A program made the position numbers and the translations under genes. From NCBI GenBank assembly GCA_902596545.1, contig CACJUH010000002.1:124001-188000 (forward strand): a stretch of 64,000 nucleotides of DNA, given 5' to 3'. This document shows positions 1-64,000 of the stretch, in pieces (positions within the stretch are counted from its first letter, which is position 1; each line of letters starts with the position of its first letter). The notes beneath the pieces were generated by a model, which worked only from the letters and a program-made list of their open reading frames with translations, was not told the DNA's origin and did not search any database. Source of the stretch: an uncultured Candidatus Actinomarina sp. (GTDB taxonomy: Bacteria; Actinomycetota; Acidimicrobiia; Actinomarinales; Actinomarinaceae).

Positions 1-200
1 AACTAGGTTTCGCATTTCCTAATGGAAGCCCGTTAGTAGATGTTGTTAATCAAGGCCTTGCAGCTATGGAAAAAAGTGGAAAACTTGCAGAAATAAATGC
101 AAAGTTCTTTTCACCAGATTTTACAGTTACTTATGATGATATAGCAGAGTGTGATGAAGACATTCCAGCTGAATATCTTCCTGAGGATTGTGACGTATAA
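1..200 (+). CDS. Amino-acid ABC transporter substrate-binding protein, C-terminal part
   Basis: The 3' end of a gene cut by the window edge; the frame opens at base 3 and gives 65 residues before TAA. The fragment has the end of a type-3 extracellular solute-binding domain: a beta-strand then PNGSPLVDVVNQGL, a helix with MEKSGKLAEIN, and a KFF segment. This matches the C-terminus of polar amino-acid binding proteins, where the last helix follows a G-x-L-x-x-I/L-x-x-K-W/F pattern. The permease gene follows on the same strand after a hairpin, which supports an amino-acid uptake system. The ligand cannot be read from this fragment. Confidence 0.8.
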   Translation, partial: LGFAFPNGSPLVDVVNQGLAAMEKSGKLAEINAKFFSPDFTVTYDDIAECDEDIPAEYLPEDCDV

Positions 201-229
201 ATAAATAATTTATTTATATATAAATTTGT

Positions 230-262
230 AATAGGCACGGAAAACCGTGCCTATTGCTTTAT
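230..262 (+). terminator. Hairpin terminator or attenuator between binding protein and permease
   Basis: An 11-bp perfect stem (230-240 with 245-255) closes on an AAAA loop and is followed by a T-rich tail. It lies 30 bases after the binding-protein stop and 21 bases before the permease start. A partial terminator here would give more binding protein than permease. The T tract is interrupted, so termination is probably incomplete, or the stem protects the upstream mRNA 3' end. Confidence 0.75.
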
Positions 263-276
263 TATTAGAAAAATAG

Positions 277-1032
277 ATGAAAATTAAAAATTTATTCAAA
301 CCTGATAATTGGTGGTTACTGATATTGATTGGGATCATTTCTTGGATGATTTATGTCATCTTTTCTAATCCAGAATATAACAAAGCCTTCAATTTTATTC
401 TTCCTGGTCTTTCCATAACTTTTTTATCAACAATTATTTCATTTGTAATTGCATTATTTTTGGGCTTGATATCAGGAATTGGGCGTATTTCTAAAAATAA
501 AATTGCAAGTACGATTTCCAGAACTTATATAGAATTTATAAGAGGCGTACCTGTTCTGATTTTAATTTTTACTATTGCATTTGTTGTAGTTGTAAGAGGT
601 GCTGAATTCTTCAACATTAATAATGGGAATGTACCTATGCTTGTAAGAGCAATAATTGCCTTATCAGTATTTTACGGTGCATATATTGCTGAAGTCTTTA
701 GAGCTGGTATAGAATCTGTACCTGTAGGTCAGAGAGAGGGTGGGGCATCTCTAGGTTTAACAGACAGGCAAGTTATGAGATTTATAGTCTTACCTCAAGC
801 TTTTAGAAATATGCTTCCAGCTTTAGGAAATGATTTCATATCAATGATGAAAGACTCTTCTTTGTTATCAGTTCTAGCTGTTGAAGATTTAACTTACAGA
901 GGAAGATTGTATTCAGGAAGTACATTTAGATTTGCAGAGACATATCTTGTACTTACTGTTTTATATTTGATAATAACTTTGATACTATCAGGACTACAGA
1001 GAAGGCTTGAGAAAAGACTTGAATCTAAATAA
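277..1032 (+). CDS. Polar amino-acid ABC transporter permease (HisM/GlnP family)
   Basis: A 251-residue inner-membrane permease for polar amino-acid uptake. An N-terminal helix (about 12-30) precedes the HisM-type helices; the last helix is at about 222-240. The cytoplasmic EAA loop is clear around residues 153-180 ([20 protein letters not shown]), which docks onto the ATPase. The upstream binding-protein fragment belongs to the same system. No ATPase gene follows, so it must lie upstream of the window or elsewhere. The last 26 bases overlap xerC. The ligand cannot be deduced. Confidence 0.88.
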
Positions 1033-1876
1033 TCAATCAGATAGAAACAAAGTACTTGAAGAATATTTAATCTATATCAATAATGTGAAAAATTATTCAC
1101 AAAATACAATCAAATCATACAACTCTGACATAAAACATTATTTTGAAAATACAGAAAGTGTTGGAGAATTCTCGAGTTATCTAAAACATTTAAACAAGAA
1201 TAAATATTCAAAGACTTCTATTAATCGTAAAATCACTTCAATCAGGACTTTCTTATCTTGGGCTGTTGACAATAATTACTTTAATCAAAACCAAATAAAA
1301 ATTGTAAACAATTTAAAAGTTGAGAAAAAACTGCCAAATGTTTTAACTTCATCATATATAAATAGACTCCTAGACAATCTTCCTGAATCTTCTGAAAAAG
1401 ATATAAGAGATAAAGCAATTTTAGAATTAATGTATTCATCTGGTCTGAGAGTCAGTGAAGTTTCAAATTTAACTTCAAACAGTATTAACAAAAATAATTC
1501 TATAAGAGTTTTAGGTAAGGGGAGTAAAGAAAGAGTTTTACCTATGACCAAAAGAGCATATGTTAGTACAAAAAAATATATTGAGACTTCAAGGCCAAAA
1601 TTTGAGAATGATAAGTCAAAAAATTATCTTTTTCTTGGTGTAAGAGGAGGTCAATTAAGCGACAGAGAAATTAGAAGGATCGTTAAATTTAGAACTGGAA
1701 CATTTCCACATAGCATTAGGCATACTTTTGCAACACATTTATTAGAGGGCGGTGCTGATTTGAGAATAGTTCAAGAACTACTTGGTCACAACGACCCTAG
1801 TACAACACAAATTTATACTCATGTATCTAAAAAGCAACTCCAAAAAAAATACAAACAATCTCATCCGAGGGGTTGA
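1007..1876 (+). CDS. xerC: Tyrosine recombinase XerC/XerD type
   Basis: A 289-residue site-specific recombinase expected to resolve chromosome dimers at dif with a partner Xer protein. The N-terminal SAM-like core-binding domain is at about 14-90 and the catalytic domain at about 110-280. The catalytic set is complete: Arg148 (GLRVSE), Lys171, His235 and Arg238 ([10 protein letters not shown]), His261 ([11 protein letters not shown]) and nucleophile Tyr270 (IYTHV). The start is TTG at 1007, inside the permease gene; an in-frame TTG at 1019 is an alternative. Its position before rpsB matches the common actinobacterial order. XerC and XerD cannot be separated with certainty from sequence alone. 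Confidence 0.88.
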
Positions 1877-1917
1877 ATAATATCTTTTTGATATTAGAAT
1901 TCAAATGAAAATAGACA

Positions 1918-1978
1918 CCATATTTGCAAGTTTCCTTGGTGAACGAAAGTTTGGAAACCGCTTAGGCAAGGAATATGG
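1918..1978 (+). promoter_or_regulatory. Candidate structured leader RNA of rpsB-tsf
   Basis: The 126 bases between xerC and rpsB hold nested complementary arms. Bases 1918-1923 (CCATAT) pair with 1973-1978, and directly inside, 1933-1938 (TCCTTG) pair with 1967-1972, so the two helices can stack on one side. A competing 6-bp helix pairs 1930-1935 with 1953-1958 and cannot form at the same time as the second helix. The element ends 12 bases before the rpsB Shine-Dalgarno sequence. Leaders regulating S2 operons are known in other bacteria; whether this belongs to any described family is not established here. A small hairpin at 1878-1896 lies just upstream. Confidence 0.4.
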
Positions 1979-2002
1979 GATGTATTAACCAAAGGAGAAA
2001 TA

Positions 2003-2713
2003 TTGAGTACAACAATGAAAGACCTGCTTGAAGCGGGCGTACATTTTGGTCATCAAACACAAAGATGGAATCCCAAAATGGATAAATTTATCTACGGAGC
2101 TAAAAGTGGTATTCACATTTTAGATCTCAGAATCACTTATGACGCTATTGAACAAGCTCAGGAATATGTACAAAAGTTAGTTGCAAATAGTGGAAAAGTT
2201 TTATTTGTAGGAACTAAACCACAGGCTCAACAAGTAATTGAAGATCAAGCAATTCGAGCTGGCATGCCTTATGTGAATTTTAGATGGTTGGGTGGTATGC
2301 TCACAAATTTTAAAACAATTATAAAACGGGTAGTTTATCTAAAGGAATTAAAATCTTTAGAGTCTTCAGGTGAAATAAACGCATATACAAAATCTGAAAG
2401 ATTAAGGATTAAAAGAGAAATCGAAAAACTTACTAAATCAATTGGAGGAATTGTAAATTTAAACAAACTTCCGGATGCAATTTTTGTCGTAGATCTCTCA
2501 AATGAATCTACAGCAATTACTGAAGCTCAAAAATTAGGCATTCCAGTTATTGGTTTAGCAGACTCAAATGTAAATCCTGAAGGAGTTGAAATTGTTATAC
2601 CTGGTAATGACGATGCAATTAGATCAATCGAGTTAATTGCTTCAGCAATTGCTGACGCTTGTCTTAAAGGTTCAGGAAAAAGAAGTGAAGTTGAGAATAA
2701 GGAGAAAGAATAA
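2003..2713 (+). CDS. rpsB: 30S ribosomal protein S2
   Basis: A 236-residue S2 protein, close to the usual bacterial length. It begins with the hallmark segment LLEAGVHFGHQTQRWNPKM and has the central FRWLGGMLTNFKT and late GIPVIGLADSNVNPEGVE segments. The start is TTG at 2003, chosen because a strong Shine-Dalgarno sequence (AAAGGAG, 1991-1997) sits five bases upstream and the reading agrees with the family N-terminus. The gene overlaps tsf by one base (TAATG), so translation is likely coupled. S2 assembles late on the small subunit with S1. The structured leader upstream may regulate it. Confidence 0.96.
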   Translation: MSTTMKDLLEAGVHFGHQTQRWNPKMDKFIYGAKSGIHILDLRITYDAIEQAQEYVQKLVANSGKVLFVGTKPQAQQVIEDQAIRAGMPYVNFRWLGGMLTNFKTIIKRVVYLKELKSLESSGEINAYTKSERLRIKREIEKLTKSIGGIVNLNKLPDAIFVVDLSNESTAITEAQKLGIPVIGLADSNVNPEGVEIVIPGNDDAIRSIELIASAIADACLKGSGKRSEVENKEKE

Positions 2714-3321
2714 TGTCAATTTCAGCAGCTGATGTAAAAAAACTACGTGATATGACTGGTGCTGGAATGATGGATGCCAAAAAAGCTCTGTCTGAAAGCA
2801 ATGGAGATTTTGATAATGCAGTTAAGTATCTTAGAGAAAAAGGCTTAGCAGACTCGAAAAAAAGAGCTGATAAAGAAGCCAACCAAGGAACTATTGGTGA
2901 CTATATACACTTTCAACAGGATAGAGCTGTTGCTGGTGTACTAGTCGAACTTGCATGTGAAACAGATTTTGTTGCTAAATCAGATGAATTTAAAAACGTT
3001 GCTAAGCAAGTAGCTATGCATATAGCAGCTCTAAAACCTGAATTTTTAGATGTTGAAGATGTTCCATCAGAAAGAATTGAGGAAGAAAAAGAAATTATTA
3101 AAAAGCAATCCGAAAATGAAGGAAAGCCAGCAGATGTTATAACAAAGATTGTTGATGGAAAAATTTCATCTTTTTACAAAGATTATGTTTTGAATGAACA
3201 AACATTTTGCAATCCAGAATTTTATGAGGGTCAAGTTGGTACAATGATTGAAGAGCTATCTGGAAAATTAGGTGAAAAAATTTACATTAAGAAATTTTCG
3301 AGAATTGAGGTTGGTACTTAA
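2713..3321 (+). CDS. tsf: Elongation factor Ts
   Basis: A 202-residue EF-Ts, the guanine-nucleotide exchange factor for EF-Tu. The N-terminal UBA-like domain carries LRDMTGAGMMDAKKAL, and the core has ETDFVAKSDEF with the TDFV motif that contacts EF-Tu. It is much shorter than the roughly 283-residue enterobacterial protein, resembling short forms with a single core dimerisation subdomain. It is translationally coupled to rpsB (TAATG) with its own Shine-Dalgarno (AAGGAG at about 2699). pyrH follows two bases after its stop. Confidence 0.95.
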   Translation: MSISAADVKKLRDMTGAGMMDAKKALSESNGDFDNAVKYLREKGLADSKKRADKEANQGTIGDYIHFQQDRAVAGVLVELACETDFVAKSDEFKNVAKQVAMHIAALKPEFLDVEDVPSERIEEEKEIIKKQSENEGKPADVITKIVDGKISSFYKDYVLNEQTFCNPEFYEGQVGTMIEELSGKLGEKIYIKKFSRIEVGT

Positions 3322-3323
3322 TA

Positions 3324-4025
3324 ATGATTAGGGTTCTACTAAAACTTTCTGGAGAATCCTTTTCTAATCCTGAAACTAATTTTGGAATTGAACCAAAGGT
3401 AATTGAAAGAATCGCTTCTGAGATAACAGCAGCTAATAATGAGAATATTCAAATAGGTGTTGTTGTAGGCGGTGGTAACTTTTTTAGAGGCGTACAAGAA
3501 TCTGCAAAAAACATGGCACAAGCAAATGCAGATTACATGGGAATGTTAGCAACAGTTATAAATGCTGTTGCTTTAAAAGATGCTTTAGACAAGAACGGTA
3601 CACAAACGCGAGTCCAATCCGCTATAACCATGACAGCTGTTGCAGAACCTTATATTAGACTTCGAGCAATAAGGCATCTTGAAAAAGGTAGAGTTGTTAT
3701 TTTTGCAGCAGGTACAGGTAACCCATATTTTACAACTGACACAGCGGCTTCACTTCGAGCAGCAGAAATAGATGCGGATTTAATGTTGAAATCAACCAGA
3801 GTTGAAGGTGTTTTCGATAAAGATCCAGAAGTTGAAGAGCAAGCTGAGCTTTATAATGAAATTTCATATAAAGATGTGGTCTCAAGCAAATTAAAAGTTA
3901 TGGATTTAACTGCTATAACACTATGTGAAGAAAACGAAATGCCCATAAGAGTATTTGATGGTACTAAAGAACAAAATATTTACAAAGCCCTTACAGGTGA
4001 GAAACTGGGAACTTTAATACAATAA
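3324..4025 (+). CDS. pyrH: UMP kinase
   Basis: A 233-residue amino-acid-kinase-fold UMP kinase that converts UMP and ATP to UDP and ADP in pyrimidine nucleotide synthesis. Recognisable segments are LLKLSGESF at the start, VVVGGGNFFRG, MGMLATVINAVALKDAL, the uridylate-binding FAAGTGNPYFTTDTAA and MDLTAITLCEEN. The start lies two bases after tsf, and its stop shares one base with the frr start (TAATG). The rpsB-tsf-pyrH-frr order is conserved across many bacteria. Bacterial UMP kinases are commonly feedback-regulated by GTP and UTP. Confidence 0.95.
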   Translation: MIRVLLKLSGESFSNPETNFGIEPKVIERIASEITAANNENIQIGVVVGGGNFFRGVQESAKNMAQANADYMGMLATVINAVALKDALDKNGTQTRVQSAITMTAVAEPYIRLRAIRHLEKGRVVIFAAGTGNPYFTTDTAASLRAAEIDADLMLKSTRVEGVFDKDPEVEEQAELYNEISYKDVVSSKLKVMDLTAITLCEENEMPIRVFDGTKEQNIYKALTGEKLGTLIQ

Positions 4026-4576
4026 TGAGCGAAATACTAATAAAAGATATTGAGCAAAAGATGATTAATTCAATAAATCACTTGGTAGATGAATTTTCAA
4101 CGATCAGAACCGGCAGAGCAAATCCATCACTAGTCGATAAATTAAATGTAGAATACTACGGAACTAAGACACCACTTCAGCAATTAGCAACTATATCAGT
4201 ACCAGATCCAAAGTTATTAGTCATACAACCTTTTGACAAAACAGCTCTAGAAGAAATTGAAAAATCAGTTTTAAATGCAGATATTGGTTTAAATCCAACA
4301 AATGATGGAGAAGTAATTCGTATACCAATACCACCTTTATCAGAAGAAAGAAGAAAAGAACTTGGTAAAGTAGCTTCTAAATCATCAGAAGATGCAAAAG
4401 TTTCAATACGATCACACAGAAGATTTGGCATAGATGAAATTTCCAAATTAAAAGATGAAAATTCTGCTGATGAGATAAAAAGACTGGAATCAAAAGTACA
4501 AGAGTTAACTGATAAGTATGTAAATAAAATTGATGAATTACTTTTGGTAAAGCAAAATGAATTACTTGAGGTTTAA
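4025..4576 (+). CDS. frr: Ribosome recycling factor
   Basis: A 183-residue RRF, normal length, which with EF-G splits post-termination ribosomes. It shows the family pattern TIRTGRANPSLVDKLNVEYY near residues 26-46, followed by LLVIQPFDKTALEEIEK and IRIPIPPLSEERRKEL. Domain I is the long three-helix bundle at the two ends and domain II is the central beta part. Its start codon overlaps the pyrH stop, and its last 20 bases overlap cdsA. Confidence 0.95.
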   Translation: MSEILIKDIEQKMINSINHLVDEFSTIRTGRANPSLVDKLNVEYYGTKTPLQQLATISVPDPKLLVIQPFDKTALEEIEKSVLNADIGLNPTNDGEVIRIPIPPLSEERRKELGKVASKSSEDAKVSIRSHRRFGIDEISKLKDENSADEIKRLESKVQELTDKYVNKIDELLLVKQNELLEV

Positions 4577-5474
4577 AAAATTATTTCAATCAGATAATGA
4601 TGGTACGTTTTGGCCTGGATACATTGAGCTTCCCGATGAAAATGATTCATCTCAGATAAGCAAAGACCAAGAAAATCCTTCATTTTTCTCATCGAATCCA
4701 AGAGTTGTGACTGGTTTAGCATTGATAATTATTGTTGCTGCAATGTTTATCAATAAAACTTCAGCACTAATTTTGTTGGTTATCGTTGGTCTTCTTGCTA
4801 CTAAAGAATGGTTTGATATGTTCGAATATGAAACAATACTTCCCTATCCGTTACTACTATATGCAGCTCTTGCTCCATTGTTTGTGGCATATTTTTTTGG
4901 TTTAAACAATTTTCACATTCCATATTTAATTTTTCCTATAGGTGTGATTGTTTATACAGGAACTTTTGTAAATTATGAAGTCTATGATAAATTCGGAAGC
5001 TCATTTTTGTTTCTTATTTGGTTTGGAACAGGTTTAGCTTCAATTGGCTATTTTTTAAATAATTTTGGGCCATTATTTACTTTTCTTTTATTAATTTCAA
5101 TATCAATTAATGATGTTGCTGCTTATGAGTTTGGTAGGCGATATGGTAAAAGAAAGCTTTCAGAAAGCATATCACCTAACAAAACAGTAGAGGGCTTTGC
5201 AGCTGGATTATTTGTTGGATCTATTTTTGTTTTCTTTGTTTTAAATTATTTTTTAACTGTTACCTTAACGCAAAAAATTTTAATTTCTATTTTATTTGTT
5301 TTATTTGGAACTTTAGGAGATTTGTTCGAATCAAAAATTAAACGATCTATTGAACTTAAAGACACAAGCTCTTTGTTGCCTGGTCATGGTGGTGTACTTG
5401 ATAGAATTGATTCACAATTATTAAGTTTTCCTACGCTTGTTCTATTCGTCCATTTTTTAGATTTAATCCAATAA
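4557..5474 (+). CDS. cdsA: Phosphatidate cytidylyltransferase (CDP-diglyceride synthase)
   Basis: A 305-residue membrane enzyme that makes CDP-diacylglycerol from phosphatidic acid and CTP, the entry point to phosphatidylglycerol and cardiolipin. About 45 hydrophilic residues precede a series of hydrophobic helices. The C-terminal family signature is present: GTLGDLFESKIKRSIELKD followed by PGHGGVLDRIDS, which carries the metal- and substrate-binding acidic residues. The start at 4557 lies inside frr (20-base overlap); no better start is seen before the first membrane helix. rseP follows after 16 bases; dxr, often found here, is missing. Confidence 0.92.
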   Translation: MNYLRFKKLFQSDNDGTFWPGYIELPDENDSSQISKDQENPSFFSSNPRVVTGLALIIIVAAMFINKTSALILLVIVGLLATKEWFDMFEYETILPYPLLLYAALAPLFVAYFFGLNNFHIPYLIFPIGVIVYTGTFVNYEVYDKFGSSFLFLIWFGTGLASIGYFLNNFGPLFTFLLLISISINDVAAYEFGRRYGKRKLSESISPNKTVEGFAAGLFVGSIFVFFVLNYFLTVTLTQKILISILFVLFGTLGDLFESKIKRSIELKDTSSLLPGHGGVLDRIDSQLLSFPTLVLFVHFLDLIQ

Positions 5475-5490
5475 GTGTAATAATTAATAT

Positions 5491-6594
5491 ATGAACGCTA
5501 TTTTAACTATATTATTACTTACTTTGTTTGTAGTACTTCATGAGTTTGGTCATTACATATCAGCAAGAAGATCTAAAATTGCAGTATCTGAATTTTTTGT
5601 TGGTTTTGGACCAAAACTATTCTCTTTCAAAAGAAACAATACTGAATATGGCTTAAAGGCTATTTTGCTGGGTGGATACGTAAAGATACCAGGAATGGAT
5701 GAAAACGAACCTGTATCAGATTATAAAAGTGACGAATTGTTTCATACTGCATCTTGGACTAAAAAGCTTTATATTGCCTCTTCTGGAATATTGGTCAATT
5801 TTTTTCTTGCTTGGATAATTTTATTTTCTATATTTGCTTTTTATGGGATAGATCAACCAACATTAAAAATAGCTACCATTGGAGATTCGATAACTGACCC
5901 AAATGATGATGCACCATCTAAAAAAGCAGGTTTGTTGCCAGGAGACATAATTTATTCATTTAATGGTTCAGAAGTCCAAAGTTGGGAAGAGTTAGTTTCA
6001 ATTATCGAGGTGAATCCTGAAAAAAATGTTTCTATAGGATATATTCGTAATTCCCAAATGTACTTAACTACAACTACATTAGAGTCAAGGATTTTTAACA
6101 ATGAACCCACAGGTTACTTAGGGGTCTCACCGGTACTAGAAAGGCAAACTCTAGGTTTGCTACAAGCTATACCTGCAACAACACTTATTGAGATTGATAT
6201 GACTAAAGCAGCAATAAAAGGAATATTTACTTTATTCAATCCATCAACTCTTGAAGCTTTACTTGGTACTTATACTGGTGAAGAGGTTCCTGATGAAGTA
6301 AGACCATTGAGTCCAATTGGTTTAGCTCAAGCAGGAAATCAAATTGCTGAGGGAGGCTACGTAAATTTATTTAGCTTACTCGCTTTTGTTAATATCTTTT
6401 TAGCTGTTTTTAATTCGATACCGTTAGTTCCATTAGATGGTGGAAGAATTGTCTTAGCATTATATGAAGGAATAACAGGTAAAAAAATAGAGGATAAAAA
6501 ATTATATCCAATAGCTGCTGTTGTAATTTTTATCTTTGTATTCTTAGGGATAACAGCATTTTATCTTGATATTACGCAGCCAATAAGATTATGA
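5491..6594 (+). CDS. rseP: Site-2 protease RseP/RasP-type membrane metalloprotease
   Basis: A 367-residue intramembrane zinc protease. The zinc motif HEFGH is at residues 17-21 in the first membrane helix, and the third metal ligand is in the C-terminal NSIPLVPLDGGRIVLAL helix (the N-x-x-P-x-x-x-x-D-G motif). One PDZ domain lies between (about residues 120-210, with SKKAGLLPGDIIYSFNG). Such enzymes cut anti-sigma factors and signal-peptide remnants inside the membrane. It sits between cdsA and ispG and overlaps ispG by four bases (ATGA). The specific substrate is unknown. Confidence 0.92.
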   Translation: MNAILTILLLTLFVVLHEFGHYISARRSKIAVSEFFVGFGPKLFSFKRNNTEYGLKAILLGGYVKIPGMDENEPVSDYKSDELFHTASWTKKLYIASSGILVNFFLAWIILFSIFAFYGIDQPTLKIATIGDSITDPNDDAPSKKAGLLPGDIIYSFNGSEVQSWEELVSIIEVNPEKNVSIGYIRNSQMYLTTTTLESRIFNNEPTGYLGVSPVLERQTLGLLQAIPATTLIEIDMTKAAIKGIFTLFNPSTLEALLGTYTGEEVPDEVRPLSPIGLAQAGNQIAEGGYVNLFSLLAFVNIFLAVFNSIPLVPLDGGRIVLALYEGITGKKIEDKKLYPIAAVVIFIFVFLGITAFYLDITQPIRL

Positions 6595-7814
6595 AATTTA
6601 ATAGAAGAAAAACTCGGCAAATTCAAATAGGTAAAGTTGGTATTGGATCAGATTTCCCTGTATCTGTTCAATCTATGACTACAACAAAAACCAAAGATGT
6701 AGAATCTACGCTTTCACAGATTTATGAACTAGCAGCTAATGGTGCAGATATAGTAAGAGTAACATGTAATGAAGTAGATGCTGCTACAGGGTTGGTTGAA
6801 ATCACACAAAGAAGCCCAGTTCCAATAGTTGCTGATGTACACTTTCAATACAAACTCGCACTTGCAGCTATTGATGCTGGTGTCAATGGCTTAAGACTTA
6901 ACCCAGGAAATATTAGAAAAGAACAACAGATTAAAGAAGTAGCCAAGGAAGCTTTGTCAGCTAACATACCAATAAGGATTGGTGTTAATGGTGGTTCTCT
7001 TGACAAAGATTTGCTTGAGAAATATGGTGATGCTACACCTGAAGCTCTAGTTGAATCTGCATTAAAAGAATTAAAGTACTTAGAAGATGTTGGGTTCTAT
7101 GATATAAAAATATCAGTAAAGCACTCAAATGTACCATTGATGATTGAGTCCTATCGTTTATTAGCTGAAAAAGTTGATTATCCTCTACATCTTGGTGTTA
7201 CAGAAGCTGGACCGCTACCTGGCGGATTAATAAAATCAACTGCAGGAATTGGAACATTATTAAGTGAAGGTATCGGTGATACGATTCGTTATTCCTTGAC
7301 GACTGATCCAGTTGAAGAAGCAAAAAGTGGCCGAGCATTATTAGAGTATCTTGGCCTAAGGGAAAGAAACTCATTAGATCTTATTGCATGTCCAAGTTGT
7401 GGTAGAGCAGAGGTTGATGTAATTAAAGTTGCTGAAGAGGCTCAAAATGTTCTAGATAATGAAAACATTCCATTACAAGTTGCTGTTATGGGTTGTGTTG
7501 TAAATGGTCCTGGTGAAGCTAGATCTGCAGATTTAGGTATTGCAGCTGGCAAAAATAAAGGGCACTTATTTATAAAAGGTGAAGTTGTAAGAGTTGTTAA
7601 TGAAAAAGAAATGGTCGATGCTCTTCTAAAAGAAGCCAGGTTAATAGTTGAAGAGGGTATAGAAGCTAGGCTTGCAGCTGCAGATAAAAATGCACCTGAA
7701 ATAGCCCAAAAAGATGTAAATGAGCTTATAAATTCTCAAGGAGATATAAACAACTTCTTGGAAAGAAAAAAATCAGTTGTCGAGATATCTTCAAATACTG
7801 ATATTGAAAATTAA
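6591..7814 (+). CDS. ispG: 4-hydroxy-3-methylbut-2-en-1-yl diphosphate synthase
   Basis: A 407-residue IspG (GcpE), the iron-sulfur enzyme of the MEP isoprenoid pathway that converts MEcPP to HMBPP. The N-terminal TIM-barrel has RVTCNEVDAATGLVEI and VADVHFQYKLAL. The C-terminal [4Fe-4S] domain has the cysteine motifs ACPSCGRAEVDV and MGCVVNGPGEARSADLG, with three cysteines and a downstream glutamate as cluster ligands. It overlaps rseP by four bases. The two-domain form without the plant-type insertion fits a bacterial enzyme. dxr, often next to rseP, must be elsewhere. Confidence 0.95.
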   Translation: MKFNRRKTRQIQIGKVGIGSDFPVSVQSMTTTKTKDVESTLSQIYELAANGADIVRVTCNEVDAATGLVEITQRSPVPIVADVHFQYKLALAAIDAGVNGLRLNPGNIRKEQQIKEVAKEALSANIPIRIGVNGGSLDKDLLEKYGDATPEALVESALKELKYLEDVGFYDIKISVKHSNVPLMIESYRLLAEKVDYPLHLGVTEAGPLPGGLIKSTAGIGTLLSEGIGDTIRYSLTTDPVEEAKSGRALLEYLGLRERNSLDLIACPSCGRAEVDVIKVAEEAQNVLDNENIPLQVAVMGCVVNGPGEARSADLGIAAGKNKGHLFIKGEVVRVVNEKEMVDALLKEARLIVEEGIEARLAAADKNAPEIAQKDVNELINSQGDINNFLERKKSVVEISSNTDIEN

Positions 7815-7832
7815 AACCTTTAATATATAGTC

Positions 7833-9263
7833 ATGGTTGAAAAAATAACACCTATGTCGAAAGACTTCAACGAGTGGTACACTGACATAATTCAACAAGC
7901 ACAATTAGCTGACTATTCTCCTGTAAAAGGAACGATGGTAATAAGACCATATGGTTACTCTCTTTGGGAAGGAGTTCAAGCCTACCTAGATAAAAAATTT
8001 AAAGAAACAGGTCATGAAAATGCATATTTCCCACTTTTTATTCCCAATTCCTTTATTCAAAAAGAGGCAGAGCATGTTGAAGGTTTTTCTCCTGAATTAG
8101 CTACGGTCACACATGCTGGCGGAAAAGAGCTTGAAGAACCTTTAGTCGTAAGACCAACATCTGAGACAATTATTAATCATATGTTTGCAAAATGGATTAA
8201 AAGCCATAGAGATTTACCAATGTTAATTAACCAGTGGGCAAATGTTGTTAGATGGGAAATGAGAACGCGATTATTCCTAAGAACTTCAGAGTTTCTCTGG
8301 CAAGAAGGTCATACTGCACACAAAACTCAAGAAGAAGCAACAAGTGAAGCTTTGCAAATGTTAGACATATATGCTGAATTTGCAGAAAATGCAGCCGGCG
8401 TTTCTGTTGTTAAAGGTATCAAGTCTGCTAATGAAAGATTTGCTGGTGCTACTACTACTTATTCGATCGAAGCAATGATGAAAGATAAGAAAGCATTGCA
8501 AGCAGGTACATCACATGAGTTAGGACAGAATTTTTCAAAGGCTTTTGAAATTCAATATTCTGATGAAAACAATGAGTTACAACATCCATTTCAAACTAGC
8601 TGGGGTGTTAGTACTCGTTTAATAGGTATGATTATTATGGCTCATGGTGATGATAAAGGATTACAACTCCCACCCAAATTAGCACCTACTCAATCAGTCC
8701 TTATTCCAATAATTCCTAATGAGGATAGTAAATCAGTTGTATTAGAAACTGTTAATAAATTACACGAAGAATTGCGTGAAAGTTATCGAATAAAAATTGA
8801 TGATAGAGATAATATTTCACCAGGTTTTAAGTTCAATGAATGGGAATTAAAAGGAGTACCATTAAGAATTGAAATTGGGCCTAAAGATATAGAAAAAAAT
8901 TCTGTAGTTTTCTCTAGAAGAGATGGTGTTGATGGCAAGAACTCCGTATCAATAAATGAAGTATCTCAGAAATTAAAAGACAATTTAGACGACATCCAAT
9001 CTAACTTACTAGAGACCTCAAAGAATTTTAGAAAAGACAATACAATCCATGTAGACAGTAAAGCTGAACTAATTGATACTTTGAATTCAACTCCAGGTTT
9101 TGTTACATGTTATTGGGATGAAAATACTTCTGATGAGATTGAAATTAAAGATTTAACCAAAGCTACACTCAGATGCTATCTCTTGGATAATGAAGGTTCT
9201 GCCAAAGCTGTAAACAATGAGTCTGTTGAGGGTAAAAAGGCAATTTTTTCTAAAGCATATTAA
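7833..9263 (+). CDS. proS: Prolyl-tRNA synthetase (short archaeal/eukaryote-like type)
   Basis: A 476-residue class II synthetase charging tRNA-Pro. The catalytic core shows DYSPVKGTMVIRPYG, motif 2 around QWANVVRWEMRTRLFLRTSEFLWQEGHTAH (8235-8325), and motif 3 near TSWGVSTRLIGMIIMAHGDD. The anticodon-binding domain follows, and the C-terminus ends in a Tyr residue. It lacks the roughly 180-residue editing insertion of the long bacterial form, so it belongs to the archaeal/eukaryote-like group found in some bacteria. It follows ispG after 18 bases. Confidence 0.93.
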   Translation: MVEKITPMSKDFNEWYTDIIQQAQLADYSPVKGTMVIRPYGYSLWEGVQAYLDKKFKETGHENAYFPLFIPNSFIQKEAEHVEGFSPELATVTHAGGKELEEPLVVRPTSETIINHMFAKWIKSHRDLPMLINQWANVVRWEMRTRLFLRTSEFLWQEGHTAHKTQEEATSEALQMLDIYAEFAENAAGVSVVKGIKSANERFAGATTTYSIEAMMKDKKALQAGTSHELGQNFSKAFEIQYSDENNELQHPFQTSWGVSTRLIGMIIMAHGDDKGLQLPPKLAPTQSVLIPIIPNEDSKSVVLETVNKLHEELRESYRIKIDDRDNISPGFKFNEWELKGVPLRIEIGPKDIEKNSVVFSRRDGVDGKNSVSINEVSQKLKDNLDDIQSNLLETSKNFRKDNTIHVDSKAELIDTLNSTPGFVTCYWDENTSDEIEIKDLTKATLRCYLLDNEGSAKAVNNESVEGKKAIFSKAY

Positions 9264-9325
9264 AAAAGGCTTTAAATAAACTCCAATGTTTGTTACAATT
9301 ACTTAGAGACAATTTAACTATGTAT

Positions 9326-9350
9326 AGTGGGTTTCAAGCCCGCTTTTTTT
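9326..9350 (+). terminator. Hairpin plus T-run in the rimP-nusA leader
   Basis: A 7-bp stem (9326-9332 with 9338-9344, including G-T pairs) with a five-base loop is followed by seven Ts, the form of an intrinsic terminator. It ends seven bases before the rimP Shine-Dalgarno (GGAGG at 9357-9361), so it can either end proS transcripts or act as an attenuator for rimP-nusA-infB. In Bacillus subtilis the ylxS-nusA operon is controlled by NusA-dependent termination in its leader. A similar role here is an inference from position. Confidence 0.7.
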
Positions 9351-9366
9351 ATGAATGGAGGTTTAT

Positions 9367-9840
9367 ATGGTTTCTGAAAAAGAAATCTTAGAGGCTTTCG
9401 ATTTATATCTAAGTGAAGAAAATCTTGAACTTTATGACCTAAATATTGTAGATTATCCTTCTATTTCAAGAGTTGAAGTTTATATAGTTAGTGATAATGA
9501 AATTGACATTGATTTAACTTCAAGATTAAATAAACAATTTCAAAGACTTCTCGAAAATATGGGTATTGAAAAAGGTTCATATGAAATGATTGTTTCAAGT
9601 CCAGGGATTGAAAGAAAACTAAAAACAAACAGGCATTTTGAATTAGCTCTGGGTGAATTAGTAAAAATTAAATTATTTGAACCTATAGAAGATGAATATG
9701 TATTAGAAGGTTATATAGAATCGTCTAACGAACAAGACATCAAATTAATTGTTAACTCAGTAGGGGTAGTAATCAATTTTTCTAATATTAAAAGTGCAAA
9801 AATTGAATTTAAGCAATTTAAAGAAAAAGTAAAAGGATAA
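9367..9840 (+). CDS. rimP: Ribosome maturation factor RimP
   Basis: A 157-residue RimP, needed for 30S subunit maturation. The start is ATG 9367 because GGAGG (9357-9361) lies five bases upstream; an ATG at 9355 in the same frame overlaps that site and is less likely. The family segment YEMIVSSPGIERKLKTNRHF is present, followed by a C-terminal SH3-like domain with GELVKIKLFEP. It precedes nusA by two bases in the widely conserved rimP-nusA-infB order. Confidence 0.9.
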   Translation: MVSEKEILEAFDLYLSEENLELYDLNIVDYPSISRVEVYIVSDNEIDIDLTSRLNKQFQRLLENMGIEKGSYEMIVSSPGIERKLKTNRHFELALGELVKIKLFEPIEDEYVLEGYIESSNEQDIKLIVNSVGVVINFSNIKSAKIEFKQFKEKVKG

Positions 9841-9842
9841 AA

Positions 9843-10874
9843 ATGAAATTAGGTAATGAGAGCAAACAAGCAATAGAGGCATTAGCACTAGAAAAAGGTG
9901 TAGCTGTTGAAAGCATGTATGAAGCATTAGTTTCAGCATTTAGGTCAGCTTATATGAGAATACCTGGAGCTGCTGAAGAAGCTCGAGTTACATTAAATCC
10001 AGATTCAGGAGAAGTTCTTATTTATGCACAAGAATTAGACAATGAAGGAAATGTCATTGAAGAGTGGAAAGTTGAGTTAGATGAAGACGAGTTTGGGAGA
10101 ATTGCCGCACAATCCTTTAAGCAAATGATGACAACAAAAATTAGAGATGCAAAACGAGCTACAGTCCTTGATGCTTATATTGGAAGAGAAGGAGAACTTG
10201 TCACTGGTATAGTAACTCAATTTGATCCAAGATTTAATCAGACAATACTCGATCTTCAAGATGCTGAAGCAGTAATACCTGCTGGTGAAAGGGTGCCCTT
10301 CGAGAGACTTGAAAGAGGCAATAGGGTCAAAGCACTGATTACAGAGGTAAGAGAAGATGCCAAAGGAGTACCTATCATTGTTAGTAGGAGTAGAGCAGAA
10401 TTTGTACAAAGAATGCTTGAACTGGAAGTTCCTGAATTGACAGATGGAACAGTTGAATTAAGAGCAATTGCTAGAGAACCAGGTAGTCGAACAAAAATTG
10501 CTGTATTTTCTAATGATCCAAATGTTGATCCTAAAGGAGCTTGTGTGGGATCAAGAGGTAATAGAGTTAGACAAATTGTAAACGAGTTAAGAGGAGAGAA
10601 ACTTGATGTTGTTGAATGGAGAGAAGATAAAGTTCGATTTATAAAGGAAGCATTAGGTCCAGCAGATATTGATGAAGTTGAAATTGATGAAGATTTAAAG
10701 TCAGCGAGAGTTGTTGTCAAAGACAGCCAACTTTCACTTGCTATTGGTAAAGAAGGCCAGAATGCAAGATTAGCTGCAAAATTAACGGGTTATAAAATTG
10801 ACATAGAAGGCTTAGGAGATTCACCCCAAGAAGACATAGAGGAAACAGAAGAAGCTAAAAACGAGGAAGAGTAA
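9843..10874 (+). CDS. nusA: Transcription termination/antitermination factor NusA
   Basis: A 343-residue NusA. Domain order is an N-terminal RNA-polymerase-binding domain (about 1-120), S1 (about 125-195, with GELVTGIVTQFDPRF), then KH1 and KH2 (about 220-330). Segments DPKGACVGSRGNRVRQIVNELRGEK and SLAIGKEGQNARLAAKLTGYKI carry the KH GxxG loops. No acidic repeat domains follow, as in most non-proteobacterial NusA proteins. The stop abuts the infB start with no spacer. The ylxR gene often found between nusA and infB is absent. Confidence 0.95.
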   Translation: MKLGNESKQAIEALALEKGVAVESMYEALVSAFRSAYMRIPGAAEEARVTLNPDSGEVLIYAQELDNEGNVIEEWKVELDEDEFGRIAAQSFKQMMTTKIRDAKRATVLDAYIGREGELVTGIVTQFDPRFNQTILDLQDAEAVIPAGERVPFERLERGNRVKALITEVREDAKGVPIIVSRSRAEFVQRMLELEVPELTDGTVELRAIAREPGSRTKIAVFSNDPNVDPKGACVGSRGNRVRQIVNELRGEKLDVVEWREDKVRFIKEALGPADIDEVEIDEDLKSARVVVKDSQLSLAIGKEGQNARLAAKLTGYKIDIEGLGDSPQEDIEETEEAKNEEE

Positions 10875-12884
10875 ATGGCAAAAAAGCGAATTCATCAAAT
10901 CGCCAAGGAGTTGGATATTGCTTCAGCAGATGTACTTTTTCATGCAAAAGAGTTAGGTTTTGAGGTTAAAACAGCATCATCTGGTTTAACTGAGGAAGAA
11001 GAGGAACTACTTAAGTTAGCTTTATTACCAGAAGATGAACCTGAGTCTGAGTCTGAAGTTGTCCAAGAACAAGAAGAGACAATTCAGGATGCGCCAAAAA
11101 CAGAAGTTGAAGAAGTTCCTGAAGATGATGTTCAAATTATAGAGATTTCTAGGAATTCATCCCCAGAAAAAATTAGTTCTCTTATAGATGTTGATGCTAC
11201 ACAAATTGTCGGTGATTTGATGGGATTGGGAATTATGAAAGCTATTGATACACCATTAGAAGATAGCGATATAGAAAAGCTTTTTGAAAAATACAATCTT
11301 ATTCCTGATTTAATAGATGAAATAACAATTTCAAGAGAAGATATTATTGAATTTCAAGAATTTGAAGACGATCCAGATAAATTAAATTTAAGAGCGCCAA
11401 TAATTACTGTTATGGGTCATGTTGACCATGGAAAAACTAGCTTATTGGATTATATAAGAAATGAAAAAGTTGCAGACGGTGAAGCAGGAGGTATTACACA
11501 GCACGTAGGTGCTTACAAAGTAGACGTAGGAGAATCAGGAATAACTTTTATTGATACACCTGGTCACGAAGCATTTACACAAATGAGAGCTAGAGGAGCA
11601 AACGTTACGGATATAGTTGTCTTGGTTGTTGCTGCAGATGATGGAGTAATGCCACAAACAATTGAAGCAATTAACCACTCAAAAGCTGCAAACGTACCAA
11701 TAGTTGTTGCCATAAATAAGTGTGACCTACCTGAGGCCAATCCGTCAATGATTAAAGCTGAGCTTACAAAATATGAAGTAATTTCTGAAGATTTAGGTGG
11801 AGACATACCAGTAGTTGAAGTATCTGCACTTAAAGGTGATGGAGTTGATGATTTGCTTGAAACACTTGCACTTGTAGCAGAAATAGAAGAACTAAAAGCA
11901 AATTTTAATACAAATGCTTCTGGATATATTGTTGAATCACGAATGGAAGTTGGTAGAGGAAATGTAGCCACAGTCATAGTCACAAGAGGCACTCTAAAAC
12001 AGGGTGATTTTCTTTATGCTGGACAAGCATTCTGCAGAGTGAAATCAATGTTTGATCACAATAATAAAACAGTAAAGTCTATAGAGCCGGGATCTCCAAT
12101 AGATATTATAGGATGGGATGAATCACCAACTGCTGGTGACCAATTTGTTGCTGTTAAAAATCAAAAAGATGCCAAGGCAAAAGCTGAAGAAAACAAAACT
12201 AAATTAAAAGAACATGACAACTCATCATTTTCAGTTGAGACTCGAGTTAGCGATATGATGAAGCTCTTGCAGGAAGGCGAGTTAAATACAGTAAATGTAA
12301 TATTAAAAGCTGACACTAATGGTTCAGTTGAAGCTATTAAAGATGGTATAAACAAGTTAGCAACTGATGATGTAAACATCCAAGTTGTTCATTCAGCTGT
12401 AGGGGGAATTGTTTTATCCGACGTAGATTTAGCTAGTGCTACAGAGTCTTTAATTATTGGTTTTAATGTAAGACCTGATAGTCAGGCCAGGAATATGGCT
12501 CAAAGTAAGGGAATAGACGTAAGAACGTACAATATCATTTATGAATTGTTAGATGATATCGCTGAAGCAGTACTTGGCCAAATGACTATTAAAACTGAAG
12601 AAGCAATTATTGGAATGGTTGATGTTAAAACTACTTTCCGTGCTCCGAAAGTTGGCGTGGTTGCCGGTTCAATAGTTTCTGAAGGCAAAGTAGAACTTGA
12701 TGCAAAAGCACGCTTGCTTAGAGATGGTGTTGTTATATATGAAGGAACCATAGTCTCACTTAGAAGGTTTAAAGACAATGTTGAAGTTGTCAACGAAGGT
12801 CTTGAATGTGGTATTGGTTTATCTGATTATAAAGATATAAAAGAAGGCGATACAATTGAGATACTTGGAGAAGTAGAAGTCTAG
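10875..12884 (+). CDS. infB: Translation initiation factor IF-2
   Basis: A 669-residue IF-2, shorter than the long actinobacterial forms because the N-terminal linker is brief and acidic. It begins with an IF2_N domain (KKRIHQIAKELDI), then the G domain with G1 GHVDHGKTSLLD, G3 DTPGHEAF, G4 NKCD and switch-region GGITQHVGAY. Domain II, the IF-2 specific domain and the C-terminal fMet-tRNA-binding domain (RRFKDNVEVVNEGLECGIGL) follow. The ATG directly abuts the nusA TAA. It brings initiator tRNA to the 30S subunit. Confidence 0.96.
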   Translation: MAKKRIHQIAKELDIASADVLFHAKELGFEVKTASSGLTEEEEELLKLALLPEDEPESESEVVQEQEETIQDAPKTEVEEVPEDDVQIIEISRNSSPEKISSLIDVDATQIVGDLMGLGIMKAIDTPLEDSDIEKLFEKYNLIPDLIDEITISREDIIEFQEFEDDPDKLNLRAPIITVMGHVDHGKTSLLDYIRNEKVADGEAGGITQHVGAYKVDVGESGITFIDTPGHEAFTQMRARGANVTDIVVLVVAADDGVMPQTIEAINHSKAANVPIVVAINKCDLPEANPSMIKAELTKYEVISEDLGGDIPVVEVSALKGDGVDDLLETLALVAEIEELKANFNTNASGYIVESRMEVGRGNVATVIVTRGTLKQGDFLYAGQAFCRVKSMFDHNNKTVKSIEPGSPIDIIGWDESPTAGDQFVAVKNQKDAKAKAEENKTKLKEHDNSSFSVETRVSDMMKLLQEGELNTVNVILKADTNGSVEAIKDGINKLATDDVNIQVVHSAVGGIVLSDVDLASATESLIIGFNVRPDSQARNMAQSKGIDVRTYNIIYELLDDIAEAVLGQMTIKTEEAIIGMVDVKTTFRAPKVGVVAGSIVSEGKVELDAKARLLRDGVVIYEGTIVSLRRFKDNVEVVNEGLECGIGLSDYKDIKEGDTIEILGEVEV

Positions 12885-12893
12885 AAGCAAACA

Positions 12894-13244
12894 ATGAGTA
12901 ATCAAACACGTGGTGGAAGAATAAACAGAATCAATCCTCTCATTCAAAAAATCATCTCAAGTGCACTCTTAAGAAGTTCTGATCCAATACTTAATAAAGC
13001 AACAATCACACATGTTTCAACATCTCCAGATCTTAAGAAATCAATGGTTTTTGTTTCTACATTAGATGGAAATGAAGGATCATTAAAAAATTCACTCGAA
13101 AAAAATAGAATAAAGATTCAGAAAGTATTGGGAAGAGAAATGACAACAAGAAATGTTCCTAAAATTATTTTTGAAGTAGATAATACATTTAATAATGTAC
13201 AAAGAATAAACGAACTAATTGATAGGACTAAAGATAATGAGTAA
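12894..13244 (+). CDS. rbfA: Ribosome-binding factor A
   Basis: A 116-residue RbfA, a single KH-like domain protein that helps 16S rRNA 5'-end maturation and cold adaptation. Family features are the N-terminal RINRINPLIQKIISSALL helix, the DPILNKATITHVSTSPDLK strand and the FEVDNTFNNVQRINELI end. It starts nine bases after infB and ends inside the nrnA start region, sharing eight bases with it. The infB-rbfA-nrnA-truB-ribF order is conserved in many Gram-positive bacteria. Confidence 0.93.
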   Translation: MSNQTRGGRINRINPLIQKIISSALLRSSDPILNKATITHVSTSPDLKKSMVFVSTLDGNEGSLKNSLEKNRIKIQKVLGREMTTRNVPKIIFEVDNTFNNVQRINELIDRTKDNE

Positions 13245-14178
13245 TCTTTTTAAAGATTTAAAAAATTCTTCTAATTTAATTACAGGTCACATCAATCCTG
13301 ATGGTGATGCTTTAGGTTCTGCTTTAGCATTCAAATTGATACTTGATAGTAAGGGGGTAGAATCAGACGTTTCTTTTGATATGAAAGGTAATGTGCCTTC
13401 TAATTTAAATCATTTACCTATTGATTTAATTCTTGATAGTCCAAAAAAAAATTATGAAAACGTTTATGTTTTTGATTGTGGAAATTCTGAAAGGCTTGGG
13501 GATTTAGAAGAGATAGCATTAAATTCTACGAGAGTCATTGTAGTAGATCATCACATCAATCCATCTTTTGGTGATATTCAAGTCATTGACTCTAATGCTG
13601 CTAGCACTACACAAGTACTTTTCAGAGAAATTCTGTCTGCAAAGATAGCTATTGATAAGAATATAGCTAACTGTCTTATGACTGGATTAATTACAGATAC
13701 AGGTAGATTTCAATATTCAAATACAGACAATGAAGTATTTGAAATTGCCTCAAAACTAATGTTAAGTGGTGCTGAACTTACCAGTATTAGTGATAATATT
13801 TACGGGTCTATTCCATTGAATGCAATAAAGCTACAAAGTGAAGTGTTAAACAGGATTGAATTATATGAAGATGAAGAATTGGTTGTATCGTACGTTTTAC
13901 AAGAAGATTATCAAAATTACAATATTGATTCCTCTGAAACAGACTTTTTAATTGACTCTATTAGATTGGTAAAAGAATCAAATATAGCTTTATTACTAAA
14001 AGAACAACAAGATAAATCATTTAAAGGGAGTTTAAGGTCTCGCAATGAATTAGATGTTCAGCAGATCGCTTCTTTATTTGGTGGTGGAGGACACAAAGCA
14101 GCTTCTGGATTTTCTACAAATTTAAGTATGGAAGAAATAAAAAATAAAGTAAAGAATGCAATTAATTCACAAATCTAA
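13237..14178 (+). CDS. nrnA: DHH/DHHA1 phosphoesterase NrnA (oligoribonuclease / pAp phosphatase)
   Basis: A 313-residue DHH-family enzyme that degrades short oligonucleotides and dephosphorylates pAp. The DHH domain shows HINPDGDALGSALAF, VFDCGNSERLG and VVDHHINPSFGD; the signature DHH residues bind manganese. GLITDTGRFQYSNT follows, and the C-terminal DHHA1 domain has SLFGGGGHKAASGF. The start is ATG 13237, overlapping the rbfA end; an upstream TTG at 13219 is in frame but less likely. It overlaps truB by 23 bases. Confidence 0.9.
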   Translation: MSNLFKDLKNSSNLITGHINPDGDALGSALAFKLILDSKGVESDVSFDMKGNVPSNLNHLPIDLILDSPKKNYENVYVFDCGNSERLGDLEEIALNSTRVIVVDHHINPSFGDIQVIDSNAASTTQVLFREILSAKIAIDKNIANCLMTGLITDTGRFQYSNTDNEVFEIASKLMLSGAELTSISDNIYGSIPLNAIKLQSEVLNRIELYEDEELVVSYVLQEDYQNYNIDSSETDFLIDSIRLVKESNIALLLKEQQDKSFKGSLRSRNELDVQQIASLFGGGGHKAASGFSTNLSMEEIKNKVKNAINSQI

Positions 14179-15037
14179 CTTTTATTTACTAGTCAAACCA
14201 AAAACATGGACCTCTCAGGATCTGTGTACCAAATTAAAAAAAAATTTTAAATTTAAAAAAGTAGGCCATTCAGGCACCTTAGATCCAAACGCTGACGGTT
14301 TAATGCTTCTTGCTACCAATGGTTATACAAAATTATTTGATTACATAAGCAATACAAATAAAACATATAAAGTAATTGCAATGTTGGGCTACTCTTCTCC
14401 AACTCTTGACGTAGACTCAGAAATTACAAAACATGATGATATAAATGCACACCAGCTACAGACTCAAATACAAGAATTTCTTACCAATTTGGTTGGTGAG
14501 TCTACCCAGACTCCACCAATTTATTCAGCAATAAAAGTAAAAGGGAAACGATTATACAAATATGCACGTCAAAATCAAGATGTAGAAATCCCTGATAGAA
14601 CAATATTTGTTGAAAGTACTGAATTGTTAGAAGTAAATGAAAATAAAGTTACTTTTGAGATAACAGTAAGTAAGGGAACATATATCAGAAGTATTGTTCA
14701 ACAATTAGGTGAATACGTAAATACTCATGCAATAGTAGAAACTCTCACAAGAACAGCTATTGGCAGTTTAAATATTAATCATAAAAGTCTAAATACAAAT
14801 GTTGAATCATTAAATCATAATTCAACAATAATGTCATTAGATTGGGCAGAGGTTATAAATTTACCCAAAATTGATCTAGATGTTGAAATGATTGAAACAA
14901 TAAGGAATGGTCAACTTCTACCTAGAAATATGTTTTCAAATGAAGAAAATTATATAATATCTATCGAGAACAATATTGTGGCAATTTATAAACCTTTTAA
15001 TGAGAAATATTACAAACCAGATAAAGTACTCGTATGA
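14156..15037 (+). CDS. truB: tRNA pseudouridine-55 synthase
   Basis: A 293-residue TruB, which makes pseudouridine 55 in the T arm of tRNAs. The catalytic segment is GHSGTLDPNADGLMLLATN, with the aspartate nucleophile in TLDP, and substrate segments KTYKVIAMLGY and SKGTYIRSIVQQLGE are clear. The C-terminal PUA-like region is short and diverged. The start lies inside nrnA, and the stop overlaps the ribF start (ATGA), so the genes are likely co-translated. Confidence 0.93.
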   Translation: MQLIHKSNFYLLVKPKTWTSQDLCTKLKKNFKFKKVGHSGTLDPNADGLMLLATNGYTKLFDYISNTNKTYKVIAMLGYSSPTLDVDSEITKHDDINAHQLQTQIQEFLTNLVGESTQTPPIYSAIKVKGKRLYKYARQNQDVEIPDRTIFVESTELLEVNENKVTFEITVSKGTYIRSIVQQLGEYVNTHAIVETLTRTAIGSLNINHKSLNTNVESLNHNSTIMSLDWAEVINLPKIDLDVEMIETIRNGQLLPRNMFSNEENYIISIENNIVAIYKPFNEKYYKPDKVLV

Positions 15038-15927
15038 GAATATATGAAAATTTTACTTCCGACAATTATATTGATGATGATATTCCAGCTGTGTGTATTG
15101 GTGGATTTGATGGGGTACATTTAGGTCATCAGGAATTATTAAAATATACAAAAGAATCAAGTAATTTATTTCAAATAGTTACTTTTGATACACTTCCAAA
15201 AAAATACTTCAATAATGAACATATGTTACTTACAACCAATAATGAGAAGATTGAATTATTCAAAAAATTTGAACCTAGTAATTTAGTTTTTATTAATTTT
15301 GAACATGTAATGAAGTTTTCACCTAAAACTTTTTGCGAGATGTTACAAAACAATATGAAAGCTAAAAATATTTATGTAGGTAATGATTTTAAATTTGGTG
15401 CAAACCGTGAGGGTGACGTAGATTACTTAATCAAATATTTTGGTGAAGATTCTGTACATACTATTGAAGATTATGAGCACAACAATGAAAAAATATCTTC
15501 AACCTTAATTAAGTCATTTTTGAGTGAAGGTTTTGTTGAACAGGCTAATGAAGCTTTGGGTTATGAATATTCATTAAGCGGTACCGTTATCAAAGGCGAT
15601 CAAAGAGGTTCTCAGATTGGATTTCCTACTGCAAATTTGAACATCGATAAGAATATTCAAATACCTAAAAATGGGGTATACAAAGTAGACGTGCTCTTAA
15701 ATGGCAATCTTTATCAAGGAATTATGAATATTGGATATAAACCTACTGTATCTGAAGGTGCCACGCAAAGTTTAGAAGTACATATTTTTGATTTTAATGA
15801 AGATATTTACGGTGCTGATTTAACTGTACATTTTAAAAAATTTATAAGAGATGAAATAAAATTCTCAAGTATTGATGAATTAACTCAACAAATATCAAAA
15901 GATATTGAAGATATTAATAAAAATTAA
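15034..15927 (+). CDS. ribF: Bifunctional riboflavin kinase / FAD synthetase
   Basis: A 297-residue RibF that makes FMN from riboflavin and FAD from FMN. The N-terminal nucleotidyltransferase domain has CIGGFDGVHLGHQELL (the HxGH-type motif) and YVGNDFKFGANREGD. The C-terminal flavokinase domain has GTVIKGDQRGSQIGFPTANL, with the PTAN ATP/Mg site, and GIMNIGYKPT. It overlaps truB by four bases. Flavin supply suits the several flavin/F420-type enzymes in this window. Confidence 0.94.
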   Translation: MRIYENFTSDNYIDDDIPAVCIGGFDGVHLGHQELLKYTKESSNLFQIVTFDTLPKKYFNNEHMLLTTNNEKIELFKKFEPSNLVFINFEHVMKFSPKTFCEMLQNNMKAKNIYVGNDFKFGANREGDVDYLIKYFGEDSVHTIEDYEHNNEKISSTLIKSFLSEGFVEQANEALGYEYSLSGTVIKGDQRGSQIGFPTANLNIDKNIQIPKNGVYKVDVLLNGNLYQGIMNIGYKPTVSEGATQSLEVHIFDFNEDIYGADLTVHFKKFIRDEIKFSSIDELTQQISKDIEDINKN

Positions 15928-15969
15928 ATAATCTCACATTAGATATAGCAGCTACTATTATTATCTCGA

Positions 15970-16227
15970 ATGAAAACAAAGCAAGAAATTATAAAAGAAT
16001 ACGGTAAATCCGATACAGATACTGGTTCTGCTGAAGTTCAGGTTGCTTTATTGAGTAATAGAATTGATCATTTAACAGATCATTTGAAAACACATAAAAA
16101 AGACCACCACACAAGAAGAGGATTATTAATGCTTGTTGGTAAAAGAAAAAGACTTCTTCAATATTTACAAAACCAGGATGTTCAAAGATATCGTGATATT
16201 ATAGAAAAACTTGGCTTAAGAAGATAA
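15970..16227 (+). CDS. rpsO: 30S ribosomal protein S15
   Basis: An 85-residue S15, a few residues shorter than the usual 89. Family segments are [44 protein letters not shown] and a final [13 protein letters not shown]15 is a primary 16S rRNA binder in 30S assembly. It precedes pnp, the conserved rpsO-pnp order, with a large hairpin in between. Confidence 0.96.
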
Positions 16228-16241
16228 AAAATAGACCTTGC

Positions 16242-16284
16242 GTTGTTAATTGAGAGCTTTTATTGAAAGCTGACAATTAATAAC
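16242..16284 (+). promoter_or_regulatory. Large rpsO-pnp intergenic stem-loop
   Basis: Bases 16242-16252 pair with 16274-16284 (11 bp, one G-T), then a 2x2 internal loop, then 16255-16260 pairs with 16266-16271 (6 bp) around a five-base loop. No T-run follows, so it is not a simple terminator. In Escherichia coli and Streptomyces, a stem-loop at this position is cut by RNase III and takes part in pnp control. The same use here is inferred from position and shape. Confidence 0.7.
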
Positions 16285-16305
16285 CTTGGTCAAGAAAGAG
16301 GTTAT

Positions 16306-18612
16306 ATGTCGATTGATAATGTAAAAGTTGATATTGGTAAAGCAGAGATTGGATTTGAAACAGGTAAATTAGCTCTGCAAGCACCTGGTTCAGTAGTAGT
16401 TACTTCAGGTAACACAACAGTTTTAGTCACAACAGTTGCTAATAAAAGTGTTAGAGATGGAATTGATTTTTTTCCTTTGACAGTAGATGTAGAAGAGAGA
16501 ATGTATTCCGCTGGAAAAATTCCTGGAGGATTTTTCAGAAGAGAGGGAAGGCAAACAGAGAAAGCTATATTAGCATGTCGTCTAATAGACAGACCACTTC
16601 GACCTTCCTTTAAAGATGGATTTAGATGTGAAACCCAAATTATCGCAACAGTTTTGAGTGTTGATAATGAAAATGAATACGATATTTTAGCGCTTAATGC
16701 TGCATCATTAGGTCTACAACTTGCAGGAGTTCCACTTGAGTCAGCAGTTGGAGCAGTAAGAATGTCTTTAATCAATGACAACTGGGTAGTTCAGGCTACA
16801 AATTCTGAATTGGAAGATTCAGTATTCGATATGGTTGTCGCAGGAAGTTTAAATCCTAAAGGTGAAATAGATATTGTAATGGTTGAAGCAGGTGCAACAG
16901 ACAATGCCTTTGCCAAAATTGATGAAGGCAGTGCAGCACCTTCAGAAAATATTGTTGCAGATGGTATTGATATGTCTAAGGAATTTATTTCGAAATTAAT
17001 AGAAGCTCAAAAAGAATTAGTTGCTAAGAGAGATGTACCTGAGATCGAATGGCCTATTATTGAAGATTACTCAGAAGAACTAAAGTCACAAATTAGTGAA
17101 GCTTTTGGCTCAGATATTGAAACAGCAATGGCTATAACAGATAGAGCTGAAAGAAGTGAAAAACAAAGTGAGCTTCAAGAGCAAGCTGTAGAGAAGTTCT
17201 TAGATGAAGAAGATGACAATACTAAAGCAATTAAATTAGCTTTTAAGTCAATCGTTAAAAACACAGTTAGAGATAGAGTTTTAAGTGGTGGTGCTAGATT
17301 AGATGGAAGAACCCCAACTGATATTAGAAATATATCTGCTGAGATAAACTTACTCCCAACTGTTCATGGTTCTTCATTATTTTTAAGAGGAGAAACACAG
17401 GTTTTGAATGTTACAACTTTAGGTATGTCAAGGCTTGAACAAATGCTAGATACTATTGATACAGTAACATCAAAAAGATATATGCATCATTATAATTTCC
17501 CTCCATATTCAACTGGAGAAGCTTATCCAATGAGAGGTCCAAAGAGGAGAGAGATTGGACACGGTGCATTAGCCGAGAAAGCATTAGTACCTGTTGTTCC
17601 ACCAAAAGTTGACTTTCCATACACCATTAGAGTTGTAAGTGAAGCAATTTCATCCAATGGATCTACTTCTCAAGCTTCTGTGTGTGCATCTAGCTTGTCG
17701 CTAATGGCTGCAGGTGTTCCTATCAGAGAACATGTTGCAGGTATTGCTATGGGATTAATTTCTAAAGATGACACCTACGTTACACTTACGGATATATTGG
17801 GTGCGGAAGATGCTCTTGGAGATATGGACTTTAAAGTTGCAGGAACAAGAAATGTGATAACTGCATTGCAATTAGATATGAAAATTGAAGGTCTTCCTGC
17901 AGATGTATTAAGAAAAGCATTAAATCAAGCTATGGATGCGAGACATCATATTCTTGACATTATGGAGGATACAATTGCTGAACCTGCAGAAAGTCTTTCT
18001 GGTAATGCACCAAGACTTGAAACTATTGAATTACCAAAAGATAAAATTGGTGAAGTTATCGGTCCAAAGGGAAAGAATATCAAGAAAATTGAAGAAGAAA
18101 CAGGATGTTCTGTAGAAATTGATGATGATGGTATTTTAACTTTAGGTTCAACAGAAGAGGGAGCTATAGCTGCTGGTAAAGAAATGGTAATGATGATTAT
18201 TGATCCTCCAGAAGCTGAAGTTGGTGCTGAATACGATGGTGAAATAGTTAGCGTTGCTACTTATGGTGCTTTTGTAAATATATTGCCAGGTAGAGATGGT
18301 CTATTACATGTGTCAAAATTTCATTCATCAAAACGTGTAAATAATACAGAAGCTGTTGTTTCAGTAGGAGATAAGGTAAAAGTCAAAGTAGATTCCATTG
18401 AAAATGGTAAAGTAAGTCTTTCACCTGTCGAAGATCTTGAAGTACCTGATGATGCTGTAGGCGATGGGAATAATAAATCTAATGATCGAAGGCCTCCAAG
18501 AAACAAATCCAATAATAGAAATAACAGAGGCGAGAGAAAACCTAAAAATGGTGGCAAGTCTTCAAATCGAAAAAGAGTTTCATTTGAGGATGAATTTGAA
18601 AAGGGGATTTAA
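16306..18612 (+). CDS. pnp: Polyribonucleotide nucleotidyltransferase (PNPase)
   Basis: A 768-residue 3'-to-5' phosphorolytic exoribonuclease, also able to add 3' tails. Two RNase PH domains are present; the first has GGFFRREGRQTEKAILACRL, the second LFLRGETQVLNVTTLG and the catalytic region GDMDFKVAGT. KH (EVIGPKGKNIKKIEEETG, about 585-602) and S1 domains (about 635-705, GEIVSVATYGAFVNI) follow, then a basic, low-complexity tail of about 55 residues rich in Arg, Asn and Lys, probably for RNA or partner binding. It converges on the next gene with one base between stops. Confidence 0.96.
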   Translation: MSIDNVKVDIGKAEIGFETGKLALQAPGSVVVTSGNTTVLVTTVANKSVRDGIDFFPLTVDVEERMYSAGKIPGGFFRREGRQTEKAILACRLIDRPLRPSFKDGFRCETQIIATVLSVDNENEYDILALNAASLGLQLAGVPLESAVGAVRMSLINDNWVVQATNSELEDSVFDMVVAGSLNPKGEIDIVMVEAGATDNAFAKIDEGSAAPSENIVADGIDMSKEFISKLIEAQKELVAKRDVPEIEWPIIEDYSEELKSQISEAFGSDIETAMAITDRAERSEKQSELQEQAVEKFLDEEDDNTKAIKLAFKSIVKNTVRDRVLSGGARLDGRTPTDIRNISAEINLLPTVHGSSLFLRGETQVLNVTTLGMSRLEQMLDTIDTVTSKRYMHHYNFPPYSTGEAYPMRGPKRREIGHGALAEKALVPVVPPKVDFPYTIRVVSEAISSNGSTSQASVCASSLSLMAAGVPIREHVAGIAMGLISKDDTYVTLTDILGAEDALGDMDFKVAGTRNVITALQLDMKIEGLPADVLRKALNQAMDARHHILDIMEDTIAEPAESLSGNAPRLETIELPKDKIGEVIGPKGKNIKKIEEETGCSVEIDDDGILTLGSTEEGAIAAGKEMVMMIIDPPEAEVGAEYDGEIVSVATYGAFVNILPGRDGLLHVSKFHSSKRVNNTEAVVSVGDKVKVKVDSIENGKVSLSPVEDLEVPDDAVGDGNNKSNDRRPPRNKSNNRNNRGERKPKNGGKSSNRKRVSFEDEFEKGI

Positions 18613-18613
18613 G

Positions 18614-19129
18614 CTACTTTCTATTTCCAGTTAATTTTGTCGGACTTGTAGGTTCTGTTGTTAGGTATGCTTCTGGGCAAACTTTTTCAACTAAATTAAT
18701 AACTTTTTTAAGTTTTTTTCTAGGTGTAACGCACCACAATATAGAAACTTCACCTTGCATTCCTTCTCCATTAATTACTGTTACGCCAAAACCAGCATCT
18801 CTTAATTCATTAGATAATTTCACACTTTCATCTGTTTCGGAAGTGAATATTCTTACGACTACATCACCAATAGCTATTGATGATTCTATGTAAGATCCCA
18901 CAATAGTTCCTGCAGCAAACCCTAGTGCATAACCAAAAATTAAAAGTGGATCATTTAGATCTTGAATAACTCTTGAAATTGCAACAACCCAAATTGCTGA
19001 TTCAACAAACCCTAGAATTGCACCTAAACCTGGCCTACCTTTATTGACATATAGCAACCTAAGAGTTCCCAGTGTTTGGTCTAATAATCTAAGTAAAAAG
19101 ATTGATAATGCAGCAATGATAATGTTCAT
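18614..19129 (-). CDS. UPF0316/DUF5698 family membrane protein
   Basis: A 171-residue protein with three predicted N-terminal membrane helices (about 3-20, 34-55, 62-85) and a cytoplasmic C-terminal part resembling DUF2179/ACT-like folds (VVVRIFTSETDESVKLSNELRD, GFGVTVINGEGMQGEVSIL). The helix with LRLLDQTLGTLRLLYVNKG fits the DUF5698 pattern. The biochemical function of this family is not known. It lies 21 bases downstream of the acyltransferase on the same strand. Confidence 0.75.
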   Translation of the reverse strand: MNIIIAALSIFLLRLLDQTLGTLRLLYVNKGRPGLGAILGFVESAIWVVAISRVIQDLNDPLLIFGYALGFAAGTIVGSYIESSIAIGDVVVRIFTSETDESVKLSNELRDAGFGVTVINGEGMQGEVSILWCVTPRKKLKKVINLVEKVCPEAYLTTEPTSPTKLTGNRK

Positions 19130-19150
19130 AATTTTATTGTAAGTTTTTAA

Positions 19151-19882
19151 TTATTTTATCGAAGCAGTTAATTCTTTATATACTTTTGACATTCTCTCTT
19201 GAGTATCAAATACTAATTGATCAATTGATTCTTTTGAATATTGTGAAACATCAATTGGTTCTAAAGTATTGATGATAGCTTTACCGCTTTTCATGAACTT
19301 ACTACCTCTTGGCCATATGTCGCCTGTTCCTGCAATTACAACTGGGAGTATTGGTATATTGTTATCTAGAGCTATATGGAATGCACCACTTTTAAATGGT
19401 AAAAAATTATCTGCTTTGGCTCTAGTGCCTTGCGGATAAACCATCAGAGACCAACCATTTTTAAATAGCACTTTTGCTTGTTCATTTATGCTTTTACGAT
19501 CATTTTTGTCTGATCTGTCAACCTTAATAAAATTAAATGATTTTGCTGCAGTCCTAAAGAAGGGGAGTTTATACACTTCTTTTTTAGCCATAAACACCCA
19601 CTTAATTTTAAGATATCTGAATTGCATCATTGGGTCTAAATTAGATAAGTGATTTGATATCACGACATATGGTTGATTTTTTTTATAGTCGTAATTTTTA
19701 ATCAATGTTACTTTCGATCTTGCAGCCCACATCCAAGGAATCGTCCAGCTTTGAGCTATATAGTATTTAGCTTTTGTAAATTTATTAAAAAGACCTACAA
19801 ACCAAATTGAGTAGGCAACCGGAATTGTGTAAATACCCATGATTAATAAATTGAACCATGTAAGTAATTTGTTCTTCAACAT
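19151..19882 (-). CDS. plsC: 1-acyl-sn-glycerol-3-phosphate acyltransferase (PlsC family)
   Basis: A 243-residue membrane-bound acyltransferase that should add the second acyl chain to lysophosphatidate. It has an N-terminal membrane helix (about 10-32), motif I NHLSNLDPM (H-x4-D), motif III YPQGTRAKADNFLPFKSGAF and motif IV IPILPVVIAGTG. Motif III has Gln where EGTR is usual, a conservative change. It is divergent from the next gene with 38 bases between starts. Substrate chain preference cannot be read. Confidence 0.85.
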   Translation of the reverse strand: MLKNKLLTWFNLLIMGIYTIPVAYSIWFVGLFNKFTKAKYYIAQSWTIPWMWAARSKVTLIKNYDYKKNQPYVVISNHLSNLDPMMQFRYLKIKWVFMAKKEVYKLPFFRTAAKSFNFIKVDRSDKNDRKSINEQAKVLFKNGWSLMVYPQGTRAKADNFLPFKSGAFHIALDNNIPILPVVIAGTGDIWPRGSKFMKSGKAIINTLEPIDVSQYSKESIDQLVFDTQERMSKVYKELTASIK

Positions 19883-19920
19883 GTTGTAAGTGTAATGTAG
19901 AACTATCTAGATAATAAATT

Positions 19921-20433
19921 ATGTTAGAAAAAAGTGAATTAAGAACGAAACTAAAAAAAATTTCAATGGTCAATGCTGATTATTCTCAGATGGTTATTGA
20001 TAACCTACAAAATGTAATCAAAGATAAGGTTGTCTGTACTTATATACCTCTTGAAAATGAGCTTAACATAAATATGCATCTGAAGGGTCAGTCAGTTTTA
20101 GCAACTACATGCCATCAAGAAGGGGAAATGCAAATATGCATTTATAATGGTCCACTCGAGAAAAACATCTTTAATGTTTTTCAGCCTATTAATTTAAAAA
20201 TAATTGATAAAGTAGATATTTTTCTAGTTCCTGGAATAGGTTTTGATAAAAAAGGTACTAGGCTTGGCAGGGGTAGGGGTATATATGATCAGTTTTTATC
20301 TCGACATTTAAATGCAACATTTATTGGTATTACAGATAAAAATCATTTAGTAAATGAAATTCCATCTGAAAGTCATGATATTAAAATGCACATTTTGATA
20401 ACTCATGATGAATTTATTCAAGTAGATTTATAG
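19921..20433 (+). CDS. 5-formyltetrahydrofolate cyclo-ligase family protein
   Basis: A 170-residue member of the 5-formyl-THF cyclo-ligase family, which converts 5-formyl-THF to methenyl-THF with ATP. The C-terminal signature is clear: LVPGIGFDKKGTRLGRGRGI followed by YDQFL, the phosphate/folate-binding loop. The N-terminal ATP-binding part is short and diverged. It heads a + strand run with an LLM-class oxidoreductase 12 bases downstream. Confidence 0.82.
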   Translation: MLEKSELRTKLKKISMVNADYSQMVIDNLQNVIKDKVVCTYIPLENELNINMHLKGQSVLATTCHQEGEMQICIYNGPLEKNIFNVFQPINLKIIDKVDIFLVPGIGFDKKGTRLGRGRGIYDQFLSRHLNATFIGITDKNHLVNEIPSESHDIKMHILITHDEFIQVDL

Positions 20434-20445
20434 TATCCTATAAAT

Positions 20446-21486
20446 ATGGAAGTAAGTGTAAATGTTGGGTATTTTGGACCTCATATATCGAGTGAAAAAT
20501 CCTTAATTAAAGAATTAGATGAAATAGGGATATCTTGCATCTGGACAGCTGAAGCTTATGGTTATGATGCAGTCACCCCACTTTCATATTTTGCTGCATT
20601 AACAGAAAAAATAAACCTAGGTTCTGGCATCATGCAAATTCCTGGTAGGTCTCCTGCAATGACTGCAATGACAGCAGCTACTTTAGATAAACTCTCAGGT
20701 GGAAGGTTTAGACTGGGGATTGGGGTCTCAGGTCCTCAAGTTGTTGAAGGTTGGCATGGTGTCGCTTATGGTAAACCATTAAAGAAGACAAGAGAATATG
20801 TTCAAATAGTTAGGGATATATTACGAAGAGAAGGTAAAACATCTTTTGAAGGAGAGTATTACAACTTACCATACAATGGAGATGATGCTTCTGGCTTAGG
20901 AAAGCCATTAAAGCTGATTGAGCAACCTTTAAGAAACGTCATTCCAATATATCTTGCAGCTATTGGCCCAAAAAATATTGAACTAACAGCTGAGATTGCA
21001 GATGGGTGGCTTCCTTTCATGTATTCACCAACCCTTGGGGATAAATTTTTTAATCAATTTTTAGAAAAAGGTTTTGAAAAATCAGGTGATGCAAACAAAA
21101 AAGAAAAATTTCAAATATCAGCTCCAGTATTTGCAAAAGTTTGTGATGAATCCGAAAGGGATGCATATCTCGCACCTGCAAGAAACAATTACACACTGTA
21201 TGTTGGTGGTATGGGAGCAAAAGATAAAAACTTTTATTTTAATTTGATGTGTGAATATGGCTATGAGGAAATCGCTACACAGATTCAGGAATTGTATCTA
21301 AAAGGTGAAAAAGCAGAAGCAGAATCAATTTTTCCTGATGAATTGCTTGATGACTTAACCCTTGTTGGTTCTAAAGAACGAATAAAAGAAAAGCTTGAAG
21401 ACTGGAAGAACTGTAACGTTACTGAACTGTCTATAGCAATACCGTTAGATATAGAAACTATAAAATTTATTAAAAGTTGTTTTTAA
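20446..21486 (+). CDS. LLM-class F420/flavin-dependent oxidoreductase
   Basis: A 346-residue luciferase-like TIM-barrel enzyme. Typical segments are GISCIWTAEAYGYDAVTPLSY, INLGSGIMQIPGRSPAMTAM, TLDKLSGGRFRLGIGVSGPQ and EGWHGVAYGKPLKKTREYV. This resembles actinobacterial F420-dependent oxidoreductases of the methylene-tetrahydromethanopterin-reductase-like group rather than true luciferases. A flavin-reductase-type gene follows with no spacer, so the two may work together on one redox substrate. The substrate is unknown, and FMN rather than F420 use is not excluded. Confidence 0.85.
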   Translation: MEVSVNVGYFGPHISSEKSLIKELDEIGISCIWTAEAYGYDAVTPLSYFAALTEKINLGSGIMQIPGRSPAMTAMTAATLDKLSGGRFRLGIGVSGPQVVEGWHGVAYGKPLKKTREYVQIVRDILRREGKTSFEGEYYNLPYNGDDASGLGKPLKLIEQPLRNVIPIYLAAIGPKNIELTAEIADGWLPFMYSPTLGDKFFNQFLEKGFEKSGDANKKEKFQISAPVFAKVCDESERDAYLAPARNNYTLYVGGMGAKDKNFYFNLMCEYGYEEIATQIQELYLKGEKAEAESIFPDELLDDLTLVGSKERIKEKLEDWKNCNVTELSIAIPLDIETIKFIKSCF

Positions 21487-21996
21487 ATGGATGATCTGAC
21501 ACCAGAAAGTATTAATGTAGCAACTTGGAAGATTCCTAGTCCATTAGGCATAATTGGAAGTCACGCTAATGGAGAGTTCAATGGTATGACTGCAAGTTGG
21601 ATAACCCAAGTTAGTATGGACCCACCATTGATCGGTGTAGGTATAGATAATAAAAGTGTTACTTTTAATTTAATGAATCAAAGTGATTTTTTTACCATCA
21701 ACATGTTTTCACCTGAGTACACAAAAGTTTTTGTAAAATTTTCTAAACCTGCAGAATATTCAGAAGGCTATTTAAATAAAGAGCCAATTACTTTAACTGA
21801 AAATTCAGTTCCAATATTTGATAATGCAACTGTTTGGTTAGAACTTAAAACCGAGCAAAAAATAGATTTTGGCACCCATACGTTGTTTGTTGGTGAAATC
21901 ATTAATTGTAAAACATTAACACCTGAAGAAAGAGTAGCGTACATGGGGGATACACGCATGAAGTACGGGGGAGTTCCTCGAGGAGGGCACGAATAA
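21487..21996 (+). CDS. Flavin-reductase-domain (FMN-binding split barrel) protein
   Basis: A 169-residue split-barrel protein of the flavin reductase-like family. It has IPSPLGIIGSHANGEFNGMT, ASWITQVSMDPPLIGVGID and FFTINMFS, the flavin-binding pattern, and a late DFGTHTLFVGEI strand. Members use NAD(P)H to reduce flavin for a partner oxygenase. Its ATG directly abuts the upstream LLM oxidoreductase stop, suggesting a two-component enzyme. The partner's substrate is unknown. Confidence 0.85.
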   Translation: MDDLTPESINVATWKIPSPLGIIGSHANGEFNGMTASWITQVSMDPPLIGVGIDNKSVTFNLMNQSDFFTINMFSPEYTKVFVKFSKPAEYSEGYLNKEPITLTENSVPIFDNATVWLELKTEQKIDFGTHTLFVGEIINCKTLTPEERVAYMGDTRMKYGGVPRGGHE

Positions 21997-22000
21997 GTAG

Positions 22001-22699
22001 GTGAAGAAATATATCTACTTATTGATTTCAAATATTTCTTTATTTATTGTATTTCCTCTTATTCGATTAATAAGTAAATCATTCTATGAAAAAAAGATAC
22101 TGCCTTATGTTCTCAACTTAACATGCAATTCAAGGCCGATAGACTACCAAAGAAAAAAGGTTATTCCTGAAGCAAGCGGTAAAGTCTTAGAGATAGGAAT
22201 AGGGCCTGGATCAAATCTAAAACATTATGATAATCAAAAAGTAATAAGTATCTTAGGCATTGATCCGTCAGAAGAACTAAATCAAATTGCACAAAAACGA
22301 GCAAAGAAGAATAACTTAAATGTTGAATTCTTAATTGAATCTGCAAGTAGTTTATCAGTAGAAAGTGATTCTATTGATACTGTAGTAAGCACTTATGCAT
22401 TATGTTCTATTCCAGAACCGCAAAAAACTCTTCATGAAATTAAAAGAGTTTTAAAGGATGACGGTGTATTTATATTTAGTGAACATGGATTATCGCCCAA
22501 CAAAAGAGTTTCATTTATACAAAATATAACTGACTTCTTTTATCCTAAAATAGCTGGCGGTTGCCACACTAACAGAAATATTGAACAATTAATTTCAGAT
22601 AGTGGTTTTCAATTTCTTGATTTAAATAATATATATCTTCCTGGAACTCAAAAATTTCTTGGTTACAACTACTGGGGCAAGGCAAAGGTTAGTTCTTAG
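22001..22699 (+). CDS. Class I SAM-dependent methyltransferase
   Basis: A 232-residue Methyltransf_11-type enzyme with a hydrophobic N-terminal helix (about 5-25), so it may be membrane-attached. Motif I is VLEIGIGPGSNLKHY, followed by ILGIDPSEEL (acidic end of strand 2) and TVVSTYALCSIPEPQKTLHEIKRVLKDDG. The GTG at 22001 is used, five bases after the previous stop. The last 11 bases overlap the converging dehalogenase-like gene. The acceptor is unknown; the pattern resembles UbiE/phospholipid-methyltransferase-like members. Confidence 0.82.
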   Translation: MKKYIYLLISNISLFIVFPLIRLISKSFYEKKILPYVLNLTCNSRPIDYQRKKVIPEASGKVLEIGIGPGSNLKHYDNQKVISILGIDPSEELNQIAQKRAKKNNLNVEFLIESASSLSVESDSIDTVVSTYALCSIPEPQKTLHEIKRVLKDDGVFIFSEHGLSPNKRVSFIQNITDFFYPKIAGGCHTNRNIEQLISDSGFQFLDLNNIYLPGTQKFLGYNYWGKAKVSS

Positions 22700-23588
22700 C
22701 AACAGTCAATATTGCTTCAATACAGTCTTCTGGGTTATCTTCTTGGACAAAATGTCCACCTTGAATAGTCTTGTGCGGTTGATTTTCACAACCGGGAACA
22801 TTTTTAGTAAATGCTTTATCAACACCTTTGAATACATGATCTTGTTCACTAAAAACACATAAAAAAGGTTTGTCCCATTTTTTTAATTCTTTCCATGCGT
22901 TTCTGTTAATTTCTGAACTTGGATCATCTGGTGTAACAGGTACTAACATTGGAAACTGTCTTGCAGCTTCTTTATATGACTCATCTGGAAACGGTGCGTT
23001 ATAAGCATCGATTACATATTGCTCTAGACCGTTGACGGTACCACCTTTTACAATTCCTCCAGCATGGAAATTTTCTACTGTCTGGGAGTAACTTTTCCAG
23101 CTTTCAAATGCTTCACCCGGTGGTACATCACCTGTTGGTAGTCCAGTATTACTTAAAACTACACTATCAAATTTATCTTGATTTTCTACAACAAGTCTTA
23201 AGCCGATTAATCCACCCCAGTCTTGTCCAAACAGAGTTATATTGTTTAGATTTAAATCCCGTAGCCAAGCATTCATCCACGCTACATATTTTTCATATGT
23301 GTAAGCCGTTCTTTCAGATAGTTTGTCTGACTTACCAAAACCAGGAAGATCTGGAACAATAACCCTTAAATTATTCTCAACTAAAGGATCAATAAATTTT
23401 CTATAGATATAACCCCAGTCAGGTTCTCCATGAAGTAATAGTACGGTTTTATCATTTTCTGATCCCTCATCTATATAATGAATTCTTAAATCTCCGTACT
23501 CAGTATTTAATGTGTAGAAATATTCTTTATAATCCCATTCTTTAATGTCTTCAAAATCTGAAGGGCTGTTTTGTAGTATATTTACCAT
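22689..23588 (-). CDS. Haloalkane dehalogenase-like alpha/beta hydrolase
   Basis: A 299-residue alpha/beta hydrolase with the haloalkane dehalogenase (HLD-I/DhlA-like) pattern. It has an oxyanion-hole LLHGEPDWGYIYRKF, then DLPGFGKSDK, the nucleophile elbow GQDWGG with Asp followed by Trp (the halide-binding Trp), the acid in FSEQDHVF and the base in GGHFVQED. Such enzymes hydrolyse carbon-halogen bonds to alcohols. The second halide-binding residue in the cap cannot be assigned, so epoxide hydrolase or other hydrolase activity remains possible. Confidence 0.78.
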   Translation of the reverse strand: MVNILQNSPSDFEDIKEWDYKEYFYTLNTEYGDLRIHYIDEGSENDKTVLLLHGEPDWGYIYRKFIDPLVENNLRVIVPDLPGFGKSDKLSERTAYTYEKYVAWMNAWLRDLNLNNITLFGQDWGGLIGLRLVVENQDKFDSVVLSNTGLPTGDVPPGEAFESWKSYSQTVENFHAGGIVKGGTVNGLEQYVIDAYNAPFPDESYKEAARQFPMLVPVTPDDPSSEINRNAWKELKKWDKPFLCVFSEQDHVFKGVDKAFTKNVPGCENQPHKTIQGGHFVQEDNPEDCIEAILTVAKN

Positions 23589-23597
23589 ACTTTTATT

Positions 23598-24113
23598 TTA
23601 CAGATTATGAATGACGTTTGTTACAACACCCCAAACAAATGCTTCACTTTCATCTGCAATGATAATTGGATCAAACGCTTCATTTTCTGGTTCTAAAATG
23701 ATTCTTTTACCTTTTTTACGATATCTTTTCACTGTAAGTTCATTATCTACAACAGCAATAACTACTTTTCCATCTTCAGCTTTTAAGCTTCTATCTACAA
23801 CTAAGATATCGTCTGGAAATATTCCAGCATTGATCATTGATTCTCCAGAAGCTCTTACTAAAAATGTTGATGCAGGATGCTTTACTAAATATTGATTTAA
23901 ATCTATTTTGTCTTCTAAATAGTCGTCTGCAGGGGATGGGAATCCAGCTGCAACTTTATTACTATACATTGGTACTTCATACAGCCCTTTGTTGATGACC
24001 TCAGAGATATACTTAACCTTGCTTACAGGAATACGAACAGCTTTTGTCTGCTCTCCATACTTGCCTTGACCTTTTGGTCTACCGGCTCCTTTTCTTGCTC
24101 CACCTCGTGGCAT
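23598..24113 (-). CDS. umuD: UmuD-like autoproteolytic SOS protein with AT-hook-like N-terminus
   Basis: A 171-residue S24-family protein. The N-terminus (residues 1-20) is rich in Gly/Arg/Lys with GAGRPKG, an AT-hook-like motif seen in some UmuD-type proteins. The predicted self-cleavage site is Ala56-Gly57. Catalytic Ser92 (ASGESM) and Lys129 (LTVKRY) have the spacing expected for UmuD/LexA peptidases. After RecA-stimulated cleavage the C-terminal part would join UmuC as DNA polymerase V. It is divergent from umuC. There is no LexA-type HTH, so it is not a second LexA. Confidence 0.88.
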   Translation of the reverse strand: MPRGGARKGAGRPKGQGKYGEQTKAVRIPVSKVKYISEVINKGLYEVPMYSNKVAAGFPSPADDYLEDKIDLNQYLVKHPASTFLVRASGESMINAGIFPDDILVVDRSLKAEDGKVVIAVVDNELTVKRYRKKGKRIILEPENEAFDPIIIADESEAFVWGVVTNVIHNL

Positions 24114-24136
24114 AAAAATGTCTTTCTTTTTTCTTA

Positions 24137-24154
24137 GAATAGTGTACAGTATTC
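24137..24154. promoter_or_regulatory. Imperfect palindrome in the umuD-umuC intergenic region
   Basis: GAATAGTGTACAGTATTC is an 18-bp palindrome with one mismatched pair flanking a TGTACA centre, in the 55 bases between the divergent umuD and umuC starts. It overlaps -10-like hexamers for both directions (TAGAAT at 24135 on +). It is unlike the TCGAAC-N4-GTTCGA box at recA and lexA, so a different repressor, possibly the UmuD-like protein or one outside the window, may bind here. This is an inference. Confidence 0.5.
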
Positions 24155-24168
24155 AAAGGAGTAAGTAA

Positions 24169-25434
24169 GTGAATAATAAAATTTTTGCCCTAGTGGACTG
24201 TAATAACTTTTATGCGTCTTGTGAGAGAGTATTCAACCCAAAGCTAGAAGGAAAGCCCATTGTTGTTTTGTCTAACAATGATGGATGTGTTGTTGCTAGA
24301 TCAAACGAAGCAAAAGCTTTAGGCATACCGATGGGAGCCCCGTACTTTAAATACAAACAACTTATCAATAGAAACAAAGTTCATGTATTTTCATCAAACT
24401 ACACTTTTTATGGTGATATGTCGGCCAGAGTGATGACTTCACTGAAATCTCTTGCCAGCGATATAGAGATTTACTCTATTGATGAAGCGTTTCTCGATAT
24501 CAGTAGCTTTTACTACTGTGACTTAGAAGAGACAGCTCAAGAGATACGAAGATTAATCAAACAGTGGACAGGGATTCCAGTTTCAATAGGCATAGGCCCA
24601 ACAAAGACATTGGCAAAAGTAGCAAACAGACAAGCTAAAAAATACACACCATCTAATGTCTTCGACATACGAGATCAGAGTGTAAGAGATGAGATTTTAA
24701 AAGACCTACCACTTGAAGAGATTTGGGGAATCTCAACAAGATGGGGAAGAAGACTTCGAAGAATTGGAGTAGATACCGCTTATGATTTAACACAGGCAAA
24801 TGCTCGTCATGTCAGAAAAACAATCAGCATTGTAGGGGAGAGGATACATCATGAGCTAAATGGGATTTCCTGTATTGGCATAGAAGAGGTGAAGAATAAG
24901 AAAAACATCATATCCTCTAAGTCATTTGGTAGAAAAGTAATGCTAGTAAGTGAGTTAGAGGAAGCTGTTTCTAACTATGTTGCTAGAGCGTGTGAGAAGT
25001 TGAGAGCACAGGGTTCTAGAACACAAGGATTGTATGTATTTTTAAGAACCAGTCCATTTGTCGATCCAGAGAAAAGATATAGCAACGGTATGAGTACATT
25101 TTTTTCAATACCAACAAGCAATACATCAAAGATTGTCAAAGAAGCAAAACATCTAACACGAAAACTCTTTGTCTACGGATATGAATACCAGAAAATTGGT
25201 GTAATGCTGTTAGATATTACTGACGCAGAGAACGAACAGTATAGTTTTTATGAATATGAGAATTACGATCAATCAGACCGTGTTATGAAGGTACTAGATG
25301 GCGTTAACAGCAGGTATGGATCAAGCACATTGACATTGGGAGCACAGGGTATAAAAAAAGACTGGAGAATGAAGTCGGAAAGAAAGTCTGCTGCTTACAC
25401 AACAAATATGCTTCAAATACCAGTTGTGAAGTAA
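24169..25434 (+). CDS. umuC: Y-family DNA polymerase UmuC
   Basis: A 421-residue translesion polymerase. It starts with [19 protein letters not shown], has the [10 protein letters not shown] catalytic acidic pair and [18 protein letters not shown], then helix-hairpin-helix and little-finger domains and a C-terminal region with TLTLGAQGI typical of UmuC rather than DinB. GTG 24169 is preceded by AAAGGAG at 24155-24161. It works with the divergent UmuD-like protein in error-prone bypass. The pair may have been acquired, since its UmuD N-terminus resembles proteobacterial forms. Confidence 0.92.
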
Positions 25435-25468
25435 GAAAAGTGTGAAGTAATCTGTTTAAATTAAAGTT

Positions 25469-26335
25469 ATGGTTTTAGAGAATCCATATGCACACTCACT
25501 AGATGGTCTTGCAATAGAGGACCCAGTACAAAGCTTTTTTGATTACTGCAAGAAACGTGAGGCTGTGCGTGTAAAAAGAGAGTCAGGAGAAGCATATCCT
25601 TGGAGTGATGACCCGATTTTACAAAAAGGGCGTTTTTTAAATGTTTTTAGAGAGGATGACAAAGTAAGTAAATCCATTATTAAATTTGCTGAACCAGTCA
25701 AAGAGGACTTACCTTTGTTAATCCAAGCTCTATTTTTTAGTCGGTGGTGCAACAGAGATTTAACTATTGATCAGTTAACGATAAATGATTTAGATAATCC
25801 AGAAGCTTTAAAAGAGAGACTTCTTGGATTAGAGCAGTGGGATAATATCACAGCATACCCGGTAGAAGATTCCCATTGGAATCAAAATTTATATAGCCGA
25901 ATAGATGCAGCCACATACAAATTTTATGAAAAAAAAGATGAGTTAGCTGAAATAGTTTTAAATTCTAATAGAGATGTAATTACTGCTACAAACAATGTAA
26001 ATAAGCAATTTAGGATGAAAAATGACTTCCCAATATTCATGGCTTTGATAGATATTGCCTGGTTTAGAGAAGATGTTATACCAATTACCACTGATGTTCC
26101 AACTGGCATTGGTGCAGAACCATATTTAGATAGGCTCCAAAATTTTCTTAATTTAAATACCCACCAAGATGTAGGCCTTAAAATGATAGAACTTCAAAAA
26201 GAATATTGGCCTGAAGCTAAAAGAGAGTTTTATCCTATTGACATAGAGTATCAATCTTGTGAATGCAGAAAGTACTTTAGCTATGTGAATGGTACAAAAA
26301 AATTTGAAGGAAAAAATCTTTTCTCCATGGAATGA
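25469..26335 (+). CDS. 5-hmdU DNA kinase / alpha-glutamyl-thymine pyrophosphorylase-like helical protein
   Basis: A 288-residue, mainly helical protein. Residues 22-66 contain FFDYCKKREAVRVKR, PWSDDPILQKGRFLNVFRED and a short helix; near the end come IGAEPYL (214-220) and SCECRKYF (263-270). This order of W/P-x-x-DPIL, RF-x-NVFRE-D and a late C-E-x-x-KY motif resembles the helical domain of phage thymine-hypermodification enzymes (HMUDK_hel / aGPT-Pplase), distantly related to DNA glycosylases. It follows umuC after 34 bases, so a role in base repair or removal of modified bases is an inference. The family match is from memory, not a search. Confidence 0.55.
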   Translation: MVLENPYAHSLDGLAIEDPVQSFFDYCKKREAVRVKRESGEAYPWSDDPILQKGRFLNVFREDDKVSKSIIKFAEPVKEDLPLLIQALFFSRWCNRDLTIDQLTINDLDNPEALKERLLGLEQWDNITAYPVEDSHWNQNLYSRIDAATYKFYEKKDELAEIVLNSNRDVITATNNVNKQFRMKNDFPIFMALIDIAWFREDVIPITTDVPTGIGAEPYLDRLQNFLNLNTHQDVGLKMIELQKEYWPEAKREFYPIDIEYQSCECRKYFSYVNGTKKFEGKNLFSME

Positions 26336-26341
26336 AATTAT

Positions 26342-27580
26342 TTAGGATTTATCTAAATTCTTCCAAATATTTTTTGTGGATAAATACCAGACAAATCCGA
26401 ATAAAAATCCTATCACTGGAAACAGTTTAAAGACAAAAAGTACACCATATACACTTGCAAGGTATCCAATCATTAGAGTTGATATTGTATTCATTAGAAA
26501 ATAAAGTGAGTAATCAATCCCAGCAATTCTTCCCCTGAGTCTATCTGGAGTGAGAACTTGTAGTCCATATGTTGAAAATGCCCACTGAGATCCACCACCA
26601 GAGTGTCCAAGGATTAATAACAACACTGTTAGGTATAGAGATATTGAGAACGGTATAAAGAAATAAAACAAACCCCAGGCCATGATAGTTATGCCGATTG
26701 TATTCAGCAGTTTTCCATCTGTGCTTCCAAAAAAATATCTAATGGCAATTGGTCCAATAAGCGCACCAACGCCTCTTGCACCAAACATAAGGCCTGTACC
26801 AAAATCACCGGTTTTATATATATCATATGAAAGAACAGTAAACAAAGAGAGTAAACCGCTAGCTGAGATACTAAATGTTGCTTTTGTAATAATTAAGGAA
26901 AAAATTTCTCTCTTAGATGCAGCATATTTAAGACCTTCTTTATAACTTATGTCCTCTTCTTCATCTTTATCTTGTGATTTTTCGCTCAAATTTTTATTTA
27001 TCGAGAAGACTATTAAAGCTGAAAGAACAAAGGTTAGACTATCGATTGCGAATAACATATTTCTACTGATTACTGTCGTTAAGTATCCTCCAAGACCAGC
27101 ACCTAGACCAGCCATCACACCCCAACTTGAAAAAAATATAACATTTGCCTCAGCTAAATTTTCCTTTTTGACAACATTTGGCAAAGCTGCATCAGAAGTT
27201 GGCATGTATGGAGAACCAACAACGGAAAGCAATCCAAATGAAAACAAAATAAATGTGACATCTTCAGTTGTTACTGCGTAAAGAATTAACAACACTGTCA
27301 TTCCTGATAGGAACTCTGAAATTGCGATTATTTTTTTTCTATCAAATCTATCTGCTAAGTAACCACCAAAGCTTCCAAGCATAAATAACGGTGCACTCTG
27401 AACGACTAAAACGAGTGAGGTGATAAATGGATTTTCAGTTAACTCATAAATTATACCTAATAGAGGTACGGTTAATAACCAGTCTCCACCTAATGTTATT
27501 AAACGGGCAGCAAAAAGTTTACGGAAGTTTTGATTTTGCGTGAGTAAAACTCTGTATTTTTGAAAATTTTCCATTTGCAT
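26342..27580 (-). CDS. MFS transporter, EntS-like exporter family
   Basis: A 412-residue major facilitator protein with 12 predicted membrane helices. The A-like motif GGYLADRFDRKKII lies in the loop after helix 2, with a long cytoplasmic middle loop near residues 198-215 (KNLSEKSQDKDEEEDIS). It resembles the MFS_3/enterobactin-exporter group. It starts on the minus strand 46 bases from the divergent SDR gene. The substrate is unknown, and no siderophore genes are nearby. Confidence 0.82.
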   Translation of the reverse strand: MQMENFQKYRVLLTQNQNFRKLFAARLITLGGDWLLTVPLLGIIYELTENPFITSLVLVVQSAPLFMLGSFGGYLADRFDRKKIIAISEFLSGMTVLLILYAVTTEDVTFILFSFGLLSVVGSPYMPTSDAALPNVVKKENLAEANVIFFSSWGVMAGLGAGLGGYLTTVISRNMLFAIDSLTFVLSALIVFSINKNLSEKSQDKDEEEDISYKEGLKYAASKREIFSLIITKATFSISASGLLSLFTVLSYDIYKTGDFGTGLMFGARGVGALIGPIAIRYFFGSTDGKLLNTIGITIMAWGLFYFFIPFSISLYLTVLLLILGHSGGGSQWAFSTYGLQVLTPDRLRGRIAGIDYSLYFLMNTISTLMIGYLASVYGVLFVFKLFPVIGFLFGFVWYLSTKNIWKNLDKS

Positions 27581-27626
27581 TTCAACTGTAACTGAATTGA
27601 GAAATAACTACTATACTTTAACAATA

Positions 27627-28334
27627 ATGAAAACTGCATTAGTAACTGGGGGAACAAGAGGTATAGGTCTTTCCACTGCTCAAAAATTTATTGATCAAGG
27701 ATGGAATGTTTACATCACATCTAGAAAAGAAGAAAACCTAGAAGCAGTACTTTCTGAAAATTCACAATTAAAGGGTTTTGTTGCAAGAGCTGATGATCTT
27801 GCTGCTGCAACTGAGACTTGTGAAAAAATTCTTGATGAAACAGGTTCTTTAGATGTTTTAATTAACAATGCTGGTACAAATCCTTCCGGTGGTAGTTTGC
27901 TTGATGTTGATTTGTCTGCAGTGCAGAAAACATGGGATGTTAATTTAATGGGTCCTTTAATGTGGACAAGAGAAGCTGTAAAAGCTGGATTAAAAGAATC
28001 AGTTCTGAATGTTTGTTCTGTTGGTGGAATAAAACCAGCACACTTTATGGGAGCTTACAATATTTCAAAAGCAGGATTAATTTACATGACAAAACAATTA
28101 GCAATGGAACTTGCTCCTGACATTAGAGTCAATGGCATTGCTCCAGCTGTGGTTAAAACTAAGCTTTCAGAAATGCTTTGGGCAGGGGATGAACAGGGAA
28201 GTGCAGACCTTCATGCTCTTAAAAAATTAGGAGAACCAGAAGATATAGCTAGTTTGATTTACTTTCTTTCAAGTGATGATGCATCTTGGATTACGGGTGA
28301 AGTTGTAACCATTGATGGTGGATTTCTCCTCTAA
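27627..28334 (+). CDS. SDR-family oxidoreductase
   Basis: A 235-residue classical short-chain dehydrogenase. The NAD(P) motif TGGTRGIG is at residues 8-15, then INNAGTNP, the catalytic Ser in CSVGG, the Tyr-x-x-x-Lys pair YNISK and the C-terminal ITGEVVTIDGGFLL. It is FabG-like, but acyl-carrier-protein specificity cannot be claimed. ATG 27627 is preferred over the in-frame TTG 27597 because it gives the normal beta-strand start MKTALVTGG. It converges with the SbtA-like gene with no spacer. Confidence 0.88.
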   Translation: MKTALVTGGTRGIGLSTAQKFIDQGWNVYITSRKEENLEAVLSENSQLKGFVARADDLAAATETCEKILDETGSLDVLINNAGTNPSGGSLLDVDLSAVQKTWDVNLMGPLMWTREAVKAGLKESVLNVCSVGGIKPAHFMGAYNISKAGLIYMTKQLAMELAPDIRVNGIAPAVVKTKLSEMLWAGDEQGSADLHALKKLGEPEDIASLIYFLSSDDASWITGEVVTIDGGFLL

Positions 28335-29273
28335 TTAGCCAATAAAGTATTTAGCTAATTCGTTATACAAAGGAATTCCAACAATGATATTAAATGGAAA
28401 GGTGACACCTAAACTGAGTCCAAGGTATATAGCTGGATTTGCATTAGGTATAGCATCTTTTACAACCGCTGGTACTGCAATATAGCTTGCGCTTGCAGTC
28501 AACACCATAAGTAATGTTGCATTGCCTACAGAAAAATTAAAGTTTACGGATGCCAGCAGAGCGATGAGTGAACCCATTAATGGTGTGAATAAAGCAAAAG
28601 CAATTAGGCTAGCTCCTTTACCTTTAAGCTCTCCAATTCTTTTAGCAACTCTTGTTCCCATAACAAATAAAAATACGTACAAAACGTAGTCGAATATTTC
28701 AACAATTATGAAATCTAAATTAGATAAAAGTGTTTTATTGAGAAAGTATCCAAGAAACAATGATGAGATCAAAATAATATTTGGTATTTCTAAAAATGCT
28801 GTTTTAATAGTCTCTAAATTATTGCCTTTATTTTGCTTATTATGCGTAACTAAATAGAGTGCCATAAATATTGCCGGAAACTCCATTACAACTAAAACAG
28901 CAGACATGTAGTTATCAAACTCTTGATTAGTAGTTGATAGATATGCAATGGCTGTTACAAAAGTAACGGCACTTACTGATCCATAAGTACCAGAGAGTGC
29001 GGCAGCATCATCGTTATTAAGTAAATTTTTAAGATAAAAATAAGCAATAAATGGAATTAAAAGAGCAAATACTACTCCTAGTGTTAATGCACTTATAACT
29101 TCATTTATAAAGCCATTTTCTTGAAGGCTTGAACCACCTTTAAGTCCTAACGAAAGAAGTAAATAATAACCTAAGTATTTAGAAATAGAGTTAGGAAGGA
29201 TTAATTTAAATAAAATTCCAATCAGAATTCCTGAAAGGAATAATAGTAGTGCTGGATTAAGTATGACTTCCAT
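28335..29273 (-). CDS. sbtA: Sodium-dependent bicarbonate transporter, SbtA family
   Basis: A 312-residue membrane protein with about 10 predicted helices. It starts with NPALLLFLSGILIGIL and has YYLLLSLGLKGG, ALSGTYGSVSAVTFVTA, VVMEFPAIFMAL and a final GLSLGVTFPFNIIVGIPLYN, the two-repeat pattern of SbtA. In cyanobacteria SbtA takes up bicarbonate with sodium and is gated by the PII-like SbtB. No SbtB is adjacent here. Bicarbonate uptake in a heterotroph could feed carboxylases, which is an inference. Confidence 0.82.
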   Translation of the reverse strand: MEVILNPALLLFLSGILIGILFKLILPNSISKYLGYYLLLSLGLKGGSSLQENGFINEVISALTLGVVFALLIPFIAYFYLKNLLNNDDAAALSGTYGSVSAVTFVTAIAYLSTTNQEFDNYMSAVLVVMEFPAIFMALYLVTHNKQNKGNNLETIKTAFLEIPNIILISSLFLGYFLNKTLLSNLDFIIVEIFDYVLYVFLFVMGTRVAKRIGELKGKGASLIAFALFTPLMGSLIALLASVNFNFSVGNATLLMVLTASASYIAVPAVVKDAIPNANPAIYLGLSLGVTFPFNIIVGIPLYNELAKYFIG

Positions 29274-29323
29274 TCAAATAAAAATGATAGTTAGGTAATA
29301 GATTTGTATTGTAGTAATAAAAA

Positions 29324-30085
29324 TTATTTTATTTTTCTTACTAACTCTTCAACTCTGTTGATGTCAACTTTTTTAGCAACATCATTATCAAATTTAAAAC
29401 TTGTACCCACAATCAGTATGTCTGCCAAATCTTGGTAAGCATCAACATTTGTTGAAGTTACCCCAGATCCAATAGCTAGTTTTCCAGTTGGAACTATGTT
29501 TCTTACTTTTTGTAAATCATCAAGATTTATTTCATGTCCAGTTCCGTCTCCAGTAACAATCACTACATCTGCACCAGCTCTATGAATCAACTCATCTGCA
29601 TGGTTTTCAATTTTTGAACCGGGAGGAGGTACGGCATGTTTTACAAATACATCAGCATAAATTTCTACATAGCTATTAAGGCTTGATTTAAACTGATTAA
29701 CTCCGTGAGCATCACCTTCTATAACGCCTTGATCGGTAAACATAGTATTATTTAAAACATTAATTCTTACAAACTGAGATTTAGTCGCTTCGGCAATTGC
29801 AAGAGCTGCTAAACCGTCATTTCTTAAAACATTTATTCCAACTTTGATATCTCGTTCTATTGATAGATTTTCTACAACTGTAGTGAAGCTTGCAAGTGTA
29901 CGTTTAGAAATATCATTCTTTACAAATGGTGTATCTCCAAAATTTTCGATTATGATTCCATCAACACCACCATAAACCAAGCTATTTACATCCTCTTGAG
30001 CAGCGTCAATAATTTCATCGATAGATAATCTATTAGAAGGGGAGCCAGGAAGACTTTTTAAGTGAACTACCCCATAAACTTTCAT
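29324..30085 (-). CDS. BtpA/SgcQ family TIM-barrel protein
   Basis: A 253-residue protein of the BtpA family. Diagnostic segments are YGVVHLKSLPGSP at the N-terminus, GVDGIIIENFGDTPF, VKHAVPP and VIVTGDGTGHEINLDDLQK, ending in IGSGVTSTN. BtpA affects photosystem I stability in cyanobacteria, but most family members are uncharacterised and are likely phosphate-binding barrel enzymes. The start codon shares one base with the stop of the upstream gene (TAATG), so they are co-translated. The function in this organism is unknown. Confidence 0.8.
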   Translation of the reverse strand: MKVYGVVHLKSLPGSPSNRLSIDEIIDAAQEDVNSLVYGGVDGIIIENFGDTPFVKNDISKRTLASFTTVVENLSIERDIKVGINVLRNDGLAALAIAEATKSQFVRINVLNNTMFTDQGVIEGDAHGVNQFKSSLNSYVEIYADVFVKHAVPPPGSKIENHADELIHRAGADVVIVTGDGTGHEINLDDLQKVRNIVPTGKLAIGSGVTSTNVDAYQDLADILIVGTSFKFDNDVAKKVDINRVEELVRKIK

Positions 30086-30825
30086 TATATTTTTACGTGA
30101 TCAAATTTAACGAATTTTTTGGCAAAATCACCTTCAGTTGAAAGTGTAAGTTTATGACCTCTAGGGACTCTACCAGTGACAACCCTACACCAGTCACTTG
30201 CATTTCCTTTTATACTGTTTTCACTTTGCTCGTCTCCAAATTGCCAAGCTTTGTATTCAGGTCCGATTAGTTCTATTCTTAGATCTTGATATTTAGTTTT
30301 ATTAACTTTACTTGCTTGTTCTGCATTTAACCATCCAAAAAGAGCTACATGTTCAACTCGTACAGTGTCTTCGTAATCTTTTTTCATTGCATCATAAACA
30401 TCTAAACTGTGCGCCCATGTTTCGGCTAATTTTGTAACTGCGAACGTTCTACAATCGATTTCATTTTTCCACCAAGTTAATTTCTTGCCAGGAGAAGATT
30501 TAGCTAATATTTCGATAACAGAAGCTCTAGACATTCTCCACCATTCAATAACATCTTGAGGTCTCATATCGCTGCCTTTATTGATTGCTTCTTTTTCAAA
30601 TTTCTCTAAACCTTTAGGTCCTCTATATTTATTAAATTCAGTACCTTTTTTCTTTAGAGCATTGTTAGCAAGATCTTCAAGGGCTGCAAGATAACTAACA
30701 TGTGCTGTAATATCCCAATTTTTATATGTAGTTTTTGTATTCCAATTTCTAACAGGAATACTCTGAAGATATTGATCTAATAATTGCTGTTCAGCGACGA
30801 GGTTACTTAATATTTCTTGCATCAT
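30085..30825 (-). CDS. DinB/MDMPI-like (TIGR03084-type) protein
   Basis: A roughly 246-residue protein whose N-terminal four-helix bundle resembles the DinB/mycothiol-dependent maleylpyruvate isomerase fold. It has WDITAHVSYLAALEDLA with a conserved His, and AVTKLAETWAHSLDVYDAM with a second His in a WAHSLD motif; these would bind a metal. A C-terminal part with IELIGPEYKAWQFGD follows. The family often uses a low-molecular-weight thiol cofactor. Start ATG 30825 is chosen over the in-frame TTG 30849; ATG 30822 is equally possible. The reaction is unknown. Confidence 0.72.
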   Translation of the reverse strand: MMQEILSNLVAEQQLLDQYLQSIPVRNWNTKTTYKNWDITAHVSYLAALEDLANNALKKKGTEFNKYRGPKGLEKFEKEAINKGSDMRPQDVIEWWRMSRASVIEILAKSSPGKKLTWWKNEIDCRTFAVTKLAETWAHSLDVYDAMKKDYEDTVRVEHVALFGWLNAEQASKVNKTKYQDLRIELIGPEYKAWQFGDEQSENSIKGNASDWCRVVTGRVPRGHKLTLSTEGDFAKKFVKFDHVKI

Positions 30826-30830
30826 TATAA

Positions 30831-30847
30831 GTTTACTTGAGGTAAAC
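30831..30847. promoter_or_regulatory. Palindrome upstream of the DinB/MDMPI-like gene
   Basis: GTTTACTTGAGGTAAAC pairs six bases on each side of a five-base centre. It ends six bases from the proposed start codon of the minus-strand gene, where a repressor or leaderless promoter element could sit. It contains ACTTGAGG, a SoxR-box-like half, but lacks the matching second half. Function is inferred from symmetry and position only. Confidence 0.3.
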
Positions 30848-30917
30848 AATTAACTCCAGTGTCAATTTGAGCAAAAAACCCCTTTTTTTAAATTAAGTTT
30901 GTATTTATGATGCATTT

Positions 30918-31133
30918 ATGAAGAAAATCTTAAAATTTGTTGTAGTAATACTTGGCTTCAGGTACGTTTTAAAACTTATGGATGAAAATGTTGATATCAA
31001 GATTCAAATTAAGAAACTTAGAAATGAATTAGCTAATTTAGAAACTGAAGATTTAGAAAACAAAATTAAAGATTTTTTTAAAAAGTACGACCCAAAATTT
31101 AAAGATCAAGAAGAAAATCAGGAAGACTTTTAA
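30918..31133 (+). CDS. Small hypothetical protein with N-terminal hydrophobic stretch and coiled coil
   Basis: A 71-residue protein with no family I recognise. Residues 3-20 form a hydrophobic stretch, possibly a membrane anchor; residues 26-58 are a charged heptad-like helix (IQIKKLRNELANLETEDLE), and the end is acidic. ATG 30918 is used. It precedes the Ddn-like gene by 12 bases on the same strand, so the two are probably co-transcribed. Confidence 0.6.
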   Translation: MKKILKFVVVILGFRYVLKLMDENVDIKIQIKKLRNELANLETEDLENKIKDFFKKYDPKFKDQEENQEDF

Positions 31134-31145
31134 AGTAAATAATCA

Positions 31146-31604
31146 ATGTGGAGATTACTAGGGAAGTCAGCACATCTCTGGCCAGAGTGGCTTTATAAGT
31201 TAGTTTCAAAAATCCACTCTAAAATTATAAAATTTAATCACTCCTTTTTAGGTGAAAAAATAATAGGTGATCACATTCTTTTACTTGAAACTATAGGTAG
31301 TAAAACAAATCAACTTAGAAAGACACCTTTAACTTATGCTAATTGTGAAAATGACTATATAGTTGCAGCTTCTTACAGTGGTAATGATAAAACACCAGAT
31401 TGGTTTTATAATCTATCTTCTTCAAATCCATTTATAACAATTAATAATGAAAGATTTGAAGCTACTTATGAATTAATAGAATCCTCTGATAAAAAATATT
31501 ACTGGAGTTTATTGGATGAAGTCTACCCAACTTTTCAAATGTATAGAAAAAGAACTGATAGAGACATACCTCTAATTAAATTTTCTAAAGTTGAGGCTTT
31601 ATAG
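31146..31604 (+). CDS. F420H2-dependent reductase, Ddn/nitroreductase family
   Basis: A 152-residue split-barrel protein of the deazaflavin-dependent nitroreductase family. The pattern LLETIGSKTNQLRKTPLTY, then YIVAASYSGNDKTPDWFYNL and the late FQMYRKRTDRDIPLIKFSKV matches actinobacterial Ddn-type F420H2:quinone reductases. It supports F420 use in this organism together with the LLM enzymes. The last 20 bases overlap the converging AAA+ gene. The physiological electron acceptor is not known. Confidence 0.85.
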   Translation: MWRLLGKSAHLWPEWLYKLVSKIHSKIIKFNHSFLGEKIIGDHILLLETIGSKTNQLRKTPLTYANCENDYIVAASYSGNDKTPDWFYNLSSSNPFITINNERFEATYELIESSDKKYYWSLLDEVYPTFQMYRKRTDRDIPLIKFSKVEAL

Positions 31605-32574
31605 ACGGCCCTTTTCTAACTATTGTGTTCCATAAAGTTTTGTAATGATCTAAGTCTTCTTTATTAACATGAGGTAGTACAAAGTTTTCCCAAGTGTCTT
31701 TTAGGGGGTCCGATGATTCTGCATAAACATCTAAGCCTATGGGGATTCTCTCTACAATTGTTCTTAAACTCATAGGTGTTTCTATATTGATACTTATATC
31801 ATCTGACATAAATGAGTTATTAATTTCTGTTGCTAGTTTAATTATTAAATCTCTATATTCTTTTTGAAGCTTCGGATATCTTTTTTCAAAAATAGTATTT
31901 AACTGTTCGTTATTTGGGAAAGGCTTATCCCATATAACCCACCTATCCGCAAAAGCTTTATTTAGTGATTGGGTACCTGCATAATCTCTCAAACTAGTTG
32001 GGTTCATTGTTCCAAAAATATAAGTATCTTCTCTTAGCGAAAGCACTTCTCCGTTAGGGAGCTCTAATTTTCTGTGTCTATCAAGTAATGAATGTAGAGC
32101 AAATAAAACTTCAGGACCCGCTGCATTGAGCTCTGATAAATTTACAATTGCTGGTCCTCTTAATGCTCTTGTTAACTCACCATCTTGCCATCTACTTTCG
32201 GTCCCACCCTTGCCATCTCCATACAACTGAACAGATCCTAAAAGTGTTACGTCTCTAACCTCTCCAGATAAAGGAATTCTGTAATACGGAAACTTAAGTT
32301 TTGCAGCGAATTGTTCTATATCATGATCTTTTCCTGTACCCATATGACCCATAAGTGCAATGTGTATAGGTATTTCATTATTAAATGATTTACTTTTTGA
32401 ATTCATAACCTGAGCAAGTCTATATTGCATTCCGAGGTCTACATAGAATTCATCTACTTCTGGGATTCTGTTACTTCTTGAGTCAAAATCATCTTGTTTT
32501 TTATCTAATTTGCATTCTTCTATTTCAACAGATTGTTTCTCATTATCAGGATTTACAAATTTTTTCTTACCCAT
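31585..32574 (-). CDS. CobS/MoxR-like AAA+ ATPase with altered Walker motifs
   Basis: A 329-residue AAA+ protein, closest in pattern to cobaltochelatase subunit CobS and MoxR ATPases. Walker A is GHMGTGKDH (76-84): the invariant Lys82 is kept, but the next residue, normally Thr/Ser, is Asp83. The Walker B strand is AIVNLSELN (142-150), with Ser147 in place of the usual Asp and Glu148 kept. GTMNP (sensor 1) and the arginine-bearing FADRWVIWD segment follow. Its stop-side neighbour, a VWA protein, overlaps by one base, as in MoxR-VWA pairs. Chelation of cobalt is not implied, since no cobalamin genes are adjacent. Confidence 0.75.
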   Translation of the reverse strand: MGKKKFVNPDNEKQSVEIEECKLDKKQDDFDSRSNRIPEVDEFYVDLGMQYRLAQVMNSKSKSFNNEIPIHIALMGHMGTGKDHDIEQFAAKLKFPYYRIPLSGEVRDVTLLGSVQLYGDGKGGTESRWQDGELTRALRGPAIVNLSELNAAGPEVLFALHSLLDRHRKLELPNGEVLSLREDTYIFGTMNPTSLRDYAGTQSLNKAFADRWVIWDKPFPNNEQLNTIFEKRYPKLQKEYRDLIIKLATEINNSFMSDDISINIETPMSLRTIVERIPIGLDVYAESSDPLKDTWENFVLPHVNKEDLDHYKTLWNTIVRKGPSIKPQL

Positions 32575-34526
32575 TAGGCAACTCCAGATGTTAATTTAAT
32601 GTTTTTAATAAGTATATCCTTTGTGATGTTTACTATGGAATGAATTAATTGTTCAGGTTTTTCAATTTGTACATTATTATTATATTCTCTCCATGAACCT
32701 CTACTGCCTATTCCTATTCCGATTACATCAACTCCATTTTTAGTTGCAAAGTTTATACTATTTTGAAGTTCATTTAATGATCCTCTAGTCATACCATCTG
32801 ACAGTACAACTAACATCTTTGTATTCGATGGATGATTTAACAATCTTTTTGTTGCATGCATGATATTTATTTCATCGATGTTATTTCCTTTTTCAAACAT
32901 GCTTACAGGGGGGATTGAATCTTCACTTATACCAATATCTATTGAATCTCTTAAATTTCTTGAAAATTCTATCAAACCAATAAATTGCTGATAGTTCTCT
33001 CTCCATGAATCTTTAAATTCTTTAATAAAATAATGATTTGCGGTATTGTAAAGTTCCTGAGCTGAAGAACCGTAAGTTCTATTTAACATTGAAGAAACTG
33101 CAAATTTTCTTTTATTATAAGTTTCTTCATTTTCAGTATGTTCTGAAGCAAAAGCTCTATTAAATATAGAAACTTCAAAATCAATATCAAGTTCAAAACA
33201 TATTTGGGATAAATAACTAGCACCAATTAATGCTGAGGCTAGAGACCAAGGATGAAGTTCTTCTTTGTTTTTTTCTATCATCGAACCACTTCCATCAATT
33301 AAAAGAGATATTGCGTATGACTTATTGGATAGTCGCTGTTTCTGCTCAAACATCCTTTCGTATCTTCCAGAGGCAAGCATAATTGGAACATGTGGAGATA
33401 GGTCTCCTTGATCAAATCCACTAATTCTTTGTCTTTTTTGGTTGTGTATAAAATAGGGTTTGATTTTGTTTGTAACTTTATAAATAGGTAAATTCCACTG
33501 TTGTAATAACGATTCGTATGTTTCAAGACCATTCTTGAATAAATTTTTAAAATTATCAGGTATTTTATTTTCTACAACTTTCGCAGTATTTCCTGATGGA
33601 AAATAGATTGTAGTTGAAGCACCTACTTTAGAAATATGATCATCCATAAGATTTAATTTGTCATCAGTTGTTTTAGACTCCGTCTGACCAAGGAACTTCT
33701 GCAGGGTATTACCTGTTGTTACGTTGTTGGAGGAGGGGATAAGAACCTTGTTTAAATCATTCACTACACTTTCATCAAGCGACTCTTCAATTTCTTTTTG
33801 TTCTCCAAGTGTGTAATTCTCTAAGTCTGGAAGAATATTGTACCGTTTACATATATCAACCATCTGAACTGTTGCTTCAATTAGTTCAGATACATTCACA
33901 TCCTCATAATTTAAAGTTTTTAAAATATGCAAAGATTCGTTTAACGATCTTACAACAGGCTTTTTATAGTTTTCAAACTCAGGATTTATATATGAAGTAA
34001 TTGAGTGAAAAAGCAATGATAGGTACTGACTAAAATTACCAAGCTTTTTTATCTCAGAAAACGACTCAGTATAAATATCTTCAAGAATAGAATTTAAACC
34101 TTCGTATTGTTTAACAAAGATTTTTTCTTCGATTGAATGAATTAGAATATCAAAAACATATTTTCCAAAGGGCCCTGTGAGAATTTCCAGAATGTCATCA
34201 ATATCATCTACATCATCCAGTTCTTCGGGGAATAACTTGTTTATAGATTCAGAGTCTAGAGTGTAATTATTTGTTGCATGTATAGCTTCGTGAACAACAG
34301 TACCAATCATAACCTCATCTCTATCAAGATTTGTTTTTGAGATTGTATTAACAAGTATTGATGGATTTATGACAATATCATTCTTGCTGTTAGATTTTGA
34401 TCTTCCATATCGAAGTGATAAATCATCATTTTTCATTTGAGTTTGCAATAATCTCGTAATAGCAGGTCTGATCTTTTCAAAATCTTCAACTATTTGAGCT
34501 TCGATGTTTTTTTTCTTTGAATTCAT
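32574..34526 (-). CDS. VWA-domain protein with N-terminal HExxH motif (CobT-like partner)
   Basis: A 650-residue protein. Residues 79-83 are HEAIH within VMIGTVVHEAIHATNN, a zinc-metallopeptidase-like motif; a second His/Glu cluster (HSIEEKIF, 130-137) could provide the third ligand. The middle is acidic. The C-terminal VWA domain begins near 403 with the MIDAS motif DGSGSM at 411-416 and VVLSDGMT near 570. VWA plus a MoxR/CobS-type ATPase is a recurring chaperone or metal-insertion pair, and the ATPase gene overlaps by one base. Its substrate and whether the HExxH is active are unknown. Confidence 0.72.
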   Translation of the reverse strand: MNSKKKNIEAQIVEDFEKIRPAITRLLQTQMKNDDLSLRYGRSKSNSKNDIVINPSILVNTISKTNLDRDEVMIGTVVHEAIHATNNYTLDSESINKLFPEELDDVDDIDDILEILTGPFGKYVFDILIHSIEEKIFVKQYEGLNSILEDIYTESFSEIKKLGNFSQYLSLLFHSITSYINPEFENYKKPVVRSLNESLHILKTLNYEDVNVSELIEATVQMVDICKRYNILPDLENYTLGEQKEIEESLDESVVNDLNKVLIPSSNNVTTGNTLQKFLGQTESKTTDDKLNLMDDHISKVGASTTIYFPSGNTAKVVENKIPDNFKNLFKNGLETYESLLQQWNLPIYKVTNKIKPYFIHNQKRQRISGFDQGDLSPHVPIMLASGRYERMFEQKQRLSNKSYAISLLIDGSGSMIEKNKEELHPWSLASALIGASYLSQICFELDIDFEVSIFNRAFASEHTENEETYNKRKFAVSSMLNRTYGSSAQELYNTANHYFIKEFKDSWRENYQQFIGLIEFSRNLRDSIDIGISEDSIPPVSMFEKGNNIDEINIMHATKRLLNHPSNTKMLVVLSDGMTRGSLNELQNSINFATKNGVDVIGIGIGSRGSWREYNNNVQIEKPEQLIHSIVNITKDILIKNIKLTSGVA

Positions 34527-34574
34527 CTAATTATCATTATCATTAACAACTATAAGTATAAGGAATTATCAAAG

Positions 34575-35324
34575 ATGAATGAAATCGCGCAAAAGACTGT
34601 TTTGATATCTGGTGGAGCAGGTTCAATGGGCCAACTTGTTTCAGATTACATAAGCTCTAGAAACGATTTCATCATGACAGCAATTCATGATCCTAATTAT
34701 GATGGACAAGAATATAAAATCTACAAAGATTTAACAAATATAGAAGAAGATATAGTCGTAGAGTTTTCGCCTGCTTCAGTAATAAATAAAAATATAGAAA
34801 AACTATTAGATTCAAATGCAGATCTAATAATTGGATCATCCGGAGTAAGTGCAGAAATATTGTCAAAATTAAAAAAAATAACAGATAGGAAAATAATTGT
34901 TATTCCAAACTTTTCAATAGGCGCTGCTTATCAAAAGCTTTTCGCAGCATCACTATCTGAAAATTTTGATTCAGTAAATATAACTGAAAAACATCATGGT
35001 AAAAAACAAGATGCACCATCTGGAACTGCTATCGATTTAGCAAATTATTTACCATCAGAATTAATCTCACACGAAAAAAATGGAGATTTTTATCAAACTA
35101 ATAAAGTCAACAACAAAAATATTTATTCATTGAGGGACGATATATTTCTAGCTGAACAAGAAGTAGATTTCGAAAATGAATATGAATCTTTTAATTTAGA
35201 TCACAAAGTAAATGACAGAAGAGCATATCTCTATGGTGTAAAAGTTGTACTTGATCTTTATGATGATTTGCAAGGTTTTAGTTTAGGTTTAGAAAATTTA
35301 ATAGCTAAAAAGATTAATATCTAA
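34575..35324 (+). CDS. dapB: 4-hydroxy-tetrahydrodipicolinate reductase
   Basis: A 249-residue DapB of the diaminopimelate/lysine pathway. The dinucleotide motif SGGAGSMGQ is at residues 11-19 and the substrate site is EKHHGKKQDAPSGTAIDLA (about 136-154) with the HH-x-x-K-x-D-A-P-S-G-T signature. It is short of the enterobacterial length in the N-terminal domain, where a strand is reduced. dapA follows after two bases and ftsK after that, so the cluster links lysine and peptidoglycan precursors to cell division. Confidence 0.92.
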   Translation: MNEIAQKTVLISGGAGSMGQLVSDYISSRNDFIMTAIHDPNYDGQEYKIYKDLTNIEEDIVVEFSPASVINKNIEKLLDSNADLIIGSSGVSAEILSKLKKITDRKIIVIPNFSIGAAYQKLFAASLSENFDSVNITEKHHGKKQDAPSGTAIDLANYLPSELISHEKNGDFYQTNKVNNKNIYSLRDDIFLAEQEVDFENEYESFNLDHKVNDRRAYLYGVKVVLDLYDDLQGFSLGLENLIAKKINI

Positions 35325-35326
35325 TT

Positions 35327-36208
35327 ATGAGCGATTTCGGAAAGCTATTAACAGCAGTAATAACCCCATTTGATTCCAATGGTGTGCTTAGCACTGATAC
35401 TTTGTGGAGACTATGCAGAAAATTAGTACATGAAAAATCTGATGGATTAGTTTTATCAGGAACTACTGGAGAGTCTCCAAATTTAACAAAAGAAGATAGA
35501 AAAATCATTTATTCAACCGCCAAAGATTCAGTTGGAGACAAAGCAAAGATAATTGCTGGTACTGGTACATACTCAACTAGAGAATCTATAGAGTATACAA
35601 AAATGGCAAATGATCTTGGTGTAGATGGAATTATGATTGTCACACCGTATTATTCAAAACCATCACAATTTGGAATCTTGCAACATTTTGAACAAATTTC
35701 AAAAAATACAGATTTGCCGATTATGGCTTACAATATTCCTGGAAGAACAGCAACTTTAATAGAAATCGACACTTTAGAAAAACTTGTTGATGATATTGGA
35801 ATACATTCGATCAAAGACGCAGTAGGGGATTTGAATTTTTCTAAAACTGAACTAGAAGTACTTAAGGACAAAGTTGATATCTATTCGGGTAATGATGGTG
35901 AGACTATAGAGTTCATGAAAATGGGTGGAAAAGGTGTAGTCTCAGTTGCTTCACATGTTGTTGGAAATGAAATTTTCAATTTAATAAATCATGTTCTTAA
36001 TGATGAGATTGAATCAGCTGAAAAATTGCAAACGCAACTTTTACCTTTTTTTGATTTATTATTTGAAGAACCTAGTCCAGGTCCAGTTAAATACTTACTT
36101 ACAGAAACTTGGGAAGATGTTGGATCACCTCTAATGCCTATTACTAATGTTTCAGATGATTTAGCTAGTAAATTAAGAGAAAATTTCGACAAAATTAAGA
36201 ATAATTAA
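35327..36208 (+). CDS. dapA: 4-hydroxy-tetrahydrodipicolinate synthase
   Basis: A 293-residue DapA aldolase, normal length, that condenses pyruvate with aspartate semialdehyde through a Schiff base. Signatures are LSGTTGESPNLTKEDR near the N-terminus, MAYNIPGRT with the catalytic Tyr, and SIKDAVGD with the Schiff-base Lys. It starts two bases after dapB. It supplies the pathway that dapF (at 47254) later serves. Confidence 0.95.
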   Translation: MSDFGKLLTAVITPFDSNGVLSTDTLWRLCRKLVHEKSDGLVLSGTTGESPNLTKEDRKIIYSTAKDSVGDKAKIIAGTGTYSTRESIEYTKMANDLGVDGIMIVTPYYSKPSQFGILQHFEQISKNTDLPIMAYNIPGRTATLIEIDTLEKLVDDIGIHSIKDAVGDLNFSKTELEVLKDKVDIYSGNDGETIEFMKMGGKGVVSVASHVVGNEIFNLINHVLNDEIESAEKLQTQLLPFFDLLFEEPSPGPVKYLLTETWEDVGSPLMPITNVSDDLASKLRENFDKIKNN

Positions 36209-36231
36209 ACTTTTTCTGCCTATTTTTATGG

Positions 36232-36237
36232 TATAAT
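36232..36237 (+). promoter_or_regulatory. Consensus -10 box giving a leaderless ftsK transcript
   Basis: A perfect TATAAT ends six bases before the GTG start of ftsK (36244). Transcription would begin at or next to the start codon, so the mRNA would have no 5' leader. No Shine-Dalgarno sequence is seen. miaB and lexA show the same arrangement. Confidence 0.65.
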
Positions 36238-36243
36238 ACTTTC

Positions 36244-38607
36244 GTGGCTGTAAAGACATCCACTCGCAAAAGGGTGAATGGGCGTAAGCGGGTGTCTAAA
36301 CAAAACAAGTTAATAAATGTAGACAGGGCAGTAACTTCACTTAAATCTACAACTTCTAGTACTTTAACTAAATTCGTTCAATCGTATCAAGCAGTAGCGA
36401 TATTTATGTTTACATTTGCTGCGTTAATTACGCTATCTATATTTCAAAAAGGTGGTCCTGTCGGAGAAATTGTTTACAGAACTCTTGAATGGTGTTTTGG
36501 TTATGGAATTTATGCAATGCCTGTACTTTTCTTATACGGTTCAGCAATATTGATTCGTGATAAAGAGATAGTAAAATCACAAAAAGTTTTAATTGGAACT
36601 TTCTGGGTACAAATAATCTCGTCAGCTGCTTTTCATTCCCTTATTCATTCTGAACCTGTACCAATTAGCGCTGGTTCTGAATTAATAACTAAATCTGGTG
36701 GTCACATATCAGCATTTATTGTTCATCCATTAACCAATTTTTTCGGTTTAGAAATGACTCATACTCTACTCTTAATTGGTCTAGTCATGTCAGTTTTATA
36801 TATGACTGATATTGAATTGAAAGATCTTATTGGAGGAGTACAGGCAGTTTTTAAATATATTTATAAATTTATTTATGCATTCTTTTTGGCTAGAAAGGAA
36901 GCAAATAATTTACAATTTGAAAATATTTTAGATACTAATGAATCCTCAACAAAGAATGAAGGTGTTAAAAATATTGATAGTGGAAAAAATAAACTAAAAG
37001 AAAAAGTAGAAAATGTTTCAAATTTTACAGATTTCAAACAAAAAAAAGTTAAATCAAACTCAAAAGTTAACAATAAGACTAAATCTTCTAAAGATTATAA
37101 ATTGCCTCCAGTAAGTTTGTTGAAACAAGGTTCATCTCTGTCTACATCTAAAAAATTGTTACAAGAGACGGCTAAGGATTTAACTCAATTATTAAACGAA
37201 CACGGAGTTGAAGCAGAGCTAACAAATGTTGTTCCTGGACCTACTGTTACTAGGTATGAAATCGAACTAGCACCAGGTGTAAAAGTTTCAAAAGTCACAT
37301 CATTATCTCATGATATTGCATACGCATTAGCAACTCCAGATGTCAGATTGCTTGCTCCTATTCCTGGTAGAAGTGCAATAGGAATAGAAATACCGAATAG
37401 ACAAAGGAAACTCGTATCGCTAGGAGATGTATTATCTTCTAGTGAAGCTACTAAATTAACTCATCCACTTAATGTTGGATTAGGTTTAGATATTGCTGGT
37501 AAACCTAGGCTTTTGAATCTTTCAGAATTACCACATGTTTTAATTGCAGGTCAAACTGGTGCTGGTAAATCATCCTGTATTAACTCTATAGTTACTTCAT
37601 TATTGATTCGCACCAACCCTGATGATGTCAAAATGGTTATGGTTGATCCTAAGAGAGTTGAATTAGGTCAATACAATGATGTACCTCATCTACTCACAAA
37701 AGTTATAACTAATCCTAAAAAAGCTGTTGATGCATTAAGTTGGGCAGTAGCAGAAATGGATAGAAGATATGACTTGCTTGCAGACGGACAAGTTAGAGAT
37801 ATCAATGGTTATCATGAAAAATTTGATGCAGGATTGCTCGATGAAGATAAGTTCGATCGATTTCCTTATATAGTTTTGTTCATTGACGAATTAAATGATC
37901 TAATGATGGTAGCAGGAAGAGAAGTTGAATCAGCAATTGTACGTTTAGCTCAAATGGCAAGAGCAATTGGAATTCACCTAGTAGTAGCTACACAAAGACC
38001 TTCAGTAGATGTTATTACTGGAGTCATGAAAGCTAATATTCCATCTAGGCTAGCATTCTCAGTTGCTTCTACTACAGACTCAAGGGTCATACTTGATCAA
38101 TCTGGAGCAGAGAAACTTATAGGTTTAGGAGATATGTTAGTTGTGACCGCCTCAAACCCAAGACTTGAACGAATTCAAGGTGCTTGGGTAACTGAAGGTG
38201 AAATTAAAGATGTTGTTTCATGGGTTAAAAATCAAAAAGAAGCACAATACAATCCTGCAGTTACAGAGGAACAGAAGAAATCTATCACTTCCTCTGAAGA
38301 AGATTTTGGCGAAGATGAAGAGTTAATTGCTACAGCTAAAGAGCTTGTTATAAGATCACAATTAGGCTCTACATCAATGCTTCAAAGAAAACTTAGAGTA
38401 GGATTTGCAAGAGCAGGAAGATTAATGGATATTCTTGAAGCTCAGGGTATTGTTGGTCCTTCAGAAGGATCAAAAGCAAGAGAAGTTTTGATTACTGTTG
38501 AAGAATTTGAAACAGGTAATTTATCATCAATTGAGGAACAAGATGATAATCAAGATTTATCTATTGAAAGTTCTGATTCTGAAGATGATGAATCTTGGTA
38601 CGAATAA
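36244..38607 (+). CDS. ftsK: DNA translocase FtsK/SpoIIIE
   Basis: A 787-residue DNA translocase that pumps chromosome ends through the division septum and activates Xer recombination. An N-terminal membrane domain with about four helices (50-180) precedes a charged linker (190-270), an alpha domain with PGPTVTRYEIELAPGVKVS, and the RecA-like motor with Walker A AGQTGAGKSSCI and Walker B IVLFIDELNDL. The gamma winged-helix domain (SMLQRKLRVGFARAGRLMDILE) is at the C-terminus, followed by an acidic tail. GTG 36244 is the start. It converges on phnE with no spacer. The XerC-like recombinase at 1007 is a likely partner. Confidence 0.94.
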   Translation: MAVKTSTRKRVNGRKRVSKQNKLINVDRAVTSLKSTTSSTLTKFVQSYQAVAIFMFTFAALITLSIFQKGGPVGEIVYRTLEWCFGYGIYAMPVLFLYGSAILIRDKEIVKSQKVLIGTFWVQIISSAAFHSLIHSEPVPISAGSELITKSGGHISAFIVHPLTNFFGLEMTHTLLLIGLVMSVLYMTDIELKDLIGGVQAVFKYIYKFIYAFFLARKEANNLQFENILDTNESSTKNEGVKNIDSGKNKLKEKVENVSNFTDFKQKKVKSNSKVNNKTKSSKDYKLPPVSLLKQGSSLSTSKKLLQETAKDLTQLLNEHGVEAELTNVVPGPTVTRYEIELAPGVKVSKVTSLSHDIAYALATPDVRLLAPIPGRSAIGIEIPNRQRKLVSLGDVLSSSEATKLTHPLNVGLGLDIAGKPRLLNLSELPHVLIAGQTGAGKSSCINSIVTSLLIRTNPDDVKMVMVDPKRVELGQYNDVPHLLTKVITNPKKAVDALSWAVAEMDRRYDLLADGQVRDINGYHEKFDAGLLDEDKFDRFPYIVLFIDELNDLMMVAGREVESAIVRLAQMARAIGIHLVVATQRPSVDVITGVMKANIPSRLAFSVASTTDSRVILDQSGAEKLIGLGDMLVVTASNPRLERIQGAWVTEGEIKDVVSWVKNQKEAQYNPAVTEEQKKSITSSEEDFGEDEELIATAKELVIRSQLGSTSMLQRKLRVGFARAGRLMDILEAQGIVGPSEGSKAREVLITVEEFETGNLSSIEEQDDNQDLSIESSDSEDDESWYE

Positions 38608-39432
38608 CTAAACTTTTATTTCTCTACCTTTAATTATCCTTCTTCTAATAGCCGCAGAAATTGTATCTACGATTAACACCATAAGTATTGTTACTACTAA
38701 TACTGTGCCTGCTCGAGGAAAATCTCTAAAACGTAATTGATTAATTAATTCTGCTCCAACACCACCTGCACCAACAACGCCTAAAACTGCAGATGCTCTT
38801 AAATTAATTTCAAATCTATATAACCAATAAGATGTTATTGTCGGCATAACTTGTGGTATTACTCCAAAAAAAAGTTCATTTAACTTGCTACCGCCAGAAG
38901 ATTTGATCGATTCGAGAGGACCTTCATCAATTCCTTCAATCACTTCAGAAGATAATTTTCCTAATGTACCAATAGAATGTATTCCAACAGCTAATGTTCC
39001 AGTTAAAGGACCAAGTCCTGTTATAGGTAAGAGCACAAAAGCTAAAATCAATTCAGGAAAAGCTCTAATTACATTAAGTACCTGTTTAGTTACTCTGCTG
39101 AAAGAATTTAAAGAAACATTATTAGCTGCTAAAAAAGATATTGGAAAACTAAATATTGCGCCAATTACAGTTCCAGCCCAAGCAATGAAAAGGGATTCAC
39201 CGACTTTTGGAACTATTCTGTCAATAGCCTCTTGTGATAAATCTAGAGGGAACATTGCAGTTACAAGTATCCAAACCTTACTAGGAGCTGTTAAAAATCT
39301 CTCTGGTGTAATCTCCAGACCTGAAGCGGACCAAATTGATCCTGCAACAATTAAAACTGTTATTAGGTACTTTAATATTCTTTGATTTATCGGTTGTTTA
39401 GGTATGTTCATAAAATTTTTCTTCTTAACCAA
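38608..39432 (-). CDS. phnE: Phosphonate/phosphite-type ABC permease (PhnE), second copy
   Basis: A 274-residue permease with about six predicted helices. The EAA-type loop is in EGIDEGPLESIKSSGGSKLNEL, followed by VLGVVGAGGVGAELI, both typical of PhnE. Two tandem, different permease genes are usual in phn transporters. The start lies 25 bases inside the preceding permease gene. Together with phnC and phnD it should import an organophosphonate, phosphite or similar anion. No C-P lyase is adjacent, so the imported compound is uncertain. Confidence 0.88.
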   Translation of the reverse strand: MVKKKNFMNIPKQPINQRILKYLITVLIVAGSIWSASGLEITPERFLTAPSKVWILVTAMFPLDLSQEAIDRIVPKVGESLFIAWAGTVIGAIFSFPISFLAANNVSLNSFSRVTKQVLNVIRAFPELILAFVLLPITGLGPLTGTLAVGIHSIGTLGKLSSEVIEGIDEGPLESIKSSGGSKLNELFFGVIPQVMPTITSYWLYRFEINLRASAVLGVVGAGGVGAELINQLRFRDFPRAGTVLVVTILMVLIVDTISAAIRRRIIKGREIKV

Positions 39433-40193
39433 ACGCTAAATTGTTCGATAGTAATTACTGCTACAAGAATTAAAACAATTATTGGCGATATTCTATCAAA
39501 CCTTAAGAAGATTCTTTGGGTCTCAATTATCCTACCTACACCACCAGCACCAACTAGTCCTAAAATAACGGATGCTCTAATACAAAGTTCAAAAATATAT
39601 AAAAAATAAGCTGTAAAGTTTGGAAGAATTTGTGGAAGTGCAGAAGTAAAAACAGCTTGATTGTGTTTAGCACCACTTGCTTTAGCTGCTTCCAAAGGTC
39701 CTAGATCAATACTATCAATTGTCTCTGATAATAATTTCCCCATGATTGCCATAGAAAACATTACTAAGGCAAGTACTCCTGCAAATGGCCCTAACCCAAC
39801 AGCAACTGTAAAAAGCATTGCCCAAAATAAGTCTGGAATAGTTCTAATGAAATTAAGAAAAGATTTATAAATTAAATAAGTAACTGTTGTTTGATTAGTT
39901 GCCCTAGATGCATAGAAAGAAAGAGGTAAAGCAATAAAACAACCAAGAATACTCGCGAGAATTGCAATCTGTATAGTTTCTAGTAAAGCTTGAGAAGCAT
40001 TTTCGATTGCCCATTCCCACTTAGGGTTAAATAATGTATCTGTTACAAGTTTTCTATTTTCCCAATTTCTTTTGAAGTCTTCTATATTAAATCCAACTTG
40101 AAAAAAAGAAAAAATAGTCAGGGCAATAGCGAATGGATAGCCAATTACTGTTAGTAAAGAAGGTAAAGGCTTCTTGGGTACTTTAATCATCAT
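39408..40193 (-). CDS. phnE: Phosphonate/phosphite-type ABC permease (PhnE), first copy
   Basis: A 261-residue permease, homologous to the next one and likely forming a heterodimer with it. It has the N-terminal membrane helix (about 12-30), FIRTIPDLFWAMLFTVAVGLGP, the EAA loop DLGPLEAAKASGAKHNQAVF and VILGLVGAGGVGRIIE. It overlaps phnC by 11 bases on its start side and the second permease by 25 bases on its stop side, so the three genes are translated together. Confidence 0.88.
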   Translation of the reverse strand: MMIKVPKKPLPSLLTVIGYPFAIALTIFSFFQVGFNIEDFKRNWENRKLVTDTLFNPKWEWAIENASQALLETIQIAILASILGCFIALPLSFYASRATNQTTVTYLIYKSFLNFIRTIPDLFWAMLFTVAVGLGPFAGVLALVMFSMAIMGKLLSETIDSIDLGPLEAAKASGAKHNQAVFTSALPQILPNFTAYFLYIFELCIRASVILGLVGAGGVGRIIETQRIFLRFDRISPIIVLILVAVITIEQFSVWLRRKIL

Positions 40194-40953
40194 CTCCTAA
40201 TAAATCCGAAGATTTTATTGCTCTACCATAAATATTTTCAAAATCTTTATCGCTAACATCGTTAACTTTACCGTCGTACACAAGTTCTCCATCTTTGAGA
40301 CCGATTAATCTTTCACCAAATTCTTTTGCGAGGTCTAAAAAATGTAAATTAACAATTGTCGTAATGCCTAGTTCCTGGTTTATCTCTTTTAAGTACTTCA
40401 TTACAACCCTAGAGGTTATGGGATCCAATGATGCTACCGGTTCATCTGCTAACATCACTTTGGGTTTTTGTGCAAGAGCTCTAGCAATTCCTACTCTTTG
40501 TTGCTGACCACCTGACAAATTCGATCCTCTAACGTATGCTTTTTCTAATATTTCTACTTTGTTTAATGATTCAAATGCAATTTCTTTATCATCTTTCGGC
40601 CACAATCCAAATATAGAACGAAGTGAAGAAACTTGGCTTAATCTTCCGGTTAAAACATTTTTTAATACAGATGATCTATTAACTAAATTGAAAGTCTGAA
40701 AAATCATTCCTATATCTGATCTAATAATTTTTAGTTCTTTTTTTGAGGCATTGGTAACATTTCGAGAATCAACAATTACTTCTCCTTCAGTGGGTTTCAC
40801 TAAGTTATTAACAGTTCTTAACAAAGTTGATTTACCCGCTCCAGACATACCTACAATGATGACAAAGTCACCCTCATCTATATCCAAAGAAACATTATTT
40901 AATGCTTTTACTCCACCAGGGTATGTAACACTTACGTTTTTAAATTCAATCAT
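40183..40953 (-). CDS. phnC: Phosphonate/phosphite-type ABC ATPase
   Basis: A roughly 256-residue ATPase that powers the PhnE permeases. Walker A is GMSGAGKSTLLR, the Q-loop is FQTFNLV, the ABC signature LSGGQQQRVGIARAL, Walker B VMLADEPVASLDP and the His switch VNLHFLD. ATG 40953 (M-I-E-F-K) is preferred; an in-frame TTG at 40962 lies in the T-rich tail of the preceding terminator. No Shine-Dalgarno is visible. It is separated from phnD by the strong hairpin at 40966-40997. Confidence 0.92.
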   Translation of the reverse strand: MIEFKNVSVTYPGGVKALNNVSLDIDEGDFVIIVGMSGAGKSTLLRTVNNLVKPTEGEVIVDSRNVTNASKKELKIIRSDIGMIFQTFNLVNRSSVLKNVLTGRLSQVSSLRSIFGLWPKDDKEIAFESLNKVEILEKAYVRGSNLSGGQQQRVGIARALAQKPKVMLADEPVASLDPITSRVVMKYLKEINQELGITTIVNLHFLDLAKEFGERLIGLKDGELVYDGKVNDVSDKDFENIYGRAIKSSDLLGDDD

Positions 40954-40965
40954 AATTTTCAAAAA

Positions 40966-40997
40966 AAAACTAGGGCAGTAATAACTGCCCTAGTTTT
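40966..40997 (-). terminator. Strong intrinsic terminator between phnD and phnC
   Basis: On the minus strand a 14-bp perfect stem (40984-40997 with 40966-40979) closes on a four-base loop and is followed by a run of about nine Ts. It lies eight bases after the phnD stop and 13 bases before the phnC ATG. It should end most phnD transcripts, letting a fraction reach phnC-phnE-phnE, so the binding protein is made in excess. Confidence 0.9.
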
Positions 40998-41004
40998 ATA
41001 TTAA

Positions 41005-42126
41005 TTAGTCGTCGTAAAGACCAAATTCTTCAGCTGCTTCTCTAACCACATCAAACTCTGAGTTTTCTGCAGGTACTAAATCAGTCCATCCATAAATTTC
41101 ATCCATTATGGCTCTTCCTTCTTCAGTAGCAATGTATTCAGCTAAAATATCATAAATTTGCTGTTTAATATCTTCAGGCAAATCTGTTCTAACTGCAATC
41201 ACATCATTTGGTATTTCTTCTGTAATTGCAAATGCTATGACCTTTTCACCTACATCAGCATTTGTTTTTCTTAATGTTCTTCGTGCGTCATCATATGTAA
41301 CACCAAACTTAGCATCACCATTATAAAGACCAGCAATAACACCATCATGTGAACCAGCAAATCTTTGAGTTATATCACTTGTATAATCTATACCTGCTTT
41401 TTTAAGTTGTAGAGATGGATATAAGTATCCTGATGTTGAACCTTCTTCAACAAAAAGTACTTCCTCTCCCAACATAACAGAAAGATCTGCTTCGCAAGCA
41501 AGTCCAGGACTAGTTGTAACACCGTCTCGAACTTCAGGGATTAACCCAGAATCACCAAATCCCCAACCTACTTGTAGAGCTTTTACATCAGGTGGAGTTG
41601 TTTCTGAACCAGTTACTAGAGTTGGTACACCATTGATATTTTCAAAAGCACCTATAACTGGTGGAGAATCACAAATACTTGCGTCTGTTGTCCAGAATGT
41701 TCCGTGATACGATCCAGAACCATACCTTACTGATTTAGCAATTGCTTCAAATCTTCTTGGAAATGCTTCCATTGCTGTTACATAACCTAAAGTTGCAAAA
41801 GCACCTACGTCAGCTTGACCAGATCCCATTGCAACTAGTAGACCTGAGTAGTCACTTGTTACAAATCCTTCGACTTCAATACCCAAACCATCAGTCAAAA
41901 CTTTCATCATTGGTTGAATGTTGTCTAATAATTCGGCTTGTTCCGCGCTAGGTACAAAGCCAAAAACAATTTTATCTAAAGTTGGCGCAGCAGTAGTTGC
42001 TGGAGCCTCTAAAGTTTCGACTTCTTCCGTAGCAACGGGTTCTTCTACAGTCTCTTCAGAAGAGCCACCACAAGCAGTAGCTACTAATGCAAGACAGAGT
42101 AGAAGTAGTAATGATTTTTTCATCAT
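41005..42126 (-). CDS. phnD: Phosphonate/phosphite-type ABC binding lipoprotein
   Basis: A 373-residue PhnD-family lipoprotein. A signal peptide with lipobox LVATAC (Cys19) is followed by a short Glu/Thr/Ala-rich linker. The mature part has FGFVPSAEQAELLDNIQPMM, YSGLLVAMGSGQADVGAF and LQVGWGFGDSG, matching periplasmic phosphonate/phosphite-binding proteins. A GGAGG sits on the minus strand just before the start; ATG 42123 may be the real start, since it is better spaced. The ligand is not certain. Confidence 0.87.
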   Translation of the reverse strand: MMKKSLLLLLCLALVATACGGSSEETVEEPVATEEVETLEAPATTAAPTLDKIVFGFVPSAEQAELLDNIQPMMKVLTDGLGIEVEGFVTSDYSGLLVAMGSGQADVGAFATLGYVTAMEAFPRRFEAIAKSVRYGSGSYHGTFWTTDASICDSPPVIGAFENINGVPTLVTGSETTPPDVKALQVGWGFGDSGLIPEVRDGVTTSPGLACEADLSVMLGEEVLFVEEGSTSGYLYPSLQLKKAGIDYTSDITQRFAGSHDGVIAGLYNGDAKFGVTYDDARRTLRKTNADVGEKVIAFAITEEIPNDVIAVRTDLPEDIKQQIYDILAEYIATEEGRAIMDEIYGWTDLVPAENSEFDVVREAAEEFGLYDD

Positions 42127-42187
42127 TATCCTCCGCTAGCTTATAATCCCATATTACATATTTAGGATTTAAGGTTCTTAAATTAAG

Positions 42188-42643
42188 TTAAAAATTTGTA
42201 AACTTTATTTCGCCAAAATCTCTAAAAATTACTTCACCATTTGTATCTAGAATTAAAGTTATAGGCTGTCCGACTACTTTAAAATAATCTCTTAATTGAG
42301 GAGTGGAAAAACCAATTCTTAATTTACCTTCTAAGTTTTCATCTACCCACTCTAAAGTTGGACCATACTCACTGTGAGCAAGAGCAATAACATCATATTC
42401 TTCTTGTAGATTTTCTAATTCAGCTTCTAGGACAGGCAACTCCTGTCTACAAACACTTCAGTAATCTGCCCAGAAGACAATTATTGTTTTTTTGTTTGTG
42501 AAGTCTTCAGAATCTTCAACAAGATCTGAATTTATAAATGAAAAAGAGCTATCCGAAACTACATTAACGGGTTCTACACTTTCAACTTCAGCACCCTGTG
42601 AACAGGCTATAAAAACGAGTAAAATTAATATAAATCTTTTCAT
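42188..42643 (-). CDS. TlpA-like thioredoxin-fold lipoprotein with in-frame TGA at the first redox Cys (candidate selenoprotein)
   Basis: One continuous frame of 151 residues if the TGA at 42458-42460 is read as an amino acid. A signal peptide with lipobox FIAC (Cys14) leads to a thioredoxin fold: IIVFWADY, then TGA at residue 62, S-V-C65, RQELP, and a cis-Pro loop VVGQPITLILD (Pro127). TlpA proteins have W-C-x-x-C-R at this point, so TGA replaces the first Cys and would give U-x-x-C. A SECIS-like hairpin follows at 42431-42447. TGA is a normal stop elsewhere (rseP, xerC, truB). It lies between phnD and cinA. If Sec is not inserted, only a 61-residue fragment is made; a Cys-to-stop mutation or base error is the alternative. 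Confidence 0.7.
42431..42447 (-). promoter_or_regulatory. SECIS-like hairpin after the in-frame TGA
   Basis: On the minus strand, GACAGG (42447-42442) pairs perfectly with CCTGTC (42436-42431) around the loop AGTTG. The loop begins 16 bases after the TGA. Bacterial SECIS models call for a 16-37-base distance from UGA to the loop and a G among the first two loop bases; both hold, and the loop contains GU as in E. coli fdhF. Two extra pairs form if one C is bulged. It lies inside the coding frame. Confidence 0.6.
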
Positions 42644-42691
42644 GAAATAATCATAATATGATTGAATAATAACTTTGCTAATGTGAATACT

Positions 42692-43885
42692 GTGAATATA
42701 GCACTATTAAGCGTTGGTACAGAATTATTGTTAGGTGATACTGTTAACACAAATCTATCGTCTCTAGGCCAAACACTTTACAACAATGGTTTTATATTAT
42801 CTTCTGAAGTTACTGTACCTGATAAAAAAGAAATCATAAAAGACGAATTCTTAAAATTATTCGATAAAAATGATGTAATTATTTCATGTGGGGGAATTGG
42901 CCCAACAGAAGATGATTTTACAAAAGAAGTTATTTGCAGTGCTTTAGAGATAGATTTAGAAGTTGACGAAGAGCACTTATCTTGGATGAAATCTAGATGG
43001 GAAGCAAGAGGTTTCACTATGCCAGAAACAAACATAAAACAAGCTCAAATCCCTGTGGGATCAACAAAATTGATCAACTCTCAAGGAACAGCTCCAGGGA
43101 TACTAATAAAACATAGTGGAAAATATATTTTTATTCTTCCTGGTCCTCCCAGAGAATTTAATCCTTTAGTAATTGATGAAGTTGTACCTTTATTAAAAGA
43201 TAATTTTTCCGCTACTAATAAAGAATATGAGTTTGTTTTATTTTTTAATCAAGCAGAATCATCATTAGCTGAAGAAATTAATAAATTTAAACCTGAAGGA
43301 TTAGATTTAGCTTACTTAGCAAGTAAAGGAGTTATTAAACTCAGATATGATAAAAATTCAATCGATGAAGTTAATCTAAAAGAATTTTTAACTCGTTTAA
43401 AAGATACCTTTAAAGATTCAATAATTGGTTATCAAAACATTCCTGCTTCTAAAGCTTTATTTAATTTATTGAAAGAAAAGAATTTAACTTTATCTTTAGT
43501 CGAAAGCATAACGGGAGGTAACTTATCTTCTGAAATAATAAATTACCCTGGTGCTAGTTCAATATTATTAGCTGCGAATACTCTATATTCTAATGAAGCT
43601 AAGAAAGAATACCTTTCTGATGATATTTCAGATGATTGGGAGACATTGTCTAAAGAACTTTCTGAAAAATCAATTAAAAAGCATAAATCTTCAATTTCTC
43701 TAGCCATACTCGGGGAAGCAGGGCCTATTCCTTCAAGTAATTACAAAATTGGAGAAATATTTATTGCAATTTCTAACAATAAACAAACAGTAAATTTCTA
43801 CCATAAATTAAGGGGTAGCAGAGAAGATATTATTAATAGAGCAGTAAATAATGCAATTTGGGACCTAATTAATTTTATTAAATAG
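42692..43885 (+). CDS. cinA: CinA-like nicotinamide mononucleotide deamidase
   Basis: A 397-residue CinA. The N-terminal molybdopterin-binding-like (COG1058) domain has ALLSVGTELLLGDTVNTN, ISCGGIGPTEDDFTKE and FILPGPPREF. The C-terminal NMN amidohydrolase (PncC) domain has LSLVESITGGNLSSEI but is diverged in its later part. GTG 42692 is chosen because it gives the usual start NIALLSVGTE; GTG 42683 and TTG 42662 are in frame upstream. In many bacteria cinA precedes recA, as here, and shares its SOS expression. Confidence 0.87.
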   Translation: MNIALLSVGTELLLGDTVNTNLSSLGQTLYNNGFILSSEVTVPDKKEIIKDEFLKLFDKNDVIISCGGIGPTEDDFTKEVICSALEIDLEVDEEHLSWMKSRWEARGFTMPETNIKQAQIPVGSTKLINSQGTAPGILIKHSGKYIFILPGPPREFNPLVIDEVVPLLKDNFSATNKEYEFVLFFNQAESSLAEEINKFKPEGLDLAYLASKGVIKLRYDKNSIDEVNLKEFLTRLKDTFKDSIIGYQNIPASKALFNLLKEKNLTLSLVESITGGNLSSEIINYPGASSILLAANTLYSNEAKKEYLSDDISDDWETLSKELSEKSIKKHKSSISLAILGEAGPIPSSNYKIGEIFIAISNNKQTVNFYHKLRGSREDIINRAVNNAIWDLINFIK

Positions 43886-43891
43886 TTGTAT

Positions 43892-43907
43892 TCGAACATA
43901 TGTTCGA
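43892..43907. promoter_or_regulatory. LexA box upstream of recA
   Basis: TCGAACATATGTTCGA is a perfect 16-bp palindrome and an exact match to the Gram-positive/mycobacterial-type SOS box (TCGAAC-N4-GTTCGA). It ends 63 bases before the recA start. The lexA gene at 47975 carries a matching site. Confidence 0.92.
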
Positions 43908-43970
43908 TTAAAATATGTCATAGTAAGATGTTTTAATATATTTTAATTATTGTTATTAAAGGAGTTAAAA

Positions 43971-45017
43971 ATGGATAAAGACAGGGCAAAAAAACTAGAT
44001 ACAGTTTTTTCTCAAATTGAAAAACAATTCGGCGAAGGCTCACTTATGAAACTTGGTGCCGAACAAGTAAAAAAAATACCAGCAATTTCAACGGGAGCAT
44101 TATCAATTGATTTAGCATTGGGAATAGGTGGTGTTCCAAAAGGTCGAGTAATAGAGATCTATGGACCAGAGAGTTCAGGAAAAACAACACTTTCATTACA
44201 CATTGCAGCTGAAGCGCAAAAAGCTGGTGGAGTAGCAGCTTTTATTGATGCCGAGCATGCATTGGATCCTATTTATGCAAGTGCATTAGGTGTAGATGTA
44301 GATGAATTATTAGTCTCACAACCAGATACTGGTGAACAAGCTTTAGAAATTGCAAATATGCTCATTGATTCTGAAGGAGTTGATGTAGTTGTTATTGATT
44401 CAGTAGCAGCACTTGTACCACAAGCAGAAATTGATGGTGAGATGGGTCAATCACACGTAGGATTACAAGCAAGATTAATGTCTCAAGCTTTGAGAAAATT
44501 AACTTCATCAATAAATAAAACACAGACAACAGTTATATTTATAAATCAAATTAGAGAAAAAATTGGAGTAATGTGGGGTTCACCTGAAACAACAAGCGGC
44601 GGTAGGGCATTAAAGTTTTATGCTTCAGTTCGTATTGATATTCGCAGGATTGAAACTCTCAAAATTGGTGCTGAGATGATTGGTAATAGAGTAAGAGCTA
44701 AAATTGTAAAAAACAAAGTTGCTCCACCATTCAAAGAAGCACAATTTGACATTATGTTTGGTCAAGGAATATCAAGAGAGGGCTCTTTACTAGATGTAGG
44801 CGTAGATCACGGAATAGTAAGAAAAGCAGGAGCATGGTTTACTTATGATGAAGTCCAACTTGGACAAGGTAAAGAAAATTCAAAACGTTTTCTTAGAGAG
44901 AATGCAGATATTGCATTACAATTAGAAACCGATGTTTATAAAGCTGTAGGTTTAATTGAATCTGAATCCAATGAAGACATTTCAGAGGAAGAAACAGAAG
45001 ATACTACTTCCGAGTAA
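43971..45017 (+). CDS. recA: Recombinase RecA
   Basis: A 348-residue RecA that forms the DNA-strand-exchange filament and stimulates LexA and UmuD self-cleavage. Walker A is [13 protein letters not shown], with [20 protein letters not shown], the L2 region and [19 protein letters not shown] clearly conserved; the end is acidic. ATG 43971 is used because AAAGGAG lies just upstream (43959-43965); an earlier in-frame TTG at 43950 is less likely. recX, often next to recA, is absent; miaB follows. Confidence 0.97.
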
Positions 45018-45047
45018 TAAATTTAAAAATTAATTAAATTTTAATTT

Positions 45048-45053
45048 TATACT
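45048..45053 (+). promoter_or_regulatory. -10 box giving a leaderless miaB transcript
   Basis: TATACT ends six bases before the GTG start of miaB (45060), placing the transcription start at the start codon. No Shine-Dalgarno sequence is present. It lies in the 42-base recA-miaB gap, so miaB can be expressed apart from recA. Confidence 0.55.
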
Positions 45054-45059
45054 CTACAT

Positions 45060-46436
45060 GTGGACCAATTAGTAGAAATAAAATCAAAAATACAGATTAA
45101 CCCTTCAAGGGTTGGTAAGAAATATTTTGTAAAAACTTTTGGTTGTCAAATGAATGAACATGATTCAGAAAGAATTTCTGGCATGTTTGAGTTAGATGGT
45201 ATGTCAAAAGCTATATCTGAAGAATATGCCGATGTACTTTTTGTAAATACTTGCACCATTAGGGAAAACGCTGATGACAAACTTTATGGCACATTAGGAC
45301 AACTAAAACAATGGAAATCACAAAAAGATAACAGGAAACTACTTGTTGGTGGATGTGCAGCACAAAAAGATAAAGAACTTGTAAGAGAGAAAGCTCCATG
45401 GGTAGATGTAGTTATTGGTACTCATAATTTAACTAATGTAGTTGATTTATTAAATAGATCAGAAGATTGGGGCCCTTTAACTGAAATAATTGATGAGATT
45501 GAAACTCTTCCTACAGAAGCACCCTCAATACGTGAATCAGAGTATTCAGCATGGGTAACAATTCAAATAGGATGTAACAATTCTTGTACTTTTTGTATTG
45601 TTCCATCAGTGAGAGGACAGGAGATTAGTAGAAGGCCTAGTGATATTGTAAATGAAGCTAAAAAATTGGTTGATGAAGGAGTTAAAGAAATTACGTTACT
45701 GGGTCAAAACGTAAATTCATATGGTAGAGATTTAAAAATTGAAGGAAAAGCAAGACCATACTTTTCACAACTATTAGAGCAACTAAATGATATAAAAGGA
45801 TTAGAAAGAATTAGATTTACATCACCACATCCTAAAGATTTCAAGGCAGAAACTATTGAAAGTGTTAAAAAATTAAAAAATGTTTGCAACCAAGTTCACG
45901 TACCCCTTCAAAGTGGTAGTTCTAATATTCTCTCAAAAATGCATAGAGGCTACAACAAAGAGAGATTCATTGAAAAAGTAGATATGATAAGGAAAATTAT
46001 CCCAGATGTATCCTTAACTTCAGATATTATTGTTGGATTTCCCGGAGAGACTGAAAAAGATTTTCAAGACACTTTAGACGTAGTTGAATATTCCAAATTT
46101 GATTTGGTTTATATGTTTAAGTTCTCACCCAGACCTGGAACTTTAGCTTATGATATGAAAGATGAATTTATAAGTAATGATGTTATAAATGATAGATTTT
46201 TAAGATTAAAAGATTTGCAAACAGATATAAGTGAAAAAAGATATAAAAGATTTCTAAACACTGAACAAAAACTATTAATTGAAAAAACTTCTAAAAAAAA
46301 TTCTGAAATATTCACTGGAAGAATTGATGGGGGGCAGTTAACCCATATATCAAAAGACAATATTTCAGTTGGTGATATTGTCAATGTAAAGATTGTTGAT
46401 ACAACTCCATTTTATTTAAAGGCAGAACTTTTATAA
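45060..46436 (+). CDS. miaB: tRNA-2-methylthio-N6-dimethylallyladenosine synthase
   Basis: A 458-residue radical-SAM methylthiotransferase that adds a methylthio group to i6A37 in tRNAs. The N-terminal UPF0004 domain has FGCQMNEHDSERI and NTCTIRENA; the radical-SAM site is GCNNSCTFCIVPSVRG with the C-x3-C-x2-C motif, and a C-terminal TRAM domain follows. Three N-terminal cysteines for the second cluster are present. The GTG start is directly preceded by a -10 box. It precedes miaA with no spacer, so both steps of ms2i6A synthesis are together. Confidence 0.95.
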   Translation: MDQLVEIKSKIQINPSRVGKKYFVKTFGCQMNEHDSERISGMFELDGMSKAISEEYADVLFVNTCTIRENADDKLYGTLGQLKQWKSQKDNRKLLVGGCAAQKDKELVREKAPWVDVVIGTHNLTNVVDLLNRSEDWGPLTEIIDEIETLPTEAPSIRESEYSAWVTIQIGCNNSCTFCIVPSVRGQEISRRPSDIVNEAKKLVDEGVKEITLLGQNVNSYGRDLKIEGKARPYFSQLLEQLNDIKGLERIRFTSPHPKDFKAETIESVKKLKNVCNQVHVPLQSGSSNILSKMHRGYNKERFIEKVDMIRKIIPDVSLTSDIIVGFPGETEKDFQDTLDVVEYSKFDLVYMFKFSPRPGTLAYDMKDEFISNDVINDRFLRLKDLQTDISEKRYKRFLNTEQKLLIEKTSKKNSEIFTGRIDGGQLTHISKDNISVGDIVNVKIVDTTPFYLKAELL

Positions 46437-47261
46437 TTGTTATATTTTTTAACTGGAATAACTGCATCAGGTAAAAGCAATTTAGCACATAAGATTGCAT
46501 TAGAGAAAAATATGTCTATTTTATCTGTGGATTCAATGGCAGTATATAAAGGATTAGACATCCTTACAGCGAAACCAACAGATGTTATGCAAGCGCAGGT
46601 AAAATATTATGGTCTTGATATTGCTGATCCTGATCAGAATTTCTCGATTATTGATTATTTGAATTACTTAATAGATCAAGATATTCCTGAAAAAACTTAT
46701 AGTGAAGACATTTTAGCTGTCGGCGGATCAGGTCTTTACATAAAAGCTATGATAGATAGATACGAGTTCAGACCTACAGATCCAACAATAAGATCTGAAT
46801 TAGAACAGTTGAATTATGATCAATTAATAAAATTTCATAATCTAAACAATATTCCTATTCCAGATATTGAATTAAACAAAAGAAGGCTAATGAGAAATAT
46901 TGAAAATTTTATGCTTGATGAAGCAAAGTATGTATTTCCACAATTAAATTTACCTAATGGATCAGTTGGAGTATTTTGGAATCACCCAAATTATAAAGAA
47001 AATATTGAGAAAAGAACTAAACAAATGATTGCTGACGGCTTACTTAATGAGATTAATTCAATTTCTTATCCATCAAAGACTGTTTTACAAGCCATTGGAT
47101 TAAATTTATCAGAAGATATAGAAGAAAATATTAATATAAAAACAAAAAGACTCGGTAAAAAACAAATTACATGGTTTAAAAAAGAAGACCGATTAAAAAT
47201 GATTAATAGTGAAAACCCAGATGATGTATACAAAGATATAATGGAAATCATAAATGAGTAA
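46437..47261 (+). CDS. miaA: tRNA dimethylallyltransferase
   Basis: A 274-residue MiaA that transfers a dimethylallyl group to A37 of tRNAs. The P-loop is GITASGKSNLAH, followed by SVDSMAVYKGLDI (the DSxQ-like catalytic Asp/Ser) and AVGGSGLYIKAMID. TTG 46437, directly after the miaB TAA, is the start. It is a little shorter than the roughly 300 residues usual because the middle insertion is reduced. It overlaps dapF by eight bases. Confidence 0.9.
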   Translation: MLYFLTGITASGKSNLAHKIALEKNMSILSVDSMAVYKGLDILTAKPTDVMQAQVKYYGLDIADPDQNFSIIDYLNYLIDQDIPEKTYSEDILAVGGSGLYIKAMIDRYEFRPTDPTIRSELEQLNYDQLIKFHNLNNIPIPDIELNKRRLMRNIENFMLDEAKYVFPQLNLPNGSVGVFWNHPNYKENIEKRTKQMIADGLLNEINSISYPSKTVLQAIGLNLSEDIEENINIKTKRLGKKQITWFKKEDRLKMINSENPDDVYKDIMEIINE

Positions 47262-47988
47262 CTTTGCTTATATGTCTGGAACCGGTAATGACTTTCTTGT
47301 TGGTGAATATGACGGACCTGTATCTGATATTCAAATTATTGCTTTAGTAAGTGATTCAGAATTTGATGTAGATGGAGTTATATTCGTTGAACAAATCGAT
47401 CAATTAACAGTGAAAATGCATTATTTCAATAATGATGGCTCTAAAGCTGAATTATGTGTTAACGGTGTAAGATGCGTAGCTAAATACTCTCTAGATAATC
47501 AATTTGTTACAAATAATGAGTTTGTTGTTATTGCTCCGGTATCTGATATAAAAGTTAGAGTAAATGATAATACCGTTGAGTTGTTGGCACCTATTCCTGA
47601 ATATAACGAAAAACATATTGAAATAAACAATCATAAAGGAATTATATCTACTGTAGGTAACCCACATTTCATGGTTGAAGTGAATAATGTTGAAAACTTT
47701 GAGCTCGAAGACTTATATCAGTTAGTAAATAATAATGAAAATTTTGCATCTGGAGTTAATTTAGAAATTTACGAAATTATAAATAACGAATATGTAAAAG
47801 CTCGAGTATATGAAAGGGGAGTTGGAGAGACAGATGCATGTGGATCTGGTGCATTATGCATGTTTAACTACCTCTCAAAAACTAACAAAATTGCAAGAAA
47901 CGGATATATTCTTTATCCTGGCGGAGAACTTAATTTAAGATTTGAGAACGAAGATTTATATTTATCCGGAGAAGTTATATATCTCTAA
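47254..47988 (+). CDS. dapF: Diaminopimelate epimerase
   Basis: A 244-residue PLP-independent epimerase converting LL- to meso-diaminopimelate. The two catalytic cysteines are present: Cys68 in AELCVNGVRC and Cys196 in GETDACGSGA. In the first motif Val replaces the usual Gly after Cys. MSGTGNDFLVG starts the fold. It overlaps miaA by eight bases and runs into the converging lexA by 14 bases. With dapA and dapB at 34575 it shows meso-DAP-type peptidoglycan or lysine synthesis. Confidence 0.93.
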   Translation: MSNFAYMSGTGNDFLVGEYDGPVSDIQIIALVSDSEFDVDGVIFVEQIDQLTVKMHYFNNDGSKAELCVNGVRCVAKYSLDNQFVTNNEFVVIAPVSDIKVRVNDNTVELLAPIPEYNEKHIEINNHKGIISTVGNPHFMVEVNNVENFELEDLYQLVNNNENFASGVNLEIYEIINNEYVKARVYERGVGETDACGSGALCMFNYLSKTNKIARNGYILYPGGELNLRFENEDLYLSGEVIYL

Positions 47989-48565
47989 ATAAACTAACAA
48001 CTTTACCAATAGGTTGAATATTTGAATTTACTTCCTGATTTTCGTAGCTTTTATTAGCTGGTATTAGATACCTTTTTCCTGAAATGCTATCTAGAAATTT
48101 TACTGTAGCTTCAGTTTCATTTATCATAAACGCACCTATATCACCATTTTTTGGCTCTATTCCTTTGTCAATAACAACAATATCTTCATGATAAATTCCT
48201 GCATCTACCATAGAATCACCATTAATTTTTAAAGCAAATAAGTTGTTATTAAACTTTTCTTGTGGGACAGATATTTCACCAATTTTGTTTTCTTCAGCCA
48301 ACAGTGGCGCTCCAGCTGCAATTTCTCCAACTACAGGTACCGATTTAAAACTAGTCATTACTCTATTGCTAGTAAGTGTCCTAGATTGATTTGCTTTTTT
48401 GTTTAATAGACCTTTTTCAATTAAATTATTTAAATGATATTGGACAGAACTTGTAGATTTAAGATTTACCTCTTCTGCTATTTCTCTGATTGAAGGAGAG
48501 TAGCCCTCATTTTCAAGTTTATTTTGGATAAATTGCAATATTTCTTGTTGCTTATTTAATTTCAT
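47975..48565 (-). CDS. lexA: LexA repressor
   Basis: A 196-residue LexA. The winged HTH is at about 1-65 with GYSPSIREIAEEVNLKSTSS, the cleavage site is Ala84-Gly85 (EIAAGAP), and the catalytic pair is Ser118 (NGDSMVDAGI) with Lys156 (EATVK). It represses SOS genes until RecA filaments trigger self-cleavage. Its own promoter region carries a LexA box, so it autoregulates. The -10 box lies five bases before the ATG. It overlaps dapF at the 3' ends. Confidence 0.94.
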   Translation of the reverse strand: MKLNKQQEILQFIQNKLENEGYSPSIREIAEEVNLKSTSSVQYHLNNLIEKGLLNKKANQSRTLTSNRVMTSFKSVPVVGEIAAGAPLLAEENKIGEISVPQEKFNNNLFALKINGDSMVDAGIYHEDIVVIDKGIEPKNGDIGAFMINETEATVKFLDSISGKRYLIPANKSYENQEVNSNIQPIGKVVSLFRDI

Positions 48566-48570
48566 AGTTA

Positions 48571-48576
48571 ATTATA
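48571..48576 (-). promoter_or_regulatory. -10 box of lexA giving a leaderless transcript
   Basis: TATAAT on the minus strand ends five bases before the lexA ATG (48565), so the transcript would start at or next to the ATG. The LexA box at 48585-48600 covers the spacer and -35 region, where bound LexA would block RNA polymerase. Confidence 0.7.
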
Positions 48577-48584
48577 CCATAAAT

Positions 48585-48600
48585 TAGAACAAATGTTCGA
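48585..48600. promoter_or_regulatory. LexA box upstream of lexA
   Basis: TAGAACAAATGTTCGA matches 14 of 16 positions of the perfect recA box. It lies 20-35 bases upstream of the lexA start, overlapping the promoter, which fits autorepression. It could also affect the divergent LysM gene 36 bases away. Confidence 0.8.
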
Positions 48601-48635
48601 AAAAAAATGTCTTACCTCTTTTTTATATTTAAAAT

Positions 48636-48908
48636 ATGAAAAATTTAATAAAACTTTTTGTAATTATCTACTTTTTGAGTGGATTTGTCATTAATTTTGT
48701 AAAACAACCATTAAATTCAAATAATTCTGATCAAGAAATTACAACAATTCAGTACAAAATTAGGTCAGGGGATACATTATGGGACATTGCTGATAATTTT
48801 AATCCATCAAACAAAGAAAATTTTATAAATGAACTCATGATAATTAATAATTTAGATTCGTATCTTTTAGAAGTTAACAAAATTTTAGTTATTCCGATAA
48901 ATATTTGA
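48636..48908 (+). CDS. Small LysM-domain envelope protein
   Basis: A 90-residue protein: N-terminal hydrophobic segment (about 5-22, signal or anchor), a short linker, then one LysM domain at about 41-88 with YKIRSGDTLWDIADNFNP and NELMIINNLDSYLLEVNKILVIP. LysM binds peptidoglycan. Its position beside lexA recalls Gram-positive genomes where the LysM division inhibitor YneA is divergent from lexA and SOS-induced; sharing the LexA box would allow the same control. That role is an inference. Confidence 0.78.
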   Translation: MKNLIKLFVIIYFLSGFVINFVKQPLNSNNSDQEITTIQYKIRSGDTLWDIADNFNPSNKENFINELMIINNLDSYLLEVNKILVIPINI

Positions 48909-48933
48909 TACAACATTTAGATCAAATTATAAT
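48905..48933 (+). promoter_or_regulatory. Consensus promoter of nrdR
   Basis: TTGATA (48905-48910), a 17-base spacer and TATAAT (48928-48933) form a near-consensus housekeeping promoter. It places the start of transcription about five bases before the nrdR ATG (48945), so the leader is very short. The -35 overlaps the last codon of the LysM gene. Confidence 0.7.
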
Positions 48934-48944
48934 AAGTACTATAT

Positions 48945-49382
48945 ATGGTATGTCCTTATTGTAATAAGCAAGAAACTAATGTTGTAGACTCTAGAAAAAA
49001 CAATGAAGGTAACTCTATTCGAAGAAGAAGAGAGTGCCCAAAGTGTAATTTGAGATTTACTACTTATGAAAAAGCAGAAATTGGTCTCTTTGTCCAAAAA
49101 AGAAGTGGTGAATTGCAAGAATTCAACTATGAGAAACTATTTAAAGGTATAGAAAATGCATTTGGTGGTTTAGATCTTAATGAAAAGCAACTAAAAACCC
49201 TTGTTGATAATATTTACAATGAAATTAAGGAAAAAGGTGCAAAAATTAAAAGTGAAGTTATTGGTGAAACAGTTTTAAGTCATCTTAAACAAACAAACAA
49301 AGTAGCATACTTAAGGTTTGCTTCAGTTTATAAAGAATTTTCAGACGCATCTGACTTTGAAAAAGAAGTTGCAGAGTTATAG
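48945..49382 (+). CDS. nrdR: Transcriptional repressor NrdR
   Basis: A 145-residue regulator of ribonucleotide reductase genes. The zinc ribbon is at residues 1-37 with CPYC and CPKC pairs and the VDSRKNNEGNSIRRRRECP segment; the ATP-cone domain follows (about 46-140, starting with VQKRSGELQEFNYEKLFKGI). It senses ATP/dATP and binds NrdR boxes. It is slightly shorter than the usual 150 residues. It converges on the next gene with one base between. Confidence 0.93.
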   Translation: MVCPYCNKQETNVVDSRKNNEGNSIRRRRECPKCNLRFTTYEKAEIGLFVQKRSGELQEFNYEKLFKGIENAFGGLDLNEKQLKTLVDNIYNEIKEKGAKIKSEVIGETVLSHLKQTNKVAYLRFASVYKEFSDASDFEKEVAEL

Positions 49383-49383
49383 A

Positions 49384-50451
49384 TTAAGGCAAGTCTTCGA
49401 AATTATTGTAAGCATTCAAACTTTTATTATTAAAATCTTCCAATGAATTTTCAAAAGCTTTAATTTCTGTCGATTTATTCAAATTTATTGCTGAAACTAT
49501 AGATTTAGCAACATCATATTCATTATTTCTTAACGCGGCAAGATATCTTCCATGTAAATCTTCAGCTGTTACTAGGGCTACTTCAACTAAGTTTCTGTGA
49601 TTGTTAAATTCCTTTATTTCAGGTAAATTTGAAAAATTAACCTTACTTTGCGCAATAATTCCTGACAACTCAATTGTTAATTCATCTATATTAACTTGAT
49701 CTTCATCAACTGGTAACTCCCCATATATCAGTACCTCAGAAATTAATATCCTGTAAGTTATAACTAGATCAAGCTCATTAACTAGTAAAAAGACATCGTT
49801 TAGATTATCTATAACAGTCGATTTATTTTCTAAATCATTTCTGGATTCTAGATTTGCTCTATATTCAATTAACGATGATTCAATCTGTTGTAAATTAGCA
49901 CTTGCATTTGATACATCGTACTTTGAGTAAAAAGTATTTGTAGATATTTCAATCAAAGTAGGTAATAAATCTATAAGCTCATTTGAATTAGAAGTTACTA
50001 CTATTGCGTCTTCAATTATTTCTGTTTGAGTGTTCCTATAATCTAAGTAACTATTTACAGCGATAAATATTACTAAAACAGTCGATAAACCTATGAAAGT
50101 TGGTAAGACCCATTGTCTACGACTTTCTAGATCAGACCATACTCTTTGAATCTGCTCAGTGATTTTAAGTGGATGGAAGGTATCAGTTGTTGCTTCTAAA
50201 GATTTGGATTCAACAGTATCTAAGTATGATTCAATACTGCGCTTTTTAACTTCAACAATAATATCTTCTGTAGAGGAAATTAATTCTTCAAAAGTTTGTT
50301 GTTCAGTACTGATAGGTTCATCTATGATATCTGATTGATACTGTGACGAATCAATTTGAATATCAGGTTCGAAACCTAATAAATCAAGAATTTTGATTTT
50401 ATTAGTTGTTTTTGTTTTATTTATTGAAAAATAATCTCTAATATTCATCAT
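49384..50451 (-). CDS. Single-pass membrane protein of unknown function
   Basis: A 355-residue protein I cannot assign to a family. The first 110 residues are acidic and low in complexity, with a conserved-looking helix before one membrane helix at about 115-137 (VLPTFIGLSTVLVIFIAV). The remaining 215 residues form a mostly helical, probably extracytoplasmic domain rich in Asn, Leu and Glu. It starts with ATG ATG at 50451/50448, and its start abuts the divergent dut ribosome site. Sensor-like or envelope roles are possible; nothing specific can be read. Confidence 0.65.
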   Translation of the reverse strand: MMNIRDYFSINKTKTTNKIKILDLLGFEPDIQIDSSQYQSDIIDEPISTEQQTFEELISSTEDIIVEVKKRSIESYLDTVESKSLEATTDTFHPLKITEQIQRVWSDLESRRQWVLPTFIGLSTVLVIFIAVNSYLDYRNTQTEIIEDAIVVTSNSNELIDLLPTLIEISTNTFYSKYDVSNASANLQQIESSLIEYRANLESRNDLENKSTVIDNLNDVFLLVNELDLVITYRILISEVLIYGELPVDEDQVNIDELTIELSGIIAQSKVNFSNLPEIKEFNNHRNLVEVALVTAEDLHGRYLAALRNNEYDVAKSIVSAINLNKSTEIKAFENSLEDFNNKSLNAYNNFEDLP

Positions 50452-50464
50452 TGAAAGGGTACCA

Positions 50465-50908
50465 CTGAAAGATAATTTTAATATAAAAATAAAGATTCTT
50501 AATGAGTTTGGGAAAATACCTGAAAAAAGTCATAAAGATGATATCGGGTATGATTTATACGCAGATAATGATTACACAATAAATCCTGGAAAAGTTGTTT
50601 TAGTTAATCTTGGAATCTCGATACAGTTACCAAAAAATGTAGGAGGTTTTGTACTACCAAGATCTGGATTAGCAACTAAACATTTAATATCGCCCATTAA
50701 TTCCCCAGGACTTATTGATCCAGGATATACAGGGGAGCTTATGGTGCCTTTAATGAACTACTCAGACGTTACCTACGTAGTAAAAAGACATGAAAGAATT
50801 GCACAGTTAGTAGCCATTACTACGAGTGATTTAATTTTTGATCAAGTTGATAGCTTAGATGCATCAGATAGATCAGATGGTGGGTTTGGTTCAACTGGAA
50901 AAAATTAA
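50465..50908 (+). CDS. dut: dUTP diphosphatase with non-standard start codon
   Basis: A 147-residue trimeric-type dUTPase that hydrolyses dUTP to dUMP. All five motifs are present: DIGYDLYA, PRSGLA, PGLIDPGYTGEL, RIAQLV and GGFGSTG. The open frame (from 50435) contains no ATG, GTG or TTG before the first conserved strand. CTG 50465 is proposed: GAAAGG (50453-50458) lies six bases upstream and the resulting N-terminus is of suitable length. ATT 50450 is the other candidate. The next gene upstream is divergent and starts only 13 bases away. Confidence 0.85.
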   Translation: MKDNFNIKIKILNEFGKIPEKSHKDDIGYDLYADNDYTINPGKVVLVNLGISIQLPKNVGGFVLPRSGLATKHLISPINSPGLIDPGYTGELMVPLMNYSDVTYVVKRHERIAQLVAITTSDLIFDQVDSLDASDRSDGGFGSTGKN

Positions 50909-50945
50909 TTTTATTATTTAAATTATTAATTAAGATATTACTAAT

Positions 50946-51019
50946 GCGGTAGTAGCTCAGCTGGCTAGAGCGTCTCGTTGCCAACGAGAAGGTCGAGGGT
51001 TCGAATCCCTTCTACCGCT
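50946..51019 (+). tRNA. tRNA-Gly(GCC)
   Basis: A 74-base cloverleaf. The acceptor arm GCGGTAG pairs with CTACCGC, with discriminator T. The D-arm has TAGCTCAGCTGGCTAGAGC, the anticodon loop is TTGCCAA (anticodon GCC), and the T arm has GGTTCGAATCC. No CCA is encoded. Confidence 0.95.
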
Positions 51020-51025
51020 CTTCAC

Positions 51026-51099
51026 GGCGACGTGGCGGAGTGGCTACGCAGAGGTCTGCAAAACCTTGTACACCGGTTCGATTCCGGTCGTCGCCTCCA
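51026..51099 (+). tRNA. tRNA-Cys(GCA) with encoded CCA
   Basis: The acceptor GGCGACG pairs with CGTCGCC, with discriminator T and CCA at 51097-51099. The anticodon loop is CTGCAAA, giving GCA, and the T arm GGTTCGATTCC is standard. It follows tRNA-Gly by six bases. Unlike the other two tRNAs here, the CCA end is in the DNA. Confidence 0.93.
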
Positions 51100-51105
51100 A
51101 TAATT

Positions 51106-51777
51106 ATGATTGCTATCACAGGATCTGGAGAGTTTCTACCATCAATTCTTGATGTAGATAAAAAACTTTTAAATTACCTTGATGAAGATCCCTATGTACT
51201 TACTTTTTCAACAGCTGCTGGTAAAGAGTCTGATGAAAGACTATTTTATTGGGAGAATTTAGCGAATGCACATTTCGGCAATTTAAATGTCAAACATCAG
51301 CATATAGATGCGAGAAATCATAAAGATTTGAACAAAGAATCAGTAATTCGAGAAATGAAAAAAGCAAATTTTGTTTTCTTTTCTGGTGGGTCACCTAATC
51401 ACTTATATGATTCTATCTACGATTCTGAATTTTCTAATGAACTTCAAAACTTAGAAAGTAGAGGTATTATTGCTGGCTGCAGTGCTGGAGCAATGATAAT
51501 GGGAGAGAAAATGATCAAAGGAGTAGGTTTAAACTATTTACCAAAAACAATCGTAATACCTCATTATGGTGAGAGTTTCTATTCATGGATTTCAAACACA
51601 GTAAAGATGTTAAACAGAGGAAGATACAAATTGCTGTGCTTAGAAAAAGACACTTATTTTATTAAAGACGGTGAACATTTGAGCGTACTGGGTAAACAAA
51701 ATGTTCACATTATATACAAAAAAGAACACCATACATTCTCTGATGGTGACACAATAGACGCATCATTATTACAATAA
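51106..51777 (+). CDS. Peptidase S51-like (dipeptidase E / cyanophycinase family) protein
   Basis: A 223-residue protein with the S51 nucleophile segment GIIAGCSAGAMIMGEKM and VFFSGGSPNHLYDSI (the G-G loop), and a possible His in IVIPHYGESF. Members cut aspartyl dipeptides or cyanophycin. ATG 51106 is used; a longer reading starts inside the upstream tRNA-Cys and is not credible. It precedes the SRAP gene by four bases. Actual substrate is unknown. Confidence 0.8.
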   Translation: MIAITGSGEFLPSILDVDKKLLNYLDEDPYVLTFSTAAGKESDERLFYWENLANAHFGNLNVKHQHIDARNHKDLNKESVIREMKKANFVFFSGGSPNHLYDSIYDSEFSNELQNLESRGIIAGCSAGAMIMGEKMIKGVGLNYLPKTIVIPHYGESFYSWISNTVKMLNRGRYKLLCLEKDTYFIKDGEHLSVLGKQNVHIIYKKEHHTFSDGDTIDASLLQ

Positions 51778-51781
51778 ATAC

Positions 51782-52426
51782 ATGTGTGGAAGGTACTATA
51801 TCGATATTGCAAAAGACGAACTGTCGTTTGTAAATAACTTTTCTGAAATCGAATACGAACAAAATTTCAACGTAGCACCACAGAATCAAGCTCCATGCAT
51901 AATTGATAACAATTTAGTAATTGCTAACTGGGGATATTTTCCAGACTGGCTAAAGAGTCAATCAAATGCTAGACCATTATTTAATACAAGGTATGAGTCA
52001 TTACTTGAGAAAAAAACATTTACTTCAGCATTTAAAAACTCAAGATGTTTAATTCCAATCTCTGGATGGTACGAATGGAAAGATGAAGATGGTATTAAAC
52101 AACCATATTATTTTTTTGATAACTCTGAAAATGTATTGTTTGCTGCAGGTCTTTATTGGAATAGAAGTAGTGGTGATATCGAAACCTCTATCATTACAAG
52201 AGAGGCTGTAAGTTCATTACAGACTATACATAACAGATCTCCCTTATTCCTTACAAAAGATCAAAGAGAAATATGGACGTCTGATTTATCTAGTGAAGAA
52301 ATTTATCCAGAGGTTTTAGGGTATGAACACAATAATATAGAATTTTATAAAGTAGATAGAGCAGTGAACAACCCAAAAAATAATAATGTTTCTCTTATAA
52401 GAAAATATGAAGAAGTACCTTTTTAA
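51782..52426 (+). CDS. SRAP-family DNA-protein crosslink sensor (YedK/HMCES-like)
   Basis: A 214-residue SOS response-associated peptidase-like protein. The catalytic Cys2 directly follows Met (MCGRYYI), then NFNVAPQNQAP, ARPLFNTRYESL, RCLIPISGWYEWK and the His in IHNRSPLF. In YedK/HMCES, Cys2 forms a stable crosslink with abasic sites in single-stranded DNA. It overlaps the next small gene by one base. Confidence 0.92.
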   Translation: MCGRYYIDIAKDELSFVNNFSEIEYEQNFNVAPQNQAPCIIDNNLVIANWGYFPDWLKSQSNARPLFNTRYESLLEKKTFTSAFKNSRCLIPISGWYEWKDEDGIKQPYYFFDNSENVLFAAGLYWNRSSGDIETSIITREAVSSLQTIHNRSPLFLTKDQREIWTSDLSSEEIYPEVLGYEHNNIEFYKVDRAVNNPKNNNVSLIRKYEEVPF

Positions 52427-52629
52427 TGAATAGTCAGTCACCAATATACTCTTTAAAATTTACGATCACTTGGATATTTGTTTACGGAATTATTGTGTTT
52501 ATTTTGTGGCAGTTTATACAAATTTTCTTAGCTATATATCTTGGCCTTTGGGTTCTTAACTTGCTGATTGAAATTGTTGAAAGACTTTTTCTTAGATTTG
52601 GTAGAAGAATTATTACTGTAGAAAAATAA
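52426..52629 (+). CDS. Small membrane protein coupled to the SRAP gene
   Basis: A 67-residue protein with one long or two short hydrophobic helices (about 11-50: ITWIFVYGIIVFILWQFI and a second stretch) and a basic C-terminus (LFLRFGRRIITVEK). Its ATG overlaps the SRAP stop (TAATG), so it is co-translated. No family is recognised; a tRNA-Val gene follows. Confidence 0.6.
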   Translation: MNSQSPIYSLKFTITWIFVYGIIVFILWQFIQIFLAIYLGLWVLNLLIEIVERLFLRFGRRIITVEK

Positions 52630-52671
52630 TCAATTTATAAAATATATAAATGATGCTATATTTCTAAATAC

Positions 52672-52745
52672 GGGAGATTAGCTCAGTCTGGCAGAGCACT
52701 TGCTCGACACGCAAGGGGTCACAAGTTCAAATCTTGTATCTCCCA
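52672..52745 (+). tRNA. tRNA-Val(GAC)
   Basis: A 74-base cloverleaf: acceptor GGGAGAT pairs with ATCTCCC, discriminator A. The D-arm is TAGCTCAGTCTGGCAGAGC, the anticodon stem-loop TTGC-TCGACAC-GCAA has anticodon GAC, and the T arm is ACAAGTTCAAATCTTGT. No CCA is encoded. Confidence 0.94.
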
Positions 52746-52749
52746 CAAA

Positions 52750-53247
52750 TTATTCATTTTCCTTATTAATTACAAAATTTACATAAGGTGTATTTAAACC
52801 AAGAATTTTCTGTTCCTCATAATCAAATTTCTCAGCAAATCCTGCAATGTAATAATGTTCATTTAAATTCTCGTTACCCTCCGTGAAGGAGTTCAATGCA
52901 TTATCTCTTCTCTTCCAGTATGATTTTTTAAAATCAGGATTACCATCATATGAAAGAGGGTTATATGTGATATTAGAATTTTCTTTTGGAACCAATTCAT
53001 CGCAAACACCTTTATATTCATCACCTATTTGGACTTCATATCCTCCTAATTCAAATTTATATGCCTTTATGACACAGAATTTATGGTATTTGTATTCGGT
53101 TGAATTCCAAATTGACTCAACGTGAGAAGTGTCTATAAATTCAAACTTTTTGTTTTTTTTAAATACAATGTTTAATAAATAAAGAGCATCAAAGTAGCTA
53201 ATATACAATTTTTGGTTATCGCTGGATGCGTAGTAATTATCTTCCAT
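52750..53247 (-). CDS. Hypothetical protein, unrecognised
   Basis: A 165-residue, hydrophilic protein rich in Tyr, Asn and Lys with no signal peptide or membrane helix and no family I recognise. Features are YFDALYLLNIVFKKNKKFEF near the start and a Cys in HKFCVIKAYKFELGGYEVQ. Its stop lies four bases from the 3' end of tRNA-Val on the opposite strand. The tRNA-adjacent position and lack of relatives could mean an acquired gene, but no attachment site is seen. Confidence 0.55.
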   Translation of the reverse strand: MEDNYYASSDNQKLYISYFDALYLLNIVFKKNKKFEFIDTSHVESIWNSTEYKYHKFCVIKAYKFELGGYEVQIGDEYKGVCDELVPKENSNITYNPLSYDGNPDFKKSYWKRRDNALNSFTEGNENLNEHYYIAGFAEKFDYEEQKILGLNTPYVNFVINKENE

Positions 53248-53320
53248 GACATATAGATTAATATTGTTAAGTGGTAACTAGTTTAAGAAGTAAGCTCAAA
53301 TATACGTATATAATTTGGAT

Positions 53321-54196
53321 ATGAATAGACAGACTAAAAACATTATTACAATTACAGCATTCCTAATCTGTATCGGTTTAATGAATAATGCAGGTCAAAA
53401 TATTGATATTGAGATATTAGGGATGAATGCGTTTACATTTATTTTGATTATTGCTGTATTGATACAGATTATTTTTTTTATACCTTCTTTTATTTTAAAA
53501 ACTGAAAAATATTATGACTTAGTTGGAAGTTTGACATATGTTACAACGGTATCTCTTGCATATTTTGCTGTCGAAAATAAAACAATAATAGATTCAATAA
53601 TCTATTTTTACGTCATTGTCTGGGCTTCAAGACTCGGGATATATTTATTTAGACGAGTCAGAAATGACGGGAAAGATGTAAGGTTTGAAAAAGCCAAAAA
53701 ACATTTTTTTTGGTTCCTTCAATACTGGATTGGACAAGCGCTGTGGGTCGCACTAACCGCATGTGCAGCAATTATTGCAATCTTATCACCTGAAGATGAC
53801 ACACTACCAGTTCTAGCAATGGTTGGTATGGCATTGTGGCTCTCTGGATTCACCATTGAATCTATTGCTGATTATCAAAAAAGAGTATTTAGAAAAGAAA
53901 ATAATCCTAGCGAAGCCTTTATTCATACAGGCCTATGGGCAAGATCAAGGCATCCCAATTATTTTGGCGAGATAACGCTATGGACTGGTATTACTGTTAT
54001 AGCTTTAAATACCTTAACTGGCATTGAGTACATAACTCTTATTTCACCAGTATTTGTATATATATTGTTAACACGTATGAGTGGCGTTAATATGCTAGAG
54101 CGAATAGCAGATGAGAGATACGGTCATTTAGAAGAATATAAAAAATACAAAGAAAATACTCCTGTATTATTTCTTAAATTGACGAAAAATAAATAA
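53321..54196 (+). CDS. DUF1295 / steroid 5-alpha-reductase-like membrane protein
   Basis: A 291-residue protein with about seven predicted helices. The C-terminal pattern VWASRLGIYLFRRVRNDGKD, FIHTGLWARSRHPNYFGEI and a final LEEYKKYKENTPVL is typical of DUF1295, a family in the isoprenylcysteine methyltransferase / steroid-reductase superfamily. ATG 53321 is chosen; an in-frame TTG lies six bases earlier. Its last 30 bases overlap a minus-strand small ORF. The substrate is unknown. Confidence 0.85.
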   Translation: MNRQTKNIITITAFLICIGLMNNAGQNIDIEILGMNAFTFILIIAVLIQIIFFIPSFILKTEKYYDLVGSLTYVTTVSLAYFAVENKTIIDSIIYFYVIVWASRLGIYLFRRVRNDGKDVRFEKAKKHFFWFLQYWIGQALWVALTACAAIIAILSPEDDTLPVLAMVGMALWLSGFTIESIADYQKRVFRKENNPSEAFIHTGLWARSRHPNYFGEITLWTGITVIALNTLTGIEYITLISPVFVYILLTRMSGVNMLERIADERYGHLEEYKKYKENTPVLFLKLTKNK

Positions 54197-54313
54197 CAAC
54201 CCTATAACTATCGCAATTAATTGATAGTAGGGTAGCGTATCGAACCGTAAAAAAAAATTATATCCTATACCGAGAATTCCAACAGCAATCGCAATTTTTT
54301 GCCAGTTTTTCAT
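54167..54313 (-). CDS. Small 48-residue membrane protein coupled to the PanB-like gene
   Basis: An ORF of 48 residues starting with ATG directly after the PanB-like TAA (TAAATG). It has two hydrophobic helices (about 6-22 and 29-44) separated by a short polar turn with LRFDTLPYY, and ends in a basic tail RQFKK. The adjacency makes it a plausible real gene. It overlaps the converging DUF1295 gene by 30 bases. No family is known. Confidence 0.45.
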   Translation of the reverse strand: MKNWQKIAIAVGILGIGYNFFLRFDTLPYYQLIAIVIGLLFIFRQFKK

Positions 54314-55144
54314 TTAAAAGCTATCTAGCTTTTCTAACAAAGCTTCTTTTTCTCCAGGTAACATATCTACAGTATGGTCACTGTTTGGGTAGTCTCCTGA
54401 CTCCACATCGTGTTTAAAACCTTTTATTGCGTTAGATCTTTCATTATTAAGCTCTATTTTAATTTTGTTTCCATCTCCCCATGACTTTGCGTGTCTTGGC
54501 ATTTTTATCCCTGAAGTCTCGCCACAAATATCTTCAAAAAATAAGAACATTACATCTCCACCAGAACCTGAACCAAGTGAATTAATTACTAATGATGTAT
54601 GTTTTTTAATTTCAATTAATGCATCTTCAGCTACACACTCTACTTCAGCACCAAATGCACCTGCATTTTCCAGTCTCTTCATATCTTTGAGTATTGCTAT
54701 GGCTTCATCAGCAGTTTTACCCACAGTTCTTATTCCACCATACTTAGTTGCCATTGATGGAACCATTCCAACATGGCCTTGTACTTGCATGCCTTCTTTA
54801 GCTAACATTTCTACAACATCAAAACTTCTTGGTGTTAATACTGAATCAGCTCCAGCCATCATTACATCAAATGCCCCTCTTAGTATTTCTTCATTGGTAA
54901 TAAACCTTCCAGCAAACAATGCAGCTGTTATGAAAGTATTTGGTGCACCTTTTCTTACATCTTCATACCAATCACTTCCAGTTATGATCATATCAATATT
55001 TTCTTTAGAGATAATTTCTGCTTCTTCTTGATTAGCTGCAGTTACTTGTGTCATTTTTTTATTGTTATTTTTATTTTGAATAATGTCACCTACAGTTATG
55101 TTTCTTTCAACTTGCTCGTGACCAAAAGTATAAATTCTTTTCAT
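54314..55144 (-). CDS. PanB-like enzyme (ketopantoate hydroxymethyltransferase superfamily), diverged active site
   Basis: A 276-residue protein matching PanB over GHVGMVPS, YGGIRTVGKTADEAIAILKD and LENAGAFGAEVECVAEDA, so the phosphoenolpyruvate-mutase-like barrel is clear. The catalytic His and the VEC glutamate are kept. The metal- and substrate-binding segments are not: the usual V-G-D-S is IITGSD and the V-K-I/L-E-G lysine-glutamate segment is SVLTPRS. It may therefore not make ketopantoate. It is followed by a small membrane protein gene with no spacer. Confidence 0.65.
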   Translation of the reverse strand: MKRIYTFGHEQVERNITVGDIIQNKNNNKKMTQVTAANQEEAEIISKENIDMIITGSDWYEDVRKGAPNTFITAALFAGRFITNEEILRGAFDVMMAGADSVLTPRSFDVVEMLAKEGMQVQGHVGMVPSMATKYGGIRTVGKTADEAIAILKDMKRLENAGAFGAEVECVAEDALIEIKKHTSLVINSLGSGSGGDVMFLFFEDICGETSGIKMPRHAKSWGDGNKIKIELNNERSNAIKGFKHDVESGDYPNSDHTVDMLPGEKEALLEKLDSF

Positions 55145-55206
55145 AGGATGATTATATTAGACCATATGTCTGAAAAACAAGAGTGGGATTGATATAGTAA
55201 ATACTG

Positions 55207-55449
55207 ATGTTTGAATTATTAGCAGAACTATTTTCAAGAACGCTAAAAAAATATAAATCTGCAGAAGTAGGTAAAGAAAAAAGGGTACTTTTTTTTCAAA
55301 GTCTTTTTTGGATTGTTTGTGCGTTTATAAGTTTAATTTTGTATATTCCTCGTGATTTAAGCATTGTAGAAGTTTTAATTGCAGTAGTTGTATTTATTTT
55401 TACAATTTATTCAGCTATTCGTGCATTGAAGTATTTTAAAATTTTGTAA
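55207..55449 (+). CDS. Small two-helix membrane protein
   Basis: An 80-residue protein with a charged amphipathic N-terminus (residues 1-25) and two predicted helices (about 28-46 and 51-70: VFFQSLFWIVCAFISLILYI region and VEVLIAVVVFIFTIYSAI). A TATAGT lies eight bases before the ATG. No family recognised. It is divergent from the PanB-like gene. Confidence 0.5.
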   Translation: MFELLAELFSRTLKKYKSAEVGKEKRVLFFQSLFWIVCAFISLILYIPRDLSIVEVLIAVVVFIFTIYSAIRALKYFKIL

Positions 55450-55483
55450 AATCTTTTTTTATAAATTATTTTGCTCTTTATTT

Positions 55484-55684
55484 TTAACAGTTGTATTGAA
55501 TAAAGAAACAACTGTAGCGCCAAAAAAATACTGCAAACAAAAAAAATAATAACCCAATAAATATTTTGTAATTATTAATTAATAAATCATCAAACCAATT
55601 ATTTCTAACTTTTTTTTCTATATTTTCAATTTTGTTAGTAAATATTAAAATTATTAAACAAGCTATGAACAATATATAAATCAT
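55484..55684 (-). CDS. Small membrane protein following the DoxX-like gene
   Basis: A 66-residue protein with an N-terminal membrane helix (about 1-16) and a second one (about 41-60, IFIGLLFFLFAVFFWRYSC), ending in aromatic and Cys residues. Its ATG directly follows the TAA of the DoxX-like gene, so the pair is likely co-translated. Function unknown. Confidence 0.5.
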   Translation of the reverse strand: MIYILFIACLIILIFTNKIENIEKKVRNNWFDDLLINNYKIFIGLLFFLFAVFFWRYSCFFIQYNC

Positions 55685-56134
55685 TTACTTATAGTTGCCA
55701 TCTCTAACGGTAGAACCCACTACTAGTGCTGCAGATATTATTATTAGATTTTTTATAATATATTGTCCCTCAACCGTTAATCCAAAAGGAAAGCTTGTAA
55801 AACATACTTCTGGTAACAAAATGAGTGGTAAAAAAGTTCCTGGCATTTGTATAAAAAGCAAAAGTATAGAAAATCTTATTAATGGCTTAAAACACATTGT
55901 TACACCAATTAAAACTTCCCACCAACCTAATATTGGTACAAAAGTTTTAGGATTATCAAACCAATATACCGTGTTTTCAACTAACTCTTGAGCTGGACTC
56001 AAACCAAAAGGTTTTAGTATACCAAACCAAATGTAAATTATACCTAGTGAATATCTCAATAAAGTAACGCCCCACTTGCTCATAAAATTAGTTATTAAAA
56101 TATCAATATGATTAAACGAATTAAATTTATTCAT
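55685..56134 (-). CDS. DoxX-like small membrane protein
   Basis: A 149-residue protein with four predicted helices, including LLRYSLGIIYIWFGILKPFG, the helix pattern of DoxX-like/DUF417 proteins. Further helices are in VPILGWWEVLIGVTMCF and IRFSILLLFIQMPGTFLPL. Some family members couple to thiol or quinone redox chemistry; the role here is unknown. A TetR-type regulator lies upstream on the same strand. Confidence 0.65.
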   Translation of the reverse strand: MNKFNSFNHIDILITNFMSKWGVTLLRYSLGIIYIWFGILKPFGLSPAQELVENTVYWFDNPKTFVPILGWWEVLIGVTMCFKPLIRFSILLLFIQMPGTFLPLILLPEVCFTSFPFGLTVEGQYIIKNLIIISAALVVGSTVRDGNYK

Positions 56135-56188
56135 AAAATAACTTTAAGTTAATCGAACAATTACTAAAAATTCCTAGATATTCTATTT

Positions 56189-56755
56189 TTATGCTTTTAA
56201 GTAATTTTCTAACTCTTTTAATAACTTATCTTCATTTTTAATGTTAGGATTTACAATAATTTCATCAATTCTGACATAAAAGATACGAAATAGTTCATAG
56301 GTATTTTTTTCATTATGTTTGATTTTTTTTAGTTCATTATCAATGTCTACAAGTATTTCTAAAACTGGAAAATAATGTGTATCTGCAAAAAGGATGTAAG
56401 AAGCGTAAATATTTCTAGTTAATAAGATATTTTTTTGGTTATATTCATGCCACGTTCCAAATATAGTTAATATATTTTCGGTAGGATTATTCGACAATTT
56501 ATCATTATAAATTAATTTAATTTTTTTCCACGAATGTTCAATTACTTGTGATAAAAAATTATTAAAAGAACTATCAAAATGTTCATAAATAGTCGTTTTT
56601 GAAATATTTGTATATTCAGATATGGAATTTAAAGATATATCTGTAAGTCTCTCATTACTTAATAATTTAGAACCGACTTCAAGAAGTTCTTTGTGAACAT
56701 TTTCATATTTATTTTGAGCTATTATCCTTCTTTTGTCCACAGGAAAACCTTTCAC
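56189..56755 (-). CDS. TetR-family transcriptional regulator
   Basis: A 188-residue regulator with an N-terminal HTH (about 15-62): LLSNERLTDISLNSISEYTN followed by ISKTTIYEHFDSSFNNFLSQV, the TetR recognition pattern with the conserved TTIYEHF. The rest is the ligand/dimer domain. A palindrome at 56815-56834 upstream may be its operator. Its targets may include the flanking DoxX-like and aldo/keto reductase genes. Confidence 0.85.
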   Translation of the reverse strand: MKGFPVDKRRIIAQNKYENVHKELLEVGSKLLSNERLTDISLNSISEYTNISKTTIYEHFDSSFNNFLSQVIEHSWKKIKLIYNDKLSNNPTENILTIFGTWHEYNQKNILLTRNIYASYILFADTHYFPVLEILVDIDNELKKIKHNEKNTYELFRIFYVRIDEIIVNPNIKNEDKLLKELENYLKA

Positions 56756-56814
56756 ATAAAGGCTCCCCCCTTTAAAATATTACTTAAATTATATAAATTC
56801 AATTACATAACTTC

Positions 56815-56834
56815 AACTTGAAGAATTTCAAGTT
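56815..56834. promoter_or_regulatory. Palindrome upstream of the TetR gene
   Basis: AACTTGAAGAATTTCAAGTT has eight-base arms around GAAT. It lies 60 bases upstream of the TetR start and seven bases past the stop of the aldo/keto reductase gene. No T-run follows on the minus strand, so it is more likely a TetR operator than a terminator. Confidence 0.45.
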
Positions 56835-56840
56835 AAGTAA

Positions 56841-57743
56841 TTATTTAACTTGCAATGGATCCCCGTATTCCCATGTAATACTGTTTCCTTTATCCATTGT
56901 TTTGATATATTCCATATCCTGATTATCAATAATAAAATCTAAATTAAAATTTTCTTTCATACGATTTACATCTATTGATTTAGGTAGTATTGCAAAATTT
57001 TGTTGAACAGCCCACTTAAGCAAGAACTGTGCTTCCGTAACATTATATTTATTAGCAAGAATCTTAAACGGTGAATTTTCACTTAATCCGATTTCATACA
57101 TTTCATCCGTTTTTTTACTATTCTCACCATCTTTATGACGCCAGGTTGATAGAGGCACAAGGCTACTGTATGCAATGATGTCAATATTTTCATTTCTAAG
57201 GAACTTAACAAGTTCATGTTTTTGTGACCAAGGATGTAATTCTATTTGGTTAGCGTCTGGCATTGGTAGATTATTATCTTTTAGTTCGGATAAATGATTT
57301 ACCCCCCAATTAGAAACTCCTATGTATTTAATTTTTCCTGAATCTTTTAGATCAACCAAAGCTCGCCACTGATCTAGGCGTTTATTCTTTCCGTGAGGAG
57401 AATGAATTAAATAAAGATCAATGTAATCTAAATTTAATCTCATTAGACTTTTTTCAAATGATTTAACAGTGCCTGTATAGTCTTTGATTCTGTCAACTTT
57501 AACTAAACCGCCAGGCCATAACTTAGTTGTAATGAATATATTTTCTCTTTTAAGGTCTGACTTATCTAAAAATTTTTCTAAACCTTTTGCCACACCATTT
57601 TCATTTTTGTAAACAGCAGCGGTATCAATATGTCTATAACCGTGTTTTAGAGATTCATATGTTAATAATTCTGCTTCCTCTGATGTCATATTATAAGTGC
57701 CTAATCCAACACTTGGAACATTTTGTGTATAGGTATTATCCAT
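56841..57743 (-). CDS. Aldo/keto reductase
   Basis: A 300-residue NADPH-dependent reductase of the 2,5-diketogluconate reductase-like (AKR5-type) group. VGLGTYNMTSEEAELLTYES, GYRHIDTAAVYKNENGVAKG with the catalytic Asp and Tyr, IFITTKLWPGG with the Lys, and DLYLIHSPHG with the His are present. PANQIELHPW-like DANQIELHPWSQ and LPKS near the end bind the cofactor. Substrate is unknown. It is 60 bases and one palindrome upstream of the TetR gene on the same strand. Confidence 0.9.
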   Translation of the reverse strand: MDNTYTQNVPSVGLGTYNMTSEEAELLTYESLKHGYRHIDTAAVYKNENGVAKGLEKFLDKSDLKRENIFITTKLWPGGLVKVDRIKDYTGTVKSFEKSLMRLNLDYIDLYLIHSPHGKNKRLDQWRALVDLKDSGKIKYIGVSNWGVNHLSELKDNNLPMPDANQIELHPWSQKHELVKFLRNENIDIIAYSSLVPLSTWRHKDGENSKKTDEMYEIGLSENSPFKILANKYNVTEAQFLLKWAVQQNFAILPKSIDVNRMKENFNLDFIIDNQDMEYIKTMDKGNSITWEYGDPLQVK

Positions 57744-57765
57744 TAATTAACATTAACATATAATT

Positions 57766-57858
57766 ATGGCCGAAAAAGATATTAGAGAAGCTAGAAGAGA
57801 TAAAAGAAAGAGAAAACATATGCAAAAACGTAAAGGCCGTTTAGATTTAAGAACTAAT
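57766..57858 (+). CDS. Very small basic ORF
   Basis: A 30-residue ORF with a strongly basic composition (Arg/Lys in more than half of the positions after residue 6), starting ATG 57766 and ending TAA. No family is recognised and no ribosome-binding site is seen. It lies between the converging-direction aldo/keto reductase start and the 3' end of the MGMT gene. It could be a small RNA-binding protein or chance. Confidence 0.25.
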
Positions 57859-57879
57859 AGAACTGGTAAAAGAAAATAA

Positions 57880-58149
57880 TTAAGACTGTTCTTCTTCCAA
57901 CATCCTTCTTTTCTTTCTAACACCACCTTTAGCGCTATATCCACCTAAATTACCATCTGATCTGATTACTCTGTGGCAAGGTATGTAGGGTGCATATGGA
58001 TTTTTACCACACGCATTTGCTACAGCTCTATAACTTTTGGGATGCCCTATAGATTCAGCTAATTGTTTATATGTTCTTGTTTCGCCATATGGTATTTTTG
58101 CTATTTCTTTCCATACTTTAATTTGAAATGCAGTACCTTCTAGTTCCAT
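57880..58149 (-). CDS. ogt: Minimal methylated-DNA--protein-cysteine methyltransferase
   Basis: An 89-residue protein that covers only the C-terminal MGMT domain. FQIKVWKEIAKIPYGETRTY, IGHPKSYRAVANACGKNP and the active site IPCHRVI (Cys58) are intact. Full-length Ogt/MGMT has an extra N-terminal domain. The PCHR Cys shows it is not an alkyltransferase-like (PWHR) protein, so it should remove O6-alkyl groups from guanine once. It lies downstream of the small ORF at 58159-58290 on the same strand. Confidence 0.88.
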   Translation of the reverse strand: MELEGTAFQIKVWKEIAKIPYGETRTYKQLAESIGHPKSYRAVANACGKNPYAPYIPCHRVIRSDGNLGGYSAKGGVRKKRRMLEEEQS

Positions 58150-58158
58150 TTTTTAATT

Positions 58159-58290
58159 TTATATAGACCTGAAGTAATTTAAAAATGAAACGACCACAAA
58201 GGATAGCCATATTAAGTTTTCTAATCTTTTAGTTATCCAAAGTCTGTTATATCTAAAATGTAACCCAAAAAACAATAGAAATCGGTTCAT
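58159..58290 (-). CDS. Small membrane protein of 43 residues
   Basis: An ORF starting one base after the TAG of the hydrolase gene (TAGTATG) and ending nine bases before the ogt start. It has aromatic and Leu/Phe-rich stretches (NRFLLFFGLHF and WLSFVVVSFLNYF) with basic residues between. Position and coupling suggest a real short membrane protein, but no family is known. Confidence 0.4.
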   Translation of the reverse strand: MNRFLLFFGLHFRYNRLWITKRLENLIWLSFVVVSFLNYFRSI

Positions 58291-58291
58291 A

Positions 58292-59635
58292 CTATTTATC
58301 TATTTTTCTTAAATATGCTGTTTCTTGTATTTCTTGCTTATTAAGTGCTGATATGTTGAAATAATTATTAGTTTGTAATGAATCTTTATAATCAATAGAA
58401 CCCTTCAAAAATGTGTAACTAGTTAATTGACTAATAATTCCAAAAGCAACAAAATCATAATGTGCTGAGTCAGTTAAGTAATAACCTTCAGCAAGTTCTT
58501 TGTTTTTTGTATATTCTCTAAACACTTCAATTTCACTAATTGAATTATCATCTTCATATCCTTTATACCAATCTTGACTATAAATAAAATAACTAGTTGT
58601 ATTTAACTCAATATTGTCAAGTTCCTCAATTATTGGAACAAAGAATGGATCTTGAAGGATTAAAGTTGAACATTTGTTTGTTCGACAGAATAAATAAGCT
58701 GAACCACCACCAGTTGAGTGGCCGATTATAGAAATATCTTCAAAATTAATTTCATAATTTAATTTTTTTATATGACTTAAAGTATCTTGAATATCTATAG
58801 ACATTTCTTTCATTACATCAAAAACTTTTGTAGAGGCTTCTGTTGATCCGTAGTTATAAATGGTTTCACTAGGAAGTTCAGTAAACATAGCAAGACCTGT
58901 ATGGTCTAAAGCTATAACAATATAACCTTGTGAAGCAATATTAATAAGTTGATCTGTTGCAAATATTTTCTCACCAGCCCAGCCATGTGTGTAAACCACA
59001 ACAGGCAATTCTCCTTTAATTGGTTCTAGGTCAAGACCAACATCAAGAAATGATAAATTTAAATGACTAAATATAAACGAAGGTAAGTTTATATTCCACG
59101 TTCTATTTAAATAATTTATTACGGTTTCTCCCCAGTTAGTAGATGCATTTCTAAATAATTGAATTGGTTCAGTCCCATCATTACTTGGATAATAAATATC
59201 AACTAGTAATTCTCTGCTACTGTTTTCACTTAAGTTACTAATTTCTGAAAATGCTAATGGTTGGGATCGTGATTCTATATTTATATAAATTTCTTCATAA
59301 CCTACCGAATACTTTTGGTTTTCAATTTTGAATTCAGGAATAGGTAAGAAATAAATAATCGAAAATGAAATAGTAAAAGATATTCCAATAAATAGTCCAC
59401 TTGCAAACTTTAATGAATTGTTAGAGATTGAAAATTTAAAAGTATATTTTATTCCATATAGACATATAAGAAAATAAATAGGCATGTATTGCCACTTATA
59501 ACCAACGGTAAATATTTGTGCAATAGCTGTTAGTACAGAAAGATAAAGTGAATATAAAAATACCTTTTCTGAAATATATTTATTAAAAATTAATTCCAAT
59601 GTAAAAAGAAGTATCGCAATATCAAAAAAATTCAT
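58292..59635 (-). CDS. Membrane-anchored PAF-acetylhydrolase-like alpha/beta hydrolase
   Basis: A 447-residue protein with about four predicted N-terminal helices (1-120), then an alpha/beta hydrolase domain. PVVVYTHGWAGEKIFATDQL holds the oxyanion His-Gly, SIIGHSTGGGSAYLFCRTNK the nucleophile Ser, and DSAHYDF a candidate catalytic His near residue 400. This fits the platelet-activating-factor acetylhydrolase / chlorophyllase-like pattern, with likely lipid or ester substrates outside the membrane. The acid residue is not certain. Confidence 0.75.
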   Translation of the reverse strand: MNFFDIAILLFTLELIFNKYISEKVFLYSLYLSVLTAIAQIFTVGYKWQYMPIYFLICLYGIKYTFKFSISNNSLKFASGLFIGISFTISFSIIYFLPIPEFKIENQKYSVGYEEIYINIESRSQPLAFSEISNLSENSSRELLVDIYYPSNDGTEPIQLFRNASTNWGETVINYLNRTWNINLPSFIFSHLNLSFLDVGLDLEPIKGELPVVVYTHGWAGEKIFATDQLINIASQGYIVIALDHTGLAMFTELPSETIYNYGSTEASTKVFDVMKEMSIDIQDTLSHIKKLNYEINFEDISIIGHSTGGGSAYLFCRTNKCSTLILQDPFFVPIIEELDNIELNTTSYFIYSQDWYKGYEDDNSISEIEVFREYTKNKELAEGYYLTDSAHYDFVAFGIISQLTSYTFLKGSIDYKDSLQTNNYFNISALNKQEIQETAYLRKIDK

Positions 59636-59646
59636 TTGAAATTCAA

Positions 59647-60051
59647 TTAGCCAATTCGGTCTGATTTGCCTTTAAACATTCTTGTAATTAATGTTTCTTT
59701 ATCATTAATCGGACTATAAGTAGAAGTGGATGGTGAGTTAATATTTTTACTGTTTCTCGAGAATGTATTACTTTTATCATTTTCACTTTTAACCTCTGTT
59801 GTTTCAATTTCTAAATTTTCTATATCTTCCACAATTTCACTATCTTTATTTTGAATTTTTGTTTTTTCAAATTTCTTTTTTGGATTTCTTAAGAGAAAAT
59901 AAACAATAATTATCGTTATTATTACTCCACCAACTGCATCATCAGTAAGATTACCGTATTCTGTTAATTCATCGATTACACCACTAGCTGTTGAAAGTAT
60001 TAAAAAAATTGCAATTATGCGTCGAAATATTTTCATATCATAAATATACAT
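59647..60051 (-). CDS. Hypothetical two-helix membrane protein with a charged tail
   Basis: A 134-residue protein. Two predicted helices (about 8-25 and 36-53: FRRIIAIFLILSTASGVI and VGGVIITIIIVYFLL) precede a long Lys/Glu/Asp/Ser-rich tail of about 80 residues, probably cytoplasmic and disordered. No family recognised. It lies 11 bases before the hydrolase start on the same strand. Confidence 0.5.
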   Translation of the reverse strand: MYIYDMKIFRRIIAIFLILSTASGVIDELTEYGNLTDDAVGGVIITIIIVYFLLRNPKKKFEKTKIQNKDSEIVEDIENLEIETTEVKSENDKSNTFSRNSKNINSPSTSTYSPINDKETLITRMFKGKSDRIG

Positions 60052-60118
60052 ATCTTTAATTTAAAAAGTACTTAACTCAGTGAAAAACATAAAATTTTGA
60101 AACTAAGATTCTAATTAC

Positions 60119-61258
60119 ATGGAAAAAATAAATTTTAATCCATCTAAAGAGCCAACCGTTGGTGTTGAGGTCGAATCACAAATTGTAGATAAATCAACTG
60201 GTGATCTAGTAAATATTGCTGAGAATATAGTCAATGGATATGGTAATGAAGAGAGAGTTAAACATGAATTATATCTGTCAACAGTTGAAGTTACAAGCTC
60301 ACCTACTTTAGATACAAACAATACATATTCAGAACTTTCATCAATATTCAAGCATATTTTAGAACTAGCAAATAAAAACAATGCAGGTTTAATTTCAACT
60401 GGTACTCATCCATTTGCACTTTATGAAGATCAAGTTATTACCAATGTAAATCCCAGATACGAAGAGTTTGCTAATAAATACGGATGGGCAGTAAGAAGAT
60501 TACTAACATTTGGTATGCATGTACATGTAGGTATGGATTCAAAAGAAAAAGCAGTTGCTGTTCACGATGAAATTAGAAAATATTTACCTCTAGTTCTAGC
60601 ACTTAGTGCATGTTCACCATTTTGGAGAGGTAAAGATACTGAGTTATATTGTTCTAGATTGAGTGTATTTCAAGGTCTTCCTAATACTGGCTTACCAGAA
60701 CCATATTATGAATGGAGAGAATACGAACAATCTCTTCAAACATTGGTAGAAGCTGACATTATAAAAGCAGGCGTTGGATATCGACAAATTTGGAAAGATG
60801 TACGTATTCATCCAGCCTATGGAACTATTGAAGTAAGAATTGCAGATTCCATGCCTTCATTAATTGATACAGTTGCTGTTGCTACTTTTGTACAGTCATT
60901 AACTATATACATTGGAAACAAATGGGAAGATGGAAATTTACCTCCGCCAACACCAAACTGGTTAATTGAAAGAAATAGATGGGCAGCAATAAAAGAAGGT
61001 TTAAACGCAAAATTTATAATTGATTTAGATGGTATAACCAAACCAATTAAGGAAGTAATAAAAGATTTAACTAAAGAAATTAAACCTATAGCTGAATCAC
61101 TAGGCTCGTTAAACAGATTAAATGAATTAGAAAATATTTTTAAGTCTGACAATATGGTAGAAAATATGAGAAATTTTCATAAAAAAGAATCCTTAGATAG
61201 ACTCGTTAAAGAATTACAAAAAATACTTAATGATTCTTTAGATAATCCAATATTGTGA
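60119..61258 (+). CDS. YbdK-type glutamate-cysteine ligase-like carboxylate-amine ligase
   Basis: A 379-residue protein of the GCS2/YbdK family. TVGVEVESQIVD, ELYLSTVEVTSSPT, LISTGTHPFALYEDQVI, FGMHVHVGMDS and LVLALSACSPFWRGKDT define the fold, with metal-binding Glu, His and acidic residues conserved, and ERNRWAAIKEG late. YbdK has weak glutamate-cysteine ligase activity; in Actinobacteria related proteins occur in ergothioneine or other routes. The substrate is not certain. It overlaps the next small ORF (GTGA). Confidence 0.87.
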   Translation: MEKINFNPSKEPTVGVEVESQIVDKSTGDLVNIAENIVNGYGNEERVKHELYLSTVEVTSSPTLDTNNTYSELSSIFKHILELANKNNAGLISTGTHPFALYEDQVITNVNPRYEEFANKYGWAVRRLLTFGMHVHVGMDSKEKAVAVHDEIRKYLPLVLALSACSPFWRGKDTELYCSRLSVFQGLPNTGLPEPYYEWREYEQSLQTLVEADIIKAGVGYRQIWKDVRIHPAYGTIEVRIADSMPSLIDTVAVATFVQSLTIYIGNKWEDGNLPPPTPNWLIERNRWAAIKEGLNAKFIIDLDGITKPIKEVIKDLTKEIKPIAESLGSLNRLNELENIFKSDNMVENMRNFHKKESLDRLVKELQKILNDSLDNPIL

Positions 61259-61425
61259 AATATAAATCAAGTTCATGGAAATTGTATCTTGGAGTTTTAG
61301 CGTTAGCGTGGCCTATATTTGCGCCAGGACTTGATAATACTCAAAGAATATTATCTACGATATTTTCTTATGTGGGTGTTCGTTTACTTGTTTATGTTCT
61401 TTATCAATCCAAGAAAGATACTTAA
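61255..61425 (+). CDS. Small 56-residue membrane protein coupled to the YbdK-like gene
   Basis: A GTG start at 61255 overlaps the upstream TGA (GTGA). The 56 residues contain two hydrophobic helices (about 9-26 and 34-50) and a charged end (QSKKDT). The overlap supports a real gene. No family is recognised. Confidence 0.5.
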   Translation: MKYKSSSWKLYLGVLALAWPIFAPGLDNTQRILSTIFSYVGVRLLVYVLYQSKKDT

Positions 61426-61448
61426 ACTCAAAATTTAATGTAAATAAA

Positions 61449-61516
61449 GTGCGGAGGACCAATAGGGATTGGTCCTCATAAAACCGCACAAACGTATAAA
61501 CAAATAAATGTTTATA
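61449..61516 (+). other. Intergenic structured region: nested hairpin and a separate palindrome
   Basis: Bases 61449-61454 (GTGCGG) pair with 61484-61489, enclosing a 9-bp perfect hairpin (61455-61463 with 61468-61476, loop AGGG) and a seven-base bulge. A second inverted repeat TATAAACA / TGTTTATA lies at 61495-61502 and 61509-61516. No T-run follows either, so neither is a clear terminator. The 217-base gap holds no ORF. It could be a small RNA, a binding site or an mRNA-end structure. Confidence 0.45.
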
Positions 61517-61642
61517 AAGTAAATCTATATAAAAGAAAATGAAACTTAAACTTTTATTAATTTAAACTGAAAATATTCAACCCTATAAGTGAGTAAAATT
61601 GGGAAATTTGAAATTTTCTAATAAAATTAATTTTGAATAAAC

Positions 61643-62587
61643 ATGAAAATATATCTACAAGCTAGGGGAAGTTACGATACTTTACTTGCATTATCATTAT
61701 GGGCAGAACAAAATGATATTGAAAGAATTGGACTACCTGATCATTACATTGTTGGTAAGCAAAGGCATGATAAAAACAATGCTGCTACTGCATTAGATTT
61801 ACTCACTGCAACTGCAGGTCTTGTAAGAGATACAGATAAAATGATCTATTCTATTCTTGTATCTCCAATTACATTTAGACATCCAAGTGTATTAGTAAAG
61901 ATGGCATCAACTATAAATAATATGGCACCTTGCAGATTTAGACTCGGAGTAGGAACGGGCTGGTTAGAGATCGAACATCAACTTTTTGGGATTCCTTTTC
62001 CAAATCTTAAAACGAGATTTGAGATGTTAGAAGAGTCTCTAATATATATAAGAGAAGCTCTATCAGGAAATAATCAAGGGTTCAAAGGGGAGTACTACCA
62101 ATTAGAAAAGTTCCCTGTTGAGCCAGCAACGTTATCGGAGATTCCCATAATTATTGGTGGTGGAGGAAAAGTAAAAACTCCTACTCTTGCTGGTAAATAT
62201 TCAGAAGAATTTAATATTTATGCTGGTCCTAAAGAAACACTTCAAAACAGTATTAGTTTGTTTAAATCTGTTGCATCTGAAAATGGTAGGGAGGAGAAAA
62301 CACTTGAAATAACTACTGCTTGTCCTCCAGTTGTAGGTCTTACTAAAGAAAGTGTTGATAACTCACTTATATCTGCTGCTAAAGCGTTAATTCAACCGGA
62401 AGATGAAATCGCAAAAAATTGGCAAAACAGAAGTTATCTTTACGGCACTCCAGAGGATGTAGTTAAAACACTATCAATGTGGCAAGAAGTTGGGATTGAA
62501 GCAGTTTATCTTCAATTACTAGACCTTGAACAATCGAAAAGAGATGAATCAGTTGAGGTAATTCAAAAAGCTATAAATTTACTTTAA
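61643..62587 (+). CDS. LLM-class F420/flavin-dependent oxidoreductase
   Basis: A 314-residue luciferase-like barrel protein. RIGLPDHYIVG, IYSILVSPITFRHPSVLVKMAS, FRLGVGTGWLEIEHQLFGIPFP and IPIIIGGGGKVKTPTLAGKYSE fit actinobacterial F420-dependent LLM enzymes. It stands alone between the structured intergenic region and the cold-shock gene. Its substrate is unknown, and the sequence differs considerably from the LLM protein at 20446. Confidence 0.83.
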   Translation: MKIYLQARGSYDTLLALSLWAEQNDIERIGLPDHYIVGKQRHDKNNAATALDLLTATAGLVRDTDKMIYSILVSPITFRHPSVLVKMASTINNMAPCRFRLGVGTGWLEIEHQLFGIPFPNLKTRFEMLEESLIYIREALSGNNQGFKGEYYQLEKFPVEPATLSEIPIIIGGGGKVKTPTLAGKYSEEFNIYAGPKETLQNSISLFKSVASENGREEKTLEITTACPPVVGLTKESVDNSLISAAKALIQPEDEIAKNWQNRSYLYGTPEDVVKTLSMWQEVGIEAVYLQLLDLEQSKRDESVEVIQKAINLL

Positions 62588-62660
62588 TGTGAAAAATATA
62601 TCTCAATAGCTGTATAGTTAATGATGTCTTTTACAAGACACGACGAAATTAAGGAGAAAT

Positions 62661-62858
62661 ATGCCGAAAGGCAAAGTGAAATGGTTTAACTCCACTAAAG
62701 GATATGGATTTATTGAACCTGAAGAAGGTGATAAAGATGTATTCGTACATATCACAGCTGTTAGAAGCGCTGGTATGCAAAATCTTGATGAAGGTCAAGA
62801 AGTAGAGTATGACTTAATAGAAAACAACGGAAAAACATCAGCTGAAAATCTAAAATAG
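62661..62858 (+). CDS. csp: Cold-shock domain protein
   Basis: A 65-residue CspA-like RNA chaperone. RNP1 (KGYGFIEP) and RNP2 (DVFVHI) and the start GKVKWFNSTKGYG are intact. TTAAGGAG before ATG 62661 is a good Shine-Dalgarno. It is monocistronic, with a strong terminator 22 bases downstream. Confidence 0.96.
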   Translation: MPKGKVKWFNSTKGYGFIEPEEGDKDVFVHITAVRSAGMQNLDEGQEVEYDLIENNGKTSAENLK

Positions 62859-62879
62859 AGGACAGTTAAACTTTTTCAG

Positions 62880-62908
62880 AACCGGTAGTTATCTACCGGT
62901 TTTTTTTA
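62880..62908 (+). terminator. Intrinsic terminator of the cold-shock gene
   Basis: A 9-bp perfect stem (62880-62888 with 62893-62901) with a TTAT loop is followed by a run of Ts. It ends at the stop side of the converging TauE gene and may work in both directions, since an A-run precedes the stem only weakly. Confidence 0.92.
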
Positions 62909-63658
62909 TCCAAATAAAATTCGAGCTGATAACAATAGGGAAACAATAACAAGAACTGGCCTAACAACTTTTTCACCATTTTTTATTGCAAATCGAGATC
63001 CGGTGTAAGCACCAGCAATTTGTGCTACCGCCATGGTTAAACCAAGTAACCAAATTACGTATCCTTGTATTGCAAAAATTAAGAAAGCTGCAAAATTTGA
63101 TGAAAAATTTAGAAGCTTAGTAACAGCTGTTGCCTCCATAATATTTATACCTTTAATGATAATGAATGAGAGTACAAAAAAAGATCCCGTTCCTGGACCA
63201 AAAAATCCATCATAAAAACCAATCGCAAACACGAGTAGATTAAAAATTATCAATAATTTATCATTTTGCTTAACACCAGATGGGCCTTTATTTGTTATAA
63301 AAAATATAGCAGCAGCAATTAGCAGTATTGGTATCACAGATTCCAATGTTTCGTTTGAAATTCTACTTACTAATAATGTTCCAACGCTTGAACCAACAAA
63401 AGATAAAACAAAATAAAGTACTCTTCTCTTTTCAGTGAGTAATCCGTTTTTGTAATAGTTATATGTTGAAGTAAATGTACCAAAACAAGATTGAAATTTG
63501 TTTGTAGCTAATACATTTAGTGGAGAGATACCCAGTAGCAACATAGAAGGAGTAGTTAATAATCCTCCACCTCCCGCAATAGAATCAATTAAAGATGCAA
63601 AAAATGCAACAAAAAATAAGATAATGAATACGGTTGACTCTTCGTATAGATAATCCAT
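62906..63658 (-). CDS. TauE/SafE-family sulfite or sulfonate exporter
   Basis: A 250-residue membrane protein with about eight helices. The repeats show SIAGGGGLLTTPSMLLLGISP with NVLATNKFQSCFGTF, and a second copy near GFYDGFFGPGTGSFFVLSFI with EATAVTKLLNFSSN. That two-repeat G-G-G / F-G-P-G-T-G pattern is typical of TauE/SafE/DUF81 exporters. Its anion is not known; sulfite or sulfoacetate are family precedents. The start is divergent from the next gene with 55 bases between. Confidence 0.88.
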   Translation of the reverse strand: MDYLYEESTVFIILFFVAFFASLIDSIAGGGGLLTTPSMLLLGISPLNVLATNKFQSCFGTFTSTYNYYKNGLLTEKRRVLYFVLSFVGSSVGTLLVSRISNETLESVIPILLIAAAIFFITNKGPSGVKQNDKLLIIFNLLVFAIGFYDGFFGPGTGSFFVLSFIIIKGINIMEATAVTKLLNFSSNFAAFLIFAIQGYVIWLLGLTMAVAQIAGAYTGSRFAIKNGEKVVRPVLVIVSLLLSARILFG

Positions 63659-63713
63659 AAATTTCTCTAACTATTTTATTCTTCTAAATTAATAACATTG
63701 TTAGATTGGAAAA

Positions 63714-63974
63714 ATGATAGATGTAGTTCTTTCAAGACTTGTGCAAGGTCTTCTGTCTGGAATAGGTATCGGCACAGTATTTTATTTCTATCCAATTATT
63801 AGACATATGGTTTCTCAAAAGTATCGTTATAAATTCAGATTTAACAAAGGCGGTATTGATGCATTCAAGAAAGAAACAAGAAAATATTTTAAACTTGGTT
63901 TAACTTATGGTTTTATTTACGGATTTGCAATTGGAACTATCATTGGACCATTCGGGTCTCTTAATGGACTTTAA
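63714..63974 (+). CDS. Small hypothetical membrane-associated protein
   Basis: An 86-residue protein with a hydrophobic N-terminal helix (about 5-27), a basic middle (HMVSQKYRYKFRFNKGG) and a Gly/Phe-rich hydrophobic end (YGFIYGFAIGTIIGPFG). No family is recognised. Its stop overlaps the next ATG by one base. Confidence 0.5.
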   Translation: MIDVVLSRLVQGLLSGIGIGTVFYFYPIIRHMVSQKYRYKFRFNKGGIDAFKKETRKYFKLGLTYGFIYGFAIGTIIGPFGSLNGL

Positions 63975-64000
63975 TGAAATATAAAGGTCCAAAATATTTC
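63974..64000 (+). CDS. 5' end of a further gene, cut by the window edge
   Basis: ATG 63974 overlaps the previous TAA (TAATG) and opens nine codons (M-K-Y-K-G-P-K-Y-F) to the window end without a stop. Too short to name. The coupled start favours a real gene. Confidence 0.4.

Follow-up and report, generated by a model that had tools for sequence, protein, structure and literature searches.

A probable selenocysteine-containing TlpA/ResA-like lipoprotein encoded by Candidatus Actinomarina

The tlpA gene described here, located in a stretch of 64,000 nucleotides that was analysed as a whole (the window), almost certainly encodes a selenocysteine (Sec)-containing TlpA/ResA-like thiol-disulfide oxidoreductase, a lipoprotein outside the cytoplasmic membrane in which UGA codon 62 is translated as Sec (Table 1). 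This reading has its sequence basis in a conserved TGA, in the covariation of a SECIS hairpin, in a full set of sel genes and in the hairpin that is missing from the Cys forms of the family. Sec insertion itself, the lipid anchoring, the redox direction and the substrate are points that we infer rather than read from the sequence. In the proposed mechanism, Sec-tRNA would be made by SelA together with SelD, which by its sequence is a selenoprotein itself. The hairpin would then direct SelB and tRNA-Sec to decode the UGA as Sec. Held outside the cytoplasmic membrane by its lipid anchor, the product would use its U-x-x-C pair as a selenol/thiol centre that rapidly reduces disulfides outside the cytoplasm.

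Table 1. Position of the predicted tlpA gene, its elements and its neighbours in the window
Feature	Position	Strand	Remarks
TlpA/ResA-like selenoprotein gene (predicted)	42188..42643	(-)	ATG start, TAA stop, 151 residues with TGA read as Sec
Sec codon TGA, Sec62, first Cys position of C-x-x-C (UxxC)	42458..42460	(-)	
Signal peptide up to lipobox Cys (MKRFILILLVFIAC)	42602..42643	(-)	predicted lipoprotein, by eye
SECIS hairpin (putative)	42431..42447	(-)	stem 42447-42442 with 42436-42431, loop AGUUG 42441-42437
PhnD-type (phosphate/phosphite/phosphonate) substrate-binding lipoprotein, downstream	41005..42126	(-)	TIGR01098 153.7 bits (cut-off 112)
PhnC-type ATPase and two PhnE-like permease ORFs, same transporter	38608..40962	(-)	TIGR02315 339, TIGR01097 245 bits, over cut-off
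CinA-family gene, divergent neighbour	42662..43885	(+)	PF02464, PF00994 over cut-off

A first-pass annotation of this DNA had described a frame broken by just one TGA at the first Cys of the C-x-x-C motif, with 89 sense codons and an intact cis-Pro loop beyond it, and re-reading the frame gave the same result. From the ATG, 61 codons precede the TGA, and 89 sense codons follow it up to the TAA; the frame is otherwise open. The active-site motif reads FWADY-U-SVC-RQELP, a GQP loop stands at the cis-Pro position, and in alignments A2 and A3 the lipobox cysteine, C14, shows a conservation of 90% or more. If the TGA were a true stop, tlpA would either be a pseudogene or give rise to a 61-residue product and a separately started C-terminal piece, and the ORF listing does contain a TTG-started ORF of 83 amino acids (42439-42188) downstream of the TGA. 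Such a division would break the thioredoxin fold apart right at the active site. Moreover, the same TGA occurs in 29 genomes of the genus and is followed by codons under purifying selection (median dN/dS of 0.27 in 299 of 406 genus pairs, those with dS under 1.5), and the homologues read include no decayed copy, which bears out the earlier statement that the gene is not decaying. With the in-frame covarying SECIS and the complete sel gene set described below, we consider termination at this codon highly improbable.

Of 35 genus genomes, 29 have a strong tlpA orthologue. Each of these orthologues contains exactly one TGA, always in the same alignment column, and Cys at this column was found in none of them. 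The genomes without a strong match (G002, G016, G019, G027, G028 and G029) are all 60-82% complete, and five of these six have tRNA-Sec. A later profile search gave a match in 35 of the 42 genus genomes listed, each with a TGA; the match in G145 reports a TAA besides the TGA. For a sequencing or assembly error at this position no supporting point was found. With the TGA present in 29 genomes of the genus, a wrong base is very unlikely, and the codon recurs at 19 family loci beyond the genus; we hold the probability of such an error to be negligible. The nearest named relative found, uncultured Candidatus Actinomarina sp. isolate AG-447-L16 (96% identity), is a single-cell record, which also speaks against an error. 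Another named relative is OCS155 cluster bacterium AG-426-D23 (70% identity); the scan behind these two names found 2 loci, and its sole active-site pattern had Cys in place of Sec. A phage collection held no match to tlpA.

The hairpin downstream of the Sec codon has the sequence GACAGG-AGUUG-CCUGUC, with a stem that starts 10 nt after the UGA and a UGA-to-loop gap of 16 nt. Bacterial SECIS elements are described as having a loop of 3-9 nt, a stem of 4-16 bp, a G within the first two bases of the loop, a spacing of 16-37 nt and an MFE <= -7.5 (PMC13188914). The tlpA hairpin agrees with these rules (loop of 5 nt beginning with AG, stem of 6 bp, spacing of 16 nt, MFE of -8.7 kcal/mol over 28 nt). 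Among 200 shuffles, 6 fold equally well, and for a 54-nt stretch 0 of 200 do so. The figures given for stem, loop, spacing and published rules in the first-pass annotation are thus right, and the stem covaries, but as an argument from a single sequence they are weaker than they had sounded: when the codons for this peptide in the window sequence are replaced by synonymous ones, 4.3% of the recodings likewise form six stem pairs, so that the tlpA stem in one sequence is weak evidence. The strength of the hairpin evidence comes from its conservation across the genus and from the rare codons that it retains.

Among 23 distinct genus sequences, the cells of the 6-bp stem are paired in 138 of 138 cases, compared with 49-71% for sliding stem partners, and RNAalifold predicted the same 6 pairs. 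Two of the stem pairs show two-sided changes, including a swap from C-G to G-C in 8 of the 23 sequences. Since this swap replaces residues in the protein (Q/R to E, V to L), the RNA pairing has been maintained through amino-acid change. Five measures were compared with 500 shuffles: the cells paired, the cells with two-sided change and the covariation score each exceeded all of the shuffles, and the remaining two, the pairs with two-sided change and the pair types, were matched by 186. The codons of the stem are uncommon for the genome, yet retained. At codon +5, CGG accounts for 9 of 9 Arg (1.0% of Arg codons in window genes), at codon +6 GAG for 23 of 23 Glu (21.7%), and at codon +9 GTC for 14 of 15 Val (8.5%) and CTC for 8 of 8 Leu (4.1%), all of these counts ignoring kinship. 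The loop pattern GGAGTTRCC occurs at 10 sites in the genome to which the window belongs, and a control pattern at 6; of the 10, the tlpA site alone lies in a long open frame with a TGA at the distance expected of a SECIS.

A check of this genome (G000; 1,097,906 bases in 17 contigs, 94.65% complete) for selA, selB, selC and selD found all four. Its tRNA-Sec scores 75.4 bits, with the anticodon tca according to ARAGORN; a second match of 49.2 bits is a tRNA-Leu, for which reason our tRNA-Sec counts are limited to strong matches. SelA is over the cut-off with 380 bits. SelB, whose gene adjoins selA, is full length and has SelB-wing_3 over the Pfam cut-off, while it is under the NCBIfam cut-off (196 vs 242 bits). 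SelD (371 bits; L014, G000:C6:62830-63756) has one TGA in SHGAG-U-ACK, where U corresponds to the catalytic position of E. coli SelD. Both tRNA-Sec (E<=1e-11) and SelD are present in 34 of 35 genus genomes, and each copy of SelD has one in-frame TGA. A SECIS in the selD genes of Actinomarina was sought by eye and none was made out, and the site motif was unmatched in 12 of 30 selD loci.

Alternatively, the UGA could be read as Cys or Trp, by suppression or through a general change of the code, and Cys indeed stands at the same position in 5 relatives from the class. TGA is a normal stop in neighbouring genes, though, as had been stated from the start: it ends 6 of the 57 ORFs counted in the window and terminates both selA and selB. 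The tRNA-Sec of the genome has the anticodon TCA, and if UGA were recoded throughout, a conserved SECIS would serve no purpose. We therefore hold a reading as another residue to be very unlikely and treat the UGA as a Sec codon.

The family to which tlpA belongs extends beyond the genus. NCBI taxonomy places the genus in class Actinomycetes; the class of our genome searches is what we take to be GTDB's Acidimicrobiia. At E<=1e-30, a 14-row profile run against 395 genomes gave 129 matches, spread over 128 genomes, 124 with a TGA and 5 without by a tally of rows copied by hand. Outside the genus, 89 of 94 strong matches (E<=1e-30) have the TGA and 5 have none. TGA-flagged loci were read at 21 places outside the genus, and 19 of them, with 21 genes, have the TGA in FWAEW-U-x-x-C. 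L111 (G057) and L112 (G041) were rejected as family members and left uncounted, being weak matches with the UxxC in other thioredoxin-like proteins and not in FWAEW. They are thioredoxin-like frames in their own right, with the TGA in a UxxC (APHUPTC and APYUVTC, respectively), and their host genomes have tRNA-Sec. At one locus (L171, G236:C62:61100-64000) three Sec-TlpA genes stand in tandem, and G166, G197 and G263, from the same genus as G236, each have three neighbouring TGA-bearing matches.

All six stem pairs are present in 18 of the 21 Sec genes read in the class, and two others have 5 and 4 pairs; at L169 (G338) the stem is broken, with 2 of 6 pairs, and the TGA is retained. The five Cys forms have TGC at the Sec position and 2 to 4 of 6 stem pairs, and they keep the downstream E-L/M-P motif. 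Among the homologues read, the position accordingly holds either the TGA or, in these 5 cases, Cys, and decay was not seen in any of them. The gene selA was found in 19 of 20 Sec-form genomes vs 1 of 5 Cys-form genomes (Fisher p 0.002, kinship ignored); the single Sec-form genome without selA is 77% complete, and one of the 20 (G310) was classed by the profile-search table alone. It was present in 0 of 8 genomes showing neither tRNA-Sec nor SelD, which are not independent because they were picked for lacking both. A tRNA-Sec of at least 57 bits was found in 16 of the 20 genomes with a Sec form and in 1 of the 5 with a Cys form, in a scoring per genome that took in 111 of the first-look candidates. 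One genome with a Cys form (G200) retains both selA and tRNA-Sec. In a tree of 49 rows, for which the program gave a long-branch warning and 17 of 46 inner branches are drawn open, Sec and Cys forms group together (99/96), separate from Cys paralogues. With a midpoint root, the Cys forms are nested within the Sec clade and require 3 changes, of which at least 2 are forced, so that Sec is likely the ancestral state.

The AlphaFold2 model of the tlpA product (pLDDT 83.2, pTM 0.74) has a thioredoxin fold with the UxxC at a helix start and a loop at the cis-Pro position. Foldseek returned ResA (3c73_A, E 5.6e-10) as the best solved fold and, lower down, pneumococcal Etrx, DsbE/CcmG and TlpA. Among family models, PF00578 (AhpC-TSA) is over its cut-off (28.5 bits, cut-off 26), and the NCBIfam models of ResA (NF002854; 33.8 vs 170 bits), TlpA (NF047696; 29.5 vs 230 bits), StoA and DsbE are all far below theirs. 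The tlpA gene was nevertheless absent from the results of a PF00578 scan of the genome, which shows that short Sec proteins can escape family scans. Cys thioredoxin-like proteins of the same general kind are also encoded in this genome. Near 103 kb of contig G000:C3 (L127), a bacteriorhodopsin-like gene adjoins DsbB-like and ResA-like thioredoxin genes on the same strand. For the tlpA product we infer the role of a lipid-anchored extracytoplasmic thiol-disulfide reductase, which would use a selenol as nucleophile.

A de novo scan for frames with TGA, covering 375,739 bases (the window and 16 stretches, 34% of the genome), found 18 frames that are split by one TGA without overlap by other genes. 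Three of these make sense, namely SelD, tlpA and an AhpD-like gene, and 15 were set aside by eye. The AhpD-like gene (L186:7953-8525; G000:C3:27953-28525) has its TGA in CEY-U and reaches 129 bits, over a cut-off of 81.8, with the peroxidase-related model TIGR01926, which is listed as a CxxU selenoprotein family (PMC13188914). Its hairpin of -7.0 kcal/mol is just short of the -7.5 rule, and 59 of 200 shuffles fold equally well. Judged by its sequence, this CxxU gene is likely a second client selenoprotein of Ca. Actinomarina.

Within the genus, tlpA has cinA as a neighbour at 29 of 29 loci and phnD at 26 of 29. The PhnD-type protein of the window also matches PF12974 (164.7 bits), the cinA neighbour is below the cut-offs of NF001813 and TIGR00200, and the family scan of the transporter covered the ATPase and the first of the two permease ORFs, the second being 38608-39432. 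Outside the genus, tblastn with the PhnD of the window found no homologue in 10 of 10 neighbourhoods read, on which ground a link of tlpA with PhnD as a general trait was rejected. The putative selenate-binding model TIGR04553 gives 60.6 bits with the PhnD-type protein against a cut-off of 250, and an import of selenate by this neighbour, which would rest on that sub-cut-off match, is speculation. In 4 of 10 neighbourhoods from the class (L193, L194, L198 and L199), Sec-tlpA lies within about 6 kb of homologues of ccmF/ccmH/ccmG, for which no match was found in the window or in 16 stretches of its genome. This proximity hints at an old tie of Sec-TlpA to cytochrome c maturation. A tentative and rather unlikely scenario would be that an ancestral, class-wide Sec TlpA lipoprotein from the extracytoplasmic reducing branch around cytochrome c maturation was kept through extreme genome streamlining and re-docked beside the PhnD-type transporter, where it may couple Se-based reduction to the uptake of nutrients or selenium oxyanions. 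If this were true, selenium would be a required nutrient of the surface-ocean Actinomarina clade.

Marine bacteria with streamlined genomes generally lose traits that are expensive to keep. The Actinomarina genome of ~1.1 Mb keeps selA, selB, selC and selD. In addition to SelD, it has at least one client gene and probably two, and the retention of both the sel gene set and its clients implies that selenium is used by a marine actinobacterial clade. Gene calling with TGA as a stop would truncate the tlpA product at residue 61. The conversions from Sec to Cys with loss of the hairpin could serve as naturally occurring cases in which to test how the SECIS functions and when lineages abandon selenium.

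With ResA, TlpA and CcmG (DsbE), the tlpA product shares a like fold, the layout of Cys/Sec-x-x-Cys and cis-Pro and the predicted extra-membrane anchoring. It differs from them by the Sec that would replace the first Cys and by scores below every listed NCBIfam cut-off, and, unlike in these proteins, Gln precedes the cis-Pro in all 14 rows of alignment A3. The WAxxUGC ResA-like selenoprotein (NF041054) is also ResA-like with Sec, but its motif is UGC instead of UxxC, and tlpA scores 18.1 bits vs its cut-off of 300. SaoT (NF040730), which a review table names beside Sao ABC-transporter proteins (PMC13188914), is a UxxC thioredoxin-like protein as well, and the tlpA of Actinomarina also stands beside an ABC transporter. 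Here the neighbour is of the PhnD type, with a frame free of TGA, and among the 15 NCBIfam families listed the tlpA product has no match to SaoT at E<=1.

In the open-licence literature we found no paper that connects Actinomarina or Actinomarinales with selenoprotein, selenophosphate or selenocysteine; one paper in which Actinomarina and selenium appear together has passages on selenate reduction in a sister order, and these do not mention Sec. A survey from 2016 lists 'Actinobacterium SCGC AAA015-D07' with an orphan SelD (PMC5029168), an organism whose NCBI placement is no closer than class, and the main text of the deep-Sep paper (PMC12013277) names neither Actinobacteria nor TlpA. The 2008 GOS survey reported 321 Sec sequences of Trx-like 1 (COG0526, UxxC) from 42 samples (PMC2398784), with no occurrence of 'Actinobacteria' in its main text, and the table of a 2026 review contains a thiol-disulfide isomerase-like UxxC family, cd02966 (PMC13188914). 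The first-pass annotation had seen a notable trait in a selenium-dependent TlpA-type lipoprotein of streamlined actinobacteria. The Sec TlpA-like lipoprotein itself is supported, and the trait is less novel because UxxC selenoproteins have already been catalogued from marine metagenomes (PMC2398784, PMC13188914). In the open-licence literature, the kind is therefore already known, as UxxC thioredoxin-like proteins of ocean metagenomes, and its assignment to an Actinomarina host was not found in print. Likened by description, Trx-like 1, cd02966 and the tlpA product are all thioredoxin-like, UxxC-bearing and marine; the catalogued entries are metagenomic clusters, whereas tlpA is placed in the genome of an Actinomarina.
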